DNA from: Acidobacteriota bacterium
Lineage (GTDB): Bacteria; Acidobacteriota; Terriglobia; Acidiferrales; UBA7541
Direction of reading: 5' to 3'
Length of the DNA stretch: 56,437 nucleotides
Assembly: GCA_003225295.1 (NCBI GenBank)
Contig: QHYZ01000108.1
Span: 1 to 56,437, forward strand
The translations under genes and the position numbers were made by a program. A model generated the notes under the pieces. It was not told the DNA's origin and did not search any database. It saw only the letters and a program-made list of their open reading frames with translations. Positions 1 to 56,437 of the stretch are shown here, piece by piece. Positions within the stretch are counted from its first letter, which is position 1. Every line of letters begins with the position of its first letter.

Positions 1-651
1 GGCCCGCTTCAAGGCCTGCAACCGTTCCGGCGAAAATCCTTTGCGCTCCAGGCCAGTGGTATTGATGCCAAAACTTTTAGTCTCGCGCTCGGTTACGATT
101 TTCGAAAACGGGGGGACGTCCTGAGTAATCACTGTCGATGCGCCGATATACGCGTAGCGGCCGATGCGGCAAAACTGATGGACTGGACAGAACGCGCCAA
201 TCGTCGCGAAATCTTCCACCGTGACGTGTCCCGCCAGGGTTGCGCCGTTCACAAACAGCGTGTTGCTGCCGATCAAGCAATCGTGCCCGATGTGCGAATA
301 CGCCAGAAGAAAATTGTGGTCGCCCAGGAAAGTCTTGCCGCCGCCTTTTTTTGTGCCACGGCTGACGGTGACGTATTCGCGGAAAATGTTGCCGTCGCCT
401 GCGACCAGTTCGGTGCGCTCACCTCGAAAGGTATAGTCCTGCGGGTCGCTACCGATCGCACTGAACGAATAAAACGCATTGTTCTTGCCGAACTTCGAAG
501 GGCCCGTCAGCATCGCGTGGGTGTGCAACACGCAGCCGTCGCCCAATTCCACGTCCTCGCCAACCACCGCGTACGCGCCGATCTTCACGCCTTCCCCAAG
601 CTTGGCATTTGCCGCCACCACAGCCTGCGGATGAATTTCGCGCATCGTCAT
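1..651 (-). CDS. lpxA: UDP-N-acetylglucosamine acyltransferase LpxA (3' end beyond window)
   Basis: First enzyme of lipid A synthesis: it moves a 3-hydroxyacyl chain from acyl carrier protein to UDP-GlcNAc in the cytoplasm. The 217 visible residues show the hexapeptide-repeat left-handed beta helix, the segment AYSHIGHDC holding the catalytic His, and the family block GINTTGLERKGF near the window edge. About 45 C-terminal residues lie outside. The start at 651 gives a 4-base ATGA overlap with the fabZ stop; an in-frame ATG at 645 is the alternative. The fabZ-lpxA order is the usual one in Gram-negative bacteria, so this is an outer-membrane organism. Identification is secure; only the 3' end is unseen. 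Confidence 0.95.
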   Translation of the reverse strand, partial: MTMREIHPQAVVAANAKLGEGVKIGAYAVVGEDVELGDGCVLHTHAMLTGPSKFGKNNAFYSFSAIGSDPQDYTFRGERTELVAGDGNIFREYVTVSRGTKKGGGKTFLGDHNFLLAYSHIGHDCLIGSNTLFVNGATLAGHVTVEDFATIGAFCPVHQFCRIGRYAYIGASTVITQDVPPFSKIVTERETKSFGINTTGLERKGFSPERLQALKRA

Positions 652-1115
652 TTCGGAGGTTCTTCGGCCTTGCCCGGTGCGTCGCGATCGATCATCTTGC
701 ACATCACCGTGCCTTCGGCAGCCAATTGTCCGTTCACCGTTGCTTTGCCTTCCAACTTGCAGAAGTCCCCGCGCCAGGCCAGGACGTTGCATTCGATGCG
801 CAGTTGATCGCCGGGCACCACGGGACGCCGGAATCGCGCGCCGTCGACGGCCACAAAAAAGAGCAGCTTATTGTCGCGATCCGGAATATCCAGCAGCAGC
901 AAAAGCCCACCCGTCTGCGCCATGGCCTCGAGAATAAGGACGCCCGGCATGACGGGCTTTCCAGGAAAATGTCCCTGGAAGTAATATTCATTTATAGAAA
1001 CATTCTTGATGCCCACGATGCGCTTGAGGCGTTCCACCTCGAGAATTGCGTCCACCATGAGAAATGGATAGCGGTGCGGCAGTAGCTTCTGAATTTCCAC
1101 GACGTCCAGTATCAT
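648..1115 (-). CDS. fabZ: 3-hydroxyacyl-[acyl-carrier-protein] dehydratase FabZ
   Basis: Cytosolic dehydratase that removes water from beta-hydroxyacyl-ACP in fatty acid elongation. The 155-residue protein has the hot-dog fold hallmarks: LLPHRYPFLMVD near the start, then GHFPGKPVMPGVL with the catalytic His and, further on, the catalytic Glu in LILEAMAQTGG. An upstream in-frame ATG at 1157 would add an Arg-rich 14-residue leader unlike the family. The ATG at 1115 is preceded by GGAGAG at good spacing and is chosen. It overlaps lpxA by four bases, so the two are translationally coupled. lpxD is not upstream; the region to the right is a divergent intergenic space. Confidence 0.95.
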   Translation of the reverse strand: MILDVVEIQKLLPHRYPFLMVDAILEVERLKRIVGIKNVSINEYYFQGHFPGKPVMPGVLILEAMAQTGGLLLLLDIPDRDNKLLFFVAVDGARFRRPVVPGDQLRIECNVLAWRGDFCKLEGKATVNGQLAAEGTVMCKMIDRDAPGKAEEPPK

Positions 1116-1175
1116 TCGTGCTCTCCGTCGCCGCAGCCTCTCAGCGGCGCCTGGCACATCCCCGCCAAACTTCTA

Positions 1176-1181
1176 ATTATA
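1176..1181 (-). promoter_or_regulatory. candidate -10 box for fabZ-lpxA
   Basis: On the minus strand this hexamer reads TATAAT, a perfect sigma-70 -10 box, 61 bases upstream of the fabZ start. No convincing -35 hexamer lies 16-18 bases further up, so the call rests on the -10 alone. The rest of 1116-1315 holds no other recognisable signal. Confidence 0.35.
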
Positions 1182-1315
1182 TGCGAACCGTCGCCCTCCG
1201 CGATACGCGCTCTTCCGGGGTGGCTACGGTTTTCCAACCGCGGAGGTGTTCTTTCGCCGCGATAGATTTTGCTCGATTTGCTCTGGTCGCCGCGCATTGA
1301 TAGCATCTCCCCATC

Positions 1316-2473
1316 ATGCTGGAGGCCGGTCTCCCTAAGACGTTGTTGCAACTCTTGAAGCCGCGCCTGCCGCAGATGCTCGCGACACTGCGCCGGTTCG
1401 TGACTGCGGAATCCCCCAGTCTGGAAAAAGCTGCTACCGATCGTTGTTGCCGTGTCATCGCTGAGGAATGGAATAAGCGCGGCGCACGCGTGGAACGAAT
1501 CGCGCAGAAGCATCGTGGGGACCTGCTCCGCATCACTCCCCTGCCGAACAAATCTGGGTCTTCGGGGCAACTTCTGGTCTTGGGCCACTACGATACGGTT
1601 TACTCCACGGGAACACTCGCCAAAATGCCTTTCCGACTGGAAGGTGGCAAAGCGTACGGCCCGGGAACCTTTGACATGAAGGCCGGAATCGTTCAGGCGC
1701 TTTTCGCGCTGCAGGCCCTGCAGCATGCGGAAATGCGGCTGCGCAAACGCCTCGTCTTTCTCTGGACCTCTGACGAGGAGATCGGCAGCGAATCTTCGCG
1801 CAAATTCTTCGAAACGGAAGCGCGCCGCAGCGACGCCGTCTTCGTGCTTGAGCCCTCCTTCGGCTCGCGCGGCCTGCTGAAGACGGCGCGCAAGGGAGTC
1901 GGTGGAGCCGAATTGATTGTGCATGGCCGCGCTTCGCACGCGGGTCTCGCACCACAAGAAGGTGTCAACGCCATCCACGAATTGGCACGGCAACTCGCGG
2001 CCATCGCCGGATGGAATGATTTTCGCCGCGGCGTCACCGTCAACGCCGGCATCATTGAGGGTGGCACACGCACGAATGTTATCCCGGAACGCGCACGCGC
2101 GCTCCTTGACCTGCGCGCCTTGCGGAATTCCGATATGCGTAGCCTGGAACGCCGCCTGCATGCCCTGCGGCCGCTTCAAAGTGGGGCTCGCCTTGAAGTC
2201 ACCGGCGGATTCGACCGCCCTCCGCTCGAACGCAAAATGAGCGCATCGCTCTACGCCCGTGCCAAATCACTGGCGAAGCAGATGAATGTGTCCCTGGGCG
2301 AATGCACCGTCGGGGGCGGCTCGGACGGAAATTTCACTGCCGCGCTCGGCATCCCCACGCTCGACGGCCTGGGCGCCGTCGGCGATGGCGCTCATTCCTC
2401 GCACGAACACATTCTTATCAACACCATGCCCTGCCGCGCCGCACTCTTAGCCGCTCTTCTTGCCACCATCTAG
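1316..2473 (+). CDS. M20 family metallopeptidase (glutamate carboxypeptidase-like)
   Basis: Probable zinc carboxypeptidase or deacylase of the M20 (ArgE/DapE/CPG2) family, 385 residues. Metal-binding motifs are all present: GHYDTVY (His91, Asp93), the bridging Asp120 in TFDMKAG, and the acid pair TSDEE (Glu154, Glu155) containing the catalytic base. The dimerisation (lid) domain begins near GRASHAG and the last metal-ligand region is GGGSDGNF followed by a His-containing GDGAHS segment. No signal peptide is seen, so it is likely cytosolic. Closest in pattern to CPG2-type glutamate carboxypeptidases; the substrate cannot be told. It stands alone, convergent with the next gene. Confidence 0.9.
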   Translation: MLEAGLPKTLLQLLKPRLPQMLATLRRFVTAESPSLEKAATDRCCRVIAEEWNKRGARVERIAQKHRGDLLRITPLPNKSGSSGQLLVLGHYDTVYSTGTLAKMPFRLEGGKAYGPGTFDMKAGIVQALFALQALQHAEMRLRKRLVFLWTSDEEIGSESSRKFFETEARRSDAVFVLEPSFGSRGLLKTARKGVGGAELIVHGRASHAGLAPQEGVNAIHELARQLAAIAGWNDFRRGVTVNAGIIEGGTRTNVIPERARALLDLRALRNSDMRSLERRLHALRPLQSGARLEVTGGFDRPPLERKMSASLYARAKSLAKQMNVSLGECTVGGGSDGNFTAALGIPTLDGLGAVGDGAHSSHEHILINTMPCRAALLAALLATI

Positions 2474-2517
2474 CACAAAACGAGGGGGAGAGCGTGCAAG
2501 CGTCCGCACGAAGTGGA

Positions 2518-3999
2518 TCAGCGCGCGTAGGTTTTCCGCAGATATTCCGCTGCGGATTGCATCAGGTCGTCATAACCGCTGTGCAGCACGTCGCGCAGCG
2601 CCGCCTCGGTGGCCATTCCCGCCCCGATGCGATCGAGGATTCGCTCAATATCGCCCATCCCATCGGCTTGCACGATGTATTCGATGTTCGCCAACGCCCA
2701 GGCATACGCATAGCGCGCCGTGTCCCCACTCATGTTCAGCCACGAGCCTTCGAGACGGCTGAGCGGGATGGCCTTATTGTCGTTGTAAATCTGCAACAGC
2801 ACTGCGGCATCCTCTCTGCTGCGCTGGCCCTCCATCCATTGTGCCAATCCTTCCTGAATCCAGGCCGGTGCGTGAATTGTGCAGCTTGCTGCCAGCCCCA
2901 TGCAAGCGCTGCGCGTCTTCTGCGCAATGAAGCTGTGGGTCAGCTCATGTTTCAGGACGCGCGACAATTCCGAGTCCACCCCCGCCAGTCCCTGCACCGG
3001 CACGCGGATGCGTCCGTCGTTCAGCGCTCCCGCCCACGACGGGGCTTTGGTGATGTCACTGAAGGCATCTTGCGTGTAGAGAATCACACCAATCGGTTCC
3101 GCAGGCGTAAAGTTCAGCTGGGATTCAATGGCCGAAAAATGCCTCTCCAGGGTTCGCAGTACTTCCCGCGCCAGCGCTGGCGCGGCTGCGCCGCTGTAGC
3201 GCAGTTTGAAGTGACTGCTCTCGTTTTCCTTGTAGCTTTCTTCCTCCTGCTTATCCGCGAGTGCTCTGTCCAGCGCTAACTGCACTTCTTTGTCCGGCCG
3301 CAGCGCTTGCGCGCGCTTCCACTCGGCAACCGCCTGAGCTATTTTATTCAAGCCGTAGTAGGCCCAGCCCTCCAGCTTTGGCACATCCGGGTTGTCCGGC
3401 GCAAAGCGCCGCGCACGCTCCAGGTATTCCAGGGATTCCTTAAACTCGCTGCGCCTCAAAAGGAGGTAACCTACGTTCAAGAGCAACGCCGGTTCTTCCG
3501 GCGCATAGTTTAGTGCCGTTCGCGCGTCGCTGAGCGCATGCTCCATGTCGCCGCGAGACAATTCGAAATTCGCCGCCAGATGATGTCCCAGCGCGGCACT
3601 CTGATTGGCCGGCCGGCCGCCCGAGCGAGCTGCGCCTTCCAGTTTCGAAATGTATTCCCGATCGATCGCCCCGTCGTGGACCGCACCGTGTTCGACTTCG
3701 GCGATCGCTCCGCTCGATTGCATCACTGGCGGCGTGATGTCCAGGTTCGCGGCATCGGCTCCCGTTGAGCCGGCCATCGGCACCGAGCCACCTTTCTCAA
3801 TATGATCGACAATGGATTTCGGCAGGCTCAATTCGCCGGCGGAGGTCAGATACTTTACCTTGTCGCCTTCTTCGACGGCGCTCAGAGCGATGATGCGCCG
3901 GCCGTTCTTAAGAACAATGGTATCCGCTGCCGCCCGGCTGCTCACGGAAAGGAGTACGACGCTCAGCAACACAGTGCGAATTCGGGAAGCTAAAATCAT
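2518..3999 (-). CDS. exported TPR protein with HExxH metallopeptidase domain (peptidase MA-like)
   Basis: A 493-residue exported protein. Residues 1-25 form a signal peptide ending in SRAAA; a beta-rich segment follows, then tetratricopeptide-like repeats (about 140-250), then a C-terminal gluzincin-like domain with KHELTHSFI (HExxH) and a downstream IQEGLAQW whose Glu is the likely third zinc ligand. This layout matches the peptidase_MA_2 group common in Acidobacteria and Myxobacteria. Role is probably periplasmic proteolysis, substrate unknown. It is divergent from the M1 peptidase at 4087 with under 90 bases between them, so the two metallopeptidases may share control. No frameshift is seen. 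Confidence 0.85.
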   Translation of the reverse strand: MILASRIRTVLLSVVLLSVSSRAAADTIVLKNGRRIIALSAVEEGDKVKYLTSAGELSLPKSIVDHIEKGGSVPMAGSTGADAANLDITPPVMQSSGAIAEVEHGAVHDGAIDREYISKLEGAARSGGRPANQSAALGHHLAANFELSRGDMEHALSDARTALNYAPEEPALLLNVGYLLLRRSEFKESLEYLERARRFAPDNPDVPKLEGWAYYGLNKIAQAVAEWKRAQALRPDKEVQLALDRALADKQEEESYKENESSHFKLRYSGAAAPALAREVLRTLERHFSAIESQLNFTPAEPIGVILYTQDAFSDITKAPSWAGALNDGRIRVPVQGLAGVDSELSRVLKHELTHSFIAQKTRSACMGLAASCTIHAPAWIQEGLAQWMEGQRSREDAAVLLQIYNDNKAIPLSRLEGSWLNMSGDTARYAYAWALANIEYIVQADGMGDIERILDRIGAGMATEAALRDVLHSGYDDLMQSAAEYLRKTYAR

Positions 4000-4086
4000 G
4001 CGTGGTATCTTTCCATTTTAATCTGCGGTCGTGACTTCGCGCCGCCCGCCTTGTCCCCTCATGCCGAAAGTGACTACACTTCTCGT

Positions 4087-6522
4087 ATGAGGGCGGAGGC
4101 AATCTTTTTCGCGCTGTGGTGTCTCCTGGCGCCGGCAGTCTTTCCAGGCACGGAAAGATCACCGCATGAATTGTATGATGCGATTAAGGCCCTGCGTGTC
4201 GATTCCTCCAATGTTTATCGCATCGCTCCCGCCCATCACGTCCAGCTGCGGCGTGGCGATGCCGTTCTCTCCTTTGAAGAGGGGACGCTCACGTTTTTCT
4301 CCCCGCTCGATGGGCAGATTACGGGCGCCGTCTTTTCCGGGCGCGGTCACGTTCTGGCGGCGCCGCGCGAACCGGTCGAAAAACAGCAGATGGGGAGATT
4401 TCTCGGCGCTCCCGTCCTCGATCAGGAATTCATCAACGGTTATGTTCGCTTCACGGACGATACCGCGGGCGAACTGCTTCGCCAATTCCGCGCCGCGAAT
4501 CTGGTGGCTCAGACGGATGCGTCCGTCGGGGCGCAATGGGATTCCGCTGTAACTCACCTCAATCCCAGCTACACCCTGCGCATTCTTTTTGACCGGCTCT
4601 CGCCGAACCCTAAACCGTGCTTTTACGCCGGGCTGGAAGGCGCAGCCACCGGCCCGTTCGATGTGGTGCTTGACGCACAACGTGACGAGCAATTCCTTCT
4701 GGGACAAGTGCACAAAGCCGGCGGCAGAACTTTATACGATGTCTGGACCTCGCATCGAGTTCCGGACTCGCCGGTTTTTCCAGTGGCTTTTCGCGCCTTG
4801 CACTACTCCATTGAGACCTCCATTTCCCCCAACAACTCCCTCGATGCCACCGCCAGCGTGCGTTTGCGCGCGGAAACCGGAGCAGAACGGGTTCTCGTTT
4901 TCCAGCTTTCTCGGGCTCTGACGATCGACAGCGTCACCGGCGAGCATGGTGAATCCCTCCCTTTTTTTCAAAATGAGGGCATGAACCTCCAGGAGCGCAG
5001 CGCGCGCGGCAACGACTATTTGGATGTCGTTCTTCCGCAGACTCCGTCGGGCCGTCAGGAATTCACGCTTCATTTTCATTACCGGGGCAACGTCATCCAG
5101 GACGCCGGGAACGGCGTCTTGTTTGTCGGCGCGAGAGAAAGCTGGTACCCGCACCTTGGAGATAGCGCGGAATTTTCTGCCTATGACTTCCTTCTGCGCT
5201 GGCCGCACAAGCTTCGCTTGATTGCCACCGGTTCTAAACTCGAAGAGCACGAGGACGGAGAATTCCGCGTCGGGCATTGGAAGACGGAAAAGCCCATGTC
5301 CGTTGCGGGCTTCAATCTCGGCGAATACGCCTCGGCCTCCGTCACCTCCGGGGCTCGTTCCATCGATGTCTACGCCAATCGTCAACTCGAGGAGGATCTG
5401 CGGAAGCGTCTGACCTTGCATGACGCGGATATCCTCTCCCTCCCTTCTGGGCGATTCGGTTCTGCCTCGACGGCACACTCGGTCGTGCCGCCTGCTCCCT
5501 CTCCCAGTCCGGCGGATGCGCTCAAGCAGCTTGGCAAAGAGATTGATTCCTCGATCCGCTTTTACGAAACATTCAGTGGTCCCTTTCCCTTCCATAACCT
5601 CAGCGTCTCGCAGATTCCCGGAACCTTTGGGCAGGGCTGGCCCGGTCTGCTCTACGTTTCCACCTATTCCTTCCTGCCGTCGGAAGCCCAGCAGCGCGCG
5701 GGGCTGAGCACGGTCAGCCAGGAGCACTTCAGCGAGCTGGTTCCCTATCACGAGGTCGCGCATCAATGGTGGGGCAACGTCGTCGCTTGGTCGAGCTACC
5801 GCGACCAGTGGATTGACGAAGCCATCGCGAATTATCTCGCCGTTCTCTTCGCCGACACCAAGAAGAATCCGGACCACACACTGCACGTTTGGCTCGCGCG
5901 CTACCGCCAGCAGCTCGTTGAGAAATTGCCGGGCGCCACGGAAACAGCGGGAGACATCGGCGCGCTCGCCCTCGGGTCACGCCTCAATTCTTCGAAGTCC
6001 CCCACCGCCTATGAGCAGATTATCTACAGCAAAGGTTCCTGGATCATTCACATGTTGCGGGAAATGCTGCGCCAGCCCGGCGCCAGGAATCCCGATGCGC
6101 GATTCACCGCTCTCCTGCAAACGCTGGTGACAAAGTACGCCTACCGCGCACTCTCCACCGATGACTTGCAACACGAAGTGGAAGCCGTCATGACGCCGGG
6201 CATGAACCTCGAAGGCGGACGCTCTATGGAATGGTTCTTCGAAGAGTGGGTGCGCGGGACGGGCATCCCGCATTATCGTTTGGAATTCACGGCTCACCAT
6301 ACGGAAAAAGGCTATCAGATCCGTGGGAAGCTCTTTCAGACCGGTGTGCCGCGCTCGTTCGTCGCCAGCGTTCCACTCTATGCCGGTGGCCCCGGACACG
6401 GGGCGTTCCTCGTCACCGTGGTAGCGGCCGGGCCGGAAACGTCGTTTCAGTTCGTCGCTCCGAATCTTCCGCACAAAATTGTCGTTGATCCCCAGATGAC
6501 GCTGCTGTGTACCTGGGAATAA
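4087..6522 (+). CDS. M1 family zinc aminopeptidase, exported
   Basis: Large (811-residue) M1-type metallopeptidase. The zinc site is HEVAHQWWGN near residue 555, with the third ligand Glu in DEAIANYL about 20 residues later, the canonical HExxH-18-E spacing. Residues 1-22 look like a signal peptide, so it acts outside the cytoplasm. The first 200 residues are an extra N-terminal region not part of the M1 core. An ATG at 4051 in the same frame would add 12 polar residues before the signal sequence; the ATG at 4087 puts the signal peptide at the N terminus and is preferred. An exopeptidase GxMEN-type motif is not obvious, so the peptide specificity is uncertain. Confidence 0.9.
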   Translation: MRAEAIFFALWCLLAPAVFPGTERSPHELYDAIKALRVDSSNVYRIAPAHHVQLRRGDAVLSFEEGTLTFFSPLDGQITGAVFSGRGHVLAAPREPVEKQQMGRFLGAPVLDQEFINGYVRFTDDTAGELLRQFRAANLVAQTDASVGAQWDSAVTHLNPSYTLRILFDRLSPNPKPCFYAGLEGAATGPFDVVLDAQRDEQFLLGQVHKAGGRTLYDVWTSHRVPDSPVFPVAFRALHYSIETSISPNNSLDATASVRLRAETGAERVLVFQLSRALTIDSVTGEHGESLPFFQNEGMNLQERSARGNDYLDVVLPQTPSGRQEFTLHFHYRGNVIQDAGNGVLFVGARESWYPHLGDSAEFSAYDFLLRWPHKLRLIATGSKLEEHEDGEFRVGHWKTEKPMSVAGFNLGEYASASVTSGARSIDVYANRQLEEDLRKRLTLHDADILSLPSGRFGSASTAHSVVPPAPSPSPADALKQLGKEIDSSIRFYETFSGPFPFHNLSVSQIPGTFGQGWPGLLYVSTYSFLPSEAQQRAGLSTVSQEHFSELVPYHEVAHQWWGNVVAWSSYRDQWIDEAIANYLAVLFADTKKNPDHTLHVWLARYRQQLVEKLPGATETAGDIGALALGSRLNSSKSPTAYEQIIYSKGSWIIHMLREMLRQPGARNPDARFTALLQTLVTKYAYRALSTDDLQHEVEAVMTPGMNLEGGRSMEWFFEEWVRGTGIPHYRLEFTAHHTEKGYQIRGKLFQTGVPRSFVASVPLYAGGPGHGAFLVTVVAAGPETSFQFVAPNLPHKIVVDPQMTLLCTWE

Positions 6523-6588
6523 TACCCGCCCGGGATTTCGAATGGGGGTGGGATTTCAGAGCAAAGGGATGGAATCTACGGGCGGAAC

Positions 6589-7485
6589 TTACTTGAAACG
6601 ATCGAGCAGCAACTGTTGTTCGAGCAGTGGGCTATCCAGATTGAGCTGTGCTTTTCCGTCCTGGCCGAAAATGTAGGCGAAACCCAGGGGATCGCCGGGG
6701 ATTCCGCGGAGCAGGCCGGCCTGTACCATCTGGCTTATGCGCGCCGGCCGTTTACCGTACCGCTTCGCGTATTCATCGGCAAGCGCATCAAGCTGCTGGC
6801 AGTCTTCTCGCACTTTGAGCAACCGTAGATGTAGCAGCGCATTCTCTTTGACCGAGGGATCGGGCGTCGAGTCGTAAATGTCCTTCCACAAGAACATCGA
6901 GGTTGCGAATGAGTCCCCTTCCGCGGCCACCTTGGCGGCCATTACTTTCATCCACAGCTGCGCGGTTGGTTTCTTGCTTCCTTCCAGAAAAGCCTCCGCG
7001 GCCTTTGGGTAATCCTTCAGATCAAAGTAGTAGACGAATCCCAGGTCCTCATATAGGCGCCAGTACTCCGGATTCGCTTGGATGCCGCGCTGGATCAGTT
7101 GCACCGCCAGATCCGGCCTGCCCGCACCGGCCGGGGCCGCCTGGCTGAGAAACATCGCGCCGAACCGATAGGAAATCAGCAGATTTGGATCCAGCGTCGT
7201 CGTGATATCCAGCAGCGGCCAGAGCAACTCGAGATTCGCCTGGCCTCGTACATGTTTGTTTCCGTAGTATTGCACCACGCGCGTCCAGTAAATGTCCGCC
7301 AGTAGCGGCGCATATTCGAGGCTCATTATCTTCACGAGTCTTCCGGAGCGCAGCAGGACGTCATCGCGTTCCTGGCTTAACCCAGCACGCTGCGCGTCGA
7401 TGCCGTGCTGCAGCCGCCAGATGGCTGCAAATCCAAGCGGCAGGACCAGCAAGAGCACCCACGCGATGGTTTTCTCCGATTTCAT
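6589..7485 (-). CDS. membrane-anchored TPR-like protein of unknown function
   Basis: A 298-residue protein with one N-terminal membrane segment (IAWVLLLVLPLGFAAIW) and an otherwise soluble helical region with TPR-like repeats (ANPEYWRLYEDLGFVYYFD). The ATG at 7485 overlaps the stop of the upstream permease gene by four bases, which decides the start over the longer reading from 7539. Being third in an ABC transporter operon, it could be an accessory periplasmic partner; that is inference from position. No enzymatic motif is seen. Similar proteins follow ABC-2 transporters in acidobacterial genomes as far as I recall. Confidence 0.8.
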   Translation of the reverse strand: MKSEKTIAWVLLLVLPLGFAAIWRLQHGIDAQRAGLSQERDDVLLRSGRLVKIMSLEYAPLLADIYWTRVVQYYGNKHVRGQANLELLWPLLDITTTLDPNLLISYRFGAMFLSQAAPAGAGRPDLAVQLIQRGIQANPEYWRLYEDLGFVYYFDLKDYPKAAEAFLEGSKKPTAQLWMKVMAAKVAAEGDSFATSMFLWKDIYDSTPDPSVKENALLHLRLLKVREDCQQLDALADEYAKRYGKRPARISQMVQAGLLRGIPGDPLGFAYIFGQDGKAQLNLDSPLLEQQLLLDRFK

Positions 7486-8258
7486 TTCAAATTCCGTCGC
7501 GAAAACACTACGGCCGCGGCGGTCAGAACGATGGTGCAATAAACCACCGCGTACAGCGTGTTTTGCAGGATCAAGGCGCCTGGAACCGCTCGCCCGTGCG
7601 CGGCCATGGCCATCACATTGAAATTCTCAAAATTCGGAAGCAGATGGGAGAGCCACTTGGTGAACGCGGCCATCGCCGGACTCATCACCTCGACCGGCAA
7701 ATCCCGCAGTTCCTGCACGTATAAACCCACGATGTACAGCCCCACGGTGAAGAGAATCGCCAGCAGCGGTGTCGTGAAGCAGGAAAACAACAGCGCCAGC
7801 GCGACGATCAGCGCCAGTTTCAGCAGTATGAAATACACCGCCACCAGCACCACCGCATCGCTTCGCTCCAGCGAATGCTTTACGTACAGCATCACCAGCA
7901 GCAACCCCAGCGCCATCGCCGCCGTGTTGACCGCCAGGGTCAGCACCAGCCCGCCGAATTTCCCGAGCAGGAATTCCCATCGCCGCACCGGTTTCGCCAG
8001 CAGCGCGTAGAGCGTGCGCTTGTCCATTTCCTTGGAGACCAGTGCGACGCCGATGAACACCGAAATCAGCACCCCGATCACCGAAATAGCGCTCAGGCCC
8101 AGGCTCACGATGACCGTCTGTTCGATCCCGATCGAAATCTGTCCCACGGCGACAGCAGCCGCCATCATCAGCAACGCGAAGAACACCAGGCTATACAGCA
8201 CGCGGTCACGCACTGCTTCACGAAACGTATTCAACGCCACCACGCCAGCGCGTCTCAT
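7482..8258 (-). CDS. ABC-2 type transporter permease
   Basis: Integral membrane subunit of an ABC exporter, 258 residues with about six hydrophobic segments. It begins with an amphipathic LNTFREAVRDRVLY stretch, a feature of the NosY/ABC-2 permease group. The gene overlaps both neighbours by four bases (ATGA junctions), so ATPase, permease and the TPR protein are translated as a coupled unit. The cargo is not evident from the sequence. Confidence 0.88.
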   Translation of the reverse strand: MRRAGVVALNTFREAVRDRVLYSLVFFALLMMAAAVAVGQISIGIEQTVIVSLGLSAISVIGVLISVFIGVALVSKEMDKRTLYALLAKPVRRWEFLLGKFGGLVLTLAVNTAAMALGLLLVMLYVKHSLERSDAVVLVAVYFILLKLALIVALALLFSCFTTPLLAILFTVGLYIVGLYVQELRDLPVEVMSPAMAAFTKWLSHLLPNFENFNVMAMAAHGRAVPGALILQNTLYAVVYCTIVLTAAAVVFSRRNLK

Positions 8259-9208
8259 TTCCCGCTCACTTCCACCGCCGCTGCCTGCGCGCGGTCCGCC
8301 TCCACCAGGTTCAAGAAAAATTCTTCCAGCGTCGCTTTCACCTGTGACACGGAGAGGATGCGCGCCCCGGCTCCTCGCAGTTGCTCGATTGCCGCGTACA
8401 GCTCCTCCTCAGCCACGTGCAGCCGGTAACAGGCGCCCGTGCGTGTCGCCTTGGAAAGCAGCGGCGCATTGCTCGCCCCTCTCAACTCAAACAGAATCTC
8501 CATCCCTTGCGATTTTATGTCCACGAGGGTCCCGGGCGCGCCGACCCCCCGGAGCCTTCCTCCGACAATCACGCCCACGCGGTCGCACAACATCTCCGCG
8601 TCGGAAAGAATGTGCGTGGAAAACATCACCGTCTTGCCATCCCTCTTCAACTCCAGAATAATGTCGCGCACCTCGCGCCTGCCGAGCGGGTCCAACCCCG
8701 ACATCGGCTCGTCCAGAATGACTACTTTCGGATCGTGGAGGATCGCCTGCGCCAGCCCGACGCGCTGCAGCATCCCCTTCGAGTACTTGCGAAGCTGTAT
8801 CTTATGCGCGGTATCCAGCCCGACCTTCTTCAGCATGCGTTGGACGCGATCCTTCCGGTCAGCCGCGGTCAGGTCCTGAAACCGGGCAAAATAATCGAGC
8901 ATTTCCGCCGCGGTCAGATAGTCGTAAAAGTAGGGCTGCTCCGGAAGATAACCGATCTCCCGGTGCATTTCCACGTCGCTGATCGGCTTGCCGAGGATTC
9001 GTGCGCTCCCCGCCGTCGGGAAAATCAACCTCATCAGCAGCTTGATGGTCGTTGATTTACCGGCGCCGTTCGGCCCGATAAAACCAAACACCTCGCCCGT
9101 CTCCACCTGCATGTTCAGCCCTTCGAGCGAAGCTTTCTTCTTAAGGTGAAGAAACCCGAAGGGATATTCCTTCGTCAAATTTTCAATCTCAATCGCTGAA
9201 CCCTGCAT
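8255..9208 (-). CDS. ABC transporter ATP-binding protein
   Basis: Cytosolic ATPase of the exporter, 317 residues. Walker A is GPNGAGKST at residues 45-53, the signature is the variant KYSKGMLQRVGLAQ, and Walker B is VVILDEPMSGLDP, followed by the H-loop STHIL. The region after residue 220 is the extra C-terminal domain common in ABC-2 (CcmA/NosF-type) ATPases. It is the first gene of a three-gene operon with the permease and the TPR protein. Substrate unknown. Confidence 0.92.
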   Translation of the reverse strand: MQGSAIEIENLTKEYPFGFLHLKKKASLEGLNMQVETGEVFGFIGPNGAGKSTTIKLLMRLIFPTAGSARILGKPISDVEMHREIGYLPEQPYFYDYLTAAEMLDYFARFQDLTAADRKDRVQRMLKKVGLDTAHKIQLRKYSKGMLQRVGLAQAILHDPKVVILDEPMSGLDPLGRREVRDIILELKRDGKTVMFSTHILSDAEMLCDRVGVIVGGRLRGVGAPGTLVDIKSQGMEILFELRGASNAPLLSKATRTGACYRLHVAEEELYAAIEQLRGAGARILSVSQVKATLEEFFLNLVEADRAQAAAVEVSGK

Positions 9209-9305
9209 GTACTCATTGTTGGCAAGCCGAGGGTGACCGTCAATCGCTCAGCTGGGCAATGTGCGCGGAGAGAAACTATATTATCTCAGATTGGACCGTC
9301 CGAAA

Positions 9306-10376
9306 TCAGGAGTGGCCGCGCCCCGGTCCGATTTGCACCAGCTCCGCTTGCGGGGGCGGCGCCATCGGCATGGGCTTGAGGTTCTGAGGGTCGCGCCAGT
9401 TATCCAGTATCCCGACCTGCTGCACGCAGGAAACCGTGCACCGTGGCGCGCAAAACTTCTTGGTGGAGTACTCGCGGCCGCGCATATCCGGTGTGTATTG
9501 CGCCAGCGGAATTCCTGGATACCCACGCTGCTGCGAGCACCAGTGCACCAGTCCATCTTCGCAAATATACAGGTACCGCGAACCCGAACGGCATCGCCAG
9601 GTGTGTTCCCGCCCGCGCGCCACGTTGTGCTGAAACTCGTTGAATCGCGAAAACGACCGCTTCCCAAGCGCCATGACTTCTTCAAAAATATCCTGCTCGT
9701 GCGGCCCCAGCGGCTTCAATTGCCCATTGTGGTCGTGAATAATCCCCACAGTGCTGGTGAAGCCCAGCTCCACGGCCCGGCGCGCGATCTTCAGCGCATC
9801 CTCTGGATCTTTCACCCCGCTGCCCAGCACGGAGTTGATATTCACCTGAAACACCGCGTACTTCGACAGCATCACCAACCGGCCATCCAGCGTCTTCAGG
9901 CTTTTCTTGGAAACCTCGTCAGGCACCACGTTATCAATGCTAATCTGCAGGTGCTCCAACCCTGCCTGGTTCAGCCGCTCCGTGCGTTCTTTGTTCAGAT
10001 AGAATCCGTTGGTAATCAGCCCGGCGATCATACCCCGCCGCCGCATGTGCCGGATCACCTCGTCCAGATCCGGATGCATCAGCGGTTCCCCGCCGCTGAT
10101 GGTGATGATCGACGTCCCCATGTCTGCCAGAATATCCAGCCGCTTCTTCATTTCCGCCAGCGGCACCGGCTTCGAGAAATCATCGAATTCGTTGCAGTAC
10201 GTGCACGCAAGATTACATTGCCGCATGGGGATGATGTGCACCAAGATGGGGTGCTTGGTCGACACAAGCGCTTTCCCGATCATCTTCAGCTCGCGCGCAC
10301 GCGTCCGCAAGAAACGCAGCCGCCTCCGCAGCAGTGTTTTCGCACTCGCCCGGTCTACCTTTGTTTCTTCAGCCAT
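9306..10376 (-). CDS. radical SAM protein with Cys-rich C-terminal region
   Basis: A 356-residue radical S-adenosylmethionine enzyme. The [4Fe-4S] motif CNLACTYC lies at residues 54-61 and is followed by the ISGGEP motif that contacts SAM. Toward the C terminus are further cysteines ([35 protein letters not shown]) that resemble a SPASM/twitch auxiliary cluster domain. Peptide-modifying or cofactor-building enzymes have this layout, but no precursor peptide gene is seen on either side. Single gene; upstream is an acetyltransferase gene on the same strand. The reaction is unknown. Confidence 0.88.
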
Positions 10377-10403
10377 GAAAGAAGCAGAAATCCCCTGCCA
10401 AAA

Positions 10404-10979
10404 TTATACATGACCTGCAGGAGCCGCGCTGCGCCGTTGTCCGGTTCGTACCATGGCCGGCCGCAAATCGGCAATTAGTTTGATTTCTGGAACCCCCTGG
10501 ACCAGGAACCGTCCTCCCGTACACGTCTGGAGTCGTACGCTGCGCTCCACAATCTCAAATCCCAGCGCTTGGTGCACTCGTTGCGATACTTGGTTATGGA
10601 TCGCCGTATCCGAAGCCATCTCGATACATCCCTGGCTGCGCGCCCAATCTTCCGCAGCTCGCAAGAGTTCCGTTCCAATCCCCTGCTGCCGCCAGTTCTC
10701 CGCGACGTACCAACCATCCATATAACCGACGGGATAGCGTGCCTCGCATCCATCGGCGTACCAGCGCAGACCGGCTTCCAGAAATCCTGCCAATGTCCCA
10801 TCACCTGCCTGTGCAACCAGAATCATCGGCGGCATGACTCCGGGGAACTGGCCCCCCAGAATCAACCGAAGCTCTTGCCCATGCTCTCCGGCTGAAGATT
10901 CCGGCCACCGCATCGCTCTCAATCGAGCCAACTGGTCCCGATCGGACTTCTGGGCGAATCTGACTTGCGTGTCTCTCAC
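10404..10979 (-). CDS. GNAT acetyltransferase resembling aminoglycoside 6'-N-acetyltransferases
   Basis: A 191-residue GCN5-type N-acetyltransferase. The acetyl-CoA loop is in [11 protein letters not shown], and the C-terminal part carries EMASDT...[20 protein letters not shown], which closely follows the pattern of AAC(6')-I enzymes (MASDT, N..SQ..H.ALGF.E.ERV). The N terminus, with the WP motif in [11 protein letters not shown], also fits that group. The last 35 residues extend past the usual end. Whether it acts on aminoglycosides or only shares ancestry cannot be decided from sequence. It lies just before the divergent fumC gene and its promoter region. Confidence 0.85.
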
Positions 10980-11063
10980 CCAGTCATCCTAACTCCCTCT
11001 CTGCCAATGCGGGTCAGTCACTTGCTGGTAGAATCTGAGCAGCGGCCTATCAAGGAGTTTCCC

Positions 11064-12479
11064 ATGTCTGAAGCAGCCAAACCGGTCATTACCACACCAA
11101 CCCGCACCGAGTCCGACTCCCTGGGCAAGATCGACGTCCCCGCCGACCGCTACTACGGCGCGCAAACTGCCCGCTCGCTCATCCACTTCGCCATCGGCAA
11201 GGACCTCATGCCGCCCGAGCTGATTCGCGCCTTCGGCATTCTTAAGAAAGCCGCCGCGCTCGTCAATCAGGATCTCGGCAAGTTGCCTGCCGAAAAATGC
11301 ACGCTCATCGCACAAGCCGCCGATGAAGTCATCGCTGGAAAACTAAATGACCACTTCCCTCTTCGCGTCTGGCAAACCGGCAGCGGCACGCAAACTAACA
11401 TGAACGTCAACGAAGTCATCTCCAACCGCGCCATTGAAATCGCCGACGGCGAAATGGGCAGCAAGAAACCCATCCATCCCAACGACGACGTCAACATGTC
11501 GCAATCCTCCAACGACACGTTTCCTGCCGCCATGCACATCGCCGCCGCTGCGGAAACGGCGCACCGCCTGCTCCCCGCCGTGAAAAACCTTCGCGACGCC
11601 CTCGACGCCAAAGCCAAAGAGTTCGCGGACATCGTCAAAATCGGTCGCACCCATTTGCAGGACGCCACGCCCCTCACTCTCGGCCAGGAATTTTCCGGCT
11701 ACGTGAATCTTCTGGACCGCGATGGCGGCCGCGTCGCTGTCGCCCTCGACGGCCTCTACGATCTCGCCATCGGTGGCACCGCCGTCGGCACCGGCCTCAA
11801 CGCGCATCCTGAATTCGCTGCAAAAACCGCAGGCAAGATTGCTGAGCTCACCGGCCTTCCTTTCCGCTCCCATCCCAACAAGTTCGCGGCGCTTTCCGCA
11901 CACGACGAACTTGTCTTCGCCTCCGGCGCGCTAAAAACTCTTGCGGCTTCGCTTATGAAAATCGCCAACGATATTCGCTGGCTCGCCTCCGGCCCGCGTT
12001 GTGGCCTGGGCGAACTCACGCTTCCCGAAAACGAGCCAGGCTCTTCCATCATGCCCGGCAAAGTGAATCCCACGCAGTCCGAAGCCCTCACCATGGTCGC
12101 CGTGCAGGTCATGGGCAATGACGCCGCCATCGGCTTTGCCGGCTCGCAGGGCAATTTCGAGCTGAACGTATTCAAGCCTGTCATCATCTTCAATTATTTG
12201 CATTCCGTGGAGCTTCTCGCCGACGCCTGCAACAGCTTCGTTGAGCACTGCGTCCGCGGCATCGCGGCCAATCGCGAACAGATCGATCACTACGTCCACA
12301 ATTCCCTCATGCTCGTCACCGCCCTCGCCCCTAAGATCGGCTACGACCAGGCCGCACAGGTCGCTAAAGCCGCCCACAAGGCCCACATCAGCCTCCGCGA
12401 AGCGGCCCTCAATCTCGGCTACGTCACCGCCGAAGAATTCGACGCCCTCGTCAAGCCCGAGGACATGACCCATCCATGA
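11064..12479 (+). CDS. fumC: class II fumarate hydratase FumC
   Basis: Iron-independent fumarase of the citric acid cycle, interconverting fumarate and malate in the cytosol. At 471 residues it matches the family length (about 465). Key motifs: [37 protein letters not shown] with the catalytic His, and the mobile loop [13 protein letters not shown] with the catalytic Ser. The reading frame opens earlier (10965), but the ATG at 11064 is preceded by AAGGAG at good spacing and gives the normal N terminus. Homotetramer in known cases. Succinate dehydrogenase, the preceding step, is also in this window. Confidence 0.97.
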
Positions 12480-13042
12480 GTCGCGGCCTTCCCACGCCTA
12501 ACCTCGCAATTCTCGGTTGCGGCGACCTAGCCGCCAGAATTGAGGGATCACCTCCGGCTTTCGCGCACACCAACATCCAGGAGCTTTCGCAGACCCGCTT
12601 GTCGCCGTTCTTCCCGGTAGGTTTGTGCGGCATCACATTGCTTGTCATTGGGCTGCGAGCGGAACATGCGTTCACCGTGGAGTTCCGAAACTCAGAAGCT
12701 ATAAGGGTGTTCGATTTTGCGCCTAGCCTACATGGTGTTCACAGATTTGATTCAGCTGCCATGAAGTTCGAGGACTGGCAGGACGGGCCAGCGCAATTTC
12801 TCGGATATTTCCGCTTGCTTCATGCGTGTCTCGCTGCCTACGCCTCAGATCAAGTCGCCGCACTAGGAACTGATGCGCTGCTTGTCGGTTGGTGCGAATT
12901 GCATATTCTTACTCTGAATGTGGTGCCAAGCTGCAAATATATGCCAGTCTCGAGAAAAACAAGCAGCAGGAAGAAGAAGCTGGAATTGGTTTGCCGACCT
13001 GGGCAAGGAATTTCGTTGCATCCGCCGGAAGATGACGTTTAG
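12476..13042 (+). CDS. doubtful ORF, 188 residues, unknown
   Basis: An open frame starting with an ATGA overlap to fumC. The translation matches no family I recognise, has mixed composition with many Ser, Leu and Cys, and lacks a codon pattern like its neighbours. It is the only candidate in the 617-base gap between fumC and the acetamidase gene. It may be real, a decayed gene or chance; treat as low confidence. No RNA gene or clear hairpin was noticed in the same stretch. Confidence 0.25.
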
Positions 13043-13096
13043 CCTTGTGTATCTTCGCACCGGTCTGAGTAACAAATCCGTAGTTTTGGGAGAAAA

Positions 13097-14131
13097 ATGA
13101 GAACCCTGATCTCTCTTTCGCTTGCCCTCCTCGCGATAATAGCAGTGAGGGGTCAACAGCCGGGCAAATCGGCGACCTATGTACTGAAGCCGACGCCGAA
13201 AACTGTAGCGTGGGGGTACTATGATGCGAAGACACCGCGGGTGCTGAGCGTTAAGTCGGGCGACATTGTGGAGATTCAGACGCTGATTACTTCCAGCCCG
13301 AAGCGGCTTGAAGAGGCGGGCGTTCCGCCGGACCAGGTCGAGCAGTCGCTGCGCGACATCACCGATCAAGTTAAGGACAAAGGACCCGGCGGACACATTC
13401 TTACCGGCCCCATCTACATCGAAGGCGCGGAAATTGGCGATGTACTCGAAGTGAAAATTCTCTCCGCGAAGCTTGCGATTCCGTATGCCTACAACGGATT
13501 CGGTCCCGGGCGCGGCTTTCTGCCCGAAGACTACCCTTACCCGAAGATGAAAATTATTCCGCTCGACGAAAAGCGCATGATTGCGCGCTTCGCTCCCGGC
13601 ATCGAAATTCCATTGCATCCTTTTTTTGGCAGCATGGGTGTCGCTCCGCCGGAAACTTCCGGACGTCTCAGTAGCAATCCGCCGTGGATTCAAGCCGGCA
13701 ATCTGGACAACAAGGATCTCGTGGCAGGAACGACGCTGTACATTCCCGTTCATGCGCCCGGCGCGCTGTTTGAAGTCGGCGACGGCCACGCCGGCCAGGG
13801 TGACGGCGAAGTGGATATCACCGCGCTCGAAACTTCGCTCATCGGCACGTTTCAATTCGTCGTGCGCAAGGACATCCGACTCCGCTGGCCCCGCGCCGAA
13901 ACGCCGACCCATTTCATCACCATGGGCCTCCACGAAGATTTGAACGAAGCCACCAAGCTCGCGGTGCGCGAAATGATCGATTTCCTGATGAACGAGAAAC
14001 ACCTTTCCCGCGACGACGCTTACATGCTCTCAAGCGTGGCTGCCGATCTCCACATCACCGAGCTCGTCGACGGCAACAAGGGCGTGCACATGATGCTGCC
14101 TAAATCCATCTTCGTTTCACCAGGGAGGTAA
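13097..14131 (+). CDS. acetamidase/formamidase family protein, exported
   Basis: A 344-residue FmdA/AmdA-family protein, enzymes that hydrolyse short-chain amides to ammonia and the acid. Residues 1-20 form a signal peptide, unusual compared with the cytosolic characterised members. Family features include GPIYIEGAEIGDVLEV and VGDGHAGQGDGEVDITALET, the latter containing the conserved His and acidic residues of the active site. Substrate is not determinable. The gene is followed seven bases later by a remnant of another gene in the same frame. A metallo-beta-lactamase-fold enzyme follows on the same strand. Confidence 0.9.
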   Translation: MRTLISLSLALLAIIAVRGQQPGKSATYVLKPTPKTVAWGYYDAKTPRVLSVKSGDIVEIQTLITSSPKRLEEAGVPPDQVEQSLRDITDQVKDKGPGGHILTGPIYIEGAEIGDVLEVKILSAKLAIPYAYNGFGPGRGFLPEDYPYPKMKIIPLDEKRMIARFAPGIEIPLHPFFGSMGVAPPETSGRLSSNPPWIQAGNLDNKDLVAGTTLYIPVHAPGALFEVGDGHAGQGDGEVDITALETSLIGTFQFVVRKDIRLRWPRAETPTHFITMGLHEDLNEATKLAVREMIDFLMNEKHLSRDDAYMLSSVAADLHITELVDGNKGVHMMLPKSIFVSPGR

Positions 14132-14137
14132 GCCGCG

Positions 14138-14293
14138 GTGAGGCACGCGTTGAAGCTGCTGGCGTTAGGCCCGCTTTCGTTCATCCCGGCGCCGGTCATC
14201 GTCGGGGGAATGCTGTATGTTAACTCAGGTTATTCTTTTGTGGGCAGCGCAGCGGGCAATGTTTTGCTGGCGTCTTCGGTGAAGAGAAAATAA
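14138..14293 (+). pseudogene. C-terminal remnant of a PQQ-type beta-propeller dehydrogenase
   Basis: This stretch stays open in the frame of the preceding gene (GTG at 14138, TAA at 14291). Its last 35 residues read PAPVIVGGMLYVNSGY followed by a GNVLLASSVKRK ending. That is very like the final blade of the PQQ-binding-like (polyvinyl-alcohol dehydrogenase) proteins abundant in Acidobacteria, where GGMLYVNSGY and PGNVLLAF precede the stop. The rest of that gene, normally over 500 codons, is absent. I read it as a leftover after a deletion. Alternative: a chance small ORF. Confidence 0.6.
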
Positions 14294-14308
14294 CGCTCGA
14301 GACTTGTT

Positions 14309-15265
14309 ATGGGAAATCTCGAAAAAACAAGCTGGCTGGTGGCCTTGGCTCTGAGTCTGGCGGTCTTAGGCCCAGCCGCTCATTCGCAATCGCAGCCGCA
14401 AGTACCCGAATGGTGCCGGGCGCTTCCCCGGCCGGTATACAAATCGCTCGAGCGTGTGTTGGCTATCGATCCGTGGTTCGAGGTCTACAAAGCCGCGCCG
14501 AGCGTCTTCGCCATCTATGAACCGCATCAGGCGGAAGAAGTCATTTCCTATCTCATTGTCGGCCACAAACAGGCTCTCCTGTTCGACACCGGGATGGGCA
14601 TCAGCGATATTCGCAAAGTCACGTCCAAGTTGACGTCGCGTCCCGTCGTTGTTCTCAACTCGCACACGCACAACGATCATGTTGGCGGTAACTGGCAATT
14701 CGCATTCGTCTACGGCATGGACACAGACTTCACGCGCGCCAATGCGCGCGGCTCTCGCGATGATGCGCAAGCGGAGATCACACCCGATCAGCTGTGCGGC
14801 GGCTTGCCCAAAGGTTTTGATCCGAAGACCTACGCCACAAAACCATGGAAAGTCTCACGCTCAATTCATGACGGTTTCAAAATCAATCTGGGCGGCCGCA
14901 CCCTCGAGATTCTCTCCACTCCCGGCCACACGCCAGATGCCATCTCCTTGCTGGATCGCGACAACGGCCTTCTTTTCACCGGCGACACGTACTATCCCGC
15001 CCCGATCTGGCTGTACCGTCCGGAAACCGATCTCGATGCCTACGTCGCCTCCGTGAAGCGCCTGGCCGCGCTTGCGCCCGAATTAAGACTCGTTCTTGGA
15101 GCCCACAACGTTCCCGTTACCCCGCCTTCGGTTCTGCCGGAACTCGTCACGGCGATCGAGGCGGTGCGCTCGGGCAAGGGCACCATCCAACCAGCAGGAG
15201 CAGGCAAAGCCATCCACAGTTTTGAAGGTTTCAGTTTTCTTCTCGCCGCCGACCGCAAGGAGTAA
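14309..15265 (+). CDS. exported metallo-beta-lactamase fold hydrolase
   Basis: A 318-residue MBL-fold protein with a signal peptide (residues 1-27, ending AHSQ). Metal ligands are in NSHTHNDHVGG (HxHxDH), the His of STPGHTPDAI, the Asp of LLFTGDTYY, and a final LGAHNVPV. The group includes lactonases, lactamases and quorum-quenching enzymes; nothing here selects among them. It is likely periplasmic. It follows the acetamidase gene and the PQQ-protein remnant, and precedes a small secreted protein with a 21-base gap, so the two may be co-transcribed. Confidence 0.9.
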   Translation: MGNLEKTSWLVALALSLAVLGPAAHSQSQPQVPEWCRALPRPVYKSLERVLAIDPWFEVYKAAPSVFAIYEPHQAEEVISYLIVGHKQALLFDTGMGISDIRKVTSKLTSRPVVVLNSHTHNDHVGGNWQFAFVYGMDTDFTRANARGSRDDAQAEITPDQLCGGLPKGFDPKTYATKPWKVSRSIHDGFKINLGGRTLEILSTPGHTPDAISLLDRDNGLLFTGDTYYPAPIWLYRPETDLDAYVASVKRLAALAPELRLVLGAHNVPVTPPSVLPELVTAIEAVRSGKGTIQPAGAGKAIHSFEGFSFLLAADRKE

Positions 15266-15286
15266 ACTTGCGCACGGCCGCTACTT

Positions 15287-15913
15287 ATGAGTTTGCTAGA
15301 CTACAAAATCGCTGGCGCCGCATTTCTGATTTTTCTCGGTTGCGCTCCGGGCGTGTCACTCACCGAGGCAAGACGCGACAAGTCCGTGTGGAACTATGAC
15401 GGCGGCGTTTTTTTTGAAACCGATGGTTCGCTACCCAATGGCGTGTGCTTCCGCGTGTCCGGCAACGTGACTTCCCCGGAATTCTTTGACCATTTGAAGC
15501 GAATCGACGATGGCCACGGCACGGTCTTCCGCCGCGGCTTGGAAACGGTCACGCAATTCCCCGATCAACTTCTTCTCTCCTTCGTCATCCACGACCAGTC
15601 CTGTAGCTCCCGACTCCACGAAGTTGGAACACACCTATACCTGACCCGGGAAATGATGGGCGCTTTGCAGCTTTCTCTTTATTGGAAACGCGGTGTGGAT
15701 CTACGCCAGATAAAAGACGTCACCGAAGTTGGCACGTCGGTCGAACGGATTATTCCCTATGCCACGGCTCTTGCGTCCGAACTGCCGCAGCGCTTCGAGT
15801 GGTCGTATCAACTCGCGGTTGCCGGCAAGGGCATTCCGCTCACGGACAGCTTGGTGTTTGTCTTCCGCACTCGCGATGGGCGCATCGCCGCGCGCGTCGC
15901 CGCACGGCTGTAA
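15287..15913 (+). CDS. secreted protein of unknown function, 208 residues
   Basis: Not recognised. The N terminus has a hydrophobic export segment (AGAAFLIFLGCAPG) with a weak lipobox-like LGC, so it may be a lipoprotein or simply secreted. The mature part is mixed alpha/beta with no cofactor motif. It closely follows the MBL-fold hydrolase gene on the same strand. No good ribosome site is visible before the ATG at 15287. Confidence 0.65.
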   Translation: MSLLDYKIAGAAFLIFLGCAPGVSLTEARRDKSVWNYDGGVFFETDGSLPNGVCFRVSGNVTSPEFFDHLKRIDDGHGTVFRRGLETVTQFPDQLLLSFVIHDQSCSSRLHEVGTHLYLTREMMGALQLSLYWKRGVDLRQIKDVTEVGTSVERIIPYATALASELPQRFEWSYQLAVAGKGIPLTDSLVFVFRTRDGRIAARVAARL

Positions 15914-15975
15914 GTGCTGAGTCGTTAGTTTTGGGTTGCCAATTTGGATACAGTTGTCGGCGTGAAACTGCGCCG

Positions 15976-16374
15976 TCACCCCATCGAGCTGACTTTTTCC
16001 GGCTCGATCTTGTACGTCACCCGCACTTCACCGGGTTTCCGGAAAGGGTAAACTGGATTTCCAAGATACTTCTTTGAGAGTTTGTTGATGTGGTCGTCCG
16101 CTCCGTTTTCGGTAATTTCCACGACCTTGCCCCGGATCTCCAAATAGCGGTAGGGATTAGCGGGATCCTGAAGCGCAATCGAAACACGAGGATCACGCCG
16201 GATGTTCTTGTCTTTTACTCGGCCCTTCGCCGAATTGATGCGCACGAATGTCCCGTCGTAATCCACCCACACGGGTGTAACCTGCGGGCTTCCATCCTTC
16301 ATCAGCGTCCCCAGATTTCCGAACGCCGGTTTGTCCAACAAATCCGCGTATTTTTCTGGGATCATCTGCTTCAT
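15976..16374 (-). CDS. PPOX-class probable F420-dependent enzyme
   Basis: A 132-residue split-barrel flavin/F420-binding protein of the pyridoxamine-phosphate-oxidase superfamily. The pattern GTLMKDGSPQVTPVWVDYDG at the N terminus and PYRYLEIRGKVVEI in the middle fit the TIGR03618-type group, many of which bind F420 rather than FMN. This fits the cofH and cofC genes at the other end of the same gene run. The ATG at 16374 has GAGGAGG upstream. It is 19 bases downstream of scoB and likely the last gene of the operon. Confidence 0.82.
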   Translation of the reverse strand: MKQMIPEKYADLLDKPAFGNLGTLMKDGSPQVTPVWVDYDGTFVRINSAKGRVKDKNIRRDPRVSIALQDPANPYRYLEIRGKVVEITENGADDHINKLSKKYLGNPVYPFRKPGEVRVTYKIEPEKVSSMG

Positions 16375-16392
16375 TTCGGCCTCCTCATGAAT

Positions 16393-17097
16393 TCAAGCGA
16401 AACTCATCTCCGGAATTCGTTGCCGCGCGATCAATGGTGCACCGGTCAATTCCTGCACTTCTTCCGCCGTCCAACCGCTGGCCACTTCGCGAAGGACCAA
16501 TCCTTCCGGCTTCACGTCGATCACCGCCAGATCCGTAACGATGGTATCCACACATGCCAAAGCGGTTAGCGGATATGTGCACTGCTTCACAATTTTTGGC
16601 ACCCCATCCTTTGTGGTGTGCTCCATGCACACGATCAATGTCTGGGCGCCTGCGGCGATATCCATTGCGCCTCCGATACCGCCGGAGCCTTTTGTGCCGG
16701 GAATTTTCCAATTCGAAAGATCGCCCTTCTCCGAAACTTGAAACCCGCCCAGAACGGCAACGTCCAGATGTCCACCACGCGACATCAGGTGTGCGTCCGC
16801 CTGATGAAAGAAAGAAGCTCCCGGAATCAGGGTCACGGGTATTTTCATCGCGTCCACCTGATCGAAATCTTCTTCGCCGGGTTTTGCGCGGCGTCCCATT
16901 CCCAGAATTCCATTTTCGCTGTGGAAATAGACCGTGATTTCTTTCGGCAAATAGTCCGCGATGAGATTGGGAATTCCCCAGCCGAGATTCACGAAGCCGC
17001 CATTCGGCAACTCGCGCGCAGTACGCTGGGCGATCTGTTCTCTCGTCAATCGCGGCTTAGCCGGTGTGACTCTTTCCTGAATGCCGTCATCCGGCAT
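16393..17097 (-). CDS. scoB: 3-oxoacid CoA-transferase subunit B
   Basis: Beta subunit of a family I CoA-transferase that moves CoA between succinyl-CoA (or acetyl-CoA) and 3-oxoacids such as acetoacetate. The catalytic glutamate is in FHSENGILGMG, and the block GGHLDVAVLGGFQVSEKG is typical. The start at 17097 gives 234 residues, has AAGGACTC upstream, and overlaps scoA by 11 bases; the longer reading from 17133 adds unrelated residues. It acts with scoA in the cytosol in ketone-body or branched-chain metabolism. Confidence 0.92.
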   Translation of the reverse strand: MPDDGIQERVTPAKPRLTREQIAQRTARELPNGGFVNLGWGIPNLIADYLPKEITVYFHSENGILGMGRRAKPGEEDFDQVDAMKIPVTLIPGASFFHQADAHLMSRGGHLDVAVLGGFQVSEKGDLSNWKIPGTKGSGGIGGAMDIAAGAQTLIVCMEHTTKDGVPKIVKQCTYPLTALACVDTIVTDLAVIDVKPEGLVLREVASGWTAEEVQELTGAPLIARQRIPEMSFA

Positions 17098-17764
17098 AAC
17101 GGAGTCCTTTCGCTTGCACGAGGCGATGAACAAAGATCGCCGGGGTCATCACATGTTCCGGATTGATGGTACCCACCGGCACGATTTCTTCCACTTCCGC
17201 GATGGTTGTCTTTGCGGCCATGGCCATGATGGGATTGAAATTTCTTGCGGCCAGGCGGTAGGTCAGATTTCCCAACTCATCGGCCTTGTGCGCCTTGATC
17301 AAGGCATAGTCCGCGTGAATCGGCATTTCCAGAATGCAACGCTGGCCTTCAAGGAAGCGCTCTTCCTTTCCTTCGGCAACTTCGGTGCCCACGCCCACGG
17401 TAGTGTAAAAGCCTTGCAGACCAGCGCCGGCGGCGCGCATTCGTTCGCACAGAATTCCCTGCGGCACGAGTTCCAGAGTCACTTCCTTGGCCGCGAATCG
17501 CTCCTGGAAATAATTGGCGTGAGGTCCGGGAAAAGAGGCAATCACATGCTTGATCTGATTGTTCTTGAACATCAGCCCAAGTTCGCCTTCGCGAGTCCCG
17601 CAATTGTTGCTGATCGCCGTGATGTTCCTCGTCCCTTTGCGCGCCAGCGCCTGAATCAGGTTATTCGGAAAACCCGCTCCTCCGAATCCACCGAACATAA
17701 TTTGTGCGCCATCGGGAATGTCTGCCACGGCCTGGTCGAGGGTCGCATAAAGTTTTTGCTTCAT
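17087..17764 (-). CDS. scoA: 3-oxoacid CoA-transferase subunit A
   Basis: Alpha subunit of the same CoA-transferase, 225 residues. It has the glycine-rich CoA loop IMFGGFGGAGFPNNLI and the typical SNNCGTREGELGLMF and EGKEERFLEG segments. The ATG at 17764 overlaps the cofC stop by four bases; the open frame runs further upstream but that part is antisense-like filler inside cofC. Coupling between an F420 gene and a CoA-transferase gene is unusual. Confidence 0.92.
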   Translation of the reverse strand: MKQKLYATLDQAVADIPDGAQIMFGGFGGAGFPNNLIQALARKGTRNITAISNNCGTREGELGLMFKNNQIKHVIASFPGPHANYFQERFAAKEVTLELVPQGILCERMRAAGAGLQGFYTTVGVGTEVAEGKEERFLEGQRCILEMPIHADYALIKAHKADELGNLTYRLAARNFNPIMAMAAKTTIAEVEEIVPVGTINPEHVMTPAIFVHRLVQAKGLRYAG

Positions 17765-18447
17765 CGCGCGCTCATTGCTCCCGCAGGCATGTTTGACAGG
17801 AACTTCGCCTCGACGCCGCTGGCGCGCAGCCAGCGGCCTGTTTCCGTTCCGCTCAAATCGTGCTCCAGCAGGGCCCGCAAATCTGCTTCGTCGTCCACAT
17901 CCATCTCCAGCCGGGGATTCCGCCGCACTATCACCCGGGCATGAGCCCTTTCGGCTTCGGCAAGATGTTTCGCGAAACTTCCGCTTCCAAAATGCGAGGG
18001 AAACAACGTCGGTGGGGTTCGCAGCATGGCGTTTGTGCCGGCCCCATCGCGTGAAGGCACAATCACCAGAGCCGGAGCAGGACATTCCACGGTCAAGAGT
18101 TCATCGATGTCGCTCGATTGGATCAGCGGCAGATCGAGCGGCAGGCGCAGCAATCCGCTGACGCCCACTCGTTCGCAAATCCTCGACGCGGCATCCACAG
18201 AATCACTCTCGGAAATTTGCTGTTCTTCCCGCAGAATCTCCCATCGACCTTGCTCTACCAACTGCATGACGGGCTCGTAGTTCGTCACGACAAAAATTTT
18301 GTCCACCGAGCGCGCGCCTCGCACGGCGCGAACGGTGTCCGCAAGCATGGCCCCGGCCAGCGCAAATCGCTCCTCCGGCGTCAGCACGCCCATCAGTCTC
18401 TTCTTGGCGTTGTGCAGGTCCTTGACTGGTAAAAGCAGTGCTCGCAT
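17761..18447 (-). CDS. cofC: 2-phospho-L-lactate guanylyltransferase CofC
   Basis: Nucleotidyltransferase of coenzyme F420 synthesis that activates 2-phospholactate (or phosphoenolpyruvate) with GTP before transfer to FO by CofD. The 228-residue protein has the N-terminal LLLPVKDLHNAKKRL, the LPLDLPLI metal-site region, and the characteristic DGAGTNAMLRTPP then FPSHFGSGSFAKH. It lies 9 bases after cofH on the same strand. CofD and CofE are not in the window, so the pathway must be completed elsewhere if it works. Confidence 0.9.
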   Translation of the reverse strand: MRALLLPVKDLHNAKKRLMGVLTPEERFALAGAMLADTVRAVRGARSVDKIFVVTNYEPVMQLVEQGRWEILREEQQISESDSVDAASRICERVGVSGLLRLPLDLPLIQSSDIDELLTVECPAPALVIVPSRDGAGTNAMLRTPPTLFPSHFGSGSFAKHLAEAERAHARVIVRRNPRLEMDVDDEADLRALLEHDLSGTETGRWLRASGVEAKFLSNMPAGAMSAR

Positions 18448-18456
18448 GGAAATCGC

Positions 18457-19695
18457 TCAGTAGGCGCCTTCGATATACGTCACGTGGCTCTCCGCTGGCG
18501 CTCTGGGGAGCTGCGGCGCCGCTGACTGCGGATCATGTTCCGGTTCATCAAACACCCGTCGAATCTTGTAAGTCGTTGTCCGTTCCGCGGGGACTCGCCC
18601 AATCGATCGAATCCTCGAGCGAAATTCTTCCGGCGACACATTTTCTCCGAAAGTTGCCCCGGCGGCTTTGGAAATACTCTCTTCCATAAGCGTCCCGCTG
18701 AAATCGTTTGCTCCCGCCTGCAAACACGCGAGCGACGTTTCGAATCCCAGTTTCACCCAGGACACCTGCAAGTTCTTGATCGCTCCGTGCAGCAGCACTC
18801 GGGCCAGTGCATGTACCCGCAAGTGTTCCTCGCGCTTGGCTCCCGGCCTGGCACCCCCGTGCCGGTACAGCCGCGTCTTTTCGTGGATGAAACCGAGCGG
18901 AACGAACTCCGTAAATCCACCGGTGCGTTTTTGGATGGTGCGCAGCAGAAACATGTGCCGCACCCAATCCGCCGGCTCTTCTACGTGCCCGTACATCATG
19001 GTTGATGTGGTCGGGATGCCCAGCTCGTGCGCGGTGGTGATGATCTCCACCCAACGGCCGGCCGGCAATTTGTTCGGGCTCAGTTCCTTCCGCACGCGAT
19101 CATCCAGAATCTCCGCCGCCGTGCCGGGAATGCTGCCCAGCCCCTCGTCCTTCATCATCTGCAAGTAGTCGCGCAACGCCATTCCGGTTTTCGTCACCCC
19201 GTAATCAATTTCCATCGGCGAGAACGCATGTACGTGCATCCCGGGAATGGCATGCTTGATGGCGCACAGCAGATCGCGGTAGAAAAATCCGTCGAGGTCA
19301 CGCGGCAACCCGCCCTGAACACAAACTTCTGTTGCGCCACGTTCCCAAGCCTCGCGCGCGCGGCGCACCACTTCCTCGAAAGAAAGCGAGTATGCGTCCG
19401 CCGCTCCGGGCCCTCGTGCAAAGCCGCAAAAACTGCACCCCACGAAACACACATTGGTGAAATTGATGTTTCGATTCACGACGAAAGTGATAACGTCTCC
19501 GACCGTCTCTCGCCGCAACTGGTCGGCAACAGCCACTAGCGCATCCAGTGCCGAACCTTCCGCGGTCGCCAGAAGCAGTCCCTGTCCGAACGTCAACTCC
19601 GCGCCGCTGGCCACGGCATGGAGAATCTCCTGAACTTCCGCCGGACAGGCTTGCAGTGCCGTCAAGTCGCTTCTGTTCATCGTGGGGGTCACCAT
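18457..19695 (-). CDS. cofH: FO synthase subunit 2 CofH (radical SAM)
   Basis: Radical SAM enzyme that couples tyrosine to 5-amino-6-ribitylaminouracil, a step toward the F420 chromophore FO. The cluster motif is CFVGCSFCGFARG, preceded by NRNINFTNV; VQGGLPRDLDGFFY and HAFSPMEIDYG follow, all CofH-type and distinct from the MqnC/MqnE menaquinone enzymes. At 412 residues it is slightly longer than usual because of a Pro-rich C-terminal tail. The partner CofG is not adjacent. An in-frame ATG at 19680 is an alternative start. Confidence 0.88.
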   Translation of the reverse strand: MVTPTMNRSDLTALQACPAEVQEILHAVASGAELTFGQGLLLATAEGSALDALVAVADQLRRETVGDVITFVVNRNINFTNVCFVGCSFCGFARGPGAADAYSLSFEEVVRRAREAWERGATEVCVQGGLPRDLDGFFYRDLLCAIKHAIPGMHVHAFSPMEIDYGVTKTGMALRDYLQMMKDEGLGSIPGTAAEILDDRVRKELSPNKLPAGRWVEIITTAHELGIPTTSTMMYGHVEEPADWVRHMFLLRTIQKRTGGFTEFVPLGFIHEKTRLYRHGGARPGAKREEHLRVHALARVLLHGAIKNLQVSWVKLGFETSLACLQAGANDFSGTLMEESISKAAGATFGENVSPEEFRSRIRSIGRVPAERTTTYKIRRVFDEPEHDPQSAAPQLPRAPAESHVTYIEGAY

Positions 19696-19768
19696 TCCTG
19701 TGTATCCTACCAGAGGAGACCGCTCGCGGGGCTACCTCCGCCGGCTCTTCCATTTCCGGCGGCGCTCT

Positions 19769-19793
19769 TGTGAGAATGCCCGATATTCTCACA
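19769..19793. promoter_or_regulatory. perfect inverted repeat, possible Fur-type operator
   Basis: The arms TGTGAGAAT and ATTCTCACA are perfect reverse complements around a 7-base spacer. The core heptads TGAGAAT and ATTCTCA are spaced as the outer heptads of a 21-bp Fur box (TGATAAT...ATTATCA), with one base changed per arm. It lies between divergent cofH (start 19695) and the cytochrome c gene (start 19972), so it could control either. Regulator identity is inference only. The remaining 19696-19971 shows nothing else. Confidence 0.5.
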
Positions 19794-19971
19794 CGGCTTC
19801 GATTCGAGCAAAACGTCACTACTTTCGATCATAGAGACGCTTCCTGGCCATCCCCTGCGTGCCGTGGCGACGCGCGGGCCGGAACGAAACGATGCAGCGC
19901 CGTCGCCGCCCGCGCCGCATGATTCGCCACTAGTCGCTCCGGCCTTCATCCATTAACATACCCACAGGGCC

Positions 19972-20595
19972 ATGAAACGCAGAACTCTCCTGATCATCAT
20001 CGTCGCAGCAGCGCTCTTCGGCCTGGTTGTCGCGGTGGCCGCTTCCTTCCTCCATGATGGCCTCAGTTCTCGCGCCACGCCCACTAAATTCGAAATCATG
20101 CTCGCTCGCAATGCGCGTCATCTCGCGACCCCTGCCAGCGCGCGGCTGGCCCAGAATCCTCTGCTCGTCTCGGCGGAGGATCTGCGCGATGCGCGGCTGC
20201 ATTTCGCGGATCATTGCGCCATCTGCCACGCCAACAACGGCGGCGGGCAGACCATGATTGGCGGCGGCCTCTACCCCAAGCCACCGGATCTGCGTTTGCC
20301 GGAAACGCAAAACCTTACGGACGGCGAGCTGTTCTGGATCATCGAGAATGGAGTGCGCTTTACAGGAATGCCGGCATTTTCCAATAGCGGCGGACACGGA
20401 GGCATGCTGGACAGCTGGAAGTTGGTTCACTTCATCCGCCACCTTCCACATCTAACCGCGACGGAACGGATCGAAATGGAGCGCTATAATCCCAAGGGGC
20501 CGGACGAGCGGGCGGAAGAACAGCAGGAAAATGATTTCTTGAGTGGAGCAGCACCTGGACGGAAACCGGAATCACAAGTTCATCATCAGGAATGA
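19972..20595 (+). CDS. membrane-anchored cytochrome c, monohaem
   Basis: A 207-residue protein with an N-terminal membrane segment (LLIIIVAAALFGLVVAV) and one class I cytochrome c domain in the periplasm. The haem site is HCAICH and the likely axial Met is in FTGMPAFSNSG. Such domains pass electrons to oxidases or from dehydrogenases. A charged C-terminal tail follows the haem domain. A small periplasmic DUF5666 protein follows in the same direction and probably in the same transcript. An inverted repeat upstream may be its operator. Confidence 0.88.
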   Translation: MKRRTLLIIIVAAALFGLVVAVAASFLHDGLSSRATPTKFEIMLARNARHLATPASARLAQNPLLVSAEDLRDARLHFADHCAICHANNGGGQTMIGGGLYPKPPDLRLPETQNLTDGELFWIIENGVRFTGMPAFSNSGGHGGMLDSWKLVHFIRHLPHLTATERIEMERYNPKGPDERAEEQQENDFLSGAAPGRKPESQVHHQE

Positions 20596-20636
20596 GGCCG
20601 GATCACTGCAGCCTCCAATTCCAATGGGAGACGCTT

Positions 20637-20993
20637 ATGCCATTTCGTTGGTCATTACTGGCGCTATTGTTCGCACTTGTTACGGGCCCGGCTTTTGCTC
20701 ACGGCAATAAAGTTCACGTCAGGGGCACGGTCGAGAAAATCAGCTCCGATTCCGTGATTGTAAAAACAGTCGACGGGAAGTCCGTGGAAGTGAAATTCGC
20801 ACCTTCGACTGTCTTTCTATCGAGATTCAACAATGAGGACAAACCAGCCAAGGCCAGTGACCTCGCGGCCGGCGATCTCGTCGTCATCCACGCCACACCC
20901 AAGGACAACGCTCTAAGAGCCGACGAAATCAAATTCTCCGCCCCCGCGGCGGCCAAGCCTGCGGTGACCAGCCCGCCCAAGCCTAACTCTTGA
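20637..20993 (+). CDS. periplasmic DUF5666-type small protein
   Basis: A 118-residue protein with a signal peptide ending GPAFA. The mature part is an OB-like beta domain: VHVRGTVEKISSDSVIVKT then VVIHATPKDNALRADEIKF, the pattern of DUF5666. The family has no firm function. The ATG at 20637 has GGGAG upstream; an earlier in-frame start at 20592 would place the signal peptide internally. The gene follows the cytochrome c gene closely. Confidence 0.78.
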   Translation: MPFRWSLLALLFALVTGPAFAHGNKVHVRGTVEKISSDSVIVKTVDGKSVEVKFAPSTVFLSRFNNEDKPAKASDLAAGDLVVIHATPKDNALRADEIKFSAPAAAKPAVTSPPKPNS

Positions 20994-21019
20994 ACAATTC
21001 CGGACTCTTGAGTCTTCTC

Positions 21020-22111
21020 TTACTCCACCAGGTGGCACGAGTGTGTTTTCAACACCACCCAAACGCGACGTCCCGCTGTTAGCTCCAGCTCCCGAACTGC
21101 CCCGGGGGTAATGTGCACAATAAACGCGATGCCGCAGTCCACGCGCGCCATGGCCATCGTCCCGCGCTGCTCCAGCGAAACGATGCGTCCATCCAGCACG
21201 TTTCGCGCGCTCAATCCGCGCGGTGGTTCCGTGGCCAGCAAAATATCTCCCGCACGAACAGCCACTCGCACGCGGCTCCCCGCCGCCGCATAGCCAAGGG
21301 GCACCTCGATCTCGCACGCACTATCGCCCAGTTTCACGCGCATCACGCCATCCGCCTCGCGCAGATCGAGCACTGTAGCGCTCAGCAAATTCTCGAATCC
21401 TGCCGCTTGCGCCAGTTTTTTCCGGCGCGGCGCGTCCAGTACATCCATCGGTCGACCGGTGCTTGCGACACGTCCATTGTCGAGCGCGATCACGCGCTCG
21501 CCCAGTGCATCCACCTCTTCGCGGCTATGTGTCACATACAGAATAGGGATCCCCTTGGCTGCATTCCACGCGCGCAAATCGTCCACAATGGATGCTTTCA
21601 GCTCCGCATCCAGTCCCGTCAGTGGCTCGTCGAGCAACAACACGCGCGGCTCGGTCACCAGTGATCTGGCCAGCGCGATTCTCTGCTTCTCGCCGCCGGA
21701 AATCTTGTCCGGCCTTTGTTTCCCTAATTTCTCCACGCGAAAGGCTTTTAGAATTGCTTCTACTTGTTCCCGTCTTTCTTCCTCCCGCAGTTCTGTCAAT
21801 CCGTATGCAACGTTTTCTTCCGCGCTCAGATGCGGAAATAGCGCCAGGGTCTGAAAAACGTAGGCGGTTCGCCGCTTCGGCGTGGGAACATGGATGCCAC
21901 GCGCGGAATCGAACAGGACTTCGCCGCCAGCCGCGATTTGTCCCTCGTCTGGCCGCGCTAGTCCCGCGACGCAGTCCAGCAGCGTGGATTTGCCCGCCCC
22001 GGAAGCTCCGAACAGAATCGTGATGCCGGGAGAGACTTCGATGGAAACGTCAAGGACAAAAGAAGAGGCGTCCGCGCTGCGCCGTTCTTTGCGGATTCGC
22101 GCGGCCAGCAT
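21020..22111 (-). CDS. modC: molybdate ABC transporter ATP-binding protein ModC
   Basis: ATPase of the molybdate (or tungstate) importer, about 363 residues. Walker A is GASGAGKST, the signature is ISGGEKQRIALARSL, and Walker B is VLLLDEPLTGLD. The last 100 residues form a Mop/TOBE oxyanion-binding domain, as usual for ModC. Start 22111 lies just after modB; the longer frame from 22144 overlaps modB by 25 bases, and both have weak ribosome sites. Last gene of a regulator-modABC operon. Confidence 0.93.
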   Translation of the reverse strand: MLAARIRKERRSADASSFVLDVSIEVSPGITILFGASGAGKSTLLDCVAGLARPDEGQIAAGGEVLFDSARGIHVPTPKRRTAYVFQTLALFPHLSAEENVAYGLTELREEERREQVEAILKAFRVEKLGKQRPDKISGGEKQRIALARSLVTEPRVLLLDEPLTGLDAELKASIVDDLRAWNAAKGIPILYVTHSREEVDALGERVIALDNGRVASTGRPMDVLDAPRRKKLAQAAGFENLLSATVLDLREADGVMRVKLGDSACEIEVPLGYAAAGSRVRVAVRAGDILLATEPPRGLSARNVLDGRIVSLEQRGTMAMARVDCGIAFIVHITPGAVRELELTAGRRVWVVLKTHSCHLVE

Positions 22112-22119
22112 TGTGGCGT

Positions 22120-22788
22120 TTACTTCGCCGCCCACGGCGTCCACACGCGGCGATTGACCGCATACACCACCGACAACACGACAAAAGAAATTGCCAGTAG
22201 CACCAGCGCCATGCGGTTTGCTTGGCCGTATTCCAGGGATTGCACGTGATCGTAAATGTCGATCGAAACCGTTCGTGTGACTCCCGCCAAATTCCCGCCC
22301 ACCATTAAGACCACGCCAAATTCTCCCAGCGTGTGCGCAAAACTCAGCACCGCGGCCGTCACCGCTCCGGGCAGTGACAACGGCAGGATCACGCGGCAGA
22401 ATGTCCGCAAGCCTCCCGCACCCAGCACGGCCGACGCGTCCAGCAGTTTTCGATCGACTCCCTCAAACGAAGCGATCAGCGGTTGCACGGCAAATGGAAG
22501 GCTGTACAGCACAGACGCAAGAATTAGTCCGCCGAATGTGAAGGCCAGTCCGTGTCCGAAGAGCGCGATCCACAGTTTTCCCAACGGCCCGCGCGGCCCC
22601 ATCGCTACCAAGGCGTAAAATCCAAGCACCGTTGGCGGCAGCACCAGCGGCAGCGCGACAACCGATTCGAGCAGGAATTTCCCGCGCCAGTTCGAAAAAG
22701 CCAGCCCATACGCCACCGGCGTTCCGATCACAAGCAATATCACCGCCACGCAGGCGGCCAATCTCATCGACAACCACAACGCTTCCAT
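22120..22788 (-). CDS. modB: molybdate ABC transporter permease ModB
   Basis: Inner-membrane permease of the molybdate importer, 222 residues with about five membrane segments. The ABC-interaction EAA-like loop is SAVLGAGGLRTFCRVILPLSLPG. The FGVVLMVGGNLAGVTRT segment is typical of ModB. It starts four bases after the modA stop, so the genes are tightly coupled. Confidence 0.93.
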   Translation of the reverse strand: MEALWLSMRLAACVAVILLVIGTPVAYGLAFSNWRGKFLLESVVALPLVLPPTVLGFYALVAMGPRGPLGKLWIALFGHGLAFTFGGLILASVLYSLPFAVQPLIASFEGVDRKLLDASAVLGAGGLRTFCRVILPLSLPGAVTAAVLSFAHTLGEFGVVLMVGGNLAGVTRTVSIDIYDHVQSLEYGQANRMALVLLAISFVVLSVVYAVNRRVWTPWAAK

Positions 22789-22791
22789 TCG

Positions 22792-23646
22792 CTACCTTTC
22801 TTGTACTCTTCTCCGAGTTACCCGTGCGCTCTCCGAGCCTCTCGGCGTTATCTTTTTTCCTCTTTCCTGGTCTTTTTCCGGAAACGCAAAACCGTACTTC
22901 GCGAGTATGGCGCGACCTGCGGCACTCTTCACAAACTCCAGAAACGCTCGCGCCGAATCCTTATTCTTTGCGTCCTTCAAAACGATCGCTACTTGTTCGA
23001 TCGCCGGGTGCATCTCCGCTGGGATCTCCCATCGTTTTCCATCCCGCATCGCCGGCGAGACGGCTAGGGACAAGGCCACAATCCCGGCTTGCGCATTTCC
23101 CGACTGCACAAATTGCGCCGCTTGCGAAATATTCTCTCCGTACACCAGCTTGTCCTTGACGGATTCGTAGATTCCCGCCTTTTGCAACGCAGCCACGGCC
23201 GCCCGTCCGTAGGGCGCATGCTGCGGATTCGCGATCGCAATCTTCTCCATGCCTGCATCCAGGAGGGTTTGCCATCCCCGTTTGCTGACATCCAGCTTGG
23301 CATCCGCAGCCGTCCAAATCACGATCCGCCCCACGGCGTATTCGGATAGAGTACCGGTCTCCGCCAGTCCGGCGGCCTCCAGCTTTTTCGGATATTCACT
23401 GTCCGCGGAAAAGAACAGATCGAAAGGAGCCCCATTTTGCATTTGAGAGAAAAAGTTCCCGCTCGATCCATAAGTCACATTCACTTTGGTTCTTGATTGC
23501 TTCTCAAACTCTTCCGCTAACTCTCCCATCGCAAACTTCAAATCCGCTGCAGCCGCTATTCTGATTTCTTGCTCCGGTGCAAGAACGACGGCGGCGAGCA
23601 GCACCGCGATGCTTGTAAGAGCCATTAAGGGGGCGCCATCCTTCAT
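22792..23646 (-). CDS. modA: periplasmic molybdate-binding protein ModA
   Basis: Solute-binding protein of the importer. Residues 1-23 are a signal peptide. AAAADLKFAMGELAEEF and VTYGSSGNFFSQMQNGAPFDLFFS carry the Ser/Ala oxyanion-site residues, and YAVGRIVIW with later ANPQHAPYGRAA are family marks. At 284 residues it is somewhat longer than E. coli ModA owing to a charged tail after the last helix (PEKDQERGKK onward). Specificity between molybdate and tungstate cannot be told. Confidence 0.93.
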   Translation of the reverse strand: MKDGAPLMALTSIAVLLAAVVLAPEQEIRIAAAADLKFAMGELAEEFEKQSRTKVNVTYGSSGNFFSQMQNGAPFDLFFSADSEYPKKLEAAGLAETGTLSEYAVGRIVIWTAADAKLDVSKRGWQTLLDAGMEKIAIANPQHAPYGRAAVAALQKAGIYESVKDKLVYGENISQAAQFVQSGNAQAGIVALSLAVSPAMRDGKRWEIPAEMHPAIEQVAIVLKDAKNKDSARAFLEFVKSAAGRAILAKYGFAFPEKDQERGKKITPRGSESARVTRRRVQER

Positions 23647-23721
23647 GAGAATCCCTCTTAGGCCGCGAGAGCGAACGGCGATTTCGCAACGGAGATCAAC
23701 CGCGCCTTGCCGGCCAACCCC

Positions 23722-24132
23722 TCATACCCGAAGGATCATTACTTCCGTCGACTTAATCAGCGCCGCCGCTCGTTCCCCGGGCTTCAACCGCAGCTCCTTG
23801 GCGGCATCCGCCGTGATGATCGAGGTAATGTGCTGCTCCCCAATCGCCATGGTCACCTGCGCCAGCAGGCCGCTGAATTTGATGGCCACCACGCGGCCAA
23901 TCAGCTGGTTTCTCCCGCTGATCTTCCGGAAAGTTCCCCGCCGCGCTTCGATGTCCCCGCGATCCAACTTCTTCGGAAACAGGCGGTCTATTTCGCTTTC
24001 CGGCACGCGGTGGTGCCCGCCCGGGGTCTTCACCGATTTTATCTTTCCGCGGTAAATCCACTGCTTCAAGGTGGGATAACTCACGCCCAAGATGTTCGCG
24101 GCTTCCCGCGGAGCCAAGAGCTTCTGCACCAT
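23722..24132 (-). CDS. MerR-type HTH plus Mop-domain regulator of molybdate uptake
   Basis: A 136-residue fusion of an excisionase/MerR-like winged HTH (residues 3-50, APREAANILGVSYPTLKQW) and a molybdate-binding Mop/TOBE domain (about 68-135, NQLIGRVVAIKFSGLLAQV). It replaces the ModE LysR-like HTH seen in E. coli. Placement 75 bases before modA on the same strand makes it the probable molybdate sensor of the operon. It was likely autoregulated through the dyad at 24169-24197. Similar fusions exist in Deltaproteobacteria and Acidobacteria to my knowledge, but the DNA target is not described there. Confidence 0.85.
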   Translation of the reverse strand: MVQKLLAPREAANILGVSYPTLKQWIYRGKIKSVKTPGGHHRVPESEIDRLFPKKLDRGDIEARRGTFRKISGRNQLIGRVVAIKFSGLLAQVTMAIGEQHITSIITADAAKELRLKPGERAAALIKSTEVMILRV

Positions 24133-24168
24133 CCACGGCCTCCGAATTCGCAGAATACCCCACAGAGG

Positions 24169-24197
24169 ATCGTTATAGCAATACGTTTCTATACGAT
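24169..24197. promoter_or_regulatory. ModE-like inverted repeat upstream of the mod operon
   Basis: Arms ATCGTTATAG and CTATACGAT flank a 10-base spacer about 37 bases upstream of the Mop-domain regulator start. The CGTTATA half-site recalls the E. coli ModE box. The two arms match with one skipped base. A likely autoregulatory site; which protein binds is inference. Confidence 0.5.
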
Positions 24198-24475
24198 TAA
24201 TACTTCGCCTTGGGGGTTAGCTGGGGCAGAAAAAAGGCCTGCGACCCGGCCGTGACATCCCAGTCACGCCCGACGAATGGCCATCAGGCAAACAACCATG
24301 ATACCCCCAAGCACGAATCGAGACGGTACGCTGTTGGGGTCGGCGAGGGTTCATCTTGGACAAGCTGACGAGGGAGGATGTATGCAAAGCGGTTGAACTT
24401 TTCTACCTAACCTATGCACGGATTTTGGACGCTGTTGAAAGTCTGAGGAGAGAAACATTTGGGGACCCTGGGAAT

Positions 24476-24516
24476 CCTGGTGTAAAACCAGTGAGGCCGT
24501 GAAGTTAGCGCTTCAC
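24476..24516 (+). promoter_or_regulatory. two hairpins in the transposase leader
   Basis: CTGGT (24477-24481) pairs with ACCAG (24487-24491), and GTGAAG (24499-24504) pairs with CTTCAC (24511-24516). They lie just before the transposase ribosome site. In known IS elements, leader structures limit transposase translation from outside transcripts; that role here is inference. Confidence 0.4.
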
Positions 24517-24541
24517 CACCCAATTCTCAGGAGTCACCCAA

Positions 24542-25999
24542 ATGGTTATCAAGGCAAACGAGCGTAGCGCGAAAAAGCCTGCCAAACAAGGGATCGCAGA
24601 GGATACTCCCGAGCCTATAAAAATCAACGGATCCACACACTTTGACTTCGAGGGAAAGAATTTGACGGCCTACGGTGGCCTGTTACCGGTGGCCACGATG
24701 CTGGAGAAGCTCAAGTTTCAAGAACTGGTCGAAGAGACTCTCACAGTAAAACGGGTAACTCGAGCAATGCCCTGGTACCAATTCGTGCTGAGCATGGTGC
24801 TGGCTCTGTACGTGGGATTTTCGAGACTCCATCAGCTGCGATTTCTGGCCCGCGACCCGCTGTTGGTGGGGATCTTACAGGTACTGCGGTTGCCACCGCA
24901 GTGCACGTTCTGGCGTTTCTTGGCTTCGCTGCATTTGACCGTGGCGCAGCAGTTGCTCGAAGTGCAGCGACAGATGCGGCAGAGAGTATGGGAAGCGGCC
25001 AACGTCAAACTGACGTCGGTAACTTTGGACACCGATACGACCGTGCACACGGTCTACGGGAAGCAGATGGGAGCACGGAAGAGTTACAACCCGAAGAATA
25101 AGGGCAAGAAGAGCTTTCAACCCATTCTGACCTTTTTGGCGGAGACCAAAGAGTTTGTAGGCGGAGAACTGCGCAACGGTGATCGTCCCAGCGGGACGCA
25201 GATCGCCAGGCATTTGGAATCAGTGATGACCAGCGTGCCCAAAGGCGTGAGCGTGATTTACGGGCGAGCCGACTGTGGCTTTTATTGCTGGCAAGCGGTA
25301 CAGGCTTATGAGAAATACAACTGCCAGTTCATTGTGGTGGCCCAAAAAACACCGCGATTATTAGAAGAGCTGAAAAGGGCCGACTGGAAGCGGTCTCCGC
25401 GCACCGATGCCGACCAGCAGTGTGAGTTCCGCTATCGGCCGCAAGGGTGGGGCCGCGCGTATCGCTTCATCGCCCTGCGCTATGAGAAGAAACCAGAACC
25501 TAAAAAGCAGGAAGAGCCCGAGCAATACCAGTTGTTCGAGACCTCGGAGTACACCTATCGGGTTTTTGTGACTAACATGGACGGTCCCCTCGACGCGCTC
25601 GTATGGTTTTATCGTCAGCGTGCCACCGCGGAGAACCTGATCAAAGAAGCCAATAACGATGCGGGGTTGGCCGCGCATCCCTCGAATCGCTGGGCCATGA
25701 ACTGCGTTCATTTCCAACTGGCCATGCTGGCTTACAACCTGAATTGCTGGCTGGTGCTCTTCAATCGGGAAAAGACAGCCGATGCAGCGGAGGTGAAACA
25801 CGTACAACTGTCGACGACACGACTGCGTTTTCTGTTTCTGGCGGCCAAGATCTGGTGCCATGCCGGTCGAGTAGGCGTCAGCTACAGTGATCACTATGAG
25901 GAGAAAGGAATCTTTCAACGGCTGATGGATCGCTTACGCTCCATCACCGATGGCGCCAACAAATTCGCACCTGTCGTACCCACAGCTCTGCGTTGCTAA
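24542..25999 (+). CDS. IS1380-family transposase
   Basis: A 485-residue DDE transposase. The likely catalytic residues are Asp in VTLDTDTTVHTVYG, Asp in YGRADCGFY and Glu in YRQRATAENLIKEAN. The stretch KSYNPKNKGKKSFQP is a hallmark of the IS1380 group. The ribosome site AGGAG is 9 bases upstream of ATG 24542, after two leader hairpins. The gene is full length without breaks, so the element may be active. Confidence 0.92.
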   Translation: MVIKANERSAKKPAKQGIAEDTPEPIKINGSTHFDFEGKNLTAYGGLLPVATMLEKLKFQELVEETLTVKRVTRAMPWYQFVLSMVLALYVGFSRLHQLRFLARDPLLVGILQVLRLPPQCTFWRFLASLHLTVAQQLLEVQRQMRQRVWEAANVKLTSVTLDTDTTVHTVYGKQMGARKSYNPKNKGKKSFQPILTFLAETKEFVGGELRNGDRPSGTQIARHLESVMTSVPKGVSVIYGRADCGFYCWQAVQAYEKYNCQFIVVAQKTPRLLEELKRADWKRSPRTDADQQCEFRYRPQGWGRAYRFIALRYEKKPEPKKQEEPEQYQLFETSEYTYRVFVTNMDGPLDALVWFYRQRATAENLIKEANNDAGLAAHPSNRWAMNCVHFQLAMLAYNLNCWLVLFNREKTADAAEVKHVQLSTTRLRFLFLAAKIWCHAGRVGVSYSDHYEEKGIFQRLMDRLRSITDGANKFAPVVPTALRC

Positions 26000-26202
26000 C
26001 GAAAATCGTGCATGATTTTTTATGCACAGCAAACCAAGCAGCTCTAACAACTTACAACATCGGGAGAACGCCGACAGAGACCATCAAGGGAAAACTTAAA
26101 AAAGATCGCGGCAGCCGAAGCTGACTGCACCGTCACAAGGCCGAATTGTGTGCATTATTTAGGTTCTACACCACCTTTCTTGCTAAGTCGGAAGACCCGT
26201 GA

Positions 26203-26564
26203 ATTCCCGCAATGCGAGTACCATCTTGCAGATCCCCATGGGGCGCGCTAAACCCGGTCGCTTGGACGCCATGCGCCGCTTCAGAGAATACTTCCGCGCA
26301 GACACGCGGATGGAATTAAAGCTTGGCCGCATTGATGCCCTGCTAATCGCTCCATGCAGGCATGGCGAGCTACGCGCTTCATTTTCAGGCCCCTGGCCGT
26401 GATGTCGGCGGCAAGCGGGTCGAAGAAAAGCTCGATCTGGGACGCGCCACTCACTTCTTTCCAAGAGAAACACAAGGCACAATGCGCATCCTTCACGAAG
26501 CATTTTCTGTCCCGTCACGTCCGCGCCTACCGTTGATTCGCTGGCTGCAGGTGAGACCGTCTTC
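26203..26564. other. intergenic stretch without recognised gene
   Basis: Between the IS/disrupted frame and the fatty-acid oxidation gene. Short open frames exist on both strands (for example 26183-26518 minus, 26199-26402 plus), but none has a ribosome site, a family pattern or coding-like composition. I see no RNA gene or terminator. Confidence 0.5.
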
Positions 26565-29015
26565 CTAGTTGCGGAGCGGCTTGCCGGTTTTCAAGGTGTG
26601 AGCGATGCGTTCTTGAGTCTTCTTTTCTCCGCAAAGAGAGACGAAGGCTTCGCGCTCGAGATCCAAGACATATTGTTCGTTGACCAATTGCGGCGACGTC
26701 AGGGCACCGCCCGCCAGAATGTTCGCGAGCTTGCGGCCGACATGCGCGTCGTACTCGGAGGCATAGCCCCCGCGGAACATCATGTGGATGGCGAGCTTCG
26801 CGCCGGCAAGAAATTGTTCGCCGAGTACTTTGATCTGAGTGCTGCGCGCACCTTCTTGCCAGCTGGCCGCCAGCGGCTTGTAGCCGCCCCGCACCAGCGA
26901 CAGCGCGGCTTCCTTGGCGTCGGCGACCAGGCGATCGCGGTTCATGGAAAGGCCATCTTCGCGGCGCAAATACCCCAAGTCGCGGCATTCCTCTGCGCTT
27001 GTGCCGACCTTGGCCATGGCGATGGTTTCAAAGATGGGCTTCAGGGCATGGAAAAGATCGAGGTCGGTTTCCGGAGAAGAGGAAAGGCTGAGGGCGGTCC
27101 CACCGGTGCGCTCATTCGCGCGGATCAGCATTTCCTTCGTGCCGCCGCCGCCTGGAATCAGTCCCACCCCCGTTTCCACCAAGCCAATGTAGGCTTCCGC
27201 TGCCGCCTGAATCCTGGAGGCGTGCAGGCTCACTTCGCAACCGCCGCCCAGCGCCATCCCCTGGGGCGCCGCCACCACCGGTTTTGGTGCGTATTTGATC
27301 GCCAGGTTGATATTCTGGAATTGCTTGACCGCCGCGTGCAATTCGTCCCACTCCTGCTCCTGGGCTCCCACCAGAACCAGCATCAAGTTTGCGCCGACGG
27401 AAAAATTCACCGCCTGGTTCGCGATGACCAGGGCATCAAAATCCGTTTCCAGCCGCTTCAAGCCCTTGTGGAGCATGGCGATCAAGTCCGCGCCGATGGC
27501 GTTCATCTTGGCGTGAAATTCGCAGCACGCCACGCCGTCGCCGAGATCGATCAGGCTCGCGCCGGAATTGCGCTCCACTTCGCGGCCCGCATCTTTCAAC
27601 GATTTCAGAATGATGACGCCCATTGGCTCTTCAACTTTTTTCGTCCCACCGCTGCCCATGTCGAAAACCGTGGTCGTGCCTTTCTCCGATTCGTAAAATC
27701 CTTTCCGCCCGCTCGCCAACACTTTCTCGACGACCGCCGACAGCGCGCGCCCTTCTCTTTGCACCTGTCCCGCGAATGCCTTCACGCCAACGGCATCCAT
27801 GATTTCAAACGGTCCGAGTTCCCAGCCAAAGCCCCAGCGCAGCGCGCGATCAACGTCCACAATGTTGTCGGAAATCTCCGGGACACGCCGCGCCGCATAC
27901 AAACACGTTTCGGAAAGCCCGCGCCACAAGAATTGTTGCGCTTTGTCACCCTTCTGCCCTTCCAGCACAGGCCCGACAAGCGCGCGCAGCCGCTCGCGGG
28001 TGTCCTCGATCGCCTTACCCATTTCGAGCGAACCGAATTTCGCCTTCTGCCGCGAGCGATACTCCATGGTGTTCACATCGAGCGTCAGGATCTCCTGCTG
28101 GCCCTCGCCCTTAACCTTTTTGTAAAAACCCTGCCCCGTCTTGTCACCGAGCCAGCCACGCTTGGCCATCTCTTCCACCAACGCCGGCACTTTATACATT
28201 TCCCGCGACTCGTCGTTGGGCGCCGTCTCGTAAATGTTCTTCACGACGTGTACGAGCACATCGAGGCCCACGATATCTGCCGTTCGAAACGTTGCCGACT
28301 TCGGCCAGCCCACCGCCGGTCCCGTGCACGCATCCACTTCTTCCACCGTCATTCCGAGCGTGCCCATCAGGCGCAGCGCATTGAGCATCGAAAATGTTCC
28401 GATGCGATTGGCAATAAAGTTCGGCGTATCTTTCGCCACCACCACGCCCTTGCCCAGTCGCCGGTCGCAAAACTCGCTCAACGACTCGACCACCTCCTTC
28501 AAAGTCTTAGGCCCGGGTATTACTTCCACCAATTTCAGATACCGCGGCGGGTTGAAGAAATGCGTCCCCGCCCAGTGCTGCTGAAATTCCTCGTTCATCC
28601 CCTCGGCGATCAAATGCACCGGCAGGCCGGAGGTGTTCGTGGTTACGATCGCTCCGGGTTTGCGAAACTGGGCAACACGCGTCAGCAGTTTTCGTTTGAT
28701 TTCCAGATTCTCGGCAACCACCTCGATGATCCAGTCCGCTTCCGCACAACGCCCTAAATCATCCTCGAAATTCCCAATTGCGATCTTGTCTGCGAGCGCG
28801 GGGGTAAAAAACGCCGCCGGCTTCGACTTTTTCGCCGCGTCCAGCCCCGCGCGTACAATTTTGTTGCGTTCACTCGAGGGCGCATCCGCTGACAAATTCG
28901 GTGGCACAATATCCAGCAAAATGCATGGCAACCCGGCGTTTGCGAAATGCGCCGCAATCCGCGAGCCCATCGTCCCCGCTCCCAGCACTACGGTCTTTTC
29001 GATGCGACGTTTCAT
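26565..29015 (-). CDS. 3-hydroxyacyl-CoA dehydrogenase/enoyl-CoA hydratase fusion (FadN-type)
   Basis: Bifunctional beta-oxidation enzyme, 816 residues, dehydrogenase first. The NAD site is VVLGAGTMGSRIAAHFANAG (residues 9-28); the dehydrogenase C-terminal domain follows HFFNPPRYLKLVEVI. The hydratase part, roughly residues 480-670, has the oxyanion segments PKPVVAAPQGMALGGGCEVS and GVGLIPGGGG. This order matches FadN/YusL of Bacillus rather than FadB of E. coli. It would normally work with a thiolase (FadA) and acyl-CoA dehydrogenase, neither of which is in the window. Single gene; divergent from the patatin gene. Confidence 0.93.
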   Translation of the reverse strand: MKRRIEKTVVLGAGTMGSRIAAHFANAGLPCILLDIVPPNLSADAPSSERNKIVRAGLDAAKKSKPAAFFTPALADKIAIGNFEDDLGRCAEADWIIEVVAENLEIKRKLLTRVAQFRKPGAIVTTNTSGLPVHLIAEGMNEEFQQHWAGTHFFNPPRYLKLVEVIPGPKTLKEVVESLSEFCDRRLGKGVVVAKDTPNFIANRIGTFSMLNALRLMGTLGMTVEEVDACTGPAVGWPKSATFRTADIVGLDVLVHVVKNIYETAPNDESREMYKVPALVEEMAKRGWLGDKTGQGFYKKVKGEGQQEILTLDVNTMEYRSRQKAKFGSLEMGKAIEDTRERLRALVGPVLEGQKGDKAQQFLWRGLSETCLYAARRVPEISDNIVDVDRALRWGFGWELGPFEIMDAVGVKAFAGQVQREGRALSAVVEKVLASGRKGFYESEKGTTTVFDMGSGGTKKVEEPMGVIILKSLKDAGREVERNSGASLIDLGDGVACCEFHAKMNAIGADLIAMLHKGLKRLETDFDALVIANQAVNFSVGANLMLVLVGAQEQEWDELHAAVKQFQNINLAIKYAPKPVVAAPQGMALGGGCEVSLHASRIQAAAEAYIGLVETGVGLIPGGGGTKEMLIRANERTGGTALSLSSSPETDLDLFHALKPIFETIAMAKVGTSAEECRDLGYLRREDGLSMNRDRLVADAKEAALSLVRGGYKPLAASWQEGARSTQIKVLGEQFLAGAKLAIHMMFRGGYASEYDAHVGRKLANILAGGALTSPQLVNEQYVLDLEREAFVSLCGEKKTQERIAHTLKTGKPLRN

Positions 29016-29131
29016 GGCACACCTTTTAGCGGATTTGTACGACCAGTTTGGTTAGCAGGGACAGGTTACAAAACCGGCATGCACGGGTCAAACGACGGGC
29101 CGATCCGCGGCGATAGGGCTAAACTAGAGGA

Positions 29132-30016
29132 ATGACGGAAGAGAACAAAACCGCCGGATCGCCCGGCTGGTTTCGGAGCGCAAAGGACAAACTTCGCTCC
29201 TTCGCATACGGCGAGCAAGGCGAACCCAGGGAGCGCCCACGGGTGGGCTTGGCTCTGGCGGGCGGCTTCGCGCGCGGTATTGCCCACCTCGGTGTCCTGC
29301 GCGTCTTGCGCGAAGCTGGAATTCCCATCGATTGCGTAGCCGGCACGAGCGTCGGCGCCCTGATCGCCGTGGGCTACTGTGCCGGAGCATCGCTGGAAGA
29401 AATGGCCAAGGTTGGAGCCTCCACGAGCTTCACCGATTTCGGCCGCTGGACGCCATCCTGGCTCGGACTGGCTACCAACCAACGCATGGAAAAATACCTC
29501 GCGCGTTTTACTCCTGTAAAGACGTTCGAGGAACTGCTGACGCCGCTGGCCATAGCCACCACGGACATCTCCGCAGGTGTTTCCGTCTACTATTCCCACG
29601 GGCCCGTCGCGCCGCCGCTGCGCGCTTCCTGCGCTTATCCCGGCCTTTTCGTGCCTATTCAATTTGAGGGGCGGACGCTGGTCGACGGATTCCTCACTGC
29701 ACCGGTGCCAGTCGAGGGCGTCTTGCTTCTTGGCGCGGACGTGGTCATCGCCGTTTACCTGGAGGCGGGCAACATCGAAGAACCCCGCACGTTCACCGAC
29801 GTCCTCAGCCGGTCCTTCAACATCATCCAGCGGCATGGCGATCTCGCGTGGCGCACGCAGGCGGACATCATTATCGAACCCGACGTGAAGACTTTTGGGT
29901 GGGACGATTTCAGCAAGACCCCGGAGATGATTTCAGCCGGTGAAGCGGCGGCGCTGGCGGCGTTGCCGGAAATTCGCGCCGCGCTGCATGGCGAAAAACG
30001 GGATTCCGCAGCCTAG
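29132..30016 (+). CDS. patatin-like phospholipase (RssA-type)
   Basis: A 294-residue lipid acyl hydrolase. The oxyanion segment LALAGGFARGIAHLGVLRVL, the nucleophile elbow GTSVG, and the catalytic Asp in DGFLTAPVPVE form the patatin Ser-Asp dyad. No signal peptide or beta-barrel domain is seen, so it is a cytosolic or membrane-associated RssA-type protein. Physiological substrate unknown. It is divergent from the beta-oxidation fusion gene, which may point to lipid turnover. Confidence 0.9.
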   Translation: MTEENKTAGSPGWFRSAKDKLRSFAYGEQGEPRERPRVGLALAGGFARGIAHLGVLRVLREAGIPIDCVAGTSVGALIAVGYCAGASLEEMAKVGASTSFTDFGRWTPSWLGLATNQRMEKYLARFTPVKTFEELLTPLAIATTDISAGVSVYYSHGPVAPPLRASCAYPGLFVPIQFEGRTLVDGFLTAPVPVEGVLLLGADVVIAVYLEAGNIEEPRTFTDVLSRSFNIIQRHGDLAWRTQADIIIEPDVKTFGWDDFSKTPEMISAGEAAALAALPEIRAALHGEKRDSAA

Positions 30017-30064
30017 AACCGTTCCTCCCGGGAAGCAGTCCTCTCCGGGAGAAGATTCCAGAGT

Positions 30065-30325
30065 CTATTCACGAGTGACCTGTACTACTGCGGGTTGGCC
30101 TTCGCCTTTGCCGCGCTGGGTGAGCCAAGCGGCGAGGCCCTCGGCGAAGCGTTCGGGAGTGAGGTGGAAACCGGCTTCGACCTTGCCATCAGCGATAGGA
30201 AGCGTGTCGTCGAAGTCGGCGGAGTTGGTGAAGTTGCGCATGCAGAATTGATCGAGCCAATCGAGCGGGCAGGCGCGGGTTTCGCCGCGGACGACGACGT
30301 TTACGGTGAATTTTTGTGCGTACAC
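30065..30325 (-). CDS. small hypothetical protein, about 86 residues
   Basis: Not recognised. The frame reads FTVNVVVRGETRACPLDWLD and later LTPERFAEGLAAWL, soluble and coding-like. A GTG at 30325 gives 86 residues; the open frame continues upstream into the palindromic repeat at 30338-30360, so the true N terminus may have been lost. No ribosome site is visible. It is next to the 3'-truncated desaturase gene on the same strand. Confidence 0.5.
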   Translation of the reverse strand: MYAQKFTVNVVVRGETRACPLDWLDQFCMRNFTNSADFDDTLPIADGKVEAGFHLTPERFAEGLAAWLTQRGKGEGQPAVVQVTRE

Positions 30326-30337
30326 GGGTTGAAAGCA

Positions 30338-30360
30338 GGCGGGCAAGCCCCGCCCCTACA
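30338..30360. repeat. GC-rich palindromic repeat element
   Basis: The arms GGCGGG (30338-30343) and CCCGCC (30349-30354) surround CAAGC, followed by CCTACA. On the minus strand it reads TGTAGGGGCGGGGCTTGCCC. I recall very similar short sequences scattered in acidobacterial genomes, but have not counted copies; only this one was noticed here. It sits right after the desaturase stop. Confidence 0.55.
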
Positions 30361-30362
30361 GT

Positions 30363-31154
30363 TTAGGATAAAGCGGGCCTGGTGGCACGTTGCAGGCTAC
30401 GACGCGCGGGGGCGCTTGACGGAGTGTGCGTGTGATGGTTCTGGTGCCAGTTCTCGCCCCAGGCGGTCAATTGGAAGGGGCCTAGCCACCAGACATTCAT
30501 GCTGGAGTCGCCTTCTTCGACGCGTTTGAGATGCGTGAGGCTGTTCACCAGGCACTGCATGTGCAGCGAATAGACCAGGCGGATAGCGCCCATCCAGAAG
30601 AAGCCCATCCAGCCGAAGCCGAGAATCAGGCCGACGCAGATCGAGAAGACAATGACCGGCGTTTCGGCCCAGCCCCAGATCTTGTAGACACCGCCGGTGA
30701 GTTCAGGTGCCCAGCGCTTCTTGTCTGCGGGCTGAGTTTGATAGAGCCAGCGAAGATGCGCCCACCAGAAACCGCCCTGCTTGGGACTTGAGATGTCCTC
30801 GGGTGTGTCGGTCACGGAGTGGTGGAGGCGATGATATGCCACCCAACTCGCTGGATGGCCGGAGCCGTTGAAGACAGCCCAGAAAATCAAGAATTGCTCG
30901 ATGAACTGGTTGGTCTTGAGGGTCTTGTGCGCCAGCATGCGATGATAGCAGACGGTGGTTCCGAGACCGCCAAAGGCAATACTGAGCAAGGTCATGCCGA
31001 CAACCTTGAAGCTTGGCACGGGGAATAGGATCAAACCGATGACCGCAAGAACGTGAATGAGGACGAGATAAGTGAAGACGCCTTCTTTCCCGTGGACGGG
31101 CTTCCAGAAGGGCCGGTCCCAGGGGCGTTCTTGTTGCGTTACGGTTAATTCCAT
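30363..31154 (-). CDS. fatty acid desaturase, C-terminally truncated
   Basis: Membrane di-iron acyl desaturase that introduces a cis double bond in acyl chains. Three histidine boxes are present: HRMLAH, HRLHH, and HQNHH in WGENWHQNHH. After the third box the protein ends with an unrelated Ser/Arg-rich tail of about 20 residues; normal homologues continue for 35-40 residues (a segment like SARLGWxWWQVD). So the gene appears cut at its 3' end, next to a palindromic repeat. The start at 31154 has GGAGAG upstream; the longer frame from 31331 is not supported. Activity is uncertain. Confidence 0.85.
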   Translation of the reverse strand: MELTVTQQERPWDRPFWKPVHGKEGVFTYLVLIHVLAVIGLILFPVPSFKVVGMTLLSIAFGGLGTTVCYHRMLAHKTLKTNQFIEQFLIFWAVFNGSGHPASWVAYHRLHHSVTDTPEDISSPKQGGFWWAHLRWLYQTQPADKKRWAPELTGGVYKIWGWAETPVIVFSICVGLILGFGWMGFFWMGAIRLVYSLHMQCLVNSLTHLKRVEEGDSSMNVWWLGPFQLTAWGENWHQNHHTHTPSSAPARRSLQRATRPALS

Positions 31155-31527
31155 GTGCTCTCCGGTGATCTGCTTTGTTGAATGCGCCAATGCCTGGTGT
31201 GCAGAACGTGATAGGCATTCATAACAATACCATTTTCGGGCGGAGGGCGCTGCATGACTGTACAAAAAAGAACACAATGAGTGAATAGCCCGTCCTGGCC
31301 CGCTGCGCCATCCCTTCAGAGACTGCCTCATTTGCCCTTTTGCGAATGCGCATTGACTCCCGGTACGTCTCGCGTTGGATTTTCTGGATGCCCGGACCCG
31401 GGAGAAACCTCAACTGGCAACGAGTCGAGAAATTTCCCCCCCGATGAATACATCGGGCCGCCTTTCACTCACCCGGCCCGTTTTCGCAACTACCTTCTTG
31501 AGCGCTTGATTCACAGTTTCTTGCTCA

Positions 31528-31580
31528 CCTAAACGGCTCCCCTAAACGGCCTTGACACCTCAACCTCGCAGGCCTAGAGT
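31528..31580 (+). promoter_or_regulatory. promoter with tandem direct repeats for the NmrA-like gene
   Basis: TTGACA (31552-31557) and TAGAGT (31575-31580) are 17 bases apart, a strong sigma-70 type promoter 62 bases before the ATG at 31643. Two exact copies of CCTAAACGGC (31528-31537 and 31541-31550), 13 bases apart, end just before the -35, as an activator site would. The rest of 31155-31527 holds only short doubtful frames. Confidence 0.6.
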
Positions 31581-31642
31581 CGCTCCGGCCGGTTCCGCTT
31601 GGTCCCCAAAAAGCTCCCGCTGGGCTTCCTTCGGAGGTTGCC

Positions 31643-32545
31643 ATGGTCATTCTCATCGCAGGTTCCACCGGCTTCGTCGGCGGCAATGTGGCTCTCAAAC
31701 TCAAGGAGCGCGATCACAAGGTTCTCGCCCTGGCGCGCGGCGGCCGCCGCAATCCCAAAGCTCAGCGCCTCCTTGAGGCTGGAGTAGAAGTTCTCGATGG
31801 GGACTTGACTCGCTCCGACTCTCTGTTCGCGTCTTGCTCCGGCGTCGAAGCGGTTGTTACCACCGCCACTTCTATGCCGAGCGGTCCCGATGACGGCCTT
31901 CGCCGCGTGGATCACGAGGGCACCCTCGGCCTGATTGACGCCGCGGCGCGTCAGGGTGTTCGCCGGTTTGTCTACACCTCCTACTCTGTAAATATTCAGG
32001 AAGACTGCGCCCTGACCGCTGCAAAACGGGATTGCGAAGCCCGCTTGCTGTCCGGCCCCATGGAAGCCGTCATTTTGCGCCCTTCGTATTTCATGGAAGC
32101 TTGGCTTAGTCCTGTCCTGGGCTTCGATCCTGTCGGCGGCGCCGCTCGCATCTGCGGTTCTGGGGAAGCTAAAGTCAGCTACATTTCTGCCTTCGATGTC
32201 GCCGACTTTGCGGTGGCCGCGACTACGAAGGTTTATCCGCAAGAAAATGTAGTTCTTGAACTGGGCGGCCCGGAACCTCTGTCCCAGCTCGATGCTGTCT
32301 TCCTGTTCGAGCAGGCCTTCGGCCAGGAGATCAAGGTGGACCATGTTCCGGTCGAAGCACTTCGCGCGCAGCATCAGTCCTCGGATCCTCTGCAAAGAAC
32401 TTTTGCCGCGCTCATGCTCGGTTATGCGAACGGCGACCTGGTGAAGGATGCCGCCAGCACTGCCGAGGCCCACGGCATCCGCTTAGGGTCGGTTGCTGAT
32501 TATGCTGCTGGTTTTCGCGCGCGGGCCGCCACAGCCGGTCGTTGA
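31643..32545 (+). CDS. NmrA-like NAD(P)-binding protein
   Basis: A 300-residue atypical short-chain dehydrogenase/reductase. The nucleotide site is ILIAGSTGFVGGNVALKL at the N terminus; the segment RRFVYTSYSVN lacks a clear YxxxK catalytic pair at the usual place, which is typical of the NmrA/quinone-reductase-like group acting as sensors or reductases. GGAGG lies 7 bases upstream of the ATG. It has its own strong promoter with direct repeats. Substrate unknown. Confidence 0.85.
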   Translation: MVILIAGSTGFVGGNVALKLKERDHKVLALARGGRRNPKAQRLLEAGVEVLDGDLTRSDSLFASCSGVEAVVTTATSMPSGPDDGLRRVDHEGTLGLIDAAARQGVRRFVYTSYSVNIQEDCALTAAKRDCEARLLSGPMEAVILRPSYFMEAWLSPVLGFDPVGGAARICGSGEAKVSYISAFDVADFAVAATTKVYPQENVVLELGGPEPLSQLDAVFLFEQAFGQEIKVDHVPVEALRAQHQSSDPLQRTFAALMLGYANGDLVKDAASTAEAHGIRLGSVADYAAGFRARAATAGR

Positions 32546-32659
32546 GATTTCCCGCCAGCGGCACTAATCGGTGGAATCATCTTCGAAGAAGACTCGGCCG
32601 CAGGACACTCCGACTGTTGCCAAGGAGAACTGTGACGGGCTGGCTGGAGGCCACAATGG

Positions 32660-33916
32660 ATGCGACGCGGCAAGCACCAGCACCCCATTCTCACCTGGGG
32701 CAATGGCACCGCTTCCCTCTCCGGCAATTACACGTTTTTCCTGAAACACATGGCCTCCTGGGGATTCGTAATTATCGCCGCACAGGACAAGAACTCCGGT
32801 GTGGGGCAAACCATCCTGGACGGCGCGAATTTCCTGACCGCCGCCAACAGCAACCCCGTGAGCATCTTCTTTCACAAGCTGAACGTCAGCCAGGTGGGCT
32901 CGTTCGGACATTCGCAGGGGGCCACCGGGGCGATCAACGCGCTGATCAAATCCGCCGGGATGATCAAAACCGTCTTGCCTATCGAGCTGCCCGGCCAACA
33001 ATTCTGCGCTAGCCCGCTGAATTGTACCGATACTTCGCACCTCACGCAGGGCTCTATCTTTTTGGTGGACGGCTCGCTGGACATTCCGATTTCGCCGCCT
33101 ACGCAGCCGGCATCAGCCACGGGACTGCAATCCATCGCCGCGTACTACAGCGCCGTGCGCGTGGGCGTCATCAAGGTGAAAGGTACGCCGATCGGCCCGA
33201 CGCATTGTGACGTCCAGGGCGTGCCCACCTGCACGCCGACCACCGTGCCTTGTTTCCTCGGTGTGTATGGTTATTTGGGCTACCCGACGGCGTGGATGAT
33301 GTTTCAACTGCAGAATGACAACTTGACGGGCGGCGCATTCGTGAACGGCACCGGAGAGATTTTTTTCGAGACCACGAATTGGCAACTGGTTACCAGCAAT
33401 GTTCCTTTGCCACACCTTCTCGAATTCACTTCGCCCCAGCCAAGCCTCTGGGCCTTTTTATCAAGTCAACTATATAACGGTCGCTCGTGGAGCCGCGGTT
33501 CAGCTTTCCGCAGCCGGAGCTTTGACGGAGCCGAGTTTCCAGAAGATTTGGCGGAGGATGCCGAGGGTGAGTTCGGCATCGGTGGCGGAGAGGTGGAGGC
33601 GGCGGACGAGGCGGCGGATCTTTTCCTCGGTGGGGGCGGGGGAGCAACGTTCCTGAGAACTGCTGGGATTCGCTTTCACATAGCCGCTGGAGCGGAGGGC
33701 GTCGAGCAAAAGCGCGGTGAGGCGCTCGAGATCGGCGGCGGCGGCGAGGATCGGTTTGGTCGGATGCGGGGCCGCTTGGGGATTGCGTGCGAGTTCGTAG
33801 AGGCACACGGCTACAGCCTGGCCGAGGTTCATGGAGCGATGTTCCTCGCGCGTGGGGATGCGCAGGAGCCAGTGGCAGTGGCTGAGGTCTTCATTCGAAA
33901 GACCCCGCTTCTCTGA
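32660..33916 (+). pseudogene. decayed alpha/beta hydrolase, both ends lost
   Basis: From 32660 the frame encodes a hydrolase fragment: HPILTWGNGTASLSGNYTFF, the nucleophile elbow GSFGHSQGATGA, and a C-terminal FFETTNWQLVTSNV typical of chlorophyllase/cutinase-like secreted hydrolases. The signal peptide and first strands are missing; an in-frame stop (32633-32635) lies just upstream. The homologous part ends near 33420, but no stop follows, and the frame runs on antisense through the TrmJ-like gene to 33916. That tail is not real protein. I read it as a pseudogene. Confidence 0.65.
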
Positions 33917-34273
33917 ACCGAACAGAAGGGCGACCGGGCTGGTCGCCAGGCGTTTGCGGATGAAGGGCGCGGCTTGCTCCAGGCGCCGCACGGGGTGCTG
34001 CAATTGACGGAGGCCGACGGCGGTGGTCCCCACGACGAGCGTGCAGTCTGCGACAGCCTCGGCGACAGTCTTGAACTCTTCGGCACGGGCGAGCAGCGGA
34101 GCGGCGCCGACTGCAGAGCGCGCCTCACGAAAAGCCAGCTCATAGGGGTTCAGCACGCGGAGATGGAGGCATCCGAAGTTGCTCATGGCGCGGGCTGCGG
34201 CGCCGATGTTGAGAGGATTGCGCGGACTGACGAGTACGACGCGCAAGCGGTCGAGTGCGGAGTGCGGAGACAA
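33500..34273 (-). CDS. TrmJ-like tRNA/rRNA 2'-O-methyltransferase (SpoU family)
   Basis: SAM-dependent RNA ribose methylase of the SPOUT class. Motif 1 is VLVSPRNPLNIGAAARAM, motif 2 LLFGSEKRGLSNEDL, motif 3 RSMNLGQAVAVCLYEL, matching TrmJ, which methylates position 32 of tRNAs. A C-terminal helical region (ERLTALLLDAL onward) is also TrmJ-like. No ATG occurs near the domain start; TTG at 34273 gives 257 residues, the family length, while the frame stays open to 34576. The start is therefore uncertain and lacks a clear ribosome site. Divergent from pckG. Confidence 0.85.
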   Translation of the reverse strand: MSPHSALDRLRVVLVSPRNPLNIGAAARAMSNFGCLHLRVLNPYELAFREARSAVGAAPLLARAEEFKTVAEAVADCTLVVGTTAVGLRQLQHPVRRLEQAAPFIRKRLATSPVALLFGSEKRGLSNEDLSHCHWLLRIPTREEHRSMNLGQAVAVCLYELARNPQAAPHPTKPILAAAADLERLTALLLDALRSSGYVKANPSSSQERCSPAPTEEKIRRLVRRLHLSATDAELTLGILRQIFWKLGSVKAPAAES

Positions 34274-34430
34274 GGGAGATGAGTTTACCGCAGGAGAGAA
34301 GTCAATGAAGGAGAGAGATAAGGAAGAGCCAAGCAAGAGCAAGAGCCCGCCTGAAGGCCACGCCACCAGGGAGGCGGCTTGCGTGGGCGGCGAGGGGTAA
34401 CATAGACTGTGGGCAGGTAGAGATAAAAAG

Positions 34431-34479
34431 CGTGCCAGCCTGGACGAAAGCGCCATCTTTCGATGGGGCTGCTGGCACG
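34431..34479 (+). ncRNA. structured leader element upstream of pckG
   Basis: CGTGCCAGC (34431-34439) pairs perfectly with GCTGGCACG (34471-34479). Inside, AGCGCCATC (34449-34457) pairs with GATGGGGCT around the loop TTTC with a single mismatch, leaving a 9-base one-sided bulge. The 49-base hairpin lies in the 340-base gap before pckG, on its sense strand. It could be a cis-regulatory RNA, a transcription signal or a mobile repeat. No other structure was examined in the gap. Confidence 0.45.
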
Positions 34480-34613
34480 GCCGAGTCCATTCGCTCCAGG
34501 ACCTCGGCCCGGTCGGAGCCCTCCGTTCCGAGTGCTGTCGGCGGGGCCAGCGACCGGGGCGGTGCGGTTTGGTCAATGTGCCGGCGAAATGCTGGACCGG
34601 CAGGGAGATCCGT

Positions 34614-36368
34614 TTGGCAACTCCACTGGAAACCTGGGTTGATGAAGCGGCGAAGCTGACGAAGCCGGAGCGCGTGGTGTACTGCGACGGGTCCGAAGCG
34701 GAGTACCAGCGGATGATCGCGGAGCTGCTGAGCGGGGGGGAAACCCACAGGCTGAACGAGAAGACCTACCCCAATTGCTACCTGCACAGAAGCAGCCCGA
34801 ATGACGTCGCGCGGACTGAACATCTCACCTACATCTGTTCGGCTGAAAGAGAGGACGCCGGACCGACCAACAACTGGATGGACCCGGATGCGGCGAAACA
34901 TAAGGTCGGTGCGCTGTTGGACGGAGCGATGCGCGGCCGGACCATGTATGTCGTTCCGTATGTGATGGGGCCGATGAGCTCGCCGATCAGCAAAGTGGGC
35001 GTGGAAGTGACGGACAGTCCGTACGTGGTGGCGAGCATGCGGATTATGTCGCGGATGGGCAAGGTGGCGAGGGAACGGTTGGGGGCGTCAAGCGAGTTTG
35101 TTCCCGGGTTGCACTCGCTGGGCGACTTGGACCCTTTGCGGCGGTACATCGTGCACTTCCCGCAGGAGAAATTGATCTGGAGCGTGGGGTCGGGCTACGG
35201 AGGAAACGCGCTGTTGGGGAAAAAATGTTTTGCGCTGCGGATTGCGAGCGTGATGGCGCGCGATCAGGGTTGGATGGCCGAGCACATGCTGATCCTAGGG
35301 CTGGAGTCGCCCGGGGGCAAGGTGACGTACACGGCGGCGGCGTTTCCCAGCGCGTGCGGTAAAACGAACCTGGCAATGATGGTCTCCGCGCTGGAAACCC
35401 AGGGCTACCGCGTTTGGACGGTGGGCGACGACATTTCCTGGATGAAGATCGGGGATGACGGCTATTTACACGCGATCAATCCGGAAGCGGGATTTTTTGG
35501 TGTGGCCCCGGGCACGGGAATGAAAACAAATCAGAACGTAATGGCGGCGCTACACAAGAACACGCTGTTTACGAACGTGGCGATGACTTCGGAGCGGGAA
35601 CCATGGTGGGAAGGAATTGGCAGCGAGGCGCCAGCGGGTCTGACCAACTGGAAGGGCGAGGCGTGGGACCCGTCCAGAGGAACGGCGGCGCATCCCAATG
35701 CGAGATACACCGTGCCGGCGCGGCAGTCACCAAGCATTTCGCCGAAGTGGGAAGCGCCTGAAGGCGTCCCGATTTCGGCGTTCATTTTTGGCGGGCGAAG
35801 AGCACGTGTGGCGCCCCTAGTATACGAATCGTTTGACTGGCAGCACGGGGTCTTTGTGGCCGCGACGATGGCAAGCGAGACTACTGCGGCGGCGACAGGC
35901 AACGTGGGAATCACGCGGCGGGACCCGATGGCCATGTTGCCGTTCTGCGGCTATAACATGGCGGATTATTTTGGGCACTGGCTGGAGATGGGGAAGAAAA
36001 TACCGAAACCGCCGAAGATTTTTCACGTGAACTGGTTCCGGAAGGGCGCGGATGGAAAATTCCTGTGGCCCGGTTACGGCGAAAACGTGCGCGTGCTGAA
36101 GTGGATCCTGGAGCGCGTGGAGGGGCGTGGGGCAGCGCAGGAGACGCCGATCGGGTATGTACCTGCCAAGAGCGGGCTGACGCTGGATGGATTGAAGATT
36201 TCTGAGGAAGAGGTGAACGACTTGCTGCGCGTGGACACCGAAGATTGGGAGATGGAGCTGGAAGATTCGAAACAGTTTTTCGGCAAATTCGGCGAGCGCC
36301 TGCCGCGACAAATTCGCGAAGAGCATGAAAAACTGGCGCGGCGGTTCCAGCGCGTGGTAACGGCGTAA
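34614..36368 (+). CDS. pckG: phosphoenolpyruvate carboxykinase (GTP)
   Basis: Makes phosphoenolpyruvate from oxaloacetate with GTP in gluconeogenesis. The nucleotide/kinase motif FPSACGKTNLAMM, the Mn-site region VGDDISWMKI and the guanine-site FHVNWFRKG are all present, showing the GTP class. Start TTG at 34614 has AGGGAG (34602-34606 region) at good spacing and gives 584 residues, close to the family length of about 600; the frame opens at 34569 with another TTG. The fumarase and succinate dehydrogenase genes in the window feed the same C4 pool. Confidence 0.95.
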   Translation: MATPLETWVDEAAKLTKPERVVYCDGSEAEYQRMIAELLSGGETHRLNEKTYPNCYLHRSSPNDVARTEHLTYICSAEREDAGPTNNWMDPDAAKHKVGALLDGAMRGRTMYVVPYVMGPMSSPISKVGVEVTDSPYVVASMRIMSRMGKVARERLGASSEFVPGLHSLGDLDPLRRYIVHFPQEKLIWSVGSGYGGNALLGKKCFALRIASVMARDQGWMAEHMLILGLESPGGKVTYTAAAFPSACGKTNLAMMVSALETQGYRVWTVGDDISWMKIGDDGYLHAINPEAGFFGVAPGTGMKTNQNVMAALHKNTLFTNVAMTSEREPWWEGIGSEAPAGLTNWKGEAWDPSRGTAAHPNARYTVPARQSPSISPKWEAPEGVPISAFIFGGRRARVAPLVYESFDWQHGVFVAATMASETTAAATGNVGITRRDPMAMLPFCGYNMADYFGHWLEMGKKIPKPPKIFHVNWFRKGADGKFLWPGYGENVRVLKWILERVEGRGAAQETPIGYVPAKSGLTLDGLKISEEEVNDLLRVDTEDWEMELEDSKQFFGKFGERLPRQIREEHEKLARRFQRVVTA

Positions 36369-36383
36369 AAATCGGGGCAAGCT

Positions 36384-36926
36384 TCAGTGATGTCCACCTG
36401 TGCGGCGCACCGGCGAGTTGATGGGCGGCATATCCTCGGTTTCAAGGGCAGCGGGTCCGCGCTCGAGATGAAAGTCTGGCCGGCTTTCCAGCAGTCGGAC
36501 GCAACGATTCCAGCGGAGAATGCTGTCGTCGTTGCCGACCGGCCGAATCTTTTCTGCCTCGGCAAAGCAGCGCATGGCCTCTTCAACCAGCGGCAGGAGA
36601 ATGTGCGGAGCGTAGCCGACGAGGAGTTGCGTCTTGGCATGGCGTTCATGCAATAAACCGGTGTAGTAGAGCTGCTCGTAGGGATCGCGAAGACCCTGAA
36701 AGATGGACTGCACCTCGGTATATCGATCGCTGGCGGCGCCGATAAACTGGTCAGTGATGGCCAGACCGAGCATGCGGCGAGCGAGTTGATGCCCGGGATC
36801 AACGGCGAGGATATCCCGGCAGATGGATTCGGCCTCTTCGGGCTCGTTGAGATAACGGTAGAGCTCGACTTTGGCGATCGCTTCGGGGATGCCGGCTTTG
36901 GAGATGGACTTGAGTTGGTGTGCCAT
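36384..36926 (-). CDS. small TPR-like protein of unknown function
   Basis: A 180-residue soluble protein with one or two helix-turn-helix TPR-like units (YLNEPEEAESICRDILAVDPGHQLARR). No enzymatic motif. AGGAGG lies 6 bases before the ATG at 36926. Convergent with pckG and in the direction of the sdh operon but separated from sdhB by about 100 bases containing two small hairpins. Function unknown. Confidence 0.75.
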   Translation of the reverse strand: MAHQLKSISKAGIPEAIAKVELYRYLNEPEEAESICRDILAVDPGHQLARRMLGLAITDQFIGAASDRYTEVQSIFQGLRDPYEQLYYTGLLHERHAKTQLLVGYAPHILLPLVEEAMRCFAEAEKIRPVGNDDSILRWNRCVRLLESRPDFHLERGPAALETEDMPPINSPVRRTGGHH

Positions 36927-37024
36927 GGTGCCTCCTGTTTCGTGACCAGTTGCCCAAACCTTACAATCAAAGAATTTTTGCCGGCAAGCTCACCGAGCTT
37001 GCGTAGCACAGCGTACAGGCCGTG

Positions 37025-37756
37025 CTACTGGCCGCGAACCTTCCGGAACAGCATGGTCAACGGATCGTAAAACTCGTCCACCACGCGCTCTTTGAGCGGG
37101 ATGATGGCATTGTCGGTAATTCGAATCTCCTCGGGGCAGACCTCGGTGCAACATTTGGTGATGTTGCAAAGACCCAAGCCGAGCTGATCCTTGAGAAGGG
37201 CTGCGCGATGGCGGCCGTCGAGAGGATGCATTTCGAGGCCGGCGATTCGAACGAAGAAGCGCGGGCCGGCGAATTGCTCTTGCTTGTCGTGTTCGCGGAG
37301 GACGTGACAGACGTCCTGGCAGAGAAAGCATTCGATGCACTTTCGAAACTCTTGGACGCGGTCCACATCGAGCTGGGAGATTTTCCATTCCACTCCCTTG
37401 CGGGGTTCGAAAGGAGGGATCTTACGGTTGACACGATAGTTCCAGGAAACATCGGTGACAAGATCTTTGATTCGGGGAAAGGATTTCATGGGCAGGACGG
37501 TGATGGGCTGGTCTTGCGGGAGATCGTCCATGCGAGTTTTGCAGGTCAGGCGGGGGCGTCCGTTCACTTCCGCTGAACAGGAGCCGCACTTCCCTGCTTT
37601 GCAGTTCCAACGGACGGCGAGGTCCGGAGCGAGGTGACCCTGAATGTGGTGGAGCGCGTCGAGGACCACCATGCCCGGGGCGACCGGGACGCGATAGGCA
37701 ATGGTTTGCCCGCCATTCGAATCGCCGCGAAAAACGAGCAGGGTGGCTTCCTTCAT
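37025..37756 (-). CDS. sdhB: succinate dehydrogenase/fumarate reductase iron-sulfur subunit
   Basis: Electron-transfer subunit of complex II at the inner membrane, 243 residues. The [2Fe-2S] ligands are in RWNCKAGKCGSC with a later Cys in RLTC; the [4Fe-4S]/[3Fe-4S] ligands are in CIECFLCQDVC and CNITKCCTEVCP. ATG 37756 has AGGGGAA upstream and shares bases with the stop of the frameshifted gene before it. A short inverted repeat (GTAGCAC 37003-37009, GTGCTAC 37022-37028) spans its stop codon. Confidence 0.94.
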   Translation of the reverse strand: MKEATLLVFRGDSNGGQTIAYRVPVAPGMVVLDALHHIQGHLAPDLAVRWNCKAGKCGSCSAEVNGRPRLTCKTRMDDLPQDQPITVLPMKSFPRIKDLVTDVSWNYRVNRKIPPFEPRKGVEWKISQLDVDRVQEFRKCIECFLCQDVCHVLREHDKQEQFAGPRFFVRIAGLEMHPLDGRHRAALLKDQLGLGLCNITKCCTEVCPEEIRITDNAIIPLKERVVDEFYDPLTMLFRKVRGQ

Positions 37757-38152
37757 GACGGTTCCCCTTTTTTCGAACGCTGCATGGCTTCTTCCCAACC
37801 GAGACGTAGCGCCGAGCACAAGACGTTCCACCTGGTGAACTTCGTCGGACCCAGGTAGGGCATCATAGCTTTCTTAGCTTGCCCATGCGGAATTCTCGCG
37901 ACGAAATCCATCAGAGTTTTTTCGTCGTCCCAGGCAGAGAGAGTCCAAATGGCGGCTCAGCAGCTTGGCGCGCAGGGAGTATCCGATGATTCCAGGAGTG
38001 CTGCGCGGCTGCTTTTGGATCTGCGACGCAAAGCGAAGGAAACCGGGGATCGCTCGGTACTTGTGCAACAGGCGAGCGAAATACTCGCGGCTCTTGTCCG
38101 GCAACTCGAACTTTATCCAGGGCGAATCCATAGCGATCGCTTTTCTCATCAT
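37753..38152 (-). pseudogene. small monooxygenase-like (DUF3291-type) gene with a frameshift
   Basis: The first frame reads PWIKFELPDKSREYFARLL to STPGIIGYSLRAKLLSRH. The sense then continues in another frame as WTLSAWDDEKTLMDF, MPYLGPTKFTRWNV and GWEEAMQRS, ending at TGA 37753-37755. The join near 37946-37950 needs one extra base removed or two added. Both halves together resemble the dimeric alpha/beta-barrel DUF3291/monooxygenase-like proteins. It lies between sdhA and sdhB in the same direction. It may be a real pseudogene or a sequencing error. Start 38131 is an alternative. Confidence 0.7.
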
Positions 38153-38177
38153 TCACTCGCACCAATCGAGAGACGAT

Positions 38178-39899
38178 TCATGACCTGTCCTCGGCAAGAA
38201 TCTGCTGGAGATCCTCGGGCATGGCCTCGAGGGGGGATTCGCGGCGTTTCATAGCGCCGGATTCCCGGACAATGATGTTGTGTTTCTTCTCCCAGACCGG
38301 ATCCACATTCGGATAGTCGATGCGGCTGTGCGCGCCGCGGCTTTCCGTGCGGGCCAATGCGCTGAGTGTGACGGCTTCGGAGACGATGAGCATGGCTTTC
38401 AGGTCGTACGAGAGATGCCAGCCGGGGTTGAAGAGACGTGAACCTTCGACACTGGCTTTGGCAGTGCGGACTTTTAGTTTTCCCAGCTCGACGAGCGCTT
38501 TTTCCAAATCTTCTTTTGTACGATAAATCCCGACGAGATTCTGCATCACTTCCTGCAAGTCACGCTGCACGGCATAAGGACTTTCCGTGCCGGAGTTGGA
38601 AAAGGGAGCAAGCAATTCTTTTTCGGCTTGATCAATTTGCGAATTGTCGAAGGAAGAAGCGGAAGCGCGCTTGGCGTACTCGGCGGCGGCAAGTCCGGCG
38701 CGACGGCCGAAGACCAGCAGATCGGAGAGCGAATTTCCGCCCAGGCGATTCGAACCGTGAAGACCTGCGGCGGCTTCGCCTGCCGCAAACAGACCGGAAA
38801 TCGTGGACTGCGCCGTTTCGGCCTCCACGCGGATGCCCCCCATCATGTAGTGACAGGTGGGGCCAACCTCCATCGGCCCCTTGGTAATATCCACGTCGGC
38901 CAGTTCTTTGAACTGGTGATACATGCTGGGAAGTTTCTTCTTCACGTATTCGGCGGCCTTATGAGAAATGTCAAGATACGCGCCGCCATGCTCGGTGCCG
39001 CGACCTTCCTTCACTTCGGTGTAGATGGAGCGGGCAACGACGTCACGCGTGGAAAGCTCCATGCGCTTGGGGTCGTACTTCTCCATGAAACGCTCGCCCG
39101 CTTTGTTGCGCAGGATGCCGCCTTCGCCGCGGACTGCTTCGGTGACAAGAATGCCCTGGACGCCGGGCGGCCAAACCATTCCGGTAGGATGGAACTGCAC
39201 AAATTCCATGTCCATGAGCTCGGCGCCGGCTTCATACGCGAGGGCCATGCCGTCGCCCGTGTATTCCCAGGAATTCGAAGTGATGCGCCAGGCTTTGCCG
39301 ATGCCGCCCGTGGCGATGACGATGGCCTTGGCTTTGAAGACGATGAAGCGGCCGGCCTCGCGCCAATAGGCAAAGGCACCCGTCACGCGACCACCATCGG
39401 TGAGAAGGCGGGTAACGGTGCACTCCATGTAGACATCGATGCCCTGTTGAACGCCGCGATCCTGGAGCGTGCGAATCATTTCGAGGCCGGTGCGGTCGCC
39501 GACGTGACAGAGGCGTTTGAAGGTATGGCCCCCGAAAGCGCGCTGTAGAATGTCGCCTTTCTCGGTGCGGTCGAAGAGTGCGCCCCACTGCTCGAGTTCG
39601 CGGACACGCTCGGGAGATTCCTGTGCGTGAAGCTGAGCCATGCGCCAGTTGTTGAGCAATTTTCCGCCCCGCATAGTGTCGCGAAAATGAGTTTTCCAAT
39701 TGTCGGCGGAGTCCACGTGGGCCATGGCCGCGGCGATGCCGCCTTCGGCCATAACGGTGTGGGCTTTGCCGAGAAGCGACTTGCAGATCACACCGACAGA
39801 GGCGCCCTGGGCGAGCGCTTCGAGCGAGGCCCGCAATCCTGCACCGCCCGCGCCGATGACGAGAACGTCGTGCTCGCGGGTCTCATAGTTCGTGGTCAC
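38178..39899 (-). CDS. sdhA: succinate dehydrogenase/fumarate reductase flavoprotein subunit
   Basis: Catalytic FAD subunit, 573 residues, oxidising succinate to fumarate (or the reverse). VLVIGAGGAGLRASLEA binds FAD; the covalent-FAD His is in KAHTVMAEGGIAAAM; the active-site region is HPTGMVWPPGVQG and SNRLGGNSLSDLLVFGRRAG. The GTG at 39899 overlaps the stop of sdhC (GTGA) and gives the correct N terminus; the longer frame to 40070 is inside sdhC. The order anchor, flavoprotein, iron-sulfur matches mycobacterial Sdh1. Confidence 0.94.
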   Translation of the reverse strand: MTTNYETREHDVLVIGAGGAGLRASLEALAQGASVGVICKSLLGKAHTVMAEGGIAAAMAHVDSADNWKTHFRDTMRGGKLLNNWRMAQLHAQESPERVRELEQWGALFDRTEKGDILQRAFGGHTFKRLCHVGDRTGLEMIRTLQDRGVQQGIDVYMECTVTRLLTDGGRVTGAFAYWREAGRFIVFKAKAIVIATGGIGKAWRITSNSWEYTGDGMALAYEAGAELMDMEFVQFHPTGMVWPPGVQGILVTEAVRGEGGILRNKAGERFMEKYDPKRMELSTRDVVARSIYTEVKEGRGTEHGGAYLDISHKAAEYVKKKLPSMYHQFKELADVDITKGPMEVGPTCHYMMGGIRVEAETAQSTISGLFAAGEAAAGLHGSNRLGGNSLSDLLVFGRRAGLAAAEYAKRASASSFDNSQIDQAEKELLAPFSNSGTESPYAVQRDLQEVMQNLVGIYRTKEDLEKALVELGKLKVRTAKASVEGSRLFNPGWHLSYDLKAMLIVSEAVTLSALARTESRGAHSRIDYPNVDPVWEKKHNIIVRESGAMKRRESPLEAMPEDLQQILAEDRS

Positions 39900-40654
39900 A
39901 GGAGCCTCAGGTCCCGGAAGGTCCCACAGGCCACCATGCGCACGTAGAAGTCGGCGAACCCAACCGAAACCAGACTGCACCAGGCGAAGAGCATGTGGCG
40001 CTCGTTCAGAAAAGTGGAGACGCGCCAGGCAGCGAAGCGGGGACGGCCGAAGGTCGCGCAAGAGAAGCAATCAAGCTTGCCGCCGGCAAGGTGACGGAGC
40101 GAGTGGCAGGAAAACGTGTAGAGCGAAAGGAGAGAGACATTGAGAGTGAGGACGAGTGTGCCGACGCCAACGCCGAAGCGGCCTTCGAAGAAAAAAGAAC
40201 GGAAGGCGTCGCGCCAGAGAAACGCTATGAAGAGAACGGCAAGGTAGAAGAAGTAGCGATGCACGTTTTGCAGGATGAAGGGAAAAGCTGTTTCGCCGCG
40301 ATAATTGCGGCGAGCAGATTCACCGACGGCGCAGGCGGGGGGGTCGAAGAAAAATGCGCGGTAATAGGCTTTACGGTAATAGTAGCAGGTGGCCCGAAAG
40401 CCCAAAGGGCCAACGAGAATCAGCAAGGCGGGGGAGAAAGGCCACCAGTGATGCTGGGGATCGATGAGCGGCGAATAAAAGGGCGAGAGATACGGACCCC
40501 AGAAATAGTAGGCATTTTCGAAGGCGCGGAGCGTGGCGTAAGCTCCAAAACCGCCGAGAACAATGACAACCGCGAGGATCTCCATCCACCAGGCGTCACC
40601 GCGCAGTGTGCTACCAAGCCGGGATTCCGGCAGAGAAGTTGGAACACCAGCCAT
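39896..40654 (-). CDS. sdhC: succinate dehydrogenase membrane anchor (long, Sdh1-type)
   Basis: Membrane subunit holding the SdhAB arm and the quinone site, 252 residues with about five hydrophobic segments, longer than a normal SdhC. It has an unusual set of Cys and His: Cys108 in DPPACAV, His132 in QNVHRYFF, Cys183, His184 and His188 in SCHSLRHLAGG. That pattern resembles the single anchor of the mycobacterial Sdh1 complex (Rv0247c-Rv0249c type), for which a membrane-embedded Rieske-like cluster has been reported. The first gene of the operon; GGAGG precedes the ATG. Confidence 0.85.
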   Translation of the reverse strand: MAGVPTSLPESRLGSTLRGDAWWMEILAVVIVLGGFGAYATLRAFENAYYFWGPYLSPFYSPLIDPQHHWWPFSPALLILVGPLGFRATCYYYRKAYYRAFFFDPPACAVGESARRNYRGETAFPFILQNVHRYFFYLAVLFIAFLWRDAFRSFFFEGRFGVGVGTLVLTLNVSLLSLYTFSCHSLRHLAGGKLDCFSCATFGRPRFAAWRVSTFLNERHMLFAWCSLVSVGFADFYVRMVACGTFRDLRLL

Positions 40655-40876
40655 TCGATGACCTCCGGCGTGGGTGTAGGGTAGTCAAAAATGGGATTTT
40701 TTTAAACGAAATTTTGAGCGACCGGAAGAACGGGGACGCCTTTAAGCGAAAACGAGGCCCGGAACAGATAAGTCCGCGTGCATGAAACTTTAGCAATCCT
40801 GTTTATCAGGAGTCGGGATGCTACCCGAATTATATTCACGGTGGCAATACGCTAGAAGGTTCTGGAAGCCTCTCGT

Positions 40877-41152
40877 TCAGAGGATGGATTCGATTTCGGC
40901 GTCGAGAGAGACGTGGGTTGCAGGGATTCCGTTGATCGAGAATTTCTCGCCGGCTGCTTCAGCGAACTGGAGGAAGCGGCTGATGTGATAGTCCTCGTCG
41001 TAACCGGAGAAGAGGCGTCCCGTTTCTGCGTTTGTCAAACCGAAGGCAGAAAGCGCAACTGGCCGACCAAAATTGCCAGCGTGAGAGAGGTATAAACGGA
41101 CAAGGTCGCGCAGGGGCATGATGGGAGCGCGGCTAGCGGCTTCGGCGCTCAT
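40877..41152 (-). CDS. small conserved-looking hypothetical protein, 91 residues
   Basis: Not recognised. It reads MPLRDLVRLYLSHAGNFG, then LTNAETGRLFSGYDEDYHISRFLQF, ending in acidic residues. GAGGAG sits 6 bases before the ATG at 41152. Soluble, no export signal. It stands alone between the sdh operon and the peroxiredoxin gene; 40655-40876 holds no recognised signal. Confidence 0.65.
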   Translation of the reverse strand: MSAEAASRAPIMPLRDLVRLYLSHAGNFGRPVALSAFGLTNAETGRLFSGYDEDYHISRFLQFAEAAGEKFSINGIPATHVSLDAEIESIL

Positions 41153-41349
41153 AGGGTTCTCCTCAGCAGAGTGTACTGCCGAGGGCAAGAAGAAGGAACG
41201 AATTTAAGGGCAGAGGACGGGAGGAGAGCCGGATACGGGGCGGCCGCGGGATGGAGGGCAACAATAATGGCGGAAACTGGAACTTGGTGTGGGACGCCAG
41301 GATTGGATAAGATGCTGAATGCGATGTGAAAGACATAGGAGGAAAGCGT

Positions 41350-41823
41350 ATGAGTATCGCGGTGGGACAGACGGCCCCGGATTTTGCGCTTTTGAATCAG
41401 GAAAAAAAGGAAGTGAAGCTTTCAGATTTCGCGGGGAAAAAGAATGTCGTACTCGTGTGGTACCCGCTGGACTGGAGCCCGACGTGCACGAACGAGCATG
41501 TGTGCTTCGTGAACGATATGAAGGCGTTCGAAACGCTGGACGCGGAAGTGCTTGGCGTGAGCGTGGACAGCGTATGGTCGCACAAGGCGTTCGCCGAAAA
41601 GATGGGAATCAAGTATTCATTGCTGGCCGATTTTCACCCGCGGGGAGCGATGAGCGAGAAATACGGGGTGTACCTGGCAGACAAAGGAATAACGGGCCGG
41701 GCAATCGCCATCGTGAACAAAGCGGGAAAAGTGGCGTGGTTCAAGAACTATGATATTCCGGTGGTGCCGGACTTGAGAGAAGTTGCGGCCGCGCTGGGCC
41801 AAGTGAAGGCGGCTACAGCTTGA
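41350..41823 (+). CDS. peroxiredoxin (AhpC/TSA family)
   Basis: Thiol peroxidase that reduces peroxides, 157 residues. The peroxidatic Cys is in DWSPTCTNEHVCF, with a second Cys six residues later that might be the resolving Cys. The fold marks PDFALLNQ and LLADFHPRGAMSEKYGV are typical of the AhpE/BCP-like group. ATG 41350 has GGAGGA upstream; the earlier in-frame start at 41326 is disfavoured. A clear terminator follows at 41863-41895. Confidence 0.9.
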   Translation: MSIAVGQTAPDFALLNQEKKEVKLSDFAGKKNVVLVWYPLDWSPTCTNEHVCFVNDMKAFETLDAEVLGVSVDSVWSHKAFAEKMGIKYSLLADFHPRGAMSEKYGVYLADKGITGRAIAIVNKAGKVAWFKNYDIPVVPDLREVAAALGQVKAATA

Positions 41824-41862
41824 AGAAACGATCGCCACAGAGACGCCGAGACACACGGCAAT

Positions 41863-41895
41863 AAAGAGCTGGCCGGAGGTTGCCGGCCCTCTTTT
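41863..41895 (+). terminator. Rho-independent terminator after the peroxiredoxin gene
   Basis: AAAGAG, a two-base bulge, GGCCGG, loop AGGTTG, CCGGCC and CTCTTT form a GC-rich hairpin followed by a T-rich tail. The A run at the other end lets it act for the minus-strand gene at 41922 too. Confidence 0.85.
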
Positions 41896-41921
41896 ATATT
41901 ACCGAGTATGGTTGTATGCGC

Positions 41922-42410
41922 CTAGGAGACTGCTTCGAGTGCCGCGTGCAACGGAGCGGCAAGTAGCCAGAGGAGAAGAATCAGCATACCTGCGGCGATT
42001 AGCGGGACACGCAGGAAGTTGGGACGGAGAAGCGAGTAGACGGAAGCAAAACCGGGAATTAACACCAGGAACCAGATCGCGCCAAATTCAATCCAGCCAC
42101 CGGTGGGATGCGCAACCACTGCGGGGATAGAGCCACCGCCCAGGCCGTGTGGAATCCCGGGAAGCTGGCTGGCATAGCTCACTGTGACGCAGAGTAGAAG
42201 GAGAATCGCGAAGGGATCACGCCTCTTGCTCGTGAGCGCAGCCGCCGGCGGGCTGGTCCGGCGGAGCGAATCTTCCGCATTGCCAAATGGCGGGGGCTCT
42301 TCGGGAAGAACACGAGCCCAGCCGAGGGCCAAGGGAGCCGCCGCGCCGAGATTCAACACGGCGAGGCAGAGGAATGCGAGACGATGATCTAAGACCAATG
42401 CGGCCAACAT
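41922..42410 (-). CDS. membrane protein of unknown function, 162 residues
   Basis: Probably four hydrophobic segments (LAFLCLAVLNLGAAAPLALG; FAILLLLCVTVSYASQL; IEFGAIWFLVLIPGFASV; VPLIAAGMLILLLWLLA). No known motif. It ends at 41922, past the bidirectional terminator. It is separate from the amidohydrolase gene, which lies 58 bases to the right on the same strand and could be upstream in the same transcript. Confidence 0.7.
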   Translation of the reverse strand: MLAALVLDHRLAFLCLAVLNLGAAAPLALGWARVLPEEPPPFGNAEDSLRRTSPPAAALTSKRRDPFAILLLLCVTVSYASQLPGIPHGLGGGSIPAVVAHPTGGWIEFGAIWFLVLIPGFASVYSLLRPNFLRVPLIAAGMLILLLWLLAAPLHAALEAVS

Positions 42411-42467
42411 TTAGAGTGGATCGGGGAGCGAAGCAGCGGCAAGCGCGCCGCTCCGTTCCCTGCTTGC

Positions 42468-43754
42468 CTATCTTGCCGCGAGATCGTTGCGGACAACCGT
42501 ACCCCCTTTCATCACGAACTTAACGGATTCAAGGACATGCACGTCGGAAGCCGGGTCACCGCTCACAGCCATCACATCGGCATAGTGACCAGTTTCTAAC
42601 GCACCGATCTTGTCGGCCCAGCCAAGCAGATCCGCGGCGTTGACCGTGGCGGCCTGAATGGCCCCGAGAGGCTTCATGCCCCATTCCACCATTTTACCAA
42701 ACTGTTTGGCGTTGTCGCCGTGAGGATAGACACCGGAATCGGTGCCATAGGCCAGTTTCGCGCCGGACCGATACGCGTGACGGAAATTTTCACGCTGGAG
42801 ACGACCGATCTTCTTCTCCTTTTCGATGGATTCGGGAAGCATTCCGGCCTTCGAGCCTTCCTGCAGAATATAGTCGTCATTGTAGATGTCGAAAACGAGA
42901 TAAGTTCCGTGCTGTTTGGCGAGGGCGATGCCTTCGTCGTCAATCAGGCTGGAGTGCTCGATGGAATCGATGCCGGCGCCGACAGCGTCTTTGATGGATT
43001 GCGTGCCATGAGCATGGGCGGCGACTTTGCGGCCAAGTTTGTGGGCTTCCTCGGCGATTGCCTGCATCTCTTCGAGAGTGTACTGCGGTGTGCCGGGCAG
43101 ATCGCCTTTGCTAAGGACTCCACCTGAGGCGCAGATCTTGATGAGATCAGCGCCGTACTTGACGGTTTCGCGGACCTTGGCGCGCGCGGCCCAGGGGCCG
43201 TCGGCTACGCCTTCCGCTTTGTGGTGAAATTCAGAAGGAAGAAGATTGTTATCACAGTGTCCGCCGGTAATGCCAAGCGCCGGGCCGGAAACGCGCATGC
43301 GAGGACCCTCGACGTCGCCCACGTCAATGCCATCGCGTAGAGCGACATCGGTGTAACCGCTCGCGCCGACGTTGCGGACGGTGGTGAAACCAGCCCGAAG
43401 AGTTAGGCGAGCGTTCTTGACGCCAGTGACGGTTTCGCGCGGAACCGAGATGCCAAGGCCCGCGTAGCCGTTATTGGTGGGCTCGGCGGTGAGATGAGTG
43501 TGGACATCGATCAGGCCGGGGAGACACGTGGCACTCGAAAGATCAATCGCGGTGACCCCATCCGGGAGCTTCGTAGAAGAAGAGGAGCCGACCGAGGTGA
43601 TCGTGCCAGAAGCATCGAAGACCACGGTCTGGTCGACAAGCATCTGACCGGAGCGAACATCGACTAATTTGCCGCATCGGATTGCGCCTGGTGCAGAGAA
43701 GGCCAGCGGCGACAGCATACAGAGGAAGAGAAGAACGAGCAAAAGCTTGGACAT
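42468..43754 (-). CDS. exported amidohydrolase (imidazolonepropionase/prolidase-like)
   Basis: Metal-dependent hydrolase of the amidohydrolase superfamily, 428 residues with a signal peptide (residues 1-21). The binuclear metal site is in LPGLIDVHTHL (HxH), a Lys-containing GADLIKICASGGV, HAHGT, IEHSSLI, and the last Asp in YGTDSGVYPHG. This matches the Xaa-Pro dipeptidase-like/imidazolonepropionase-like group of secreted hydrolases. ATG 43754 has AAGGAG upstream; the frame from 43805 is rejected. Substrate unknown. Confidence 0.88.
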   Translation of the reverse strand: MSKLLLVLLFLCMLSPLAFSAPGAIRCGKLVDVRSGQMLVDQTVVFDASGTITSVGSSSSTKLPDGVTAIDLSSATCLPGLIDVHTHLTAEPTNNGYAGLGISVPRETVTGVKNARLTLRAGFTTVRNVGASGYTDVALRDGIDVGDVEGPRMRVSGPALGITGGHCDNNLLPSEFHHKAEGVADGPWAARAKVRETVKYGADLIKICASGGVLSKGDLPGTPQYTLEEMQAIAEEAHKLGRKVAAHAHGTQSIKDAVGAGIDSIEHSSLIDDEGIALAKQHGTYLVFDIYNDDYILQEGSKAGMLPESIEKEKKIGRLQRENFRHAYRSGAKLAYGTDSGVYPHGDNAKQFGKMVEWGMKPLGAIQAATVNAADLLGWADKIGALETGHYADVMAVSGDPASDVHVLESVKFVMKGGTVVRNDLAAR

Positions 43755-43873
43755 GAGTCTCCTTAAGAGTGTGAATGGAACGAAATGAGAATATATCCGC
43801 GGCACGGGTTTGGGAAGAGAGCTAGACGAGGAAAGATCAGTCTTTTAGGGACGCGGTTGTGTTTTTGCCAGTG

Positions 43874-44341
43874 TTAGTTAGGCTTCTTCTCCTGGATTGG
43901 CGACGCAGATGGAGCGGAGAAGGAGCGGACGAGAAGAACGAGCCCCCAGCGCTGATCTTCGGTCAACCGTTTCTTGAAAGAAGGCATGGGCTTTCTGCCT
44001 TCGCTGATTTGATAGAAGATTTCGCCGTCAGTGACCGTGTTCATGTGCCTGGCGTCAGTGATATCGGACGGAGGCGGATCGTGCATCATGGCCTCGGGGC
44101 CATCGCCTTTGCCGTGTTCGCCGTGGCACTGGGCGCACTCATCCGTGTAAATCCTCCTGGCCGCCTGTAGCGTGGATTCCGACGGGGCGATAGGATTCTT
44201 CAGTTTCTTGACCTCCTCAGGAACGACCCACGGCTTGTCTCTCTGGAAAGCGGCGTAAACCAGCGCGATGCAAATAAGGGCAAGGAGCGAAGCGAAAAGG
44301 GTTTTGCGAGTCTGGAGATTGTGGTGCGCGTCGGTGGACAT
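43874..44341 (-). CDS. cytochrome c, membrane-anchored
   Basis: A 155-residue monohaem class I cytochrome. A hydrophobic N-terminal segment (LFASLLALICIALVYAAF) anchors it, the haem site is ECAQCHGEHG, and the axial Met is in GRKPMPSFKKRL. It is probably an electron carrier in the periplasm. Single gene; the amidohydrolase follows downstream on the same strand with about 120 bases between. Confidence 0.88.
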   Translation of the reverse strand: MSTDAHHNLQTRKTLFASLLALICIALVYAAFQRDKPWVVPEEVKKLKNPIAPSESTLQAARRIYTDECAQCHGEHGKGDGPEAMMHDPPPSDITDARHMNTVTDGEIFYQISEGRKPMPSFKKRLTEDQRWGLVLLVRSFSAPSASPIQEKKPN

Positions 44342-44516
44342 GGCGAGCAGGAAAATTCTCGCACATTCAGTAAGGCAGCGAAAGGCGAAGAGAGTGCAGA
44401 GAAAAGATCATCCAGCAGAAAGACACTAGCTCGGATTGCTCAGCGCGTTTTCTTAGGGCCCATGCCGTTGCCATTTTCATTCTGTCTTTTGTGCGCAACA
44501 CTACTTCACTTAAAAC

Positions 44517-45920
44517 TTATGCGGAACGGAAGATGAGCCAGAGGAGTTCGGCGTTAAAAAAGAGGATGGCGGCGGCGACGAACCAGGCGACCACGGTCGT
44601 CAGACGAGAATTTGCGAATTCGCCCATCTTCGAGCGGCTGTTGGTGAACTGGATGAGAGGAATCACGGCGAAAGGCAACTGAAAACTGAGAATCACCTGA
44701 CTGAGAATAAGCAGCGAGGTGACCTTGTTCTCACCAGCAAAACCAATCACCAAGGCGGCAGGAATGATGGCGATAGAGCGGGTGATGAGCCGGCGCAGCC
44801 AGGGCTTGAGCCGAATGTCAAGAAAGCCTTCCATCACGATCTGTCCAGCCAGTGTGCCGGTGAGCGTGGAGTTCTGGCCGGAGGCGAGCAGCGCACAGGC
44901 AAAGAGCGTGCTGGCGAGGCTTGCTCCGAGGACAGGGCTGAGAAGTTTGTAGGCATCGGCGATTTCGGCGACGTCGTGAAGGCCGCGGGTGTGGAAGGCA
45001 GCGGCGCCAAGAACGAGAATCGCGGCATTGATAAAAAGCGCAAAGCCGAGGGCGAGTGTGGAATCGAATATCGCGTAACGCACGGCCTCACGCCGGTCGC
45101 GTGTGGAGGAGCCGAATGCTCGCGTTTGCACGATGCTGGAGTGTAGATAGAGATTGTGCGGCATTACGGTGGCACCAAGGATCCCGATGGCGATGTAGAG
45201 CATTTCACGGTTGCGGAGGATTTCGGCGCGAGGGATGAAGCCGATGGCGGCCTCACGCCAGAGAGGGTGAGCGAAAAAAATTTCGTAACCGAAGCAAGCG
45301 GCGATCGAGGCGATGAGCGTGACGACAAATGCTTCGACAAGTCGAAAGCCGCGCCCCTGAAGGGCCAAAACGATGAGAACGTCGAATGCGGTGATCAGAA
45401 CACCCGCCAGCAGCGGCAGGCCGAAGAGAAGCTTCAGCGCGACAGCCGAGCCCAGGACCTCGGCAAGGTCACAGGCGGCGATAGCGATCTCGCAAACCAC
45501 CCAGAGAAACAGACCGGTACGGCGAGAATAGTGTTCGCGGCACGCCTGGGCCAGGTCGCGTCCGGTGGCAATCCCCAGCTTTGCACAGAGGGCCTGCAGA
45601 AACATCGCCATCAGGTTGCTGATGAGGACGACACTGAGAAGCGTGTATCCGAACTTTGAGCCGCCGCCAATGTCCGTGGCCCAGTTTCCCGGGTCCATGT
45701 AGCCGACAGCCACGAGATAGCCCGGGCCAGCAAAGGCCAGGATCTTACGGAACCACGAAGCACCGGAAGAAAAAGGGATGGTGCGATGAGATTCCGGCAA
45801 GGAAGGCAGAACAACTCGGGTACGCGTCGCCGATGCGGAGCAGAGACCGTCGGAAGTTTCCCCGGTGACCGGTGGATCGGTTTCGAGTTGCGGCGGAACC
45901 GTGCGTGCCATGTCTGACAT
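44517..45920 (-). CDS. mntH: Nramp family divalent metal transporter MntH
   Basis: Proton-coupled Mn2+/Fe2+ importer of the inner membrane, 467 residues with about 11 membrane segments. The metal-binding motifs are DPGNWATDI in TM1 and MPHNLYLHSS in TM6; the conserved transport signature region runs LASGQNSTLTGTLAGQ. The first 45 residues are a soluble extension. The ATG at 45920 directly abuts the operator-like repeats; ATG 45911 is a second possible start. Neither has a ribosome site, so a nearly leaderless message is likely. Confidence 0.93.
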   Translation of the reverse strand: MSDMARTVPPQLETDPPVTGETSDGLCSASATRTRVVLPSLPESHRTIPFSSGASWFRKILAFAGPGYLVAVGYMDPGNWATDIGGGSKFGYTLLSVVLISNLMAMFLQALCAKLGIATGRDLAQACREHYSRRTGLFLWVVCEIAIAACDLAEVLGSAVALKLLFGLPLLAGVLITAFDVLIVLALQGRGFRLVEAFVVTLIASIAACFGYEIFFAHPLWREAAIGFIPRAEILRNREMLYIAIGILGATVMPHNLYLHSSIVQTRAFGSSTRDRREAVRYAIFDSTLALGFALFINAAILVLGAAAFHTRGLHDVAEIADAYKLLSPVLGASLASTLFACALLASGQNSTLTGTLAGQIVMEGFLDIRLKPWLRRLITRSIAIIPAALVIGFAGENKVTSLLILSQVILSFQLPFAVIPLIQFTNSRSKMGEFANSRLTTVVAWFVAAAILFFNAELLWLIFRSA

Positions 45921-45972
45921 TAACTATGCTAAATAACAATACTAAACTACACTTAATGTGTTCCCTTGTCAA
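45921..45972 (-). promoter_or_regulatory. mntH promoter overlapped by tandem operator-like repeats
   Basis: On the plus strand two tandem 13-mers, TAACTATGCTAAA (45921-45933) and TAACAATACTAAA (45934-45946), agree at 11 positions. On the minus strand a -35 TTGACA (45972-45967) and -10 TAGTTT (45949-45944) lie 17 bases apart; the repeats cover the -10 and the start site. TTAG-type half-sites recall DtxR/MntR operators. Repression by metal is inference. Confidence 0.6.
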
Positions 45973-46089
45973 CGGACTCCTGATCCTACTTTCCAACGGA
46001 GAAGGCGGAGACTGCGGCGAGGGACGCCGATCATGCGAACCAAGGGTGCTTGTGGTAAGTTCGAAACGGCGTTCTGGGAGAGAAACGAA

Positions 46090-46398
46090 ATGGATCAACA
46101 GCAGCCGGTGCAGGGTCAGGTGCAGATCAAAGCGGACGAGAAAGAGCTGCAGGGGCAATACAGCAACCTGGTGATGATTCACCACAATTTGGAAGAGTTC
46201 ACGATGAACTTTGTTTATATTTTTCCGAATGGCGCGCAAGGAAAACTGCTGAACAGCATGATCGTCAGCCCGGGGCACGCGAAACGCATCTGGCGGGCGT
46301 TGGGAGAAAACTTGGCGCGGTATGAAACACAATTCGGCACCATTAAGGAATCACCGGAAGGGAGCACCCCGGCACCGAACGTGGGCTTTGTTCAGTAG
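46090..46398 (+). CDS. DUF3467 family protein
   Basis: A 102-residue soluble protein with the DUF3467 pattern: GQYSNLVMIHHNLEEFTMNF, then SPGHAKRIWRALGENLARYE. The family, found next to many housekeeping genes, has no known function. The ATG at 46090 follows GGGAGAG; the longer frame from 45958 lies in the mntH promoter region. Divergent from mntH. Confidence 0.85.
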   Translation: MDQQQPVQGQVQIKADEKELQGQYSNLVMIHHNLEEFTMNFVYIFPNGAQGKLLNSMIVSPGHAKRIWRALGENLARYETQFGTIKESPEGSTPAPNVGFVQ

Positions 46399-46733
46399 AG
46401 GCTGAGTTTTTCGTCTGAAGCATCAGGCGGAGAGGTTGGAGTTGTGCCTAGCTTCGTTGGCGTACATCGTCAACTGAAAGTCATGAGCTAAGCAGGGCTC
46501 GCGCTCATGTGCTTCCTGTTAAGTTAGGCATTGTCACGGCCACTTTCGGCACTGCGTGGTTTGGCATTTCACGGGTGAGAGCAGTTCAAGATCTTTCAAA
46601 ACAGGGAGATCGTCATTGTCGTGTTGAGCAACGACGATCTTGAAGCCGCTGCGACCGGAGCGAATCTTGTGCAGTTGCTTCCGAAGCGCTACGCGCGTGT
46701 ATGACTAGACACTTCAGGCGCCAGGGATGCCTG
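46399..46733. other. intergenic stretch with a possible gene remnant
   Basis: No full gene. A plus-strand frame near 46602-46704 reads EIVIVVLSNDDLEAAATGAN and ends at TGA, resembling the C-terminal end of serine beta-lactamase-like hydrolases, but too short to assign. No RNA gene seen. Confidence 0.3.
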
Positions 46734-49701
46734 CTACTGAGGTGCCCGAATGCGCCGCATGATCTCCGAGTCGGTGAAGCATCGCCGCATCGCCTCGTTG
46801 GGCAGGCCATCATAGATGCGGTCGGTCACAGCACGCGCTCGGTTTGCCAATTCGTCGGTGCCGTCTAGCCCGATCAGCGCATCGAGCGCGAGTAGCAGGA
46901 GCACTGGATCGCCCGTCCTGTCCGCGACGCTCACAGCAGTCTTGGCGTCTGCGATAGCGTTGCGAGTTCGCACGAGCGCATGCAGACCGCGTGCCCTGGT
47001 GATCAGGCCGAGCGCCTCGTACTTCGGCCGCCCCCTCGCGCGACTTTGCTCGATGCTGTCGGTTGCCGTAGCGATGGCCTCGTCGACGGCGTCTCGCGCC
47101 AGCGCCAGCTCGGCCCTGGCCTGCGTTAGACGGAGCTGCCACAGCCACTGGTGCCAGCCGGCGGTGCTTGCAGCAGCTGCGGCAGTCTCCTCGAGCAGCC
47201 GTTCGGCTCGCCCGGGGTCGTGGAGGCGGGCGAACGTCAATAGCGAGTCAATTCCGGCGCTGACGATTGGGGGGATAAAACCCACGCCGCGGGCCAGTTC
47301 GCACGCCTCCGACTGGAGCGCCTCTGCGCCTTCGAAGTCAAACAAGGTCAAGTGGAGGCCAGCGGTCATCGCCGTTGCGCGCGCGAGCATCGGAATAGCG
47401 CCATACTTTCGGCCAAAGGTGCGGGCTTCGTGGAACACCTTTGTGGCCTCGGCGTAGCGCCCCACGGCAGTCAGGTTCAAGCCGAGGTGCGTGAGGGAGT
47501 ACATGATGAACGTGGTGTCGCGGGATGACCTTGCGGAATCCGCCGCCGCAGCGGCTAATGTCAGAGCCTCCGTCGATCGTCCGGCAAGGTACAGCGTCAG
47601 CGGCCCCATGGTGTGAGCTGCTGTAATCACGTCGGGAGCCGCCGAGATCTCCACTCGCCTGCCGGCAGCGTGCCAGCCAAGCAGTCGCGTTCGCGGCGAG
47701 ATCGGCGCGCTGCAACCGTTCGGCAAGCTGCAGCGCTTCACTCGCGTACTGTTCCACTGGACGGACATCGAGGAGGAGGAACCATGCTCGCGCCAGAGCC
47801 AGCACGAGCTCGCACCGCCGCTCAACCTGCTGCGGATCCAAGTGATGCAGGGCTGCCTCTAGCTCGCGTACCTCCAGCGTCCACTGCCCGAGCGCGCCGA
47901 AGGAAGAGGCGCGCCGTGTATGCAGGTCGACCCGCCGCAACTCAGTCTGGGGTCCTGGAGGCCTGAGTTCGAGCGAGTGAAGCGCCAGGTCGAACAGGCG
48001 CGCGGCCTGTTCGTGCGCCAGCCCGTCAGCAGCCCGATCGCCCGCGCGTGTCGCGTAATCGACGGCCTTGTCGACCGCGCCAGCCGATGCCGCCTGCGAG
48101 AAGTGGTAAGCGAGTTCGGCCAGCGGCGGATTCGGCATGTCCTGCGTGAGACGCTCAATGGCGTCGGCCACGCGTCGATGGAATCTCACCCGGCGTGGGG
48201 AACTCAGCTCGCTGTACAGCGTCTCCCGTATCAGTGCGTGCATGAACTCAAAGCGACCGCTCACTTCTTGGGACTCCCTGACGAGCTGCGCGCGCGTCGC
48301 CTCCTCAATCGCGTCCAACGGCTCGCTACCTGGCAGATCCCCTATGGCTTCGAGGAGAGTGGCATCGAATTCGCGACCGATGACGGACGCAATGCTGAGC
48401 AGCCGATTGCACGCTTCGCTTAGCCGAGACAGCCGTTGGCCGATGACCTCTTTGATTCCCTCGGACAACCCAAGATCTCCGATCTCGATGGTCCTTCCCG
48501 TCATCCCGCTAACCCTGGCGATCGCCCCCGTCTCCTTCAGATGCTGGAGCATTTCGGTCGCGAAGAACGGATTGCCGTCGGTGCTGTCCATTACGACCTG
48601 AGATAGCTGTGACGGAGCATTCGGTCCGACGATCGAATTGACCAGTGCCTTGACGTGCGTGATCTTGAGTCCACGGAGCGCGAGCCGCGTTATACCCCGC
48701 TCGCGCCGCAGCGTGATCAGCATTTCCGCCAGCGGGTGCGTGCGGTCGAGCTCGCTCTCTCGATACGTCGCCACGATGGCAAAGGAGGCCATGCGTGCAG
48801 ACCGCATGACATGCCGCAGTAGCAGTAATGTTGGCCTGTCAGCCCAGTGCAGGTCGTCGAACAAGAGGAGCATCGGTCGCAGCCGCGAGGCAACCGCAAG
48901 CATTCCCGCCACAGCTTCGAACAGACGGTATCGCTGTCCCTCCGGATCCATCAGCAGCGGGCTCGGAAGGTCAGGAATGCGATTGCGAAGTTCCGGGACG
49001 AATGGCGCGAGCTCGCCCCCGGCGCCGATGGCAGCCAATTGGCCACGGAGTTCGACTTCCGGGCAATGGCGAAAATACCAGCTTAGACACTCGACGAAGG
49101 GCTGGTACGGCACGAGATTCTCCTCATCGCTGTACCCCATGAGGACGGTAGTCCCTTCGGCAGCGCGACTGCGGGCGAACTCCAGCGAGAGTCGCGTCTT
49201 TCCGATGCCCGGCTCACCCGCGACGAGCACCATTTGATGGCGACCATCTTTCGCACGCTGCCACACATCCTGGATCTGCGCTAGGTCCGCTTCGCGTCCG
49301 ACAAAATCAACCGAAGCGGTCGCAAACAGCGAAGGCGGCAGCGGGATGCCCAATCGTGTGCCATCGAGTTCATCGTCGGCTGTCTCGCGAACTTGTGAGA
49401 TGAAACGATATCCGCGCTTCGATACTGTTTGAATATAGTCCTGTCCATCGGCAGCCGAACCAAGCACCTGTCGCAGCGACGAAATGCCACGGGTCAGGCT
49501 GCCCTCTTCCACAGCAACGCCGGACCAGACCCGATCGAGCAGATCCTGTTTCGGAAGTAACCGACCCGCGTTCTGAACAAGCACGGCCAGTAGATCGAAC
49601 ACCTTCGGAGGAAGCGGAACGACCTGAGTACCGAGCAGAAGCTGGCGCTCTTGCTCATCGAGGCGGTACCGATCGAAGACGAATAGGCGCTTGGGTGACA
49701 T
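46734..49701 (-). pseudogene. winged-helix/AAA ATPase/TPR regulator with a frameshift
   Basis: Large regulator, about 988 residues if one base is corrected. Residues 1-100 are an OmpR/PhoB-type DNA-binding domain (VFDLLAVLVQNAGRLLPKQD...SKRGYRFI), then an ATPase with Walker A AGEPGIGKTRLSLEFA and Walker B LLLFDDLHWAD, then TPR-like repeats. Sense passes from the frame 47338-49701 to the frame 46734-47825 near 47632-47665; the first frame stays open as filler for another 300 bases. A one-base insertion or two-base deletion explains it, real or a sequencing error. Divergent from the haloperoxidase-type gene, its likely target. Confidence 0.75.
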
Positions 49702-49827
49702 CCGAAAAATTTCCGCAATTCGTCCGAACGCGGTCAGGACTTTTTCGCCCTCTCGAGCGATCTTTGCGATGCCTATTGTACCCGTTCACTCATTCTAAGG
49801 AAACGAACGGCAGGCGAGGAGGATTTT

Positions 49828-51102
49828 ATGAGCAGATTGGCGTTGACCGTTATCGCACTCTGTACGATGACTTTGGTGATTCCCGCGAATATCGTGTGCG
49901 CGGATGAGGTGCTGGATTGGAACGCGCATGCGGCAAAGGCGATTGTGACCGTAGGCGGCCAGGTGCCACCACGCGCCTTGATCAGACTCGCGATGGTCCA
50001 CTTGGCGATCTACGACGCGGTGAATGCGATCGAGGGAGCGCCATTTGAGGGCTATGCCAGCGTCCCGGCTGTGGATCGCCCCGCCTCAGAAGAAGCGGCT
50101 ACAGCTGCCGCAGCCCACGATGTCCTGGTGGCGTTGTTCCCCGCGCAGGTGGCTGATCTTGACGCAAAGTACGCGGCATCGCTCGCAGCACTACCTGACG
50201 GCAGCGCCAAGGCAAATGGAATCGTTGTCGGCCAGCAGGCGGCGAGCGCCATCTTGAGCAAGCGTGCTGAGGACGGTCGGGATGCCTCTGTGATCTACAC
50301 GCCGGGCTCGGGTCCGGGCATTTGGGTGCCGACGCCGCCGGCGTTTCTCGCCGCGCTGGCTCCGGAAACCCCGTTCGTGCAGCCCTTTGCCCTAAACTCC
50401 GCGTCCCAGTTCCGTCCTGATCCGCCATTTAGTCTCACCAGCGAAGATTGGGCGCGCGACTATAACGAGATCAAGGCGCTCGGTCCTGCCGTCGGAAGCC
50501 TCCGAACGCCAGAACAGACCGACATCGCCCGGTTCTGGAGCGACAATCCGCCCTTGCAGTGGAATCGGGCCTGGCGCGCGTTGTCCGTGGCCAAAAACCT
50601 CGGTTTGGCCGACAATGCCCGCTACTTCGCCATGCTCGCGACGGCATCGGCCGATGCACTGATCGCTTGCTGGGACGCGAAGTATTTCTACAATTTTTGG
50701 CGGCCCGTTACCGCCATTCGAGCAGGCGATACCGACGGCAACTCGGAAACCGCGCCGGATCCGGCGTGGATAGGACTCATCATCACGCCGAACCATCCCG
50801 AGTACCCCGCAGCCCACAGCTGCTTCAGCGGCGCTTCGACTGAAACCCTGAATTATCTGTTTGGCACAGACGAGGTCGGTTTTTCGATGGACAGCAACGT
50901 TGCGGGGGTCGTCAGCCCTGTCCGAACTTATGATCGCCTCTCAGACGCGCTGGAGGAAGTGCTCGACGCCCGGATTTATGGCGGAATGCACTACAGAAAC
51001 TCGACCCGAATCGGCGCGCACGTGGGAAAACAAGTGTCCAGGTTTACGACAAGGCACTTCTTCCGCCCCGCTAAGCATCACGGGGACAAAACGAACGAAT
51101 AG
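49828..51102 (+). CDS. vanadium-dependent haloperoxidase/PAP2-type protein, exported
   Basis: A 424-residue secreted protein of the vanadium haloperoxidase/acid phosphatase superfamily. A signal peptide ends near residue 25. The vanadate-site segments are KYFYNFWRPVTAIR (Lys and Arg), HPEYPAAHSCFSG (in place of the usual PSGH) and DARIYGGMHYRNS, whose His would bind vanadate. It could oxidise halides or act as a phosphatase. GAGGAGG is 6 bases before the ATG. A clear hairpin terminator follows. The regulator gene is divergent, 126 bases away. Confidence 0.87.
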   Translation: MSRLALTVIALCTMTLVIPANIVCADEVLDWNAHAAKAIVTVGGQVPPRALIRLAMVHLAIYDAVNAIEGAPFEGYASVPAVDRPASEEAATAAAAHDVLVALFPAQVADLDAKYAASLAALPDGSAKANGIVVGQQAASAILSKRAEDGRDASVIYTPGSGPGIWVPTPPAFLAALAPETPFVQPFALNSASQFRPDPPFSLTSEDWARDYNEIKALGPAVGSLRTPEQTDIARFWSDNPPLQWNRAWRALSVAKNLGLADNARYFAMLATASADALIACWDAKYFYNFWRPVTAIRAGDTDGNSETAPDPAWIGLIITPNHPEYPAAHSCFSGASTETLNYLFGTDEVGFSMDSNVAGVVSPVRTYDRLSDALEEVLDARIYGGMHYRNSTRIGAHVGKQVSRFTTRHFFRPAKHHGDKTNE

Positions 51103-51120
51103 TAAGTACATGCGGTGACG

Positions 51121-51160
51121 AAGGGTGACGGTTGCTGTCGGAGCAGCAACTGTCACCCTT
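51121..51160. terminator. 17-bp hairpin terminator after the haloperoxidase-type gene
   Basis: AAGGGTGACGGTTGCTG pairs with CAGCAACTGTCACCCTT (one G-T pair) around the loop TCGGAG. The long stem 18 bases after the stop codon makes this a strong terminator, although the T run after it is only three bases. Confidence 0.75.
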
Positions 51161-51987
51161 TCAGCTTCTCGCCAGGAACTGCGGCATCGCTGCCACGAAC
51201 CGCTCCTCCACACAGGGGGGAGATTCGCACCAAAGGAGTTTCGCATTTGCAACTCTCGCAGAGTGGTGTCATTATCTTGCTGTTATATGAAAGCAGATCG
51301 AGCGTTAGCCAAGCTCTCCACCTTGGCTCTCCAAAATCAGGCCCTCCGAAACGCCCTTTCTTGTACTCAATCTGTACTCAACTTCAGAGTGGATTTCGAC
51401 ACATAATCCGTTGATGACATAAATTGATCGCTCGCTCATTGCTACATTGATACTTCTCCAGACGACAAGCTCCTACGAGGGAATTTAATGAATGCACCGC
51501 GTCCCGTGACGAGCCACTGGGAGATTGCCTTTCCTATTTGCCGATCGTGAAAATTTCTATCGAGGCGTCCGTACAGGTAATCCTTAGTGCGGCGATCTTT
51601 GTTTCTCTACGCCTGTTATACCACTCTCTCAAAGAATCAGAGTGCCGCTCTTTAATGTATTCTGTGAGGCTGTCCACGATTTGTGGATGCACTCAATTTT
51701 GATTCCGGTCAGACGCGCCACAAACGCTTGCATGCCGTCATTCTATAGGATTAACGTAGGCCCGGAGAGGCTGCGTGTCCTCCATCCCATGTGAGGGCGA
51801 CACCTGAGGCACGCGGCTGATTCCTGACTCACTCCAGGTTGGTGCGTCTCTGCTAGCACTAAACAGCGACACCAGACTTAGTGCTCTATCTGGCTTTTCG
51901 TGCGAGAATGGGTCAAACCAGCCCCCTGCTCCTTCTGCAGGCGATTTCACTCGACCGCCTTTGTCAAAGCGCGGCCAAGGGTGTCCT
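51161..51987. other. long intergenic stretch, no firm gene
   Basis: About 830 bases. A possible 39-residue frame (51287-51406, MKADRALAKLSTLALQNQAL...) has no ribosome site, though a TTGCAA/CATTAT promoter-like pair lies just upstream. Base composition is lower in GC than the rest of the window, as in acquired DNA. No RNA or repeat was recognised. Confidence 0.4.
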
Positions 51988-53214
51988 ATGACAGATGACT
52001 GGAAGAAACTCGAAGGCCAGGTTGTCAATGATAAACTCCCCCTGCAAAAGCTTTTGGGTGGCACAAGCTATAGTGCGGTCTTCCAAACGCAATCCCCCAA
52101 CCCGCAAGCAAAAAATATTGCGATTAAGTTTATACGTTCTGGTGCGAATGCAGACTCGCAGGCCTCGCTCTTATACCGCGCTTCGAAGCTCAGTCACCCC
52201 AATCTCCTTGGCCTGATGCCTGGCGGCCCCTGCCAGCTTGCGGGCATGGATTTAGTTTACTTGGTGATGAAATACGCTGAGGAAGACCTCGGAGGAGTTC
52301 TCCGCGATCATCCACTCACCGCGGAAAAAACTCGCGAACTGCTCGGGCTGCTTCTCGATGCCCTTGGCCATATCCATAGCAAAGGCTTCGTGCACTCTCA
52401 CATCAAACCTTCAAACATTCTGTCTGTCGGCAATCAACTCAAGCTGTCGAGCGATGCCGTTCTCCCTCTCGGCGAGCCACGCCCGGCCTACCGGCCACTT
52501 GACGTTTATGACGCTCCCGAGGCAACCTCCGCACTGGTTGCCGCCTCAAGTGACGTTTGGTCCCTGGGTGTGACGTTAGTCGAGCTGCTTACGCAGCACC
52601 CTCCCGTTTCATCGCCAGAGAATCAATCCGATCCCGTCATTCCATCCACGATTCCTCAGCCTTTCCTCGACATCGCGCGCCAGTGCTTGCGACCGGATCC
52701 TTTGCACCGCTGGACCACGGCTCAAATCGCGGATTGTCTCAACCCCGCTCCTGTCCAGCTTGCAACACCGGACGCGGCCGGCAGCGCTCGATCGTCGACT
52801 CCCACGCCGACCGCCGCATCGGACGTGACTGCAAATGCCGGAAAGACAGCGCCCGCCCAGGTTGCGGCGCCCGAGATATCAGGAGCCGCTGGAAAGACCG
52901 CTCCCTCTCCGATTGCCGCACGGCAACCAGCGGCCGCAAAAGCAATGCAAGCCGAATCGGAAATGTGGCAGGACATCCACTACACTTGGATCGTTCTCTG
53001 CAAGAACTACTTGTTTCATATGCGGCAGAATCTTTTCTTTAGGCATAGAATCCCCCTCGCGTACACAGATCCCTTTTCCCCCGTTCCTGATCTCGAAGGT
53101 CCTTTCAAGGTCCAGTGTGATGACTGCGGCAAAACCTATGTTTACAAACCTTCCAACGTGATGAGATACGAGGGAGAAGTTCCTAAGTTCACGACGCATC
53201 CGCTCTTTTGGTAA
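51988..53214 (+). CDS. protein kinase-like protein, probable pseudokinase, with C-terminal Cys-pair domain
   Basis: A 408-residue protein. Residues 15-255 have the Hanks-kinase layout: glycine loop LLGGTSYSAVF (22-32), Lys47 in IAIKF, and a clear C-lobe DAPEATS...SSDVWSLGVTLVELL. The catalytic HRD is HSH (136-138), though Lys140 and Asn143 of the loop remain; the DFG region reads LSSDAV; no Glu is seen at the expected helix C position. It is thus likely inactive as a kinase. An Ala/Pro-rich linker (260-325) leads to a C-terminal domain with QCDDCGKTYVYKPSNV. No membrane segment. ATG 51988 is chosen over the TTG at 51961. Confidence 0.8.
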   Translation: MTDDWKKLEGQVVNDKLPLQKLLGGTSYSAVFQTQSPNPQAKNIAIKFIRSGANADSQASLLYRASKLSHPNLLGLMPGGPCQLAGMDLVYLVMKYAEEDLGGVLRDHPLTAEKTRELLGLLLDALGHIHSKGFVHSHIKPSNILSVGNQLKLSSDAVLPLGEPRPAYRPLDVYDAPEATSALVAASSDVWSLGVTLVELLTQHPPVSSPENQSDPVIPSTIPQPFLDIARQCLRPDPLHRWTTAQIADCLNPAPVQLATPDAAGSARSSTPTPTAASDVTANAGKTAPAQVAAPEISGAAGKTAPSPIAARQPAAAKAMQAESEMWQDIHYTWIVLCKNYLFHMRQNLFFRHRIPLAYTDPFSPVPDLEGPFKVQCDDCGKTYVYKPSNVMRYEGEVPKFTTHPLFW

Positions 53215-53296
53215 GTTCGAGCGGCAGCGCCCTTTGGTTTCCCTTTGATCGGCGGCCGCGTCGCTCTAGCTTCCACCCACGGCGAGTCTCCATCCC

Positions 53297-53848
53297 TTAG
53301 TCTTTCGGGATGCTTTTCCATATCCAGGTCCCATTTTCTGTTTTCTCCGTCCCCATTGGGATCTTTTCGGATTGGTGCCACCACAGCCCTCCAGACCTAA
53401 ATGAGACGACAATGAACATTTCCGCGTGGATTTCGGCCGTTTCGCTGCTGCCCAGCTTGGTGACGATGGCTCGTCCACACGGGACTGTCAATTTCTGCTT
53501 AGGAGACAAGATTTCAGCGCGGGACTCAGGGAAATAGAACGTTGCCGACCCTACAAAATGCCTGTTTCCAGGAGGAAGTTCGTCAACGCGCAAGATCTCG
53601 CAGCCAGCTTTCACGTCGTAAACAGGCCACGAGGCTTGATTTGACAGAGAGAAGACAGTTCCCATCAGGTCGTTAGAACGCAAAGAACCAGAAACATCTG
53701 CGGATATCTTGGGCAGATTCGTTAGGACAAAGCCGGTCACGATCAGGATTACCAAAACTATCCCTATAAGCCATCCAAAGATTCGTAATAGCACTCGCAT
53801 TAGACGCCTTTTTGCCGTGGGCTGCGGGTCCTGCATTTTTATATCCAT
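53297..53848 (-). CDS. membrane-anchored protein of unknown function, 183 residues
   Basis: One N-terminal membrane segment (IFGWLIGIVLVILIVTGFVL) followed by a beta-rich periplasmic domain (VFSLSNQASWPVYDVKAGCE). No known family recognised. GGAGGA lies 7 bases before the ATG at 53848. Convergent with the pseudokinase gene, which is 82 bases away. Confidence 0.75.
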   Translation of the reverse strand: MDIKMQDPQPTAKRRLMRVLLRIFGWLIGIVLVILIVTGFVLTNLPKISADVSGSLRSNDLMGTVFSLSNQASWPVYDVKAGCEILRVDELPPGNRHFVGSATFYFPESRAEILSPKQKLTVPCGRAIVTKLGSSETAEIHAEMFIVVSFRSGGLWWHQSEKIPMGTEKTENGTWIWKSIPKD

Positions 53849-53949
53849 CTGAGTCCTCCGCTACGCTGTGCGGAAATTTCTCACTTCATGCCGCTGCCTT
53901 TCCGGTATCCCCACTACGGATCACGGCTCCAAGACCAACATCGGCAGCT

Positions 53950-54360
53950 CTAGGCGCTTTCGCGCTGCACACGCGGCTCAATGCGTGAACGGTTTTGAGT
54001 GAACGTCCCGCCGAGTACGACAAGCGGTATGAGAGTTCCTAGAAACACAAGGTGATACCACCCTGGAAATCTCGCCCAAAGCTGAACGTGTACCGGGACG
54101 AATGCCGCGAGCAGGACTCCGCCGAGCACCCACAATACGCGAGCGCTCGACGGCGCCACAGCCCTTGTGGCAGCGCCCGCGGCCAGCGATGCAAGAGCAC
54201 CGAGCGCGAGGCGGGCCGCCATCATCCCGTGCGTGAACACCATCTGCGGCTCGGCCGCAGCGTAGCCTTCGAGGGCGAGTCGCAGGACGCGGTTTAGAAG
54301 GGACGCGACCAGCACCCAAACCACAAGCCCCACGATAAACGCGAGAATGGATCGTTTCAT
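53950..54360 (-). CDS. small four-helix membrane protein
   Basis: A 136-residue integral membrane protein with four hydrophobic segments (AFIVGLVVWVLVASLL; LALGALASLAAGAAT; VLWVLGGVLLAAFVPVHV; LVFLGTLIPLVVLGG). No motif assigned. GAGGAAAG precedes the ATG at 54360. A palindromic operator overlies its promoter at 54377-54398, so it is likely controlled by a TetR-type repressor not in view. Confidence 0.78.
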   Translation of the reverse strand: MKRSILAFIVGLVVWVLVASLLNRVLRLALEGYAAAEPQMVFTHGMMAARLALGALASLAAGAATRAVAPSSARVLWVLGGVLLAAFVPVHVQLWARFPGWYHLVFLGTLIPLVVLGGTFTQNRSRIEPRVQRESA

Positions 54361-54376
54361 GGAGTCTTTCCTCCTC

Positions 54377-54400
54377 TAGTCTGAACGAAAACAGACTATA
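54377..54400 (-). promoter_or_regulatory. palindromic operator and -10 box of the 53950-54360 gene
   Basis: TAGTCTG (54377-54383) and CAGACTA (54392-54398) are perfect arms around 8 bases. On the minus strand a -10 TATAGT covers 54400-54395, overlapping one arm. This is the typical position and size for a TetR-family repressor site. No further gene was seen in 54401-54658. Confidence 0.55.
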
Positions 54401-54658
54401 GCGCAGATTTCCCCGCCGCCCGCACGGAGTGTGCTTTCGTTGGCCCACATGCGAGGCGGCGTGAGTTGATCCCAGCACAGGAAAGGCATACTTGGAAGCA
54501 GTTTGGTTCGATCCAGACTTGCGGCTTTGGGGTGAGAGCGTGGCATTCAGCTGACTCTCTCGTGTCGAGTGGCACAGACACTCGGTCTGGTCGGGCTGCT
54601 GCGAATGGTAAACTGTGGTTTCCAGATCAAGAATCCCGGCCAGAAGAGGATGCAGGTA

Positions 54659-54859
54659 ATGAAACGGACGCGACGGCTTCGTCGGCCATCGCCGAGGACC
54701 GTGACCAACCGTATGGTGAGGGCCGTTTTGGCGGCGGGAGTTTTGTTGGCTGCGCCTTCTCTGTGTGGGCACCATGGCTTTGCCGTATACGTTCACCGTG
54801 GTGTGGATCGGCCGTTTTCCATTTTCCATTATTTTCCAATTAAACGTCTCTTGAGTTAG
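54659..54859 (+). pseudogene. 5' fragment of a DUF6152-like secreted protein gene
   Basis: An ATG with AGAGGA upstream begins a signal peptide (VRAVLAAGVLLAAPSLCG) followed by HHGFAVYV, the start pattern of DUF6152 proteins (HHGFA...YD). After that the sequence loses similarity (HRGVDRPFSIFHYF) and stops at 54859, a few bases before the tRNA-Gly remnant. I read it as a gene cut by the same event that produced the tRNA fragment. Confidence 0.5.
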
Positions 54860-54862
54860 ATT

Positions 54863-54912
54863 GCAAGCTTCCCAAGCTTCGGACGTGGGTTCGATTCCCA
54901 TCGCCCGCTCCA
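54863..54912 (+). tRNA. 3' half of a tRNA-Gly(CCC) gene
   Basis: The anticodon loop TTCCCAA (anticodon CCC at 54871-54873), the T arm GTGGG-TTCGATT-CCCAT, the acceptor strand CGCCCGC and encoded CCA (54910-54912) are all present. The 5' half (acceptor GCGGGCG and D arm) is absent; the bases upstream do not pair with the 3' acceptor strand. This is the usual form of an integration-site duplicate or a deletion scar. Not a functional tRNA. The element, if any, would lie to the left. Confidence 0.7.
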
Positions 54913-55198
54913 TAAGTCTCGATGATTCGGCTGCCTTTATGCGGCTGAGTCGCTGAAAATACCCCCAGAAACGGTTGGTTTTGGACGCTAGATGGACGCC
55001 GCCGCCTGGGATGCACTTCAGGTCGGCGCTTCCAGGATAATCGGCAACCCTTCCCTAATCGCGTTACGCCAGAGTGGCCCGTTGATCCGCCCGGAAGGCT
55101 TGCCGAGGCGCGGCGCGAGCGGCCAACAAAAACTAGACCATGCATTTATCGGTGTGGACGGGCTCTGTATTTGAATAGCAATAGATGATCGCGTTCAA
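54913..55198. other. intergenic stretch after the tRNA fragment
   Basis: About 290 bases with no recognised gene. Short frames on both strands lack ribosome sites and family patterns. No integrase or direct repeat of the tRNA 3' end was noticed here. Confidence 0.4.
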
Positions 55199-56035
55199 TT
55201 AGTGCTTAGCGTGGACAACATGAACACCAAGGTGTCCGGGCGCGAGTCCTTGAACGGCGCGGCCGAACCTGGACGCGATCTCCTGGAAATTGATGTCTTC
55301 GATGGCACCAAATCCGTGCGAGTGAAGAATCGCTGCAATGCCAGCCGGCTCGAAACGGCTGACCGAACGTTCATCAATTTTCTTAAGCTGTTCGGTCCGC
55401 TCCTTTTCTAATTGCCTTAGCTCTTCGGAGAATGCCTCGGGCTCCATGTAGTCGAACACCACCTCCGAGTTCTGGATTGACGAAATGTAGTCCAGAGTGC
55501 GGCCGATAGCGTCCTGTGTCAGATATGGCACAACCCCGAGCCAAGTGAAAAACGCGGGCGAGTTCTGCTGAAAGTCTGCGGCGACGAGCTTCTCTCCCAC
55601 ATCGTCCCGCTCGAAATCGACTGGCACGAGAATAAGCCATGCCGGAAGTGCGATTTGAGCTTCAGCCAAGCGCTGGCGTTTCCATGCCTGCGTCGCGGGG
55701 TGGTCCACCTCATAGATACGGATCTGTCGTGCGCCATGGGGATTCCGGAGAGCGAAAGTGTCGAGTCCGGCGCCAAGGATGACGATCTGCCGAATCCCTC
55801 TTTCGACAGCTCTTGACAAAGCATCTTCCGCAATCCGGCTTCGCGCGGTGGTGAACAGACGTCCGATGCTGGCCAAGGGGTGTCCGTTCGCAAATTGAAG
55901 CACTTCCTTTTCGTCTTCACGCAGAATCTTCATGGCAAATGGGTCATAGAGGATTGAGCCATGATCGAGCACCTGATGAGCAGCTCGTTGTCGGGCGATC
56001 ATCAGGGCTGTGCGGCTGGGTTCATTAGGCTTCAT
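55199..56035 (-). CDS. SAM-dependent methyltransferase, LCMT/TIGR00027 family
   Basis: A 278-residue class I methyltransferase. The SAM loop is VILGAGLDTFALR and the acidic motif YEVDHPATQAWKRQRL; TWLGVVPYLTQDAI is also typical of the family that includes leucine carboxyl methyltransferases and many bacterial O-methyltransferases. Substrate unknown. The gene lies right of the tRNA remnant, so on the chromosome side if that is an integration scar. The start overlaps a doubtful small frame at 56025-56267. Confidence 0.85.
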   Translation of the reverse strand: MKPNEPSRTALMIARQRAAHQVLDHGSILYDPFAMKILREDEKEVLQFANGHPLASIGRLFTTARSRIAEDALSRAVERGIRQIVILGAGLDTFALRNPHGARQIRIYEVDHPATQAWKRQRLAEAQIALPAWLILVPVDFERDDVGEKLVAADFQQNSPAFFTWLGVVPYLTQDAIGRTLDYISSIQNSEVVFDYMEPEAFSEELRQLEKERTEQLKKIDERSVSRFEPAGIAAILHSHGFGAIEDINFQEIASRFGRAVQGLAPGHLGVHVVHAKH

Positions 56036-56267
56036 GTTCTAGGTCTCCGTTCTCATCAATAGCTGATGGCACGAGTTGTCGTGTGCGCAACTGGCGCCGT
56101 GCACACCGATATCTTCCGCTCAAGTAGATACCTCCCGAGTCCGGTCCCAAGAGGAGCTCTAAACCCGTCACGCGGCCAGTCCGCCAGAACTCGTACATAC
56201 CGCCCAATAGAATCACGAGAGCAGCCAAGAGGCGTCGATGGAGATGCATGCCATCCAGTCTAAGCAA
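56025..56267 (-). CDS. doubtful small membrane ORF, 80 residues
   Basis: The frame has one hydrophobic segment (LLAALVILLGGMYEFW) and then a soluble tail. It overlaps the methyltransferase start by 11 bases. ATG 56249 is an alternative start. No family. It could be a gene or a chance frame. The last 170 bases of the window hold nothing I can recognise. Confidence 0.3.
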   Translation of the reverse strand: MLRLDGMHLHRRLLAALVILLGGMYEFWRTGRVTGLELLLGPDSGGIYLSGRYRCARRQLRTRQLVPSAIDENGDLEHEA

Positions 56268-56437
56268 GCATCCATGAGTTCAGGCTGTATCGTCGATTCC
56301 TTACCTTGGGATTACTTCAGGTTTCCCGTGACTCGGGCGCTATCCTAAAGATGCCTTGCTGATCCACCTACGACCAGGCACTTCAACCCTAAAGCCGCCT
56401 AGATGTGCACTGCCGCGAAAGGTGAAGGCAGAAGCCC

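Follow-up and report, generated by a model that had tools for sequence, protein, structure and literature searches.

A kinase-fold protein with a Cys/His domain in place of a membrane anchor as a putative non-catalytic adaptor in Acidobacteriota

Introduction

Bacterial kinase-fold proteins that have lost residues needed for catalysis pose a simple question: what do they do instead? Seven bacterial pseudokinase families are described in a 2025 review (PMC12599244), and their functions are mostly unknown according to the passages of it drawn on here. A gene in a 56,437-nucleotide stretch of DNA (contig QHYZ01000108.1 of the Acidobacteriota bacterium assembly GCA_003225295.1; hereafter the window) raises this question in an unusual form, joining a degraded kinase domain to a small cysteine-containing domain. 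Its parts are as follows.

51988..53214, + strand: whole gene, 408 aa plus stop (ORF calling and translation)
51988..52749, + strand: pseudokinase domain, residues 1-254 (Pfam PF00069 and motif tables of 51 family members)
52750..52971, + strand: Ala/Pro/Thr-rich linker, residues 255-328 (translation)
52972..53211, + strand: C-terminal Cys/His domain, residues 329-408 (alignments of 24 and 26 rows; structure model)

The chosen ATG at 51988 aligns with the starts of near homologues, taken as the ATG or GTG nearest to the match; an alternative TTG at 51961 would lengthen the protein by 9 aa.

A kinase fold with degraded catalytic motifs

A first-pass annotation, made from the letters of the window, had called the kinase fold clear, and residues 21-248 indeed match Pfam Pkinase (PF00069) at E 1.5e-21, with 77.5 bits against a gathering score of 31.7. 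No second domain was found in the protein by the Pfam scan, and the best PDB match of a profile made from 26 family kinase domains was PknB (E 1.1e-24). Alignment also upheld the motif reading of that annotation. The HRD motif is H136-S137-H138, with His138 at the HRD Asp column; the DFG segment is LSSDAV (153-158), with S155 at the DFG Asp column and D156 one residue past it; Leu occupies the helix-C Glu column; and the beta3 Lys (K47), the loop Asn (N143) and the APE Glu are all present. Five other kinases of the same genome, aligned with the family, keep all six residues checked. Having lost both the HRD Asp and the aligned DFG Asp, the window protein is a pseudokinase as the term is defined in the consulted part of PMC12599244, namely a kinase fold in which any of the beta3 Lys, HRD Asp or DFG Asp is lost, absent data showing activity.

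These losses are common to a family, so that the designation as a pseudokinase holds beyond a single sequence. The census comprises 51 members fetched as loci (the window, its paralogue L002, 29 further loci and 20 far regions) and is part only of the family, the class-wide search alone listing 77 places. Across the aligned kinase domains, the window included, the beta3 Lys is found in 45/51, the loop Asn in 45/51 and the APE Glu in 50/51; the helix-C Glu and the aligned DFG Asp are found in none. The HRD Asp column holds His in 26 members, Arg in 19, Asp in 3, Gly in 2 and Cys in 1. An Asp stands one residue after the DFG column in 48/51, which suggests that the metal site may be displaced and not simply lost. 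Lys, Asn and displaced Asp occur jointly in 43/51; of the eight members without the full set, seven belong to the far regions; the Lys is missing from six, and three terminate in SPOR (for L144, SPOR is taken from the sequence and from the count of five). Between the DFG column and APE lie 24 residues in 43/51 and 22-25 in 49/51 (40 in L036 and 8 in L145), compared with 27-36 in the five canonical kinases from the window's genome. None of these 51 members has HRD and DFG both intact, so the window protein is not a lone mutant, and the conservation of HSH among close homologues, which the first-pass annotation had proposed checking, is complete in the seven full-length members that carry the C-terminal domain; the three kinase-only copies have HSH in two cases and HTH in one.

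An alternative interpretation is that the protein is still an enzyme, a kinase-fold transferase with D156 as a displaced metal Asp and another residue as base. All three of Lys, Asn and shifted Asp are retained in 43 members, three have Asp at the HRD position, and pseudokinases with other acquired catalytic functions exist, SidJ and SelO being named in the part of PMC12599244 used here. We nevertheless consider this quite unlikely: the HRD position is mostly His or Arg, no member has the helix-C Glu or the aligned DFG Asp, and of the six members without Lys, five or six fall within a 42-member scan, described below, in which TonB_C or SPOR is found in 41/42. The three HRD-Asp members (L026, L028 and L030) group together in the tree, so retention of this Asp is indistinguishable from its regain.

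The kinase part also draws matches from models of anti-phage defence, as would be expected if the gene belonged to a defence system with a kinase: the PADLOC models mad6 (3.6e-26), MkoA (4.3e-19) and PD-T4-6 (6.7e-19) match, as does NCBIfam MAD6 (E 9.8e-21). We regard this reading as highly improbable, however, since the best stretches of these matches fall in the kinase part, NCBIfam MAD6 scores 73.9, short of its cut-off of 460, and three neighbours in the window are, by Pfam, a haloperoxidase/PAP2-like protein, an AAA/Trans_reg_C regulator and an LCM methyltransferase.

The membrane-anchored parent form

At E 1e-20, a search of 101 relatives gave matches in 41 (within the genus, 31 of 36 genomes), and a kinase-domain profile at E 1e-40 found the family in 66/299 class genomes and 18/106 genera. 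The same threshold applied to a phylum sample yielded 4/297 genomes, all four of the class; these figures describe the distribution within the phylum, with up to eight candidates per genome scored among the matches listed. A Pfam scan (E up to 0.01) of 42 parent-type proteins, which left out the truncated L032 and L037, found TonB_C in 36 and SPOR in five, and in all 42 a simple hydropathy analysis predicted a single transmembrane helix, located beyond the kinase part. By these sequence criteria the usual molecule of this family of soil Acidobacteria is a pseudokinase followed by a linker, one transmembrane helix and then TonB_C or SPOR, and its kinase side is predicted to be cytoplasmic. SPOR replaces TonB_C in L140-L144, from the f7 genomes of one lineage; three of these five members have lost both the beta3 Lys and the loop Asn. 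Paralogue L002, in the same genome as the window, has TonB_C and a transmembrane helix; in the window protein, neither TonB_C (Pfam) nor a transmembrane helix (hydropathy) was found.

The surroundings of the parent form offered no neighbour common across the class at 40 loci, the far ones covering a few kb on each side, which weighs against the adaptor reading proposed below. Gene clusters present in at least 4 of the 40 come from close relatives only; those by the parent loci include one Peptidase_M50 (Pfam) and, named by eye, a DNA glycosylase-like and a dnaX-like cluster.

A Cys/His domain in place of the anchor

The pseudokinase joined at full length to the Cys/His domain occurs in 7/36 genus genomes. 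In a tree from which L037, at a contig end, was omitted, and to which three kinase-only copies were added, the seven full-length and three kinase-only copies form one group with support of 100/100 (bootstrap not fully settled), nested among the parent-type proteins of the genus. In this clade the membrane anchor has probably been exchanged for the Cys/His domain. The kinase-only copies are in three genomes, G017, G018 and G030; in G017 one lies directly upstream of a full-length fused gene (L176 5815-6627 and 6744-8531), forming a tandem.

As the first-pass annotation had it, an Ala/Pro linker is followed by a domain with CDDCGK (residues 377-382); translation confirms this order, the linker being rich in Thr as well. 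From its composition alone the linker is probably disordered. Its low pLDDT is no evidence of disorder, since the full-length model (mean pLDDT 47, pTM 0.28; alignment of 24 rows, 6 full length) is poor across the kinase part too. Structure prediction, which had been proposed as a check, thus failed for the whole protein but gave a model of fair confidence for residues 318-408 (mean pLDDT 81.5, pTM 0.71).

The domain spans about 80 residues. Alignments of 20, 24 and 26 rows were made, from which the broken L057, L060, L063, L064 and L093 were omitted; in the 24-row alignment the invariant residues include Y332, W334, C338, K339, N340, H344, N348, H353, T360, D361, C377, C380, Y386 and H404. 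The first-pass annotation had not recognised the domain, and HMM searches of it alone likewise led to no known function. Nothing reached the Pfam curated cut-off (best Saf4_Yju2, E 0.32), NCBIfam and PADLOC gave no match, and PHROGs gave a single weak one (E 0.011), to a family of unknown function. The PDB profile search gave eS27 at E 0.0057 for the whole sequence, around the CxxC and with no single stretch passing, followed by weaker matches to Rpb12 (0.024) and AgmX (0.36). Foldseek against PDB found nothing at 0.001 (best E 0.97), and a second-look fold search gave ZitP (Z 2.4, rmsd 2.1, 38 aligned) and a tRNA ligase (Z 2.2), both too weak to use. From the conserved Cys and His residues and the weak profile matches, we infer a putative zinc site formed by C338, H344, C377 and C380.

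The domain was found in 17/399 class genomes, in 1/297 genomes of the phylum sample (only the window's own) and at 27 loci in a one-pattern scan of GTDB genome contigs. A viral origin was considered and dropped: 34 viral-contig stretches fit a pattern and none was confirmed. The domain occurs alone, before PilZ, after the pseudokinase and after a hydrophobic stretch (L003; the stretch was read by eye, and hydropathy analysis of a version with a shorter start detected none). In L071 3050-3889 it is joined to PilZ at E 7.3e-9, other such forms being recognised by eye; this fusion is a possible link to cyclic di-GMP signalling.

A membrane partner fused or alongside

Proteins of the clade in G017, G018, G024 and G030 carry, beyond the Cys/His domain, a predicted transmembrane helix followed by another domain, whereas those of the window, G011 and G015 end after the Cys/His domain. 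The window has a convergent gene of similar content next to the pseudokinase gene.

53297..53848, - strand: convergent neighbour gene, 183 aa, with a hydrophobic N-terminal helix and a further domain

Its product is 57-60% identical to the fused extensions of the four genomes; G011 has a separate convergent gene 93% identical to it, and G015 yielded only a fragment of the partner gene, lying on the opposite side of the pseudokinase gene. That the pieces are fused in four genomes and are convergent neighbours in two is our main evidence that the kinase/Cys protein and the membrane part cooperate.

Selection was estimated by simple pairwise counting between the window and five relatives, G030 not included. 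In the five window pairs the kinase part has dN/dS of 0.25-0.29. The C-terminal domain has 0.29-0.30 in the two computable pairs, three being saturated, and the linker has 0.35-0.54 in four of five pairs, the fifth being saturated. As far as sequence comparison goes, these counts show that both the kinase part and the C-terminal domain are under purifying selection. For 53297-53848, the comparison of window and G011 gives dN/dS of 1.03 at a dS of only 0.03, with very few changes, and purifying selection on that gene is therefore unsupported by this value. Both this value and the G015 fragment speak against the proposed cooperation.

Broken pseudokinase/Cys-domain copies, with frame shifts or decayed Cys domains, were observed in two genomes, G018 and G030, at the following places.

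L174 4658-6768: broken copy
L175 4900-5740: broken copy
L093: broken copy

Such remnants invite the interpretation that the window gene arose by duplication of the anchored pseudokinase and, lacking any function itself, is in decay. Kinase-only copies in G017, G018 and G030, the frame-broken copies, the restriction of the full-length form to 7 of the 36 genus genomes and the dN/dS of the neighbour gene all agree with decay. We consider it unlikely, however, because the kinase part and the C-terminal domain are constrained, the linker less so, and seven genomes have an uninterrupted full-length frame.

The locus itself shows an uneven pattern of identity, which extends into the sequence before the gene.

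51878..51987, + strand: upstream stretch, possible promoter or leader, conserved with G011

Between the window and G011 this stretch is identical at 103/110 bases, homology being absent further upstream, and the sequence after the ORF (53226-54090; L177 in G011) is 95.4% identical over 867. The stretch with the ORF is 75.7% identical against 94-95% for the flanks, and the background at the parent-type locus is 80-88%. G011 and G015 show a similar pattern, with 93% for the flank and 79% for the gene. Between G018 and G030 an identity of 89.9% covers the gene and a short piece upstream of it; across the 13.0 and 7.7 kb that were aligned, no other similarity passes E 1e-10. We read these patterns as allele exchange of the coding part together with gene movement; an assembly error in the metagenome bins is an alternative.

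A transposon-like unit with repeated ends was considered and rejected, because neither flank proved to be repeated: a 123-base query around the upstream stretch found one place each in G000 (the window genome) and G011, in 2/36 genus genomes, and a downstream-flank query found G000 and G011 again, the fused extensions in G017, G018, G024 and G030, a fragment in G015, and in G018 one more, weak match. The upstream neighbour at 49828-51102 (+) matches the vanadium chloroperoxidase profile VCPO_2nd at E 4e-6, with PAP2 below cut-off.

Proposed function

We propose that the window protein is a catalytically dead kinase-fold adaptor whose anchor has been swapped, whose membrane part is supplied in trans and which may retain a nucleotide switch, a reading to which we assign a probability of roughly 0.47. 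With the catalytic residues lost and the anchor replaced by a small domain, the protein is most likely a docking platform and not an enzyme, and we infer from this the scaffold role that the first-pass annotation had implied. In the parent form, a non-catalytic counterpart of membrane kinases, the cytoplasmic pseudokinase would read out or control the state of the envelope by binding a partner. In the window paralogue a small docking domain that may bind zinc would have taken the place of the anchor, with the product of 53297-53848 supplying the membrane part in trans and the Cys/His domain docking to this membrane partner. No phosphotransfer would be expected. A nucleotide may still be bound through K47, N143 and the displaced D156 and serve as a conformational switch, and D156 may replace the lost helix-C Glu as the partner of K47, a pairing suggested by likeness to the modelled DYD pseudokinase.

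A broader reading, which we rate as doubtful, is that in Terriglobia, a class of Acidobacteriota in the NCBI taxonomy, the pseudokinase would be an exchangeable cytoplasmic regulator of envelope machines carried on TonB-type or SPOR-type anchors, which in one genus has been freed from its anchor and given a zinc-type docking domain (found also with PilZ) and a membrane subunit in trans (fused elsewhere), its coding sequence being swapped between alleles within nearly constant flanks.

Comparison with known systems

By analogy, the nearest functional analogue is the pseudokinase domain of MviN, a scaffold that recruits an inhibitory protein in cell wall control according to the part of PMC12599244 drawn on. 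That domain and its group, ActPs3, resemble the window family in their non-catalytic kinase fold, shortened activation loop, membrane context and scaffold-type role, as those passages describe them. The activation-loop deletion of ActPs3 has its counterpart in the 24 residues from the DFG column to APE in the window and 42 other members. ActPs3, however, has lost all three motifs and is described there as mainly actinobacterial, whereas the window family keeps the beta3 Lys (in 45/51, the window included) and the loop Asn and was found in Acidobacteria.

The DYD group (PMC12599244, same passages) is similar in lacking the helix-C Glu, in keeping the loop Asn, in having an extra Asp near DFG and in being membrane-associated; in its model the motif Asp pairs with the beta3 residue where the helix-C Glu is absent. 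It differs in having a beta3 Arg and in coming from actinobacteria and firmicutes, whereas the window protein has a beta3 Lys, has lost the HRD Asp and reads L-S-S-D. In the descriptions given by those passages of PMC12599244, ActPs1 has all three catalytic residues substituted, and K47 is kept here; ActPs2 has a beta3 Arg, an HRD Asp changed to Asn and a long activation-loop insertion, and the window protein has K47, H138 and 24 residues; GLW replaces HRD in the group of that name, and the window has HSH; and DLHK keeps the HRD Asp, where the window has H138. The window protein thus falls outside ActPs1, ActPs2, ActPs3, GLW, DYD and DLHK as far as these descriptions define them. CP1 pseudokinases are linked in the same source passages to a COG3899 domain; the Pfam scan found no second domain in the window protein.

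The overall plan of the parent form has better-known counterparts. PknB is an active kinase with PASTA repeats. PknB/PASTA-type kinases resemble the parent form in layout, with a kinase fold in the cytoplasm, then a single transmembrane helix and a C-terminal domain outside. The parent form differs from PknB in its missing catalytic residues and in having TonB_C or SPOR as the outer domain. TonB energy transducers (PF03544) have a transmembrane helix, a Pro/Ala-rich stretch and TonB_C, as the parent form does, but in the latter a pseudokinase precedes the helix, and the window protein itself is without TonB_C. The terms Acidobacteri-, TonB, SPOR and zinc do not occur in the main text of PMC12599244. 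Among the literature matches listed, titles and abstract openings make no mention of a kinase-TonB_C or kinase-SPOR family or of the C-terminal domain, a scope outside which most subscription papers lie. With recurring domain orders, the Lys/Asn/Asp set and envelope-type partners, the family would be a tractable case of how a dead kinase might act at the inner membrane.

Zinc ribbon and knuckle proteins such as eS27, Rpb12 and ZitP show a weak profile or fold likeness to the Cys/His domain. Set against a zinc ribbon, with four ligands and a ribbon fold, the domain has four invariant candidate ligands (C338, H344, C377 and C380 in 24 rows) and weak profile and fold matches; it differs from these proteins in having one CxxC only, the other proposed ligands being a lone Cys and a His. 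As a small uncharacterised module it could merit a family of its own. Homologous genes at L179 3685-5163, L180 7259-8734 and L182 4144-5790, with DUF4382 and DUF5666 in L180 and L182, adjoin two fused pseudokinase/Cys genes and, in the window genome, a gene with a hydrophobic stretch plus the Cys domain. These neighbours hint at the source from which the Cys domain was recruited.
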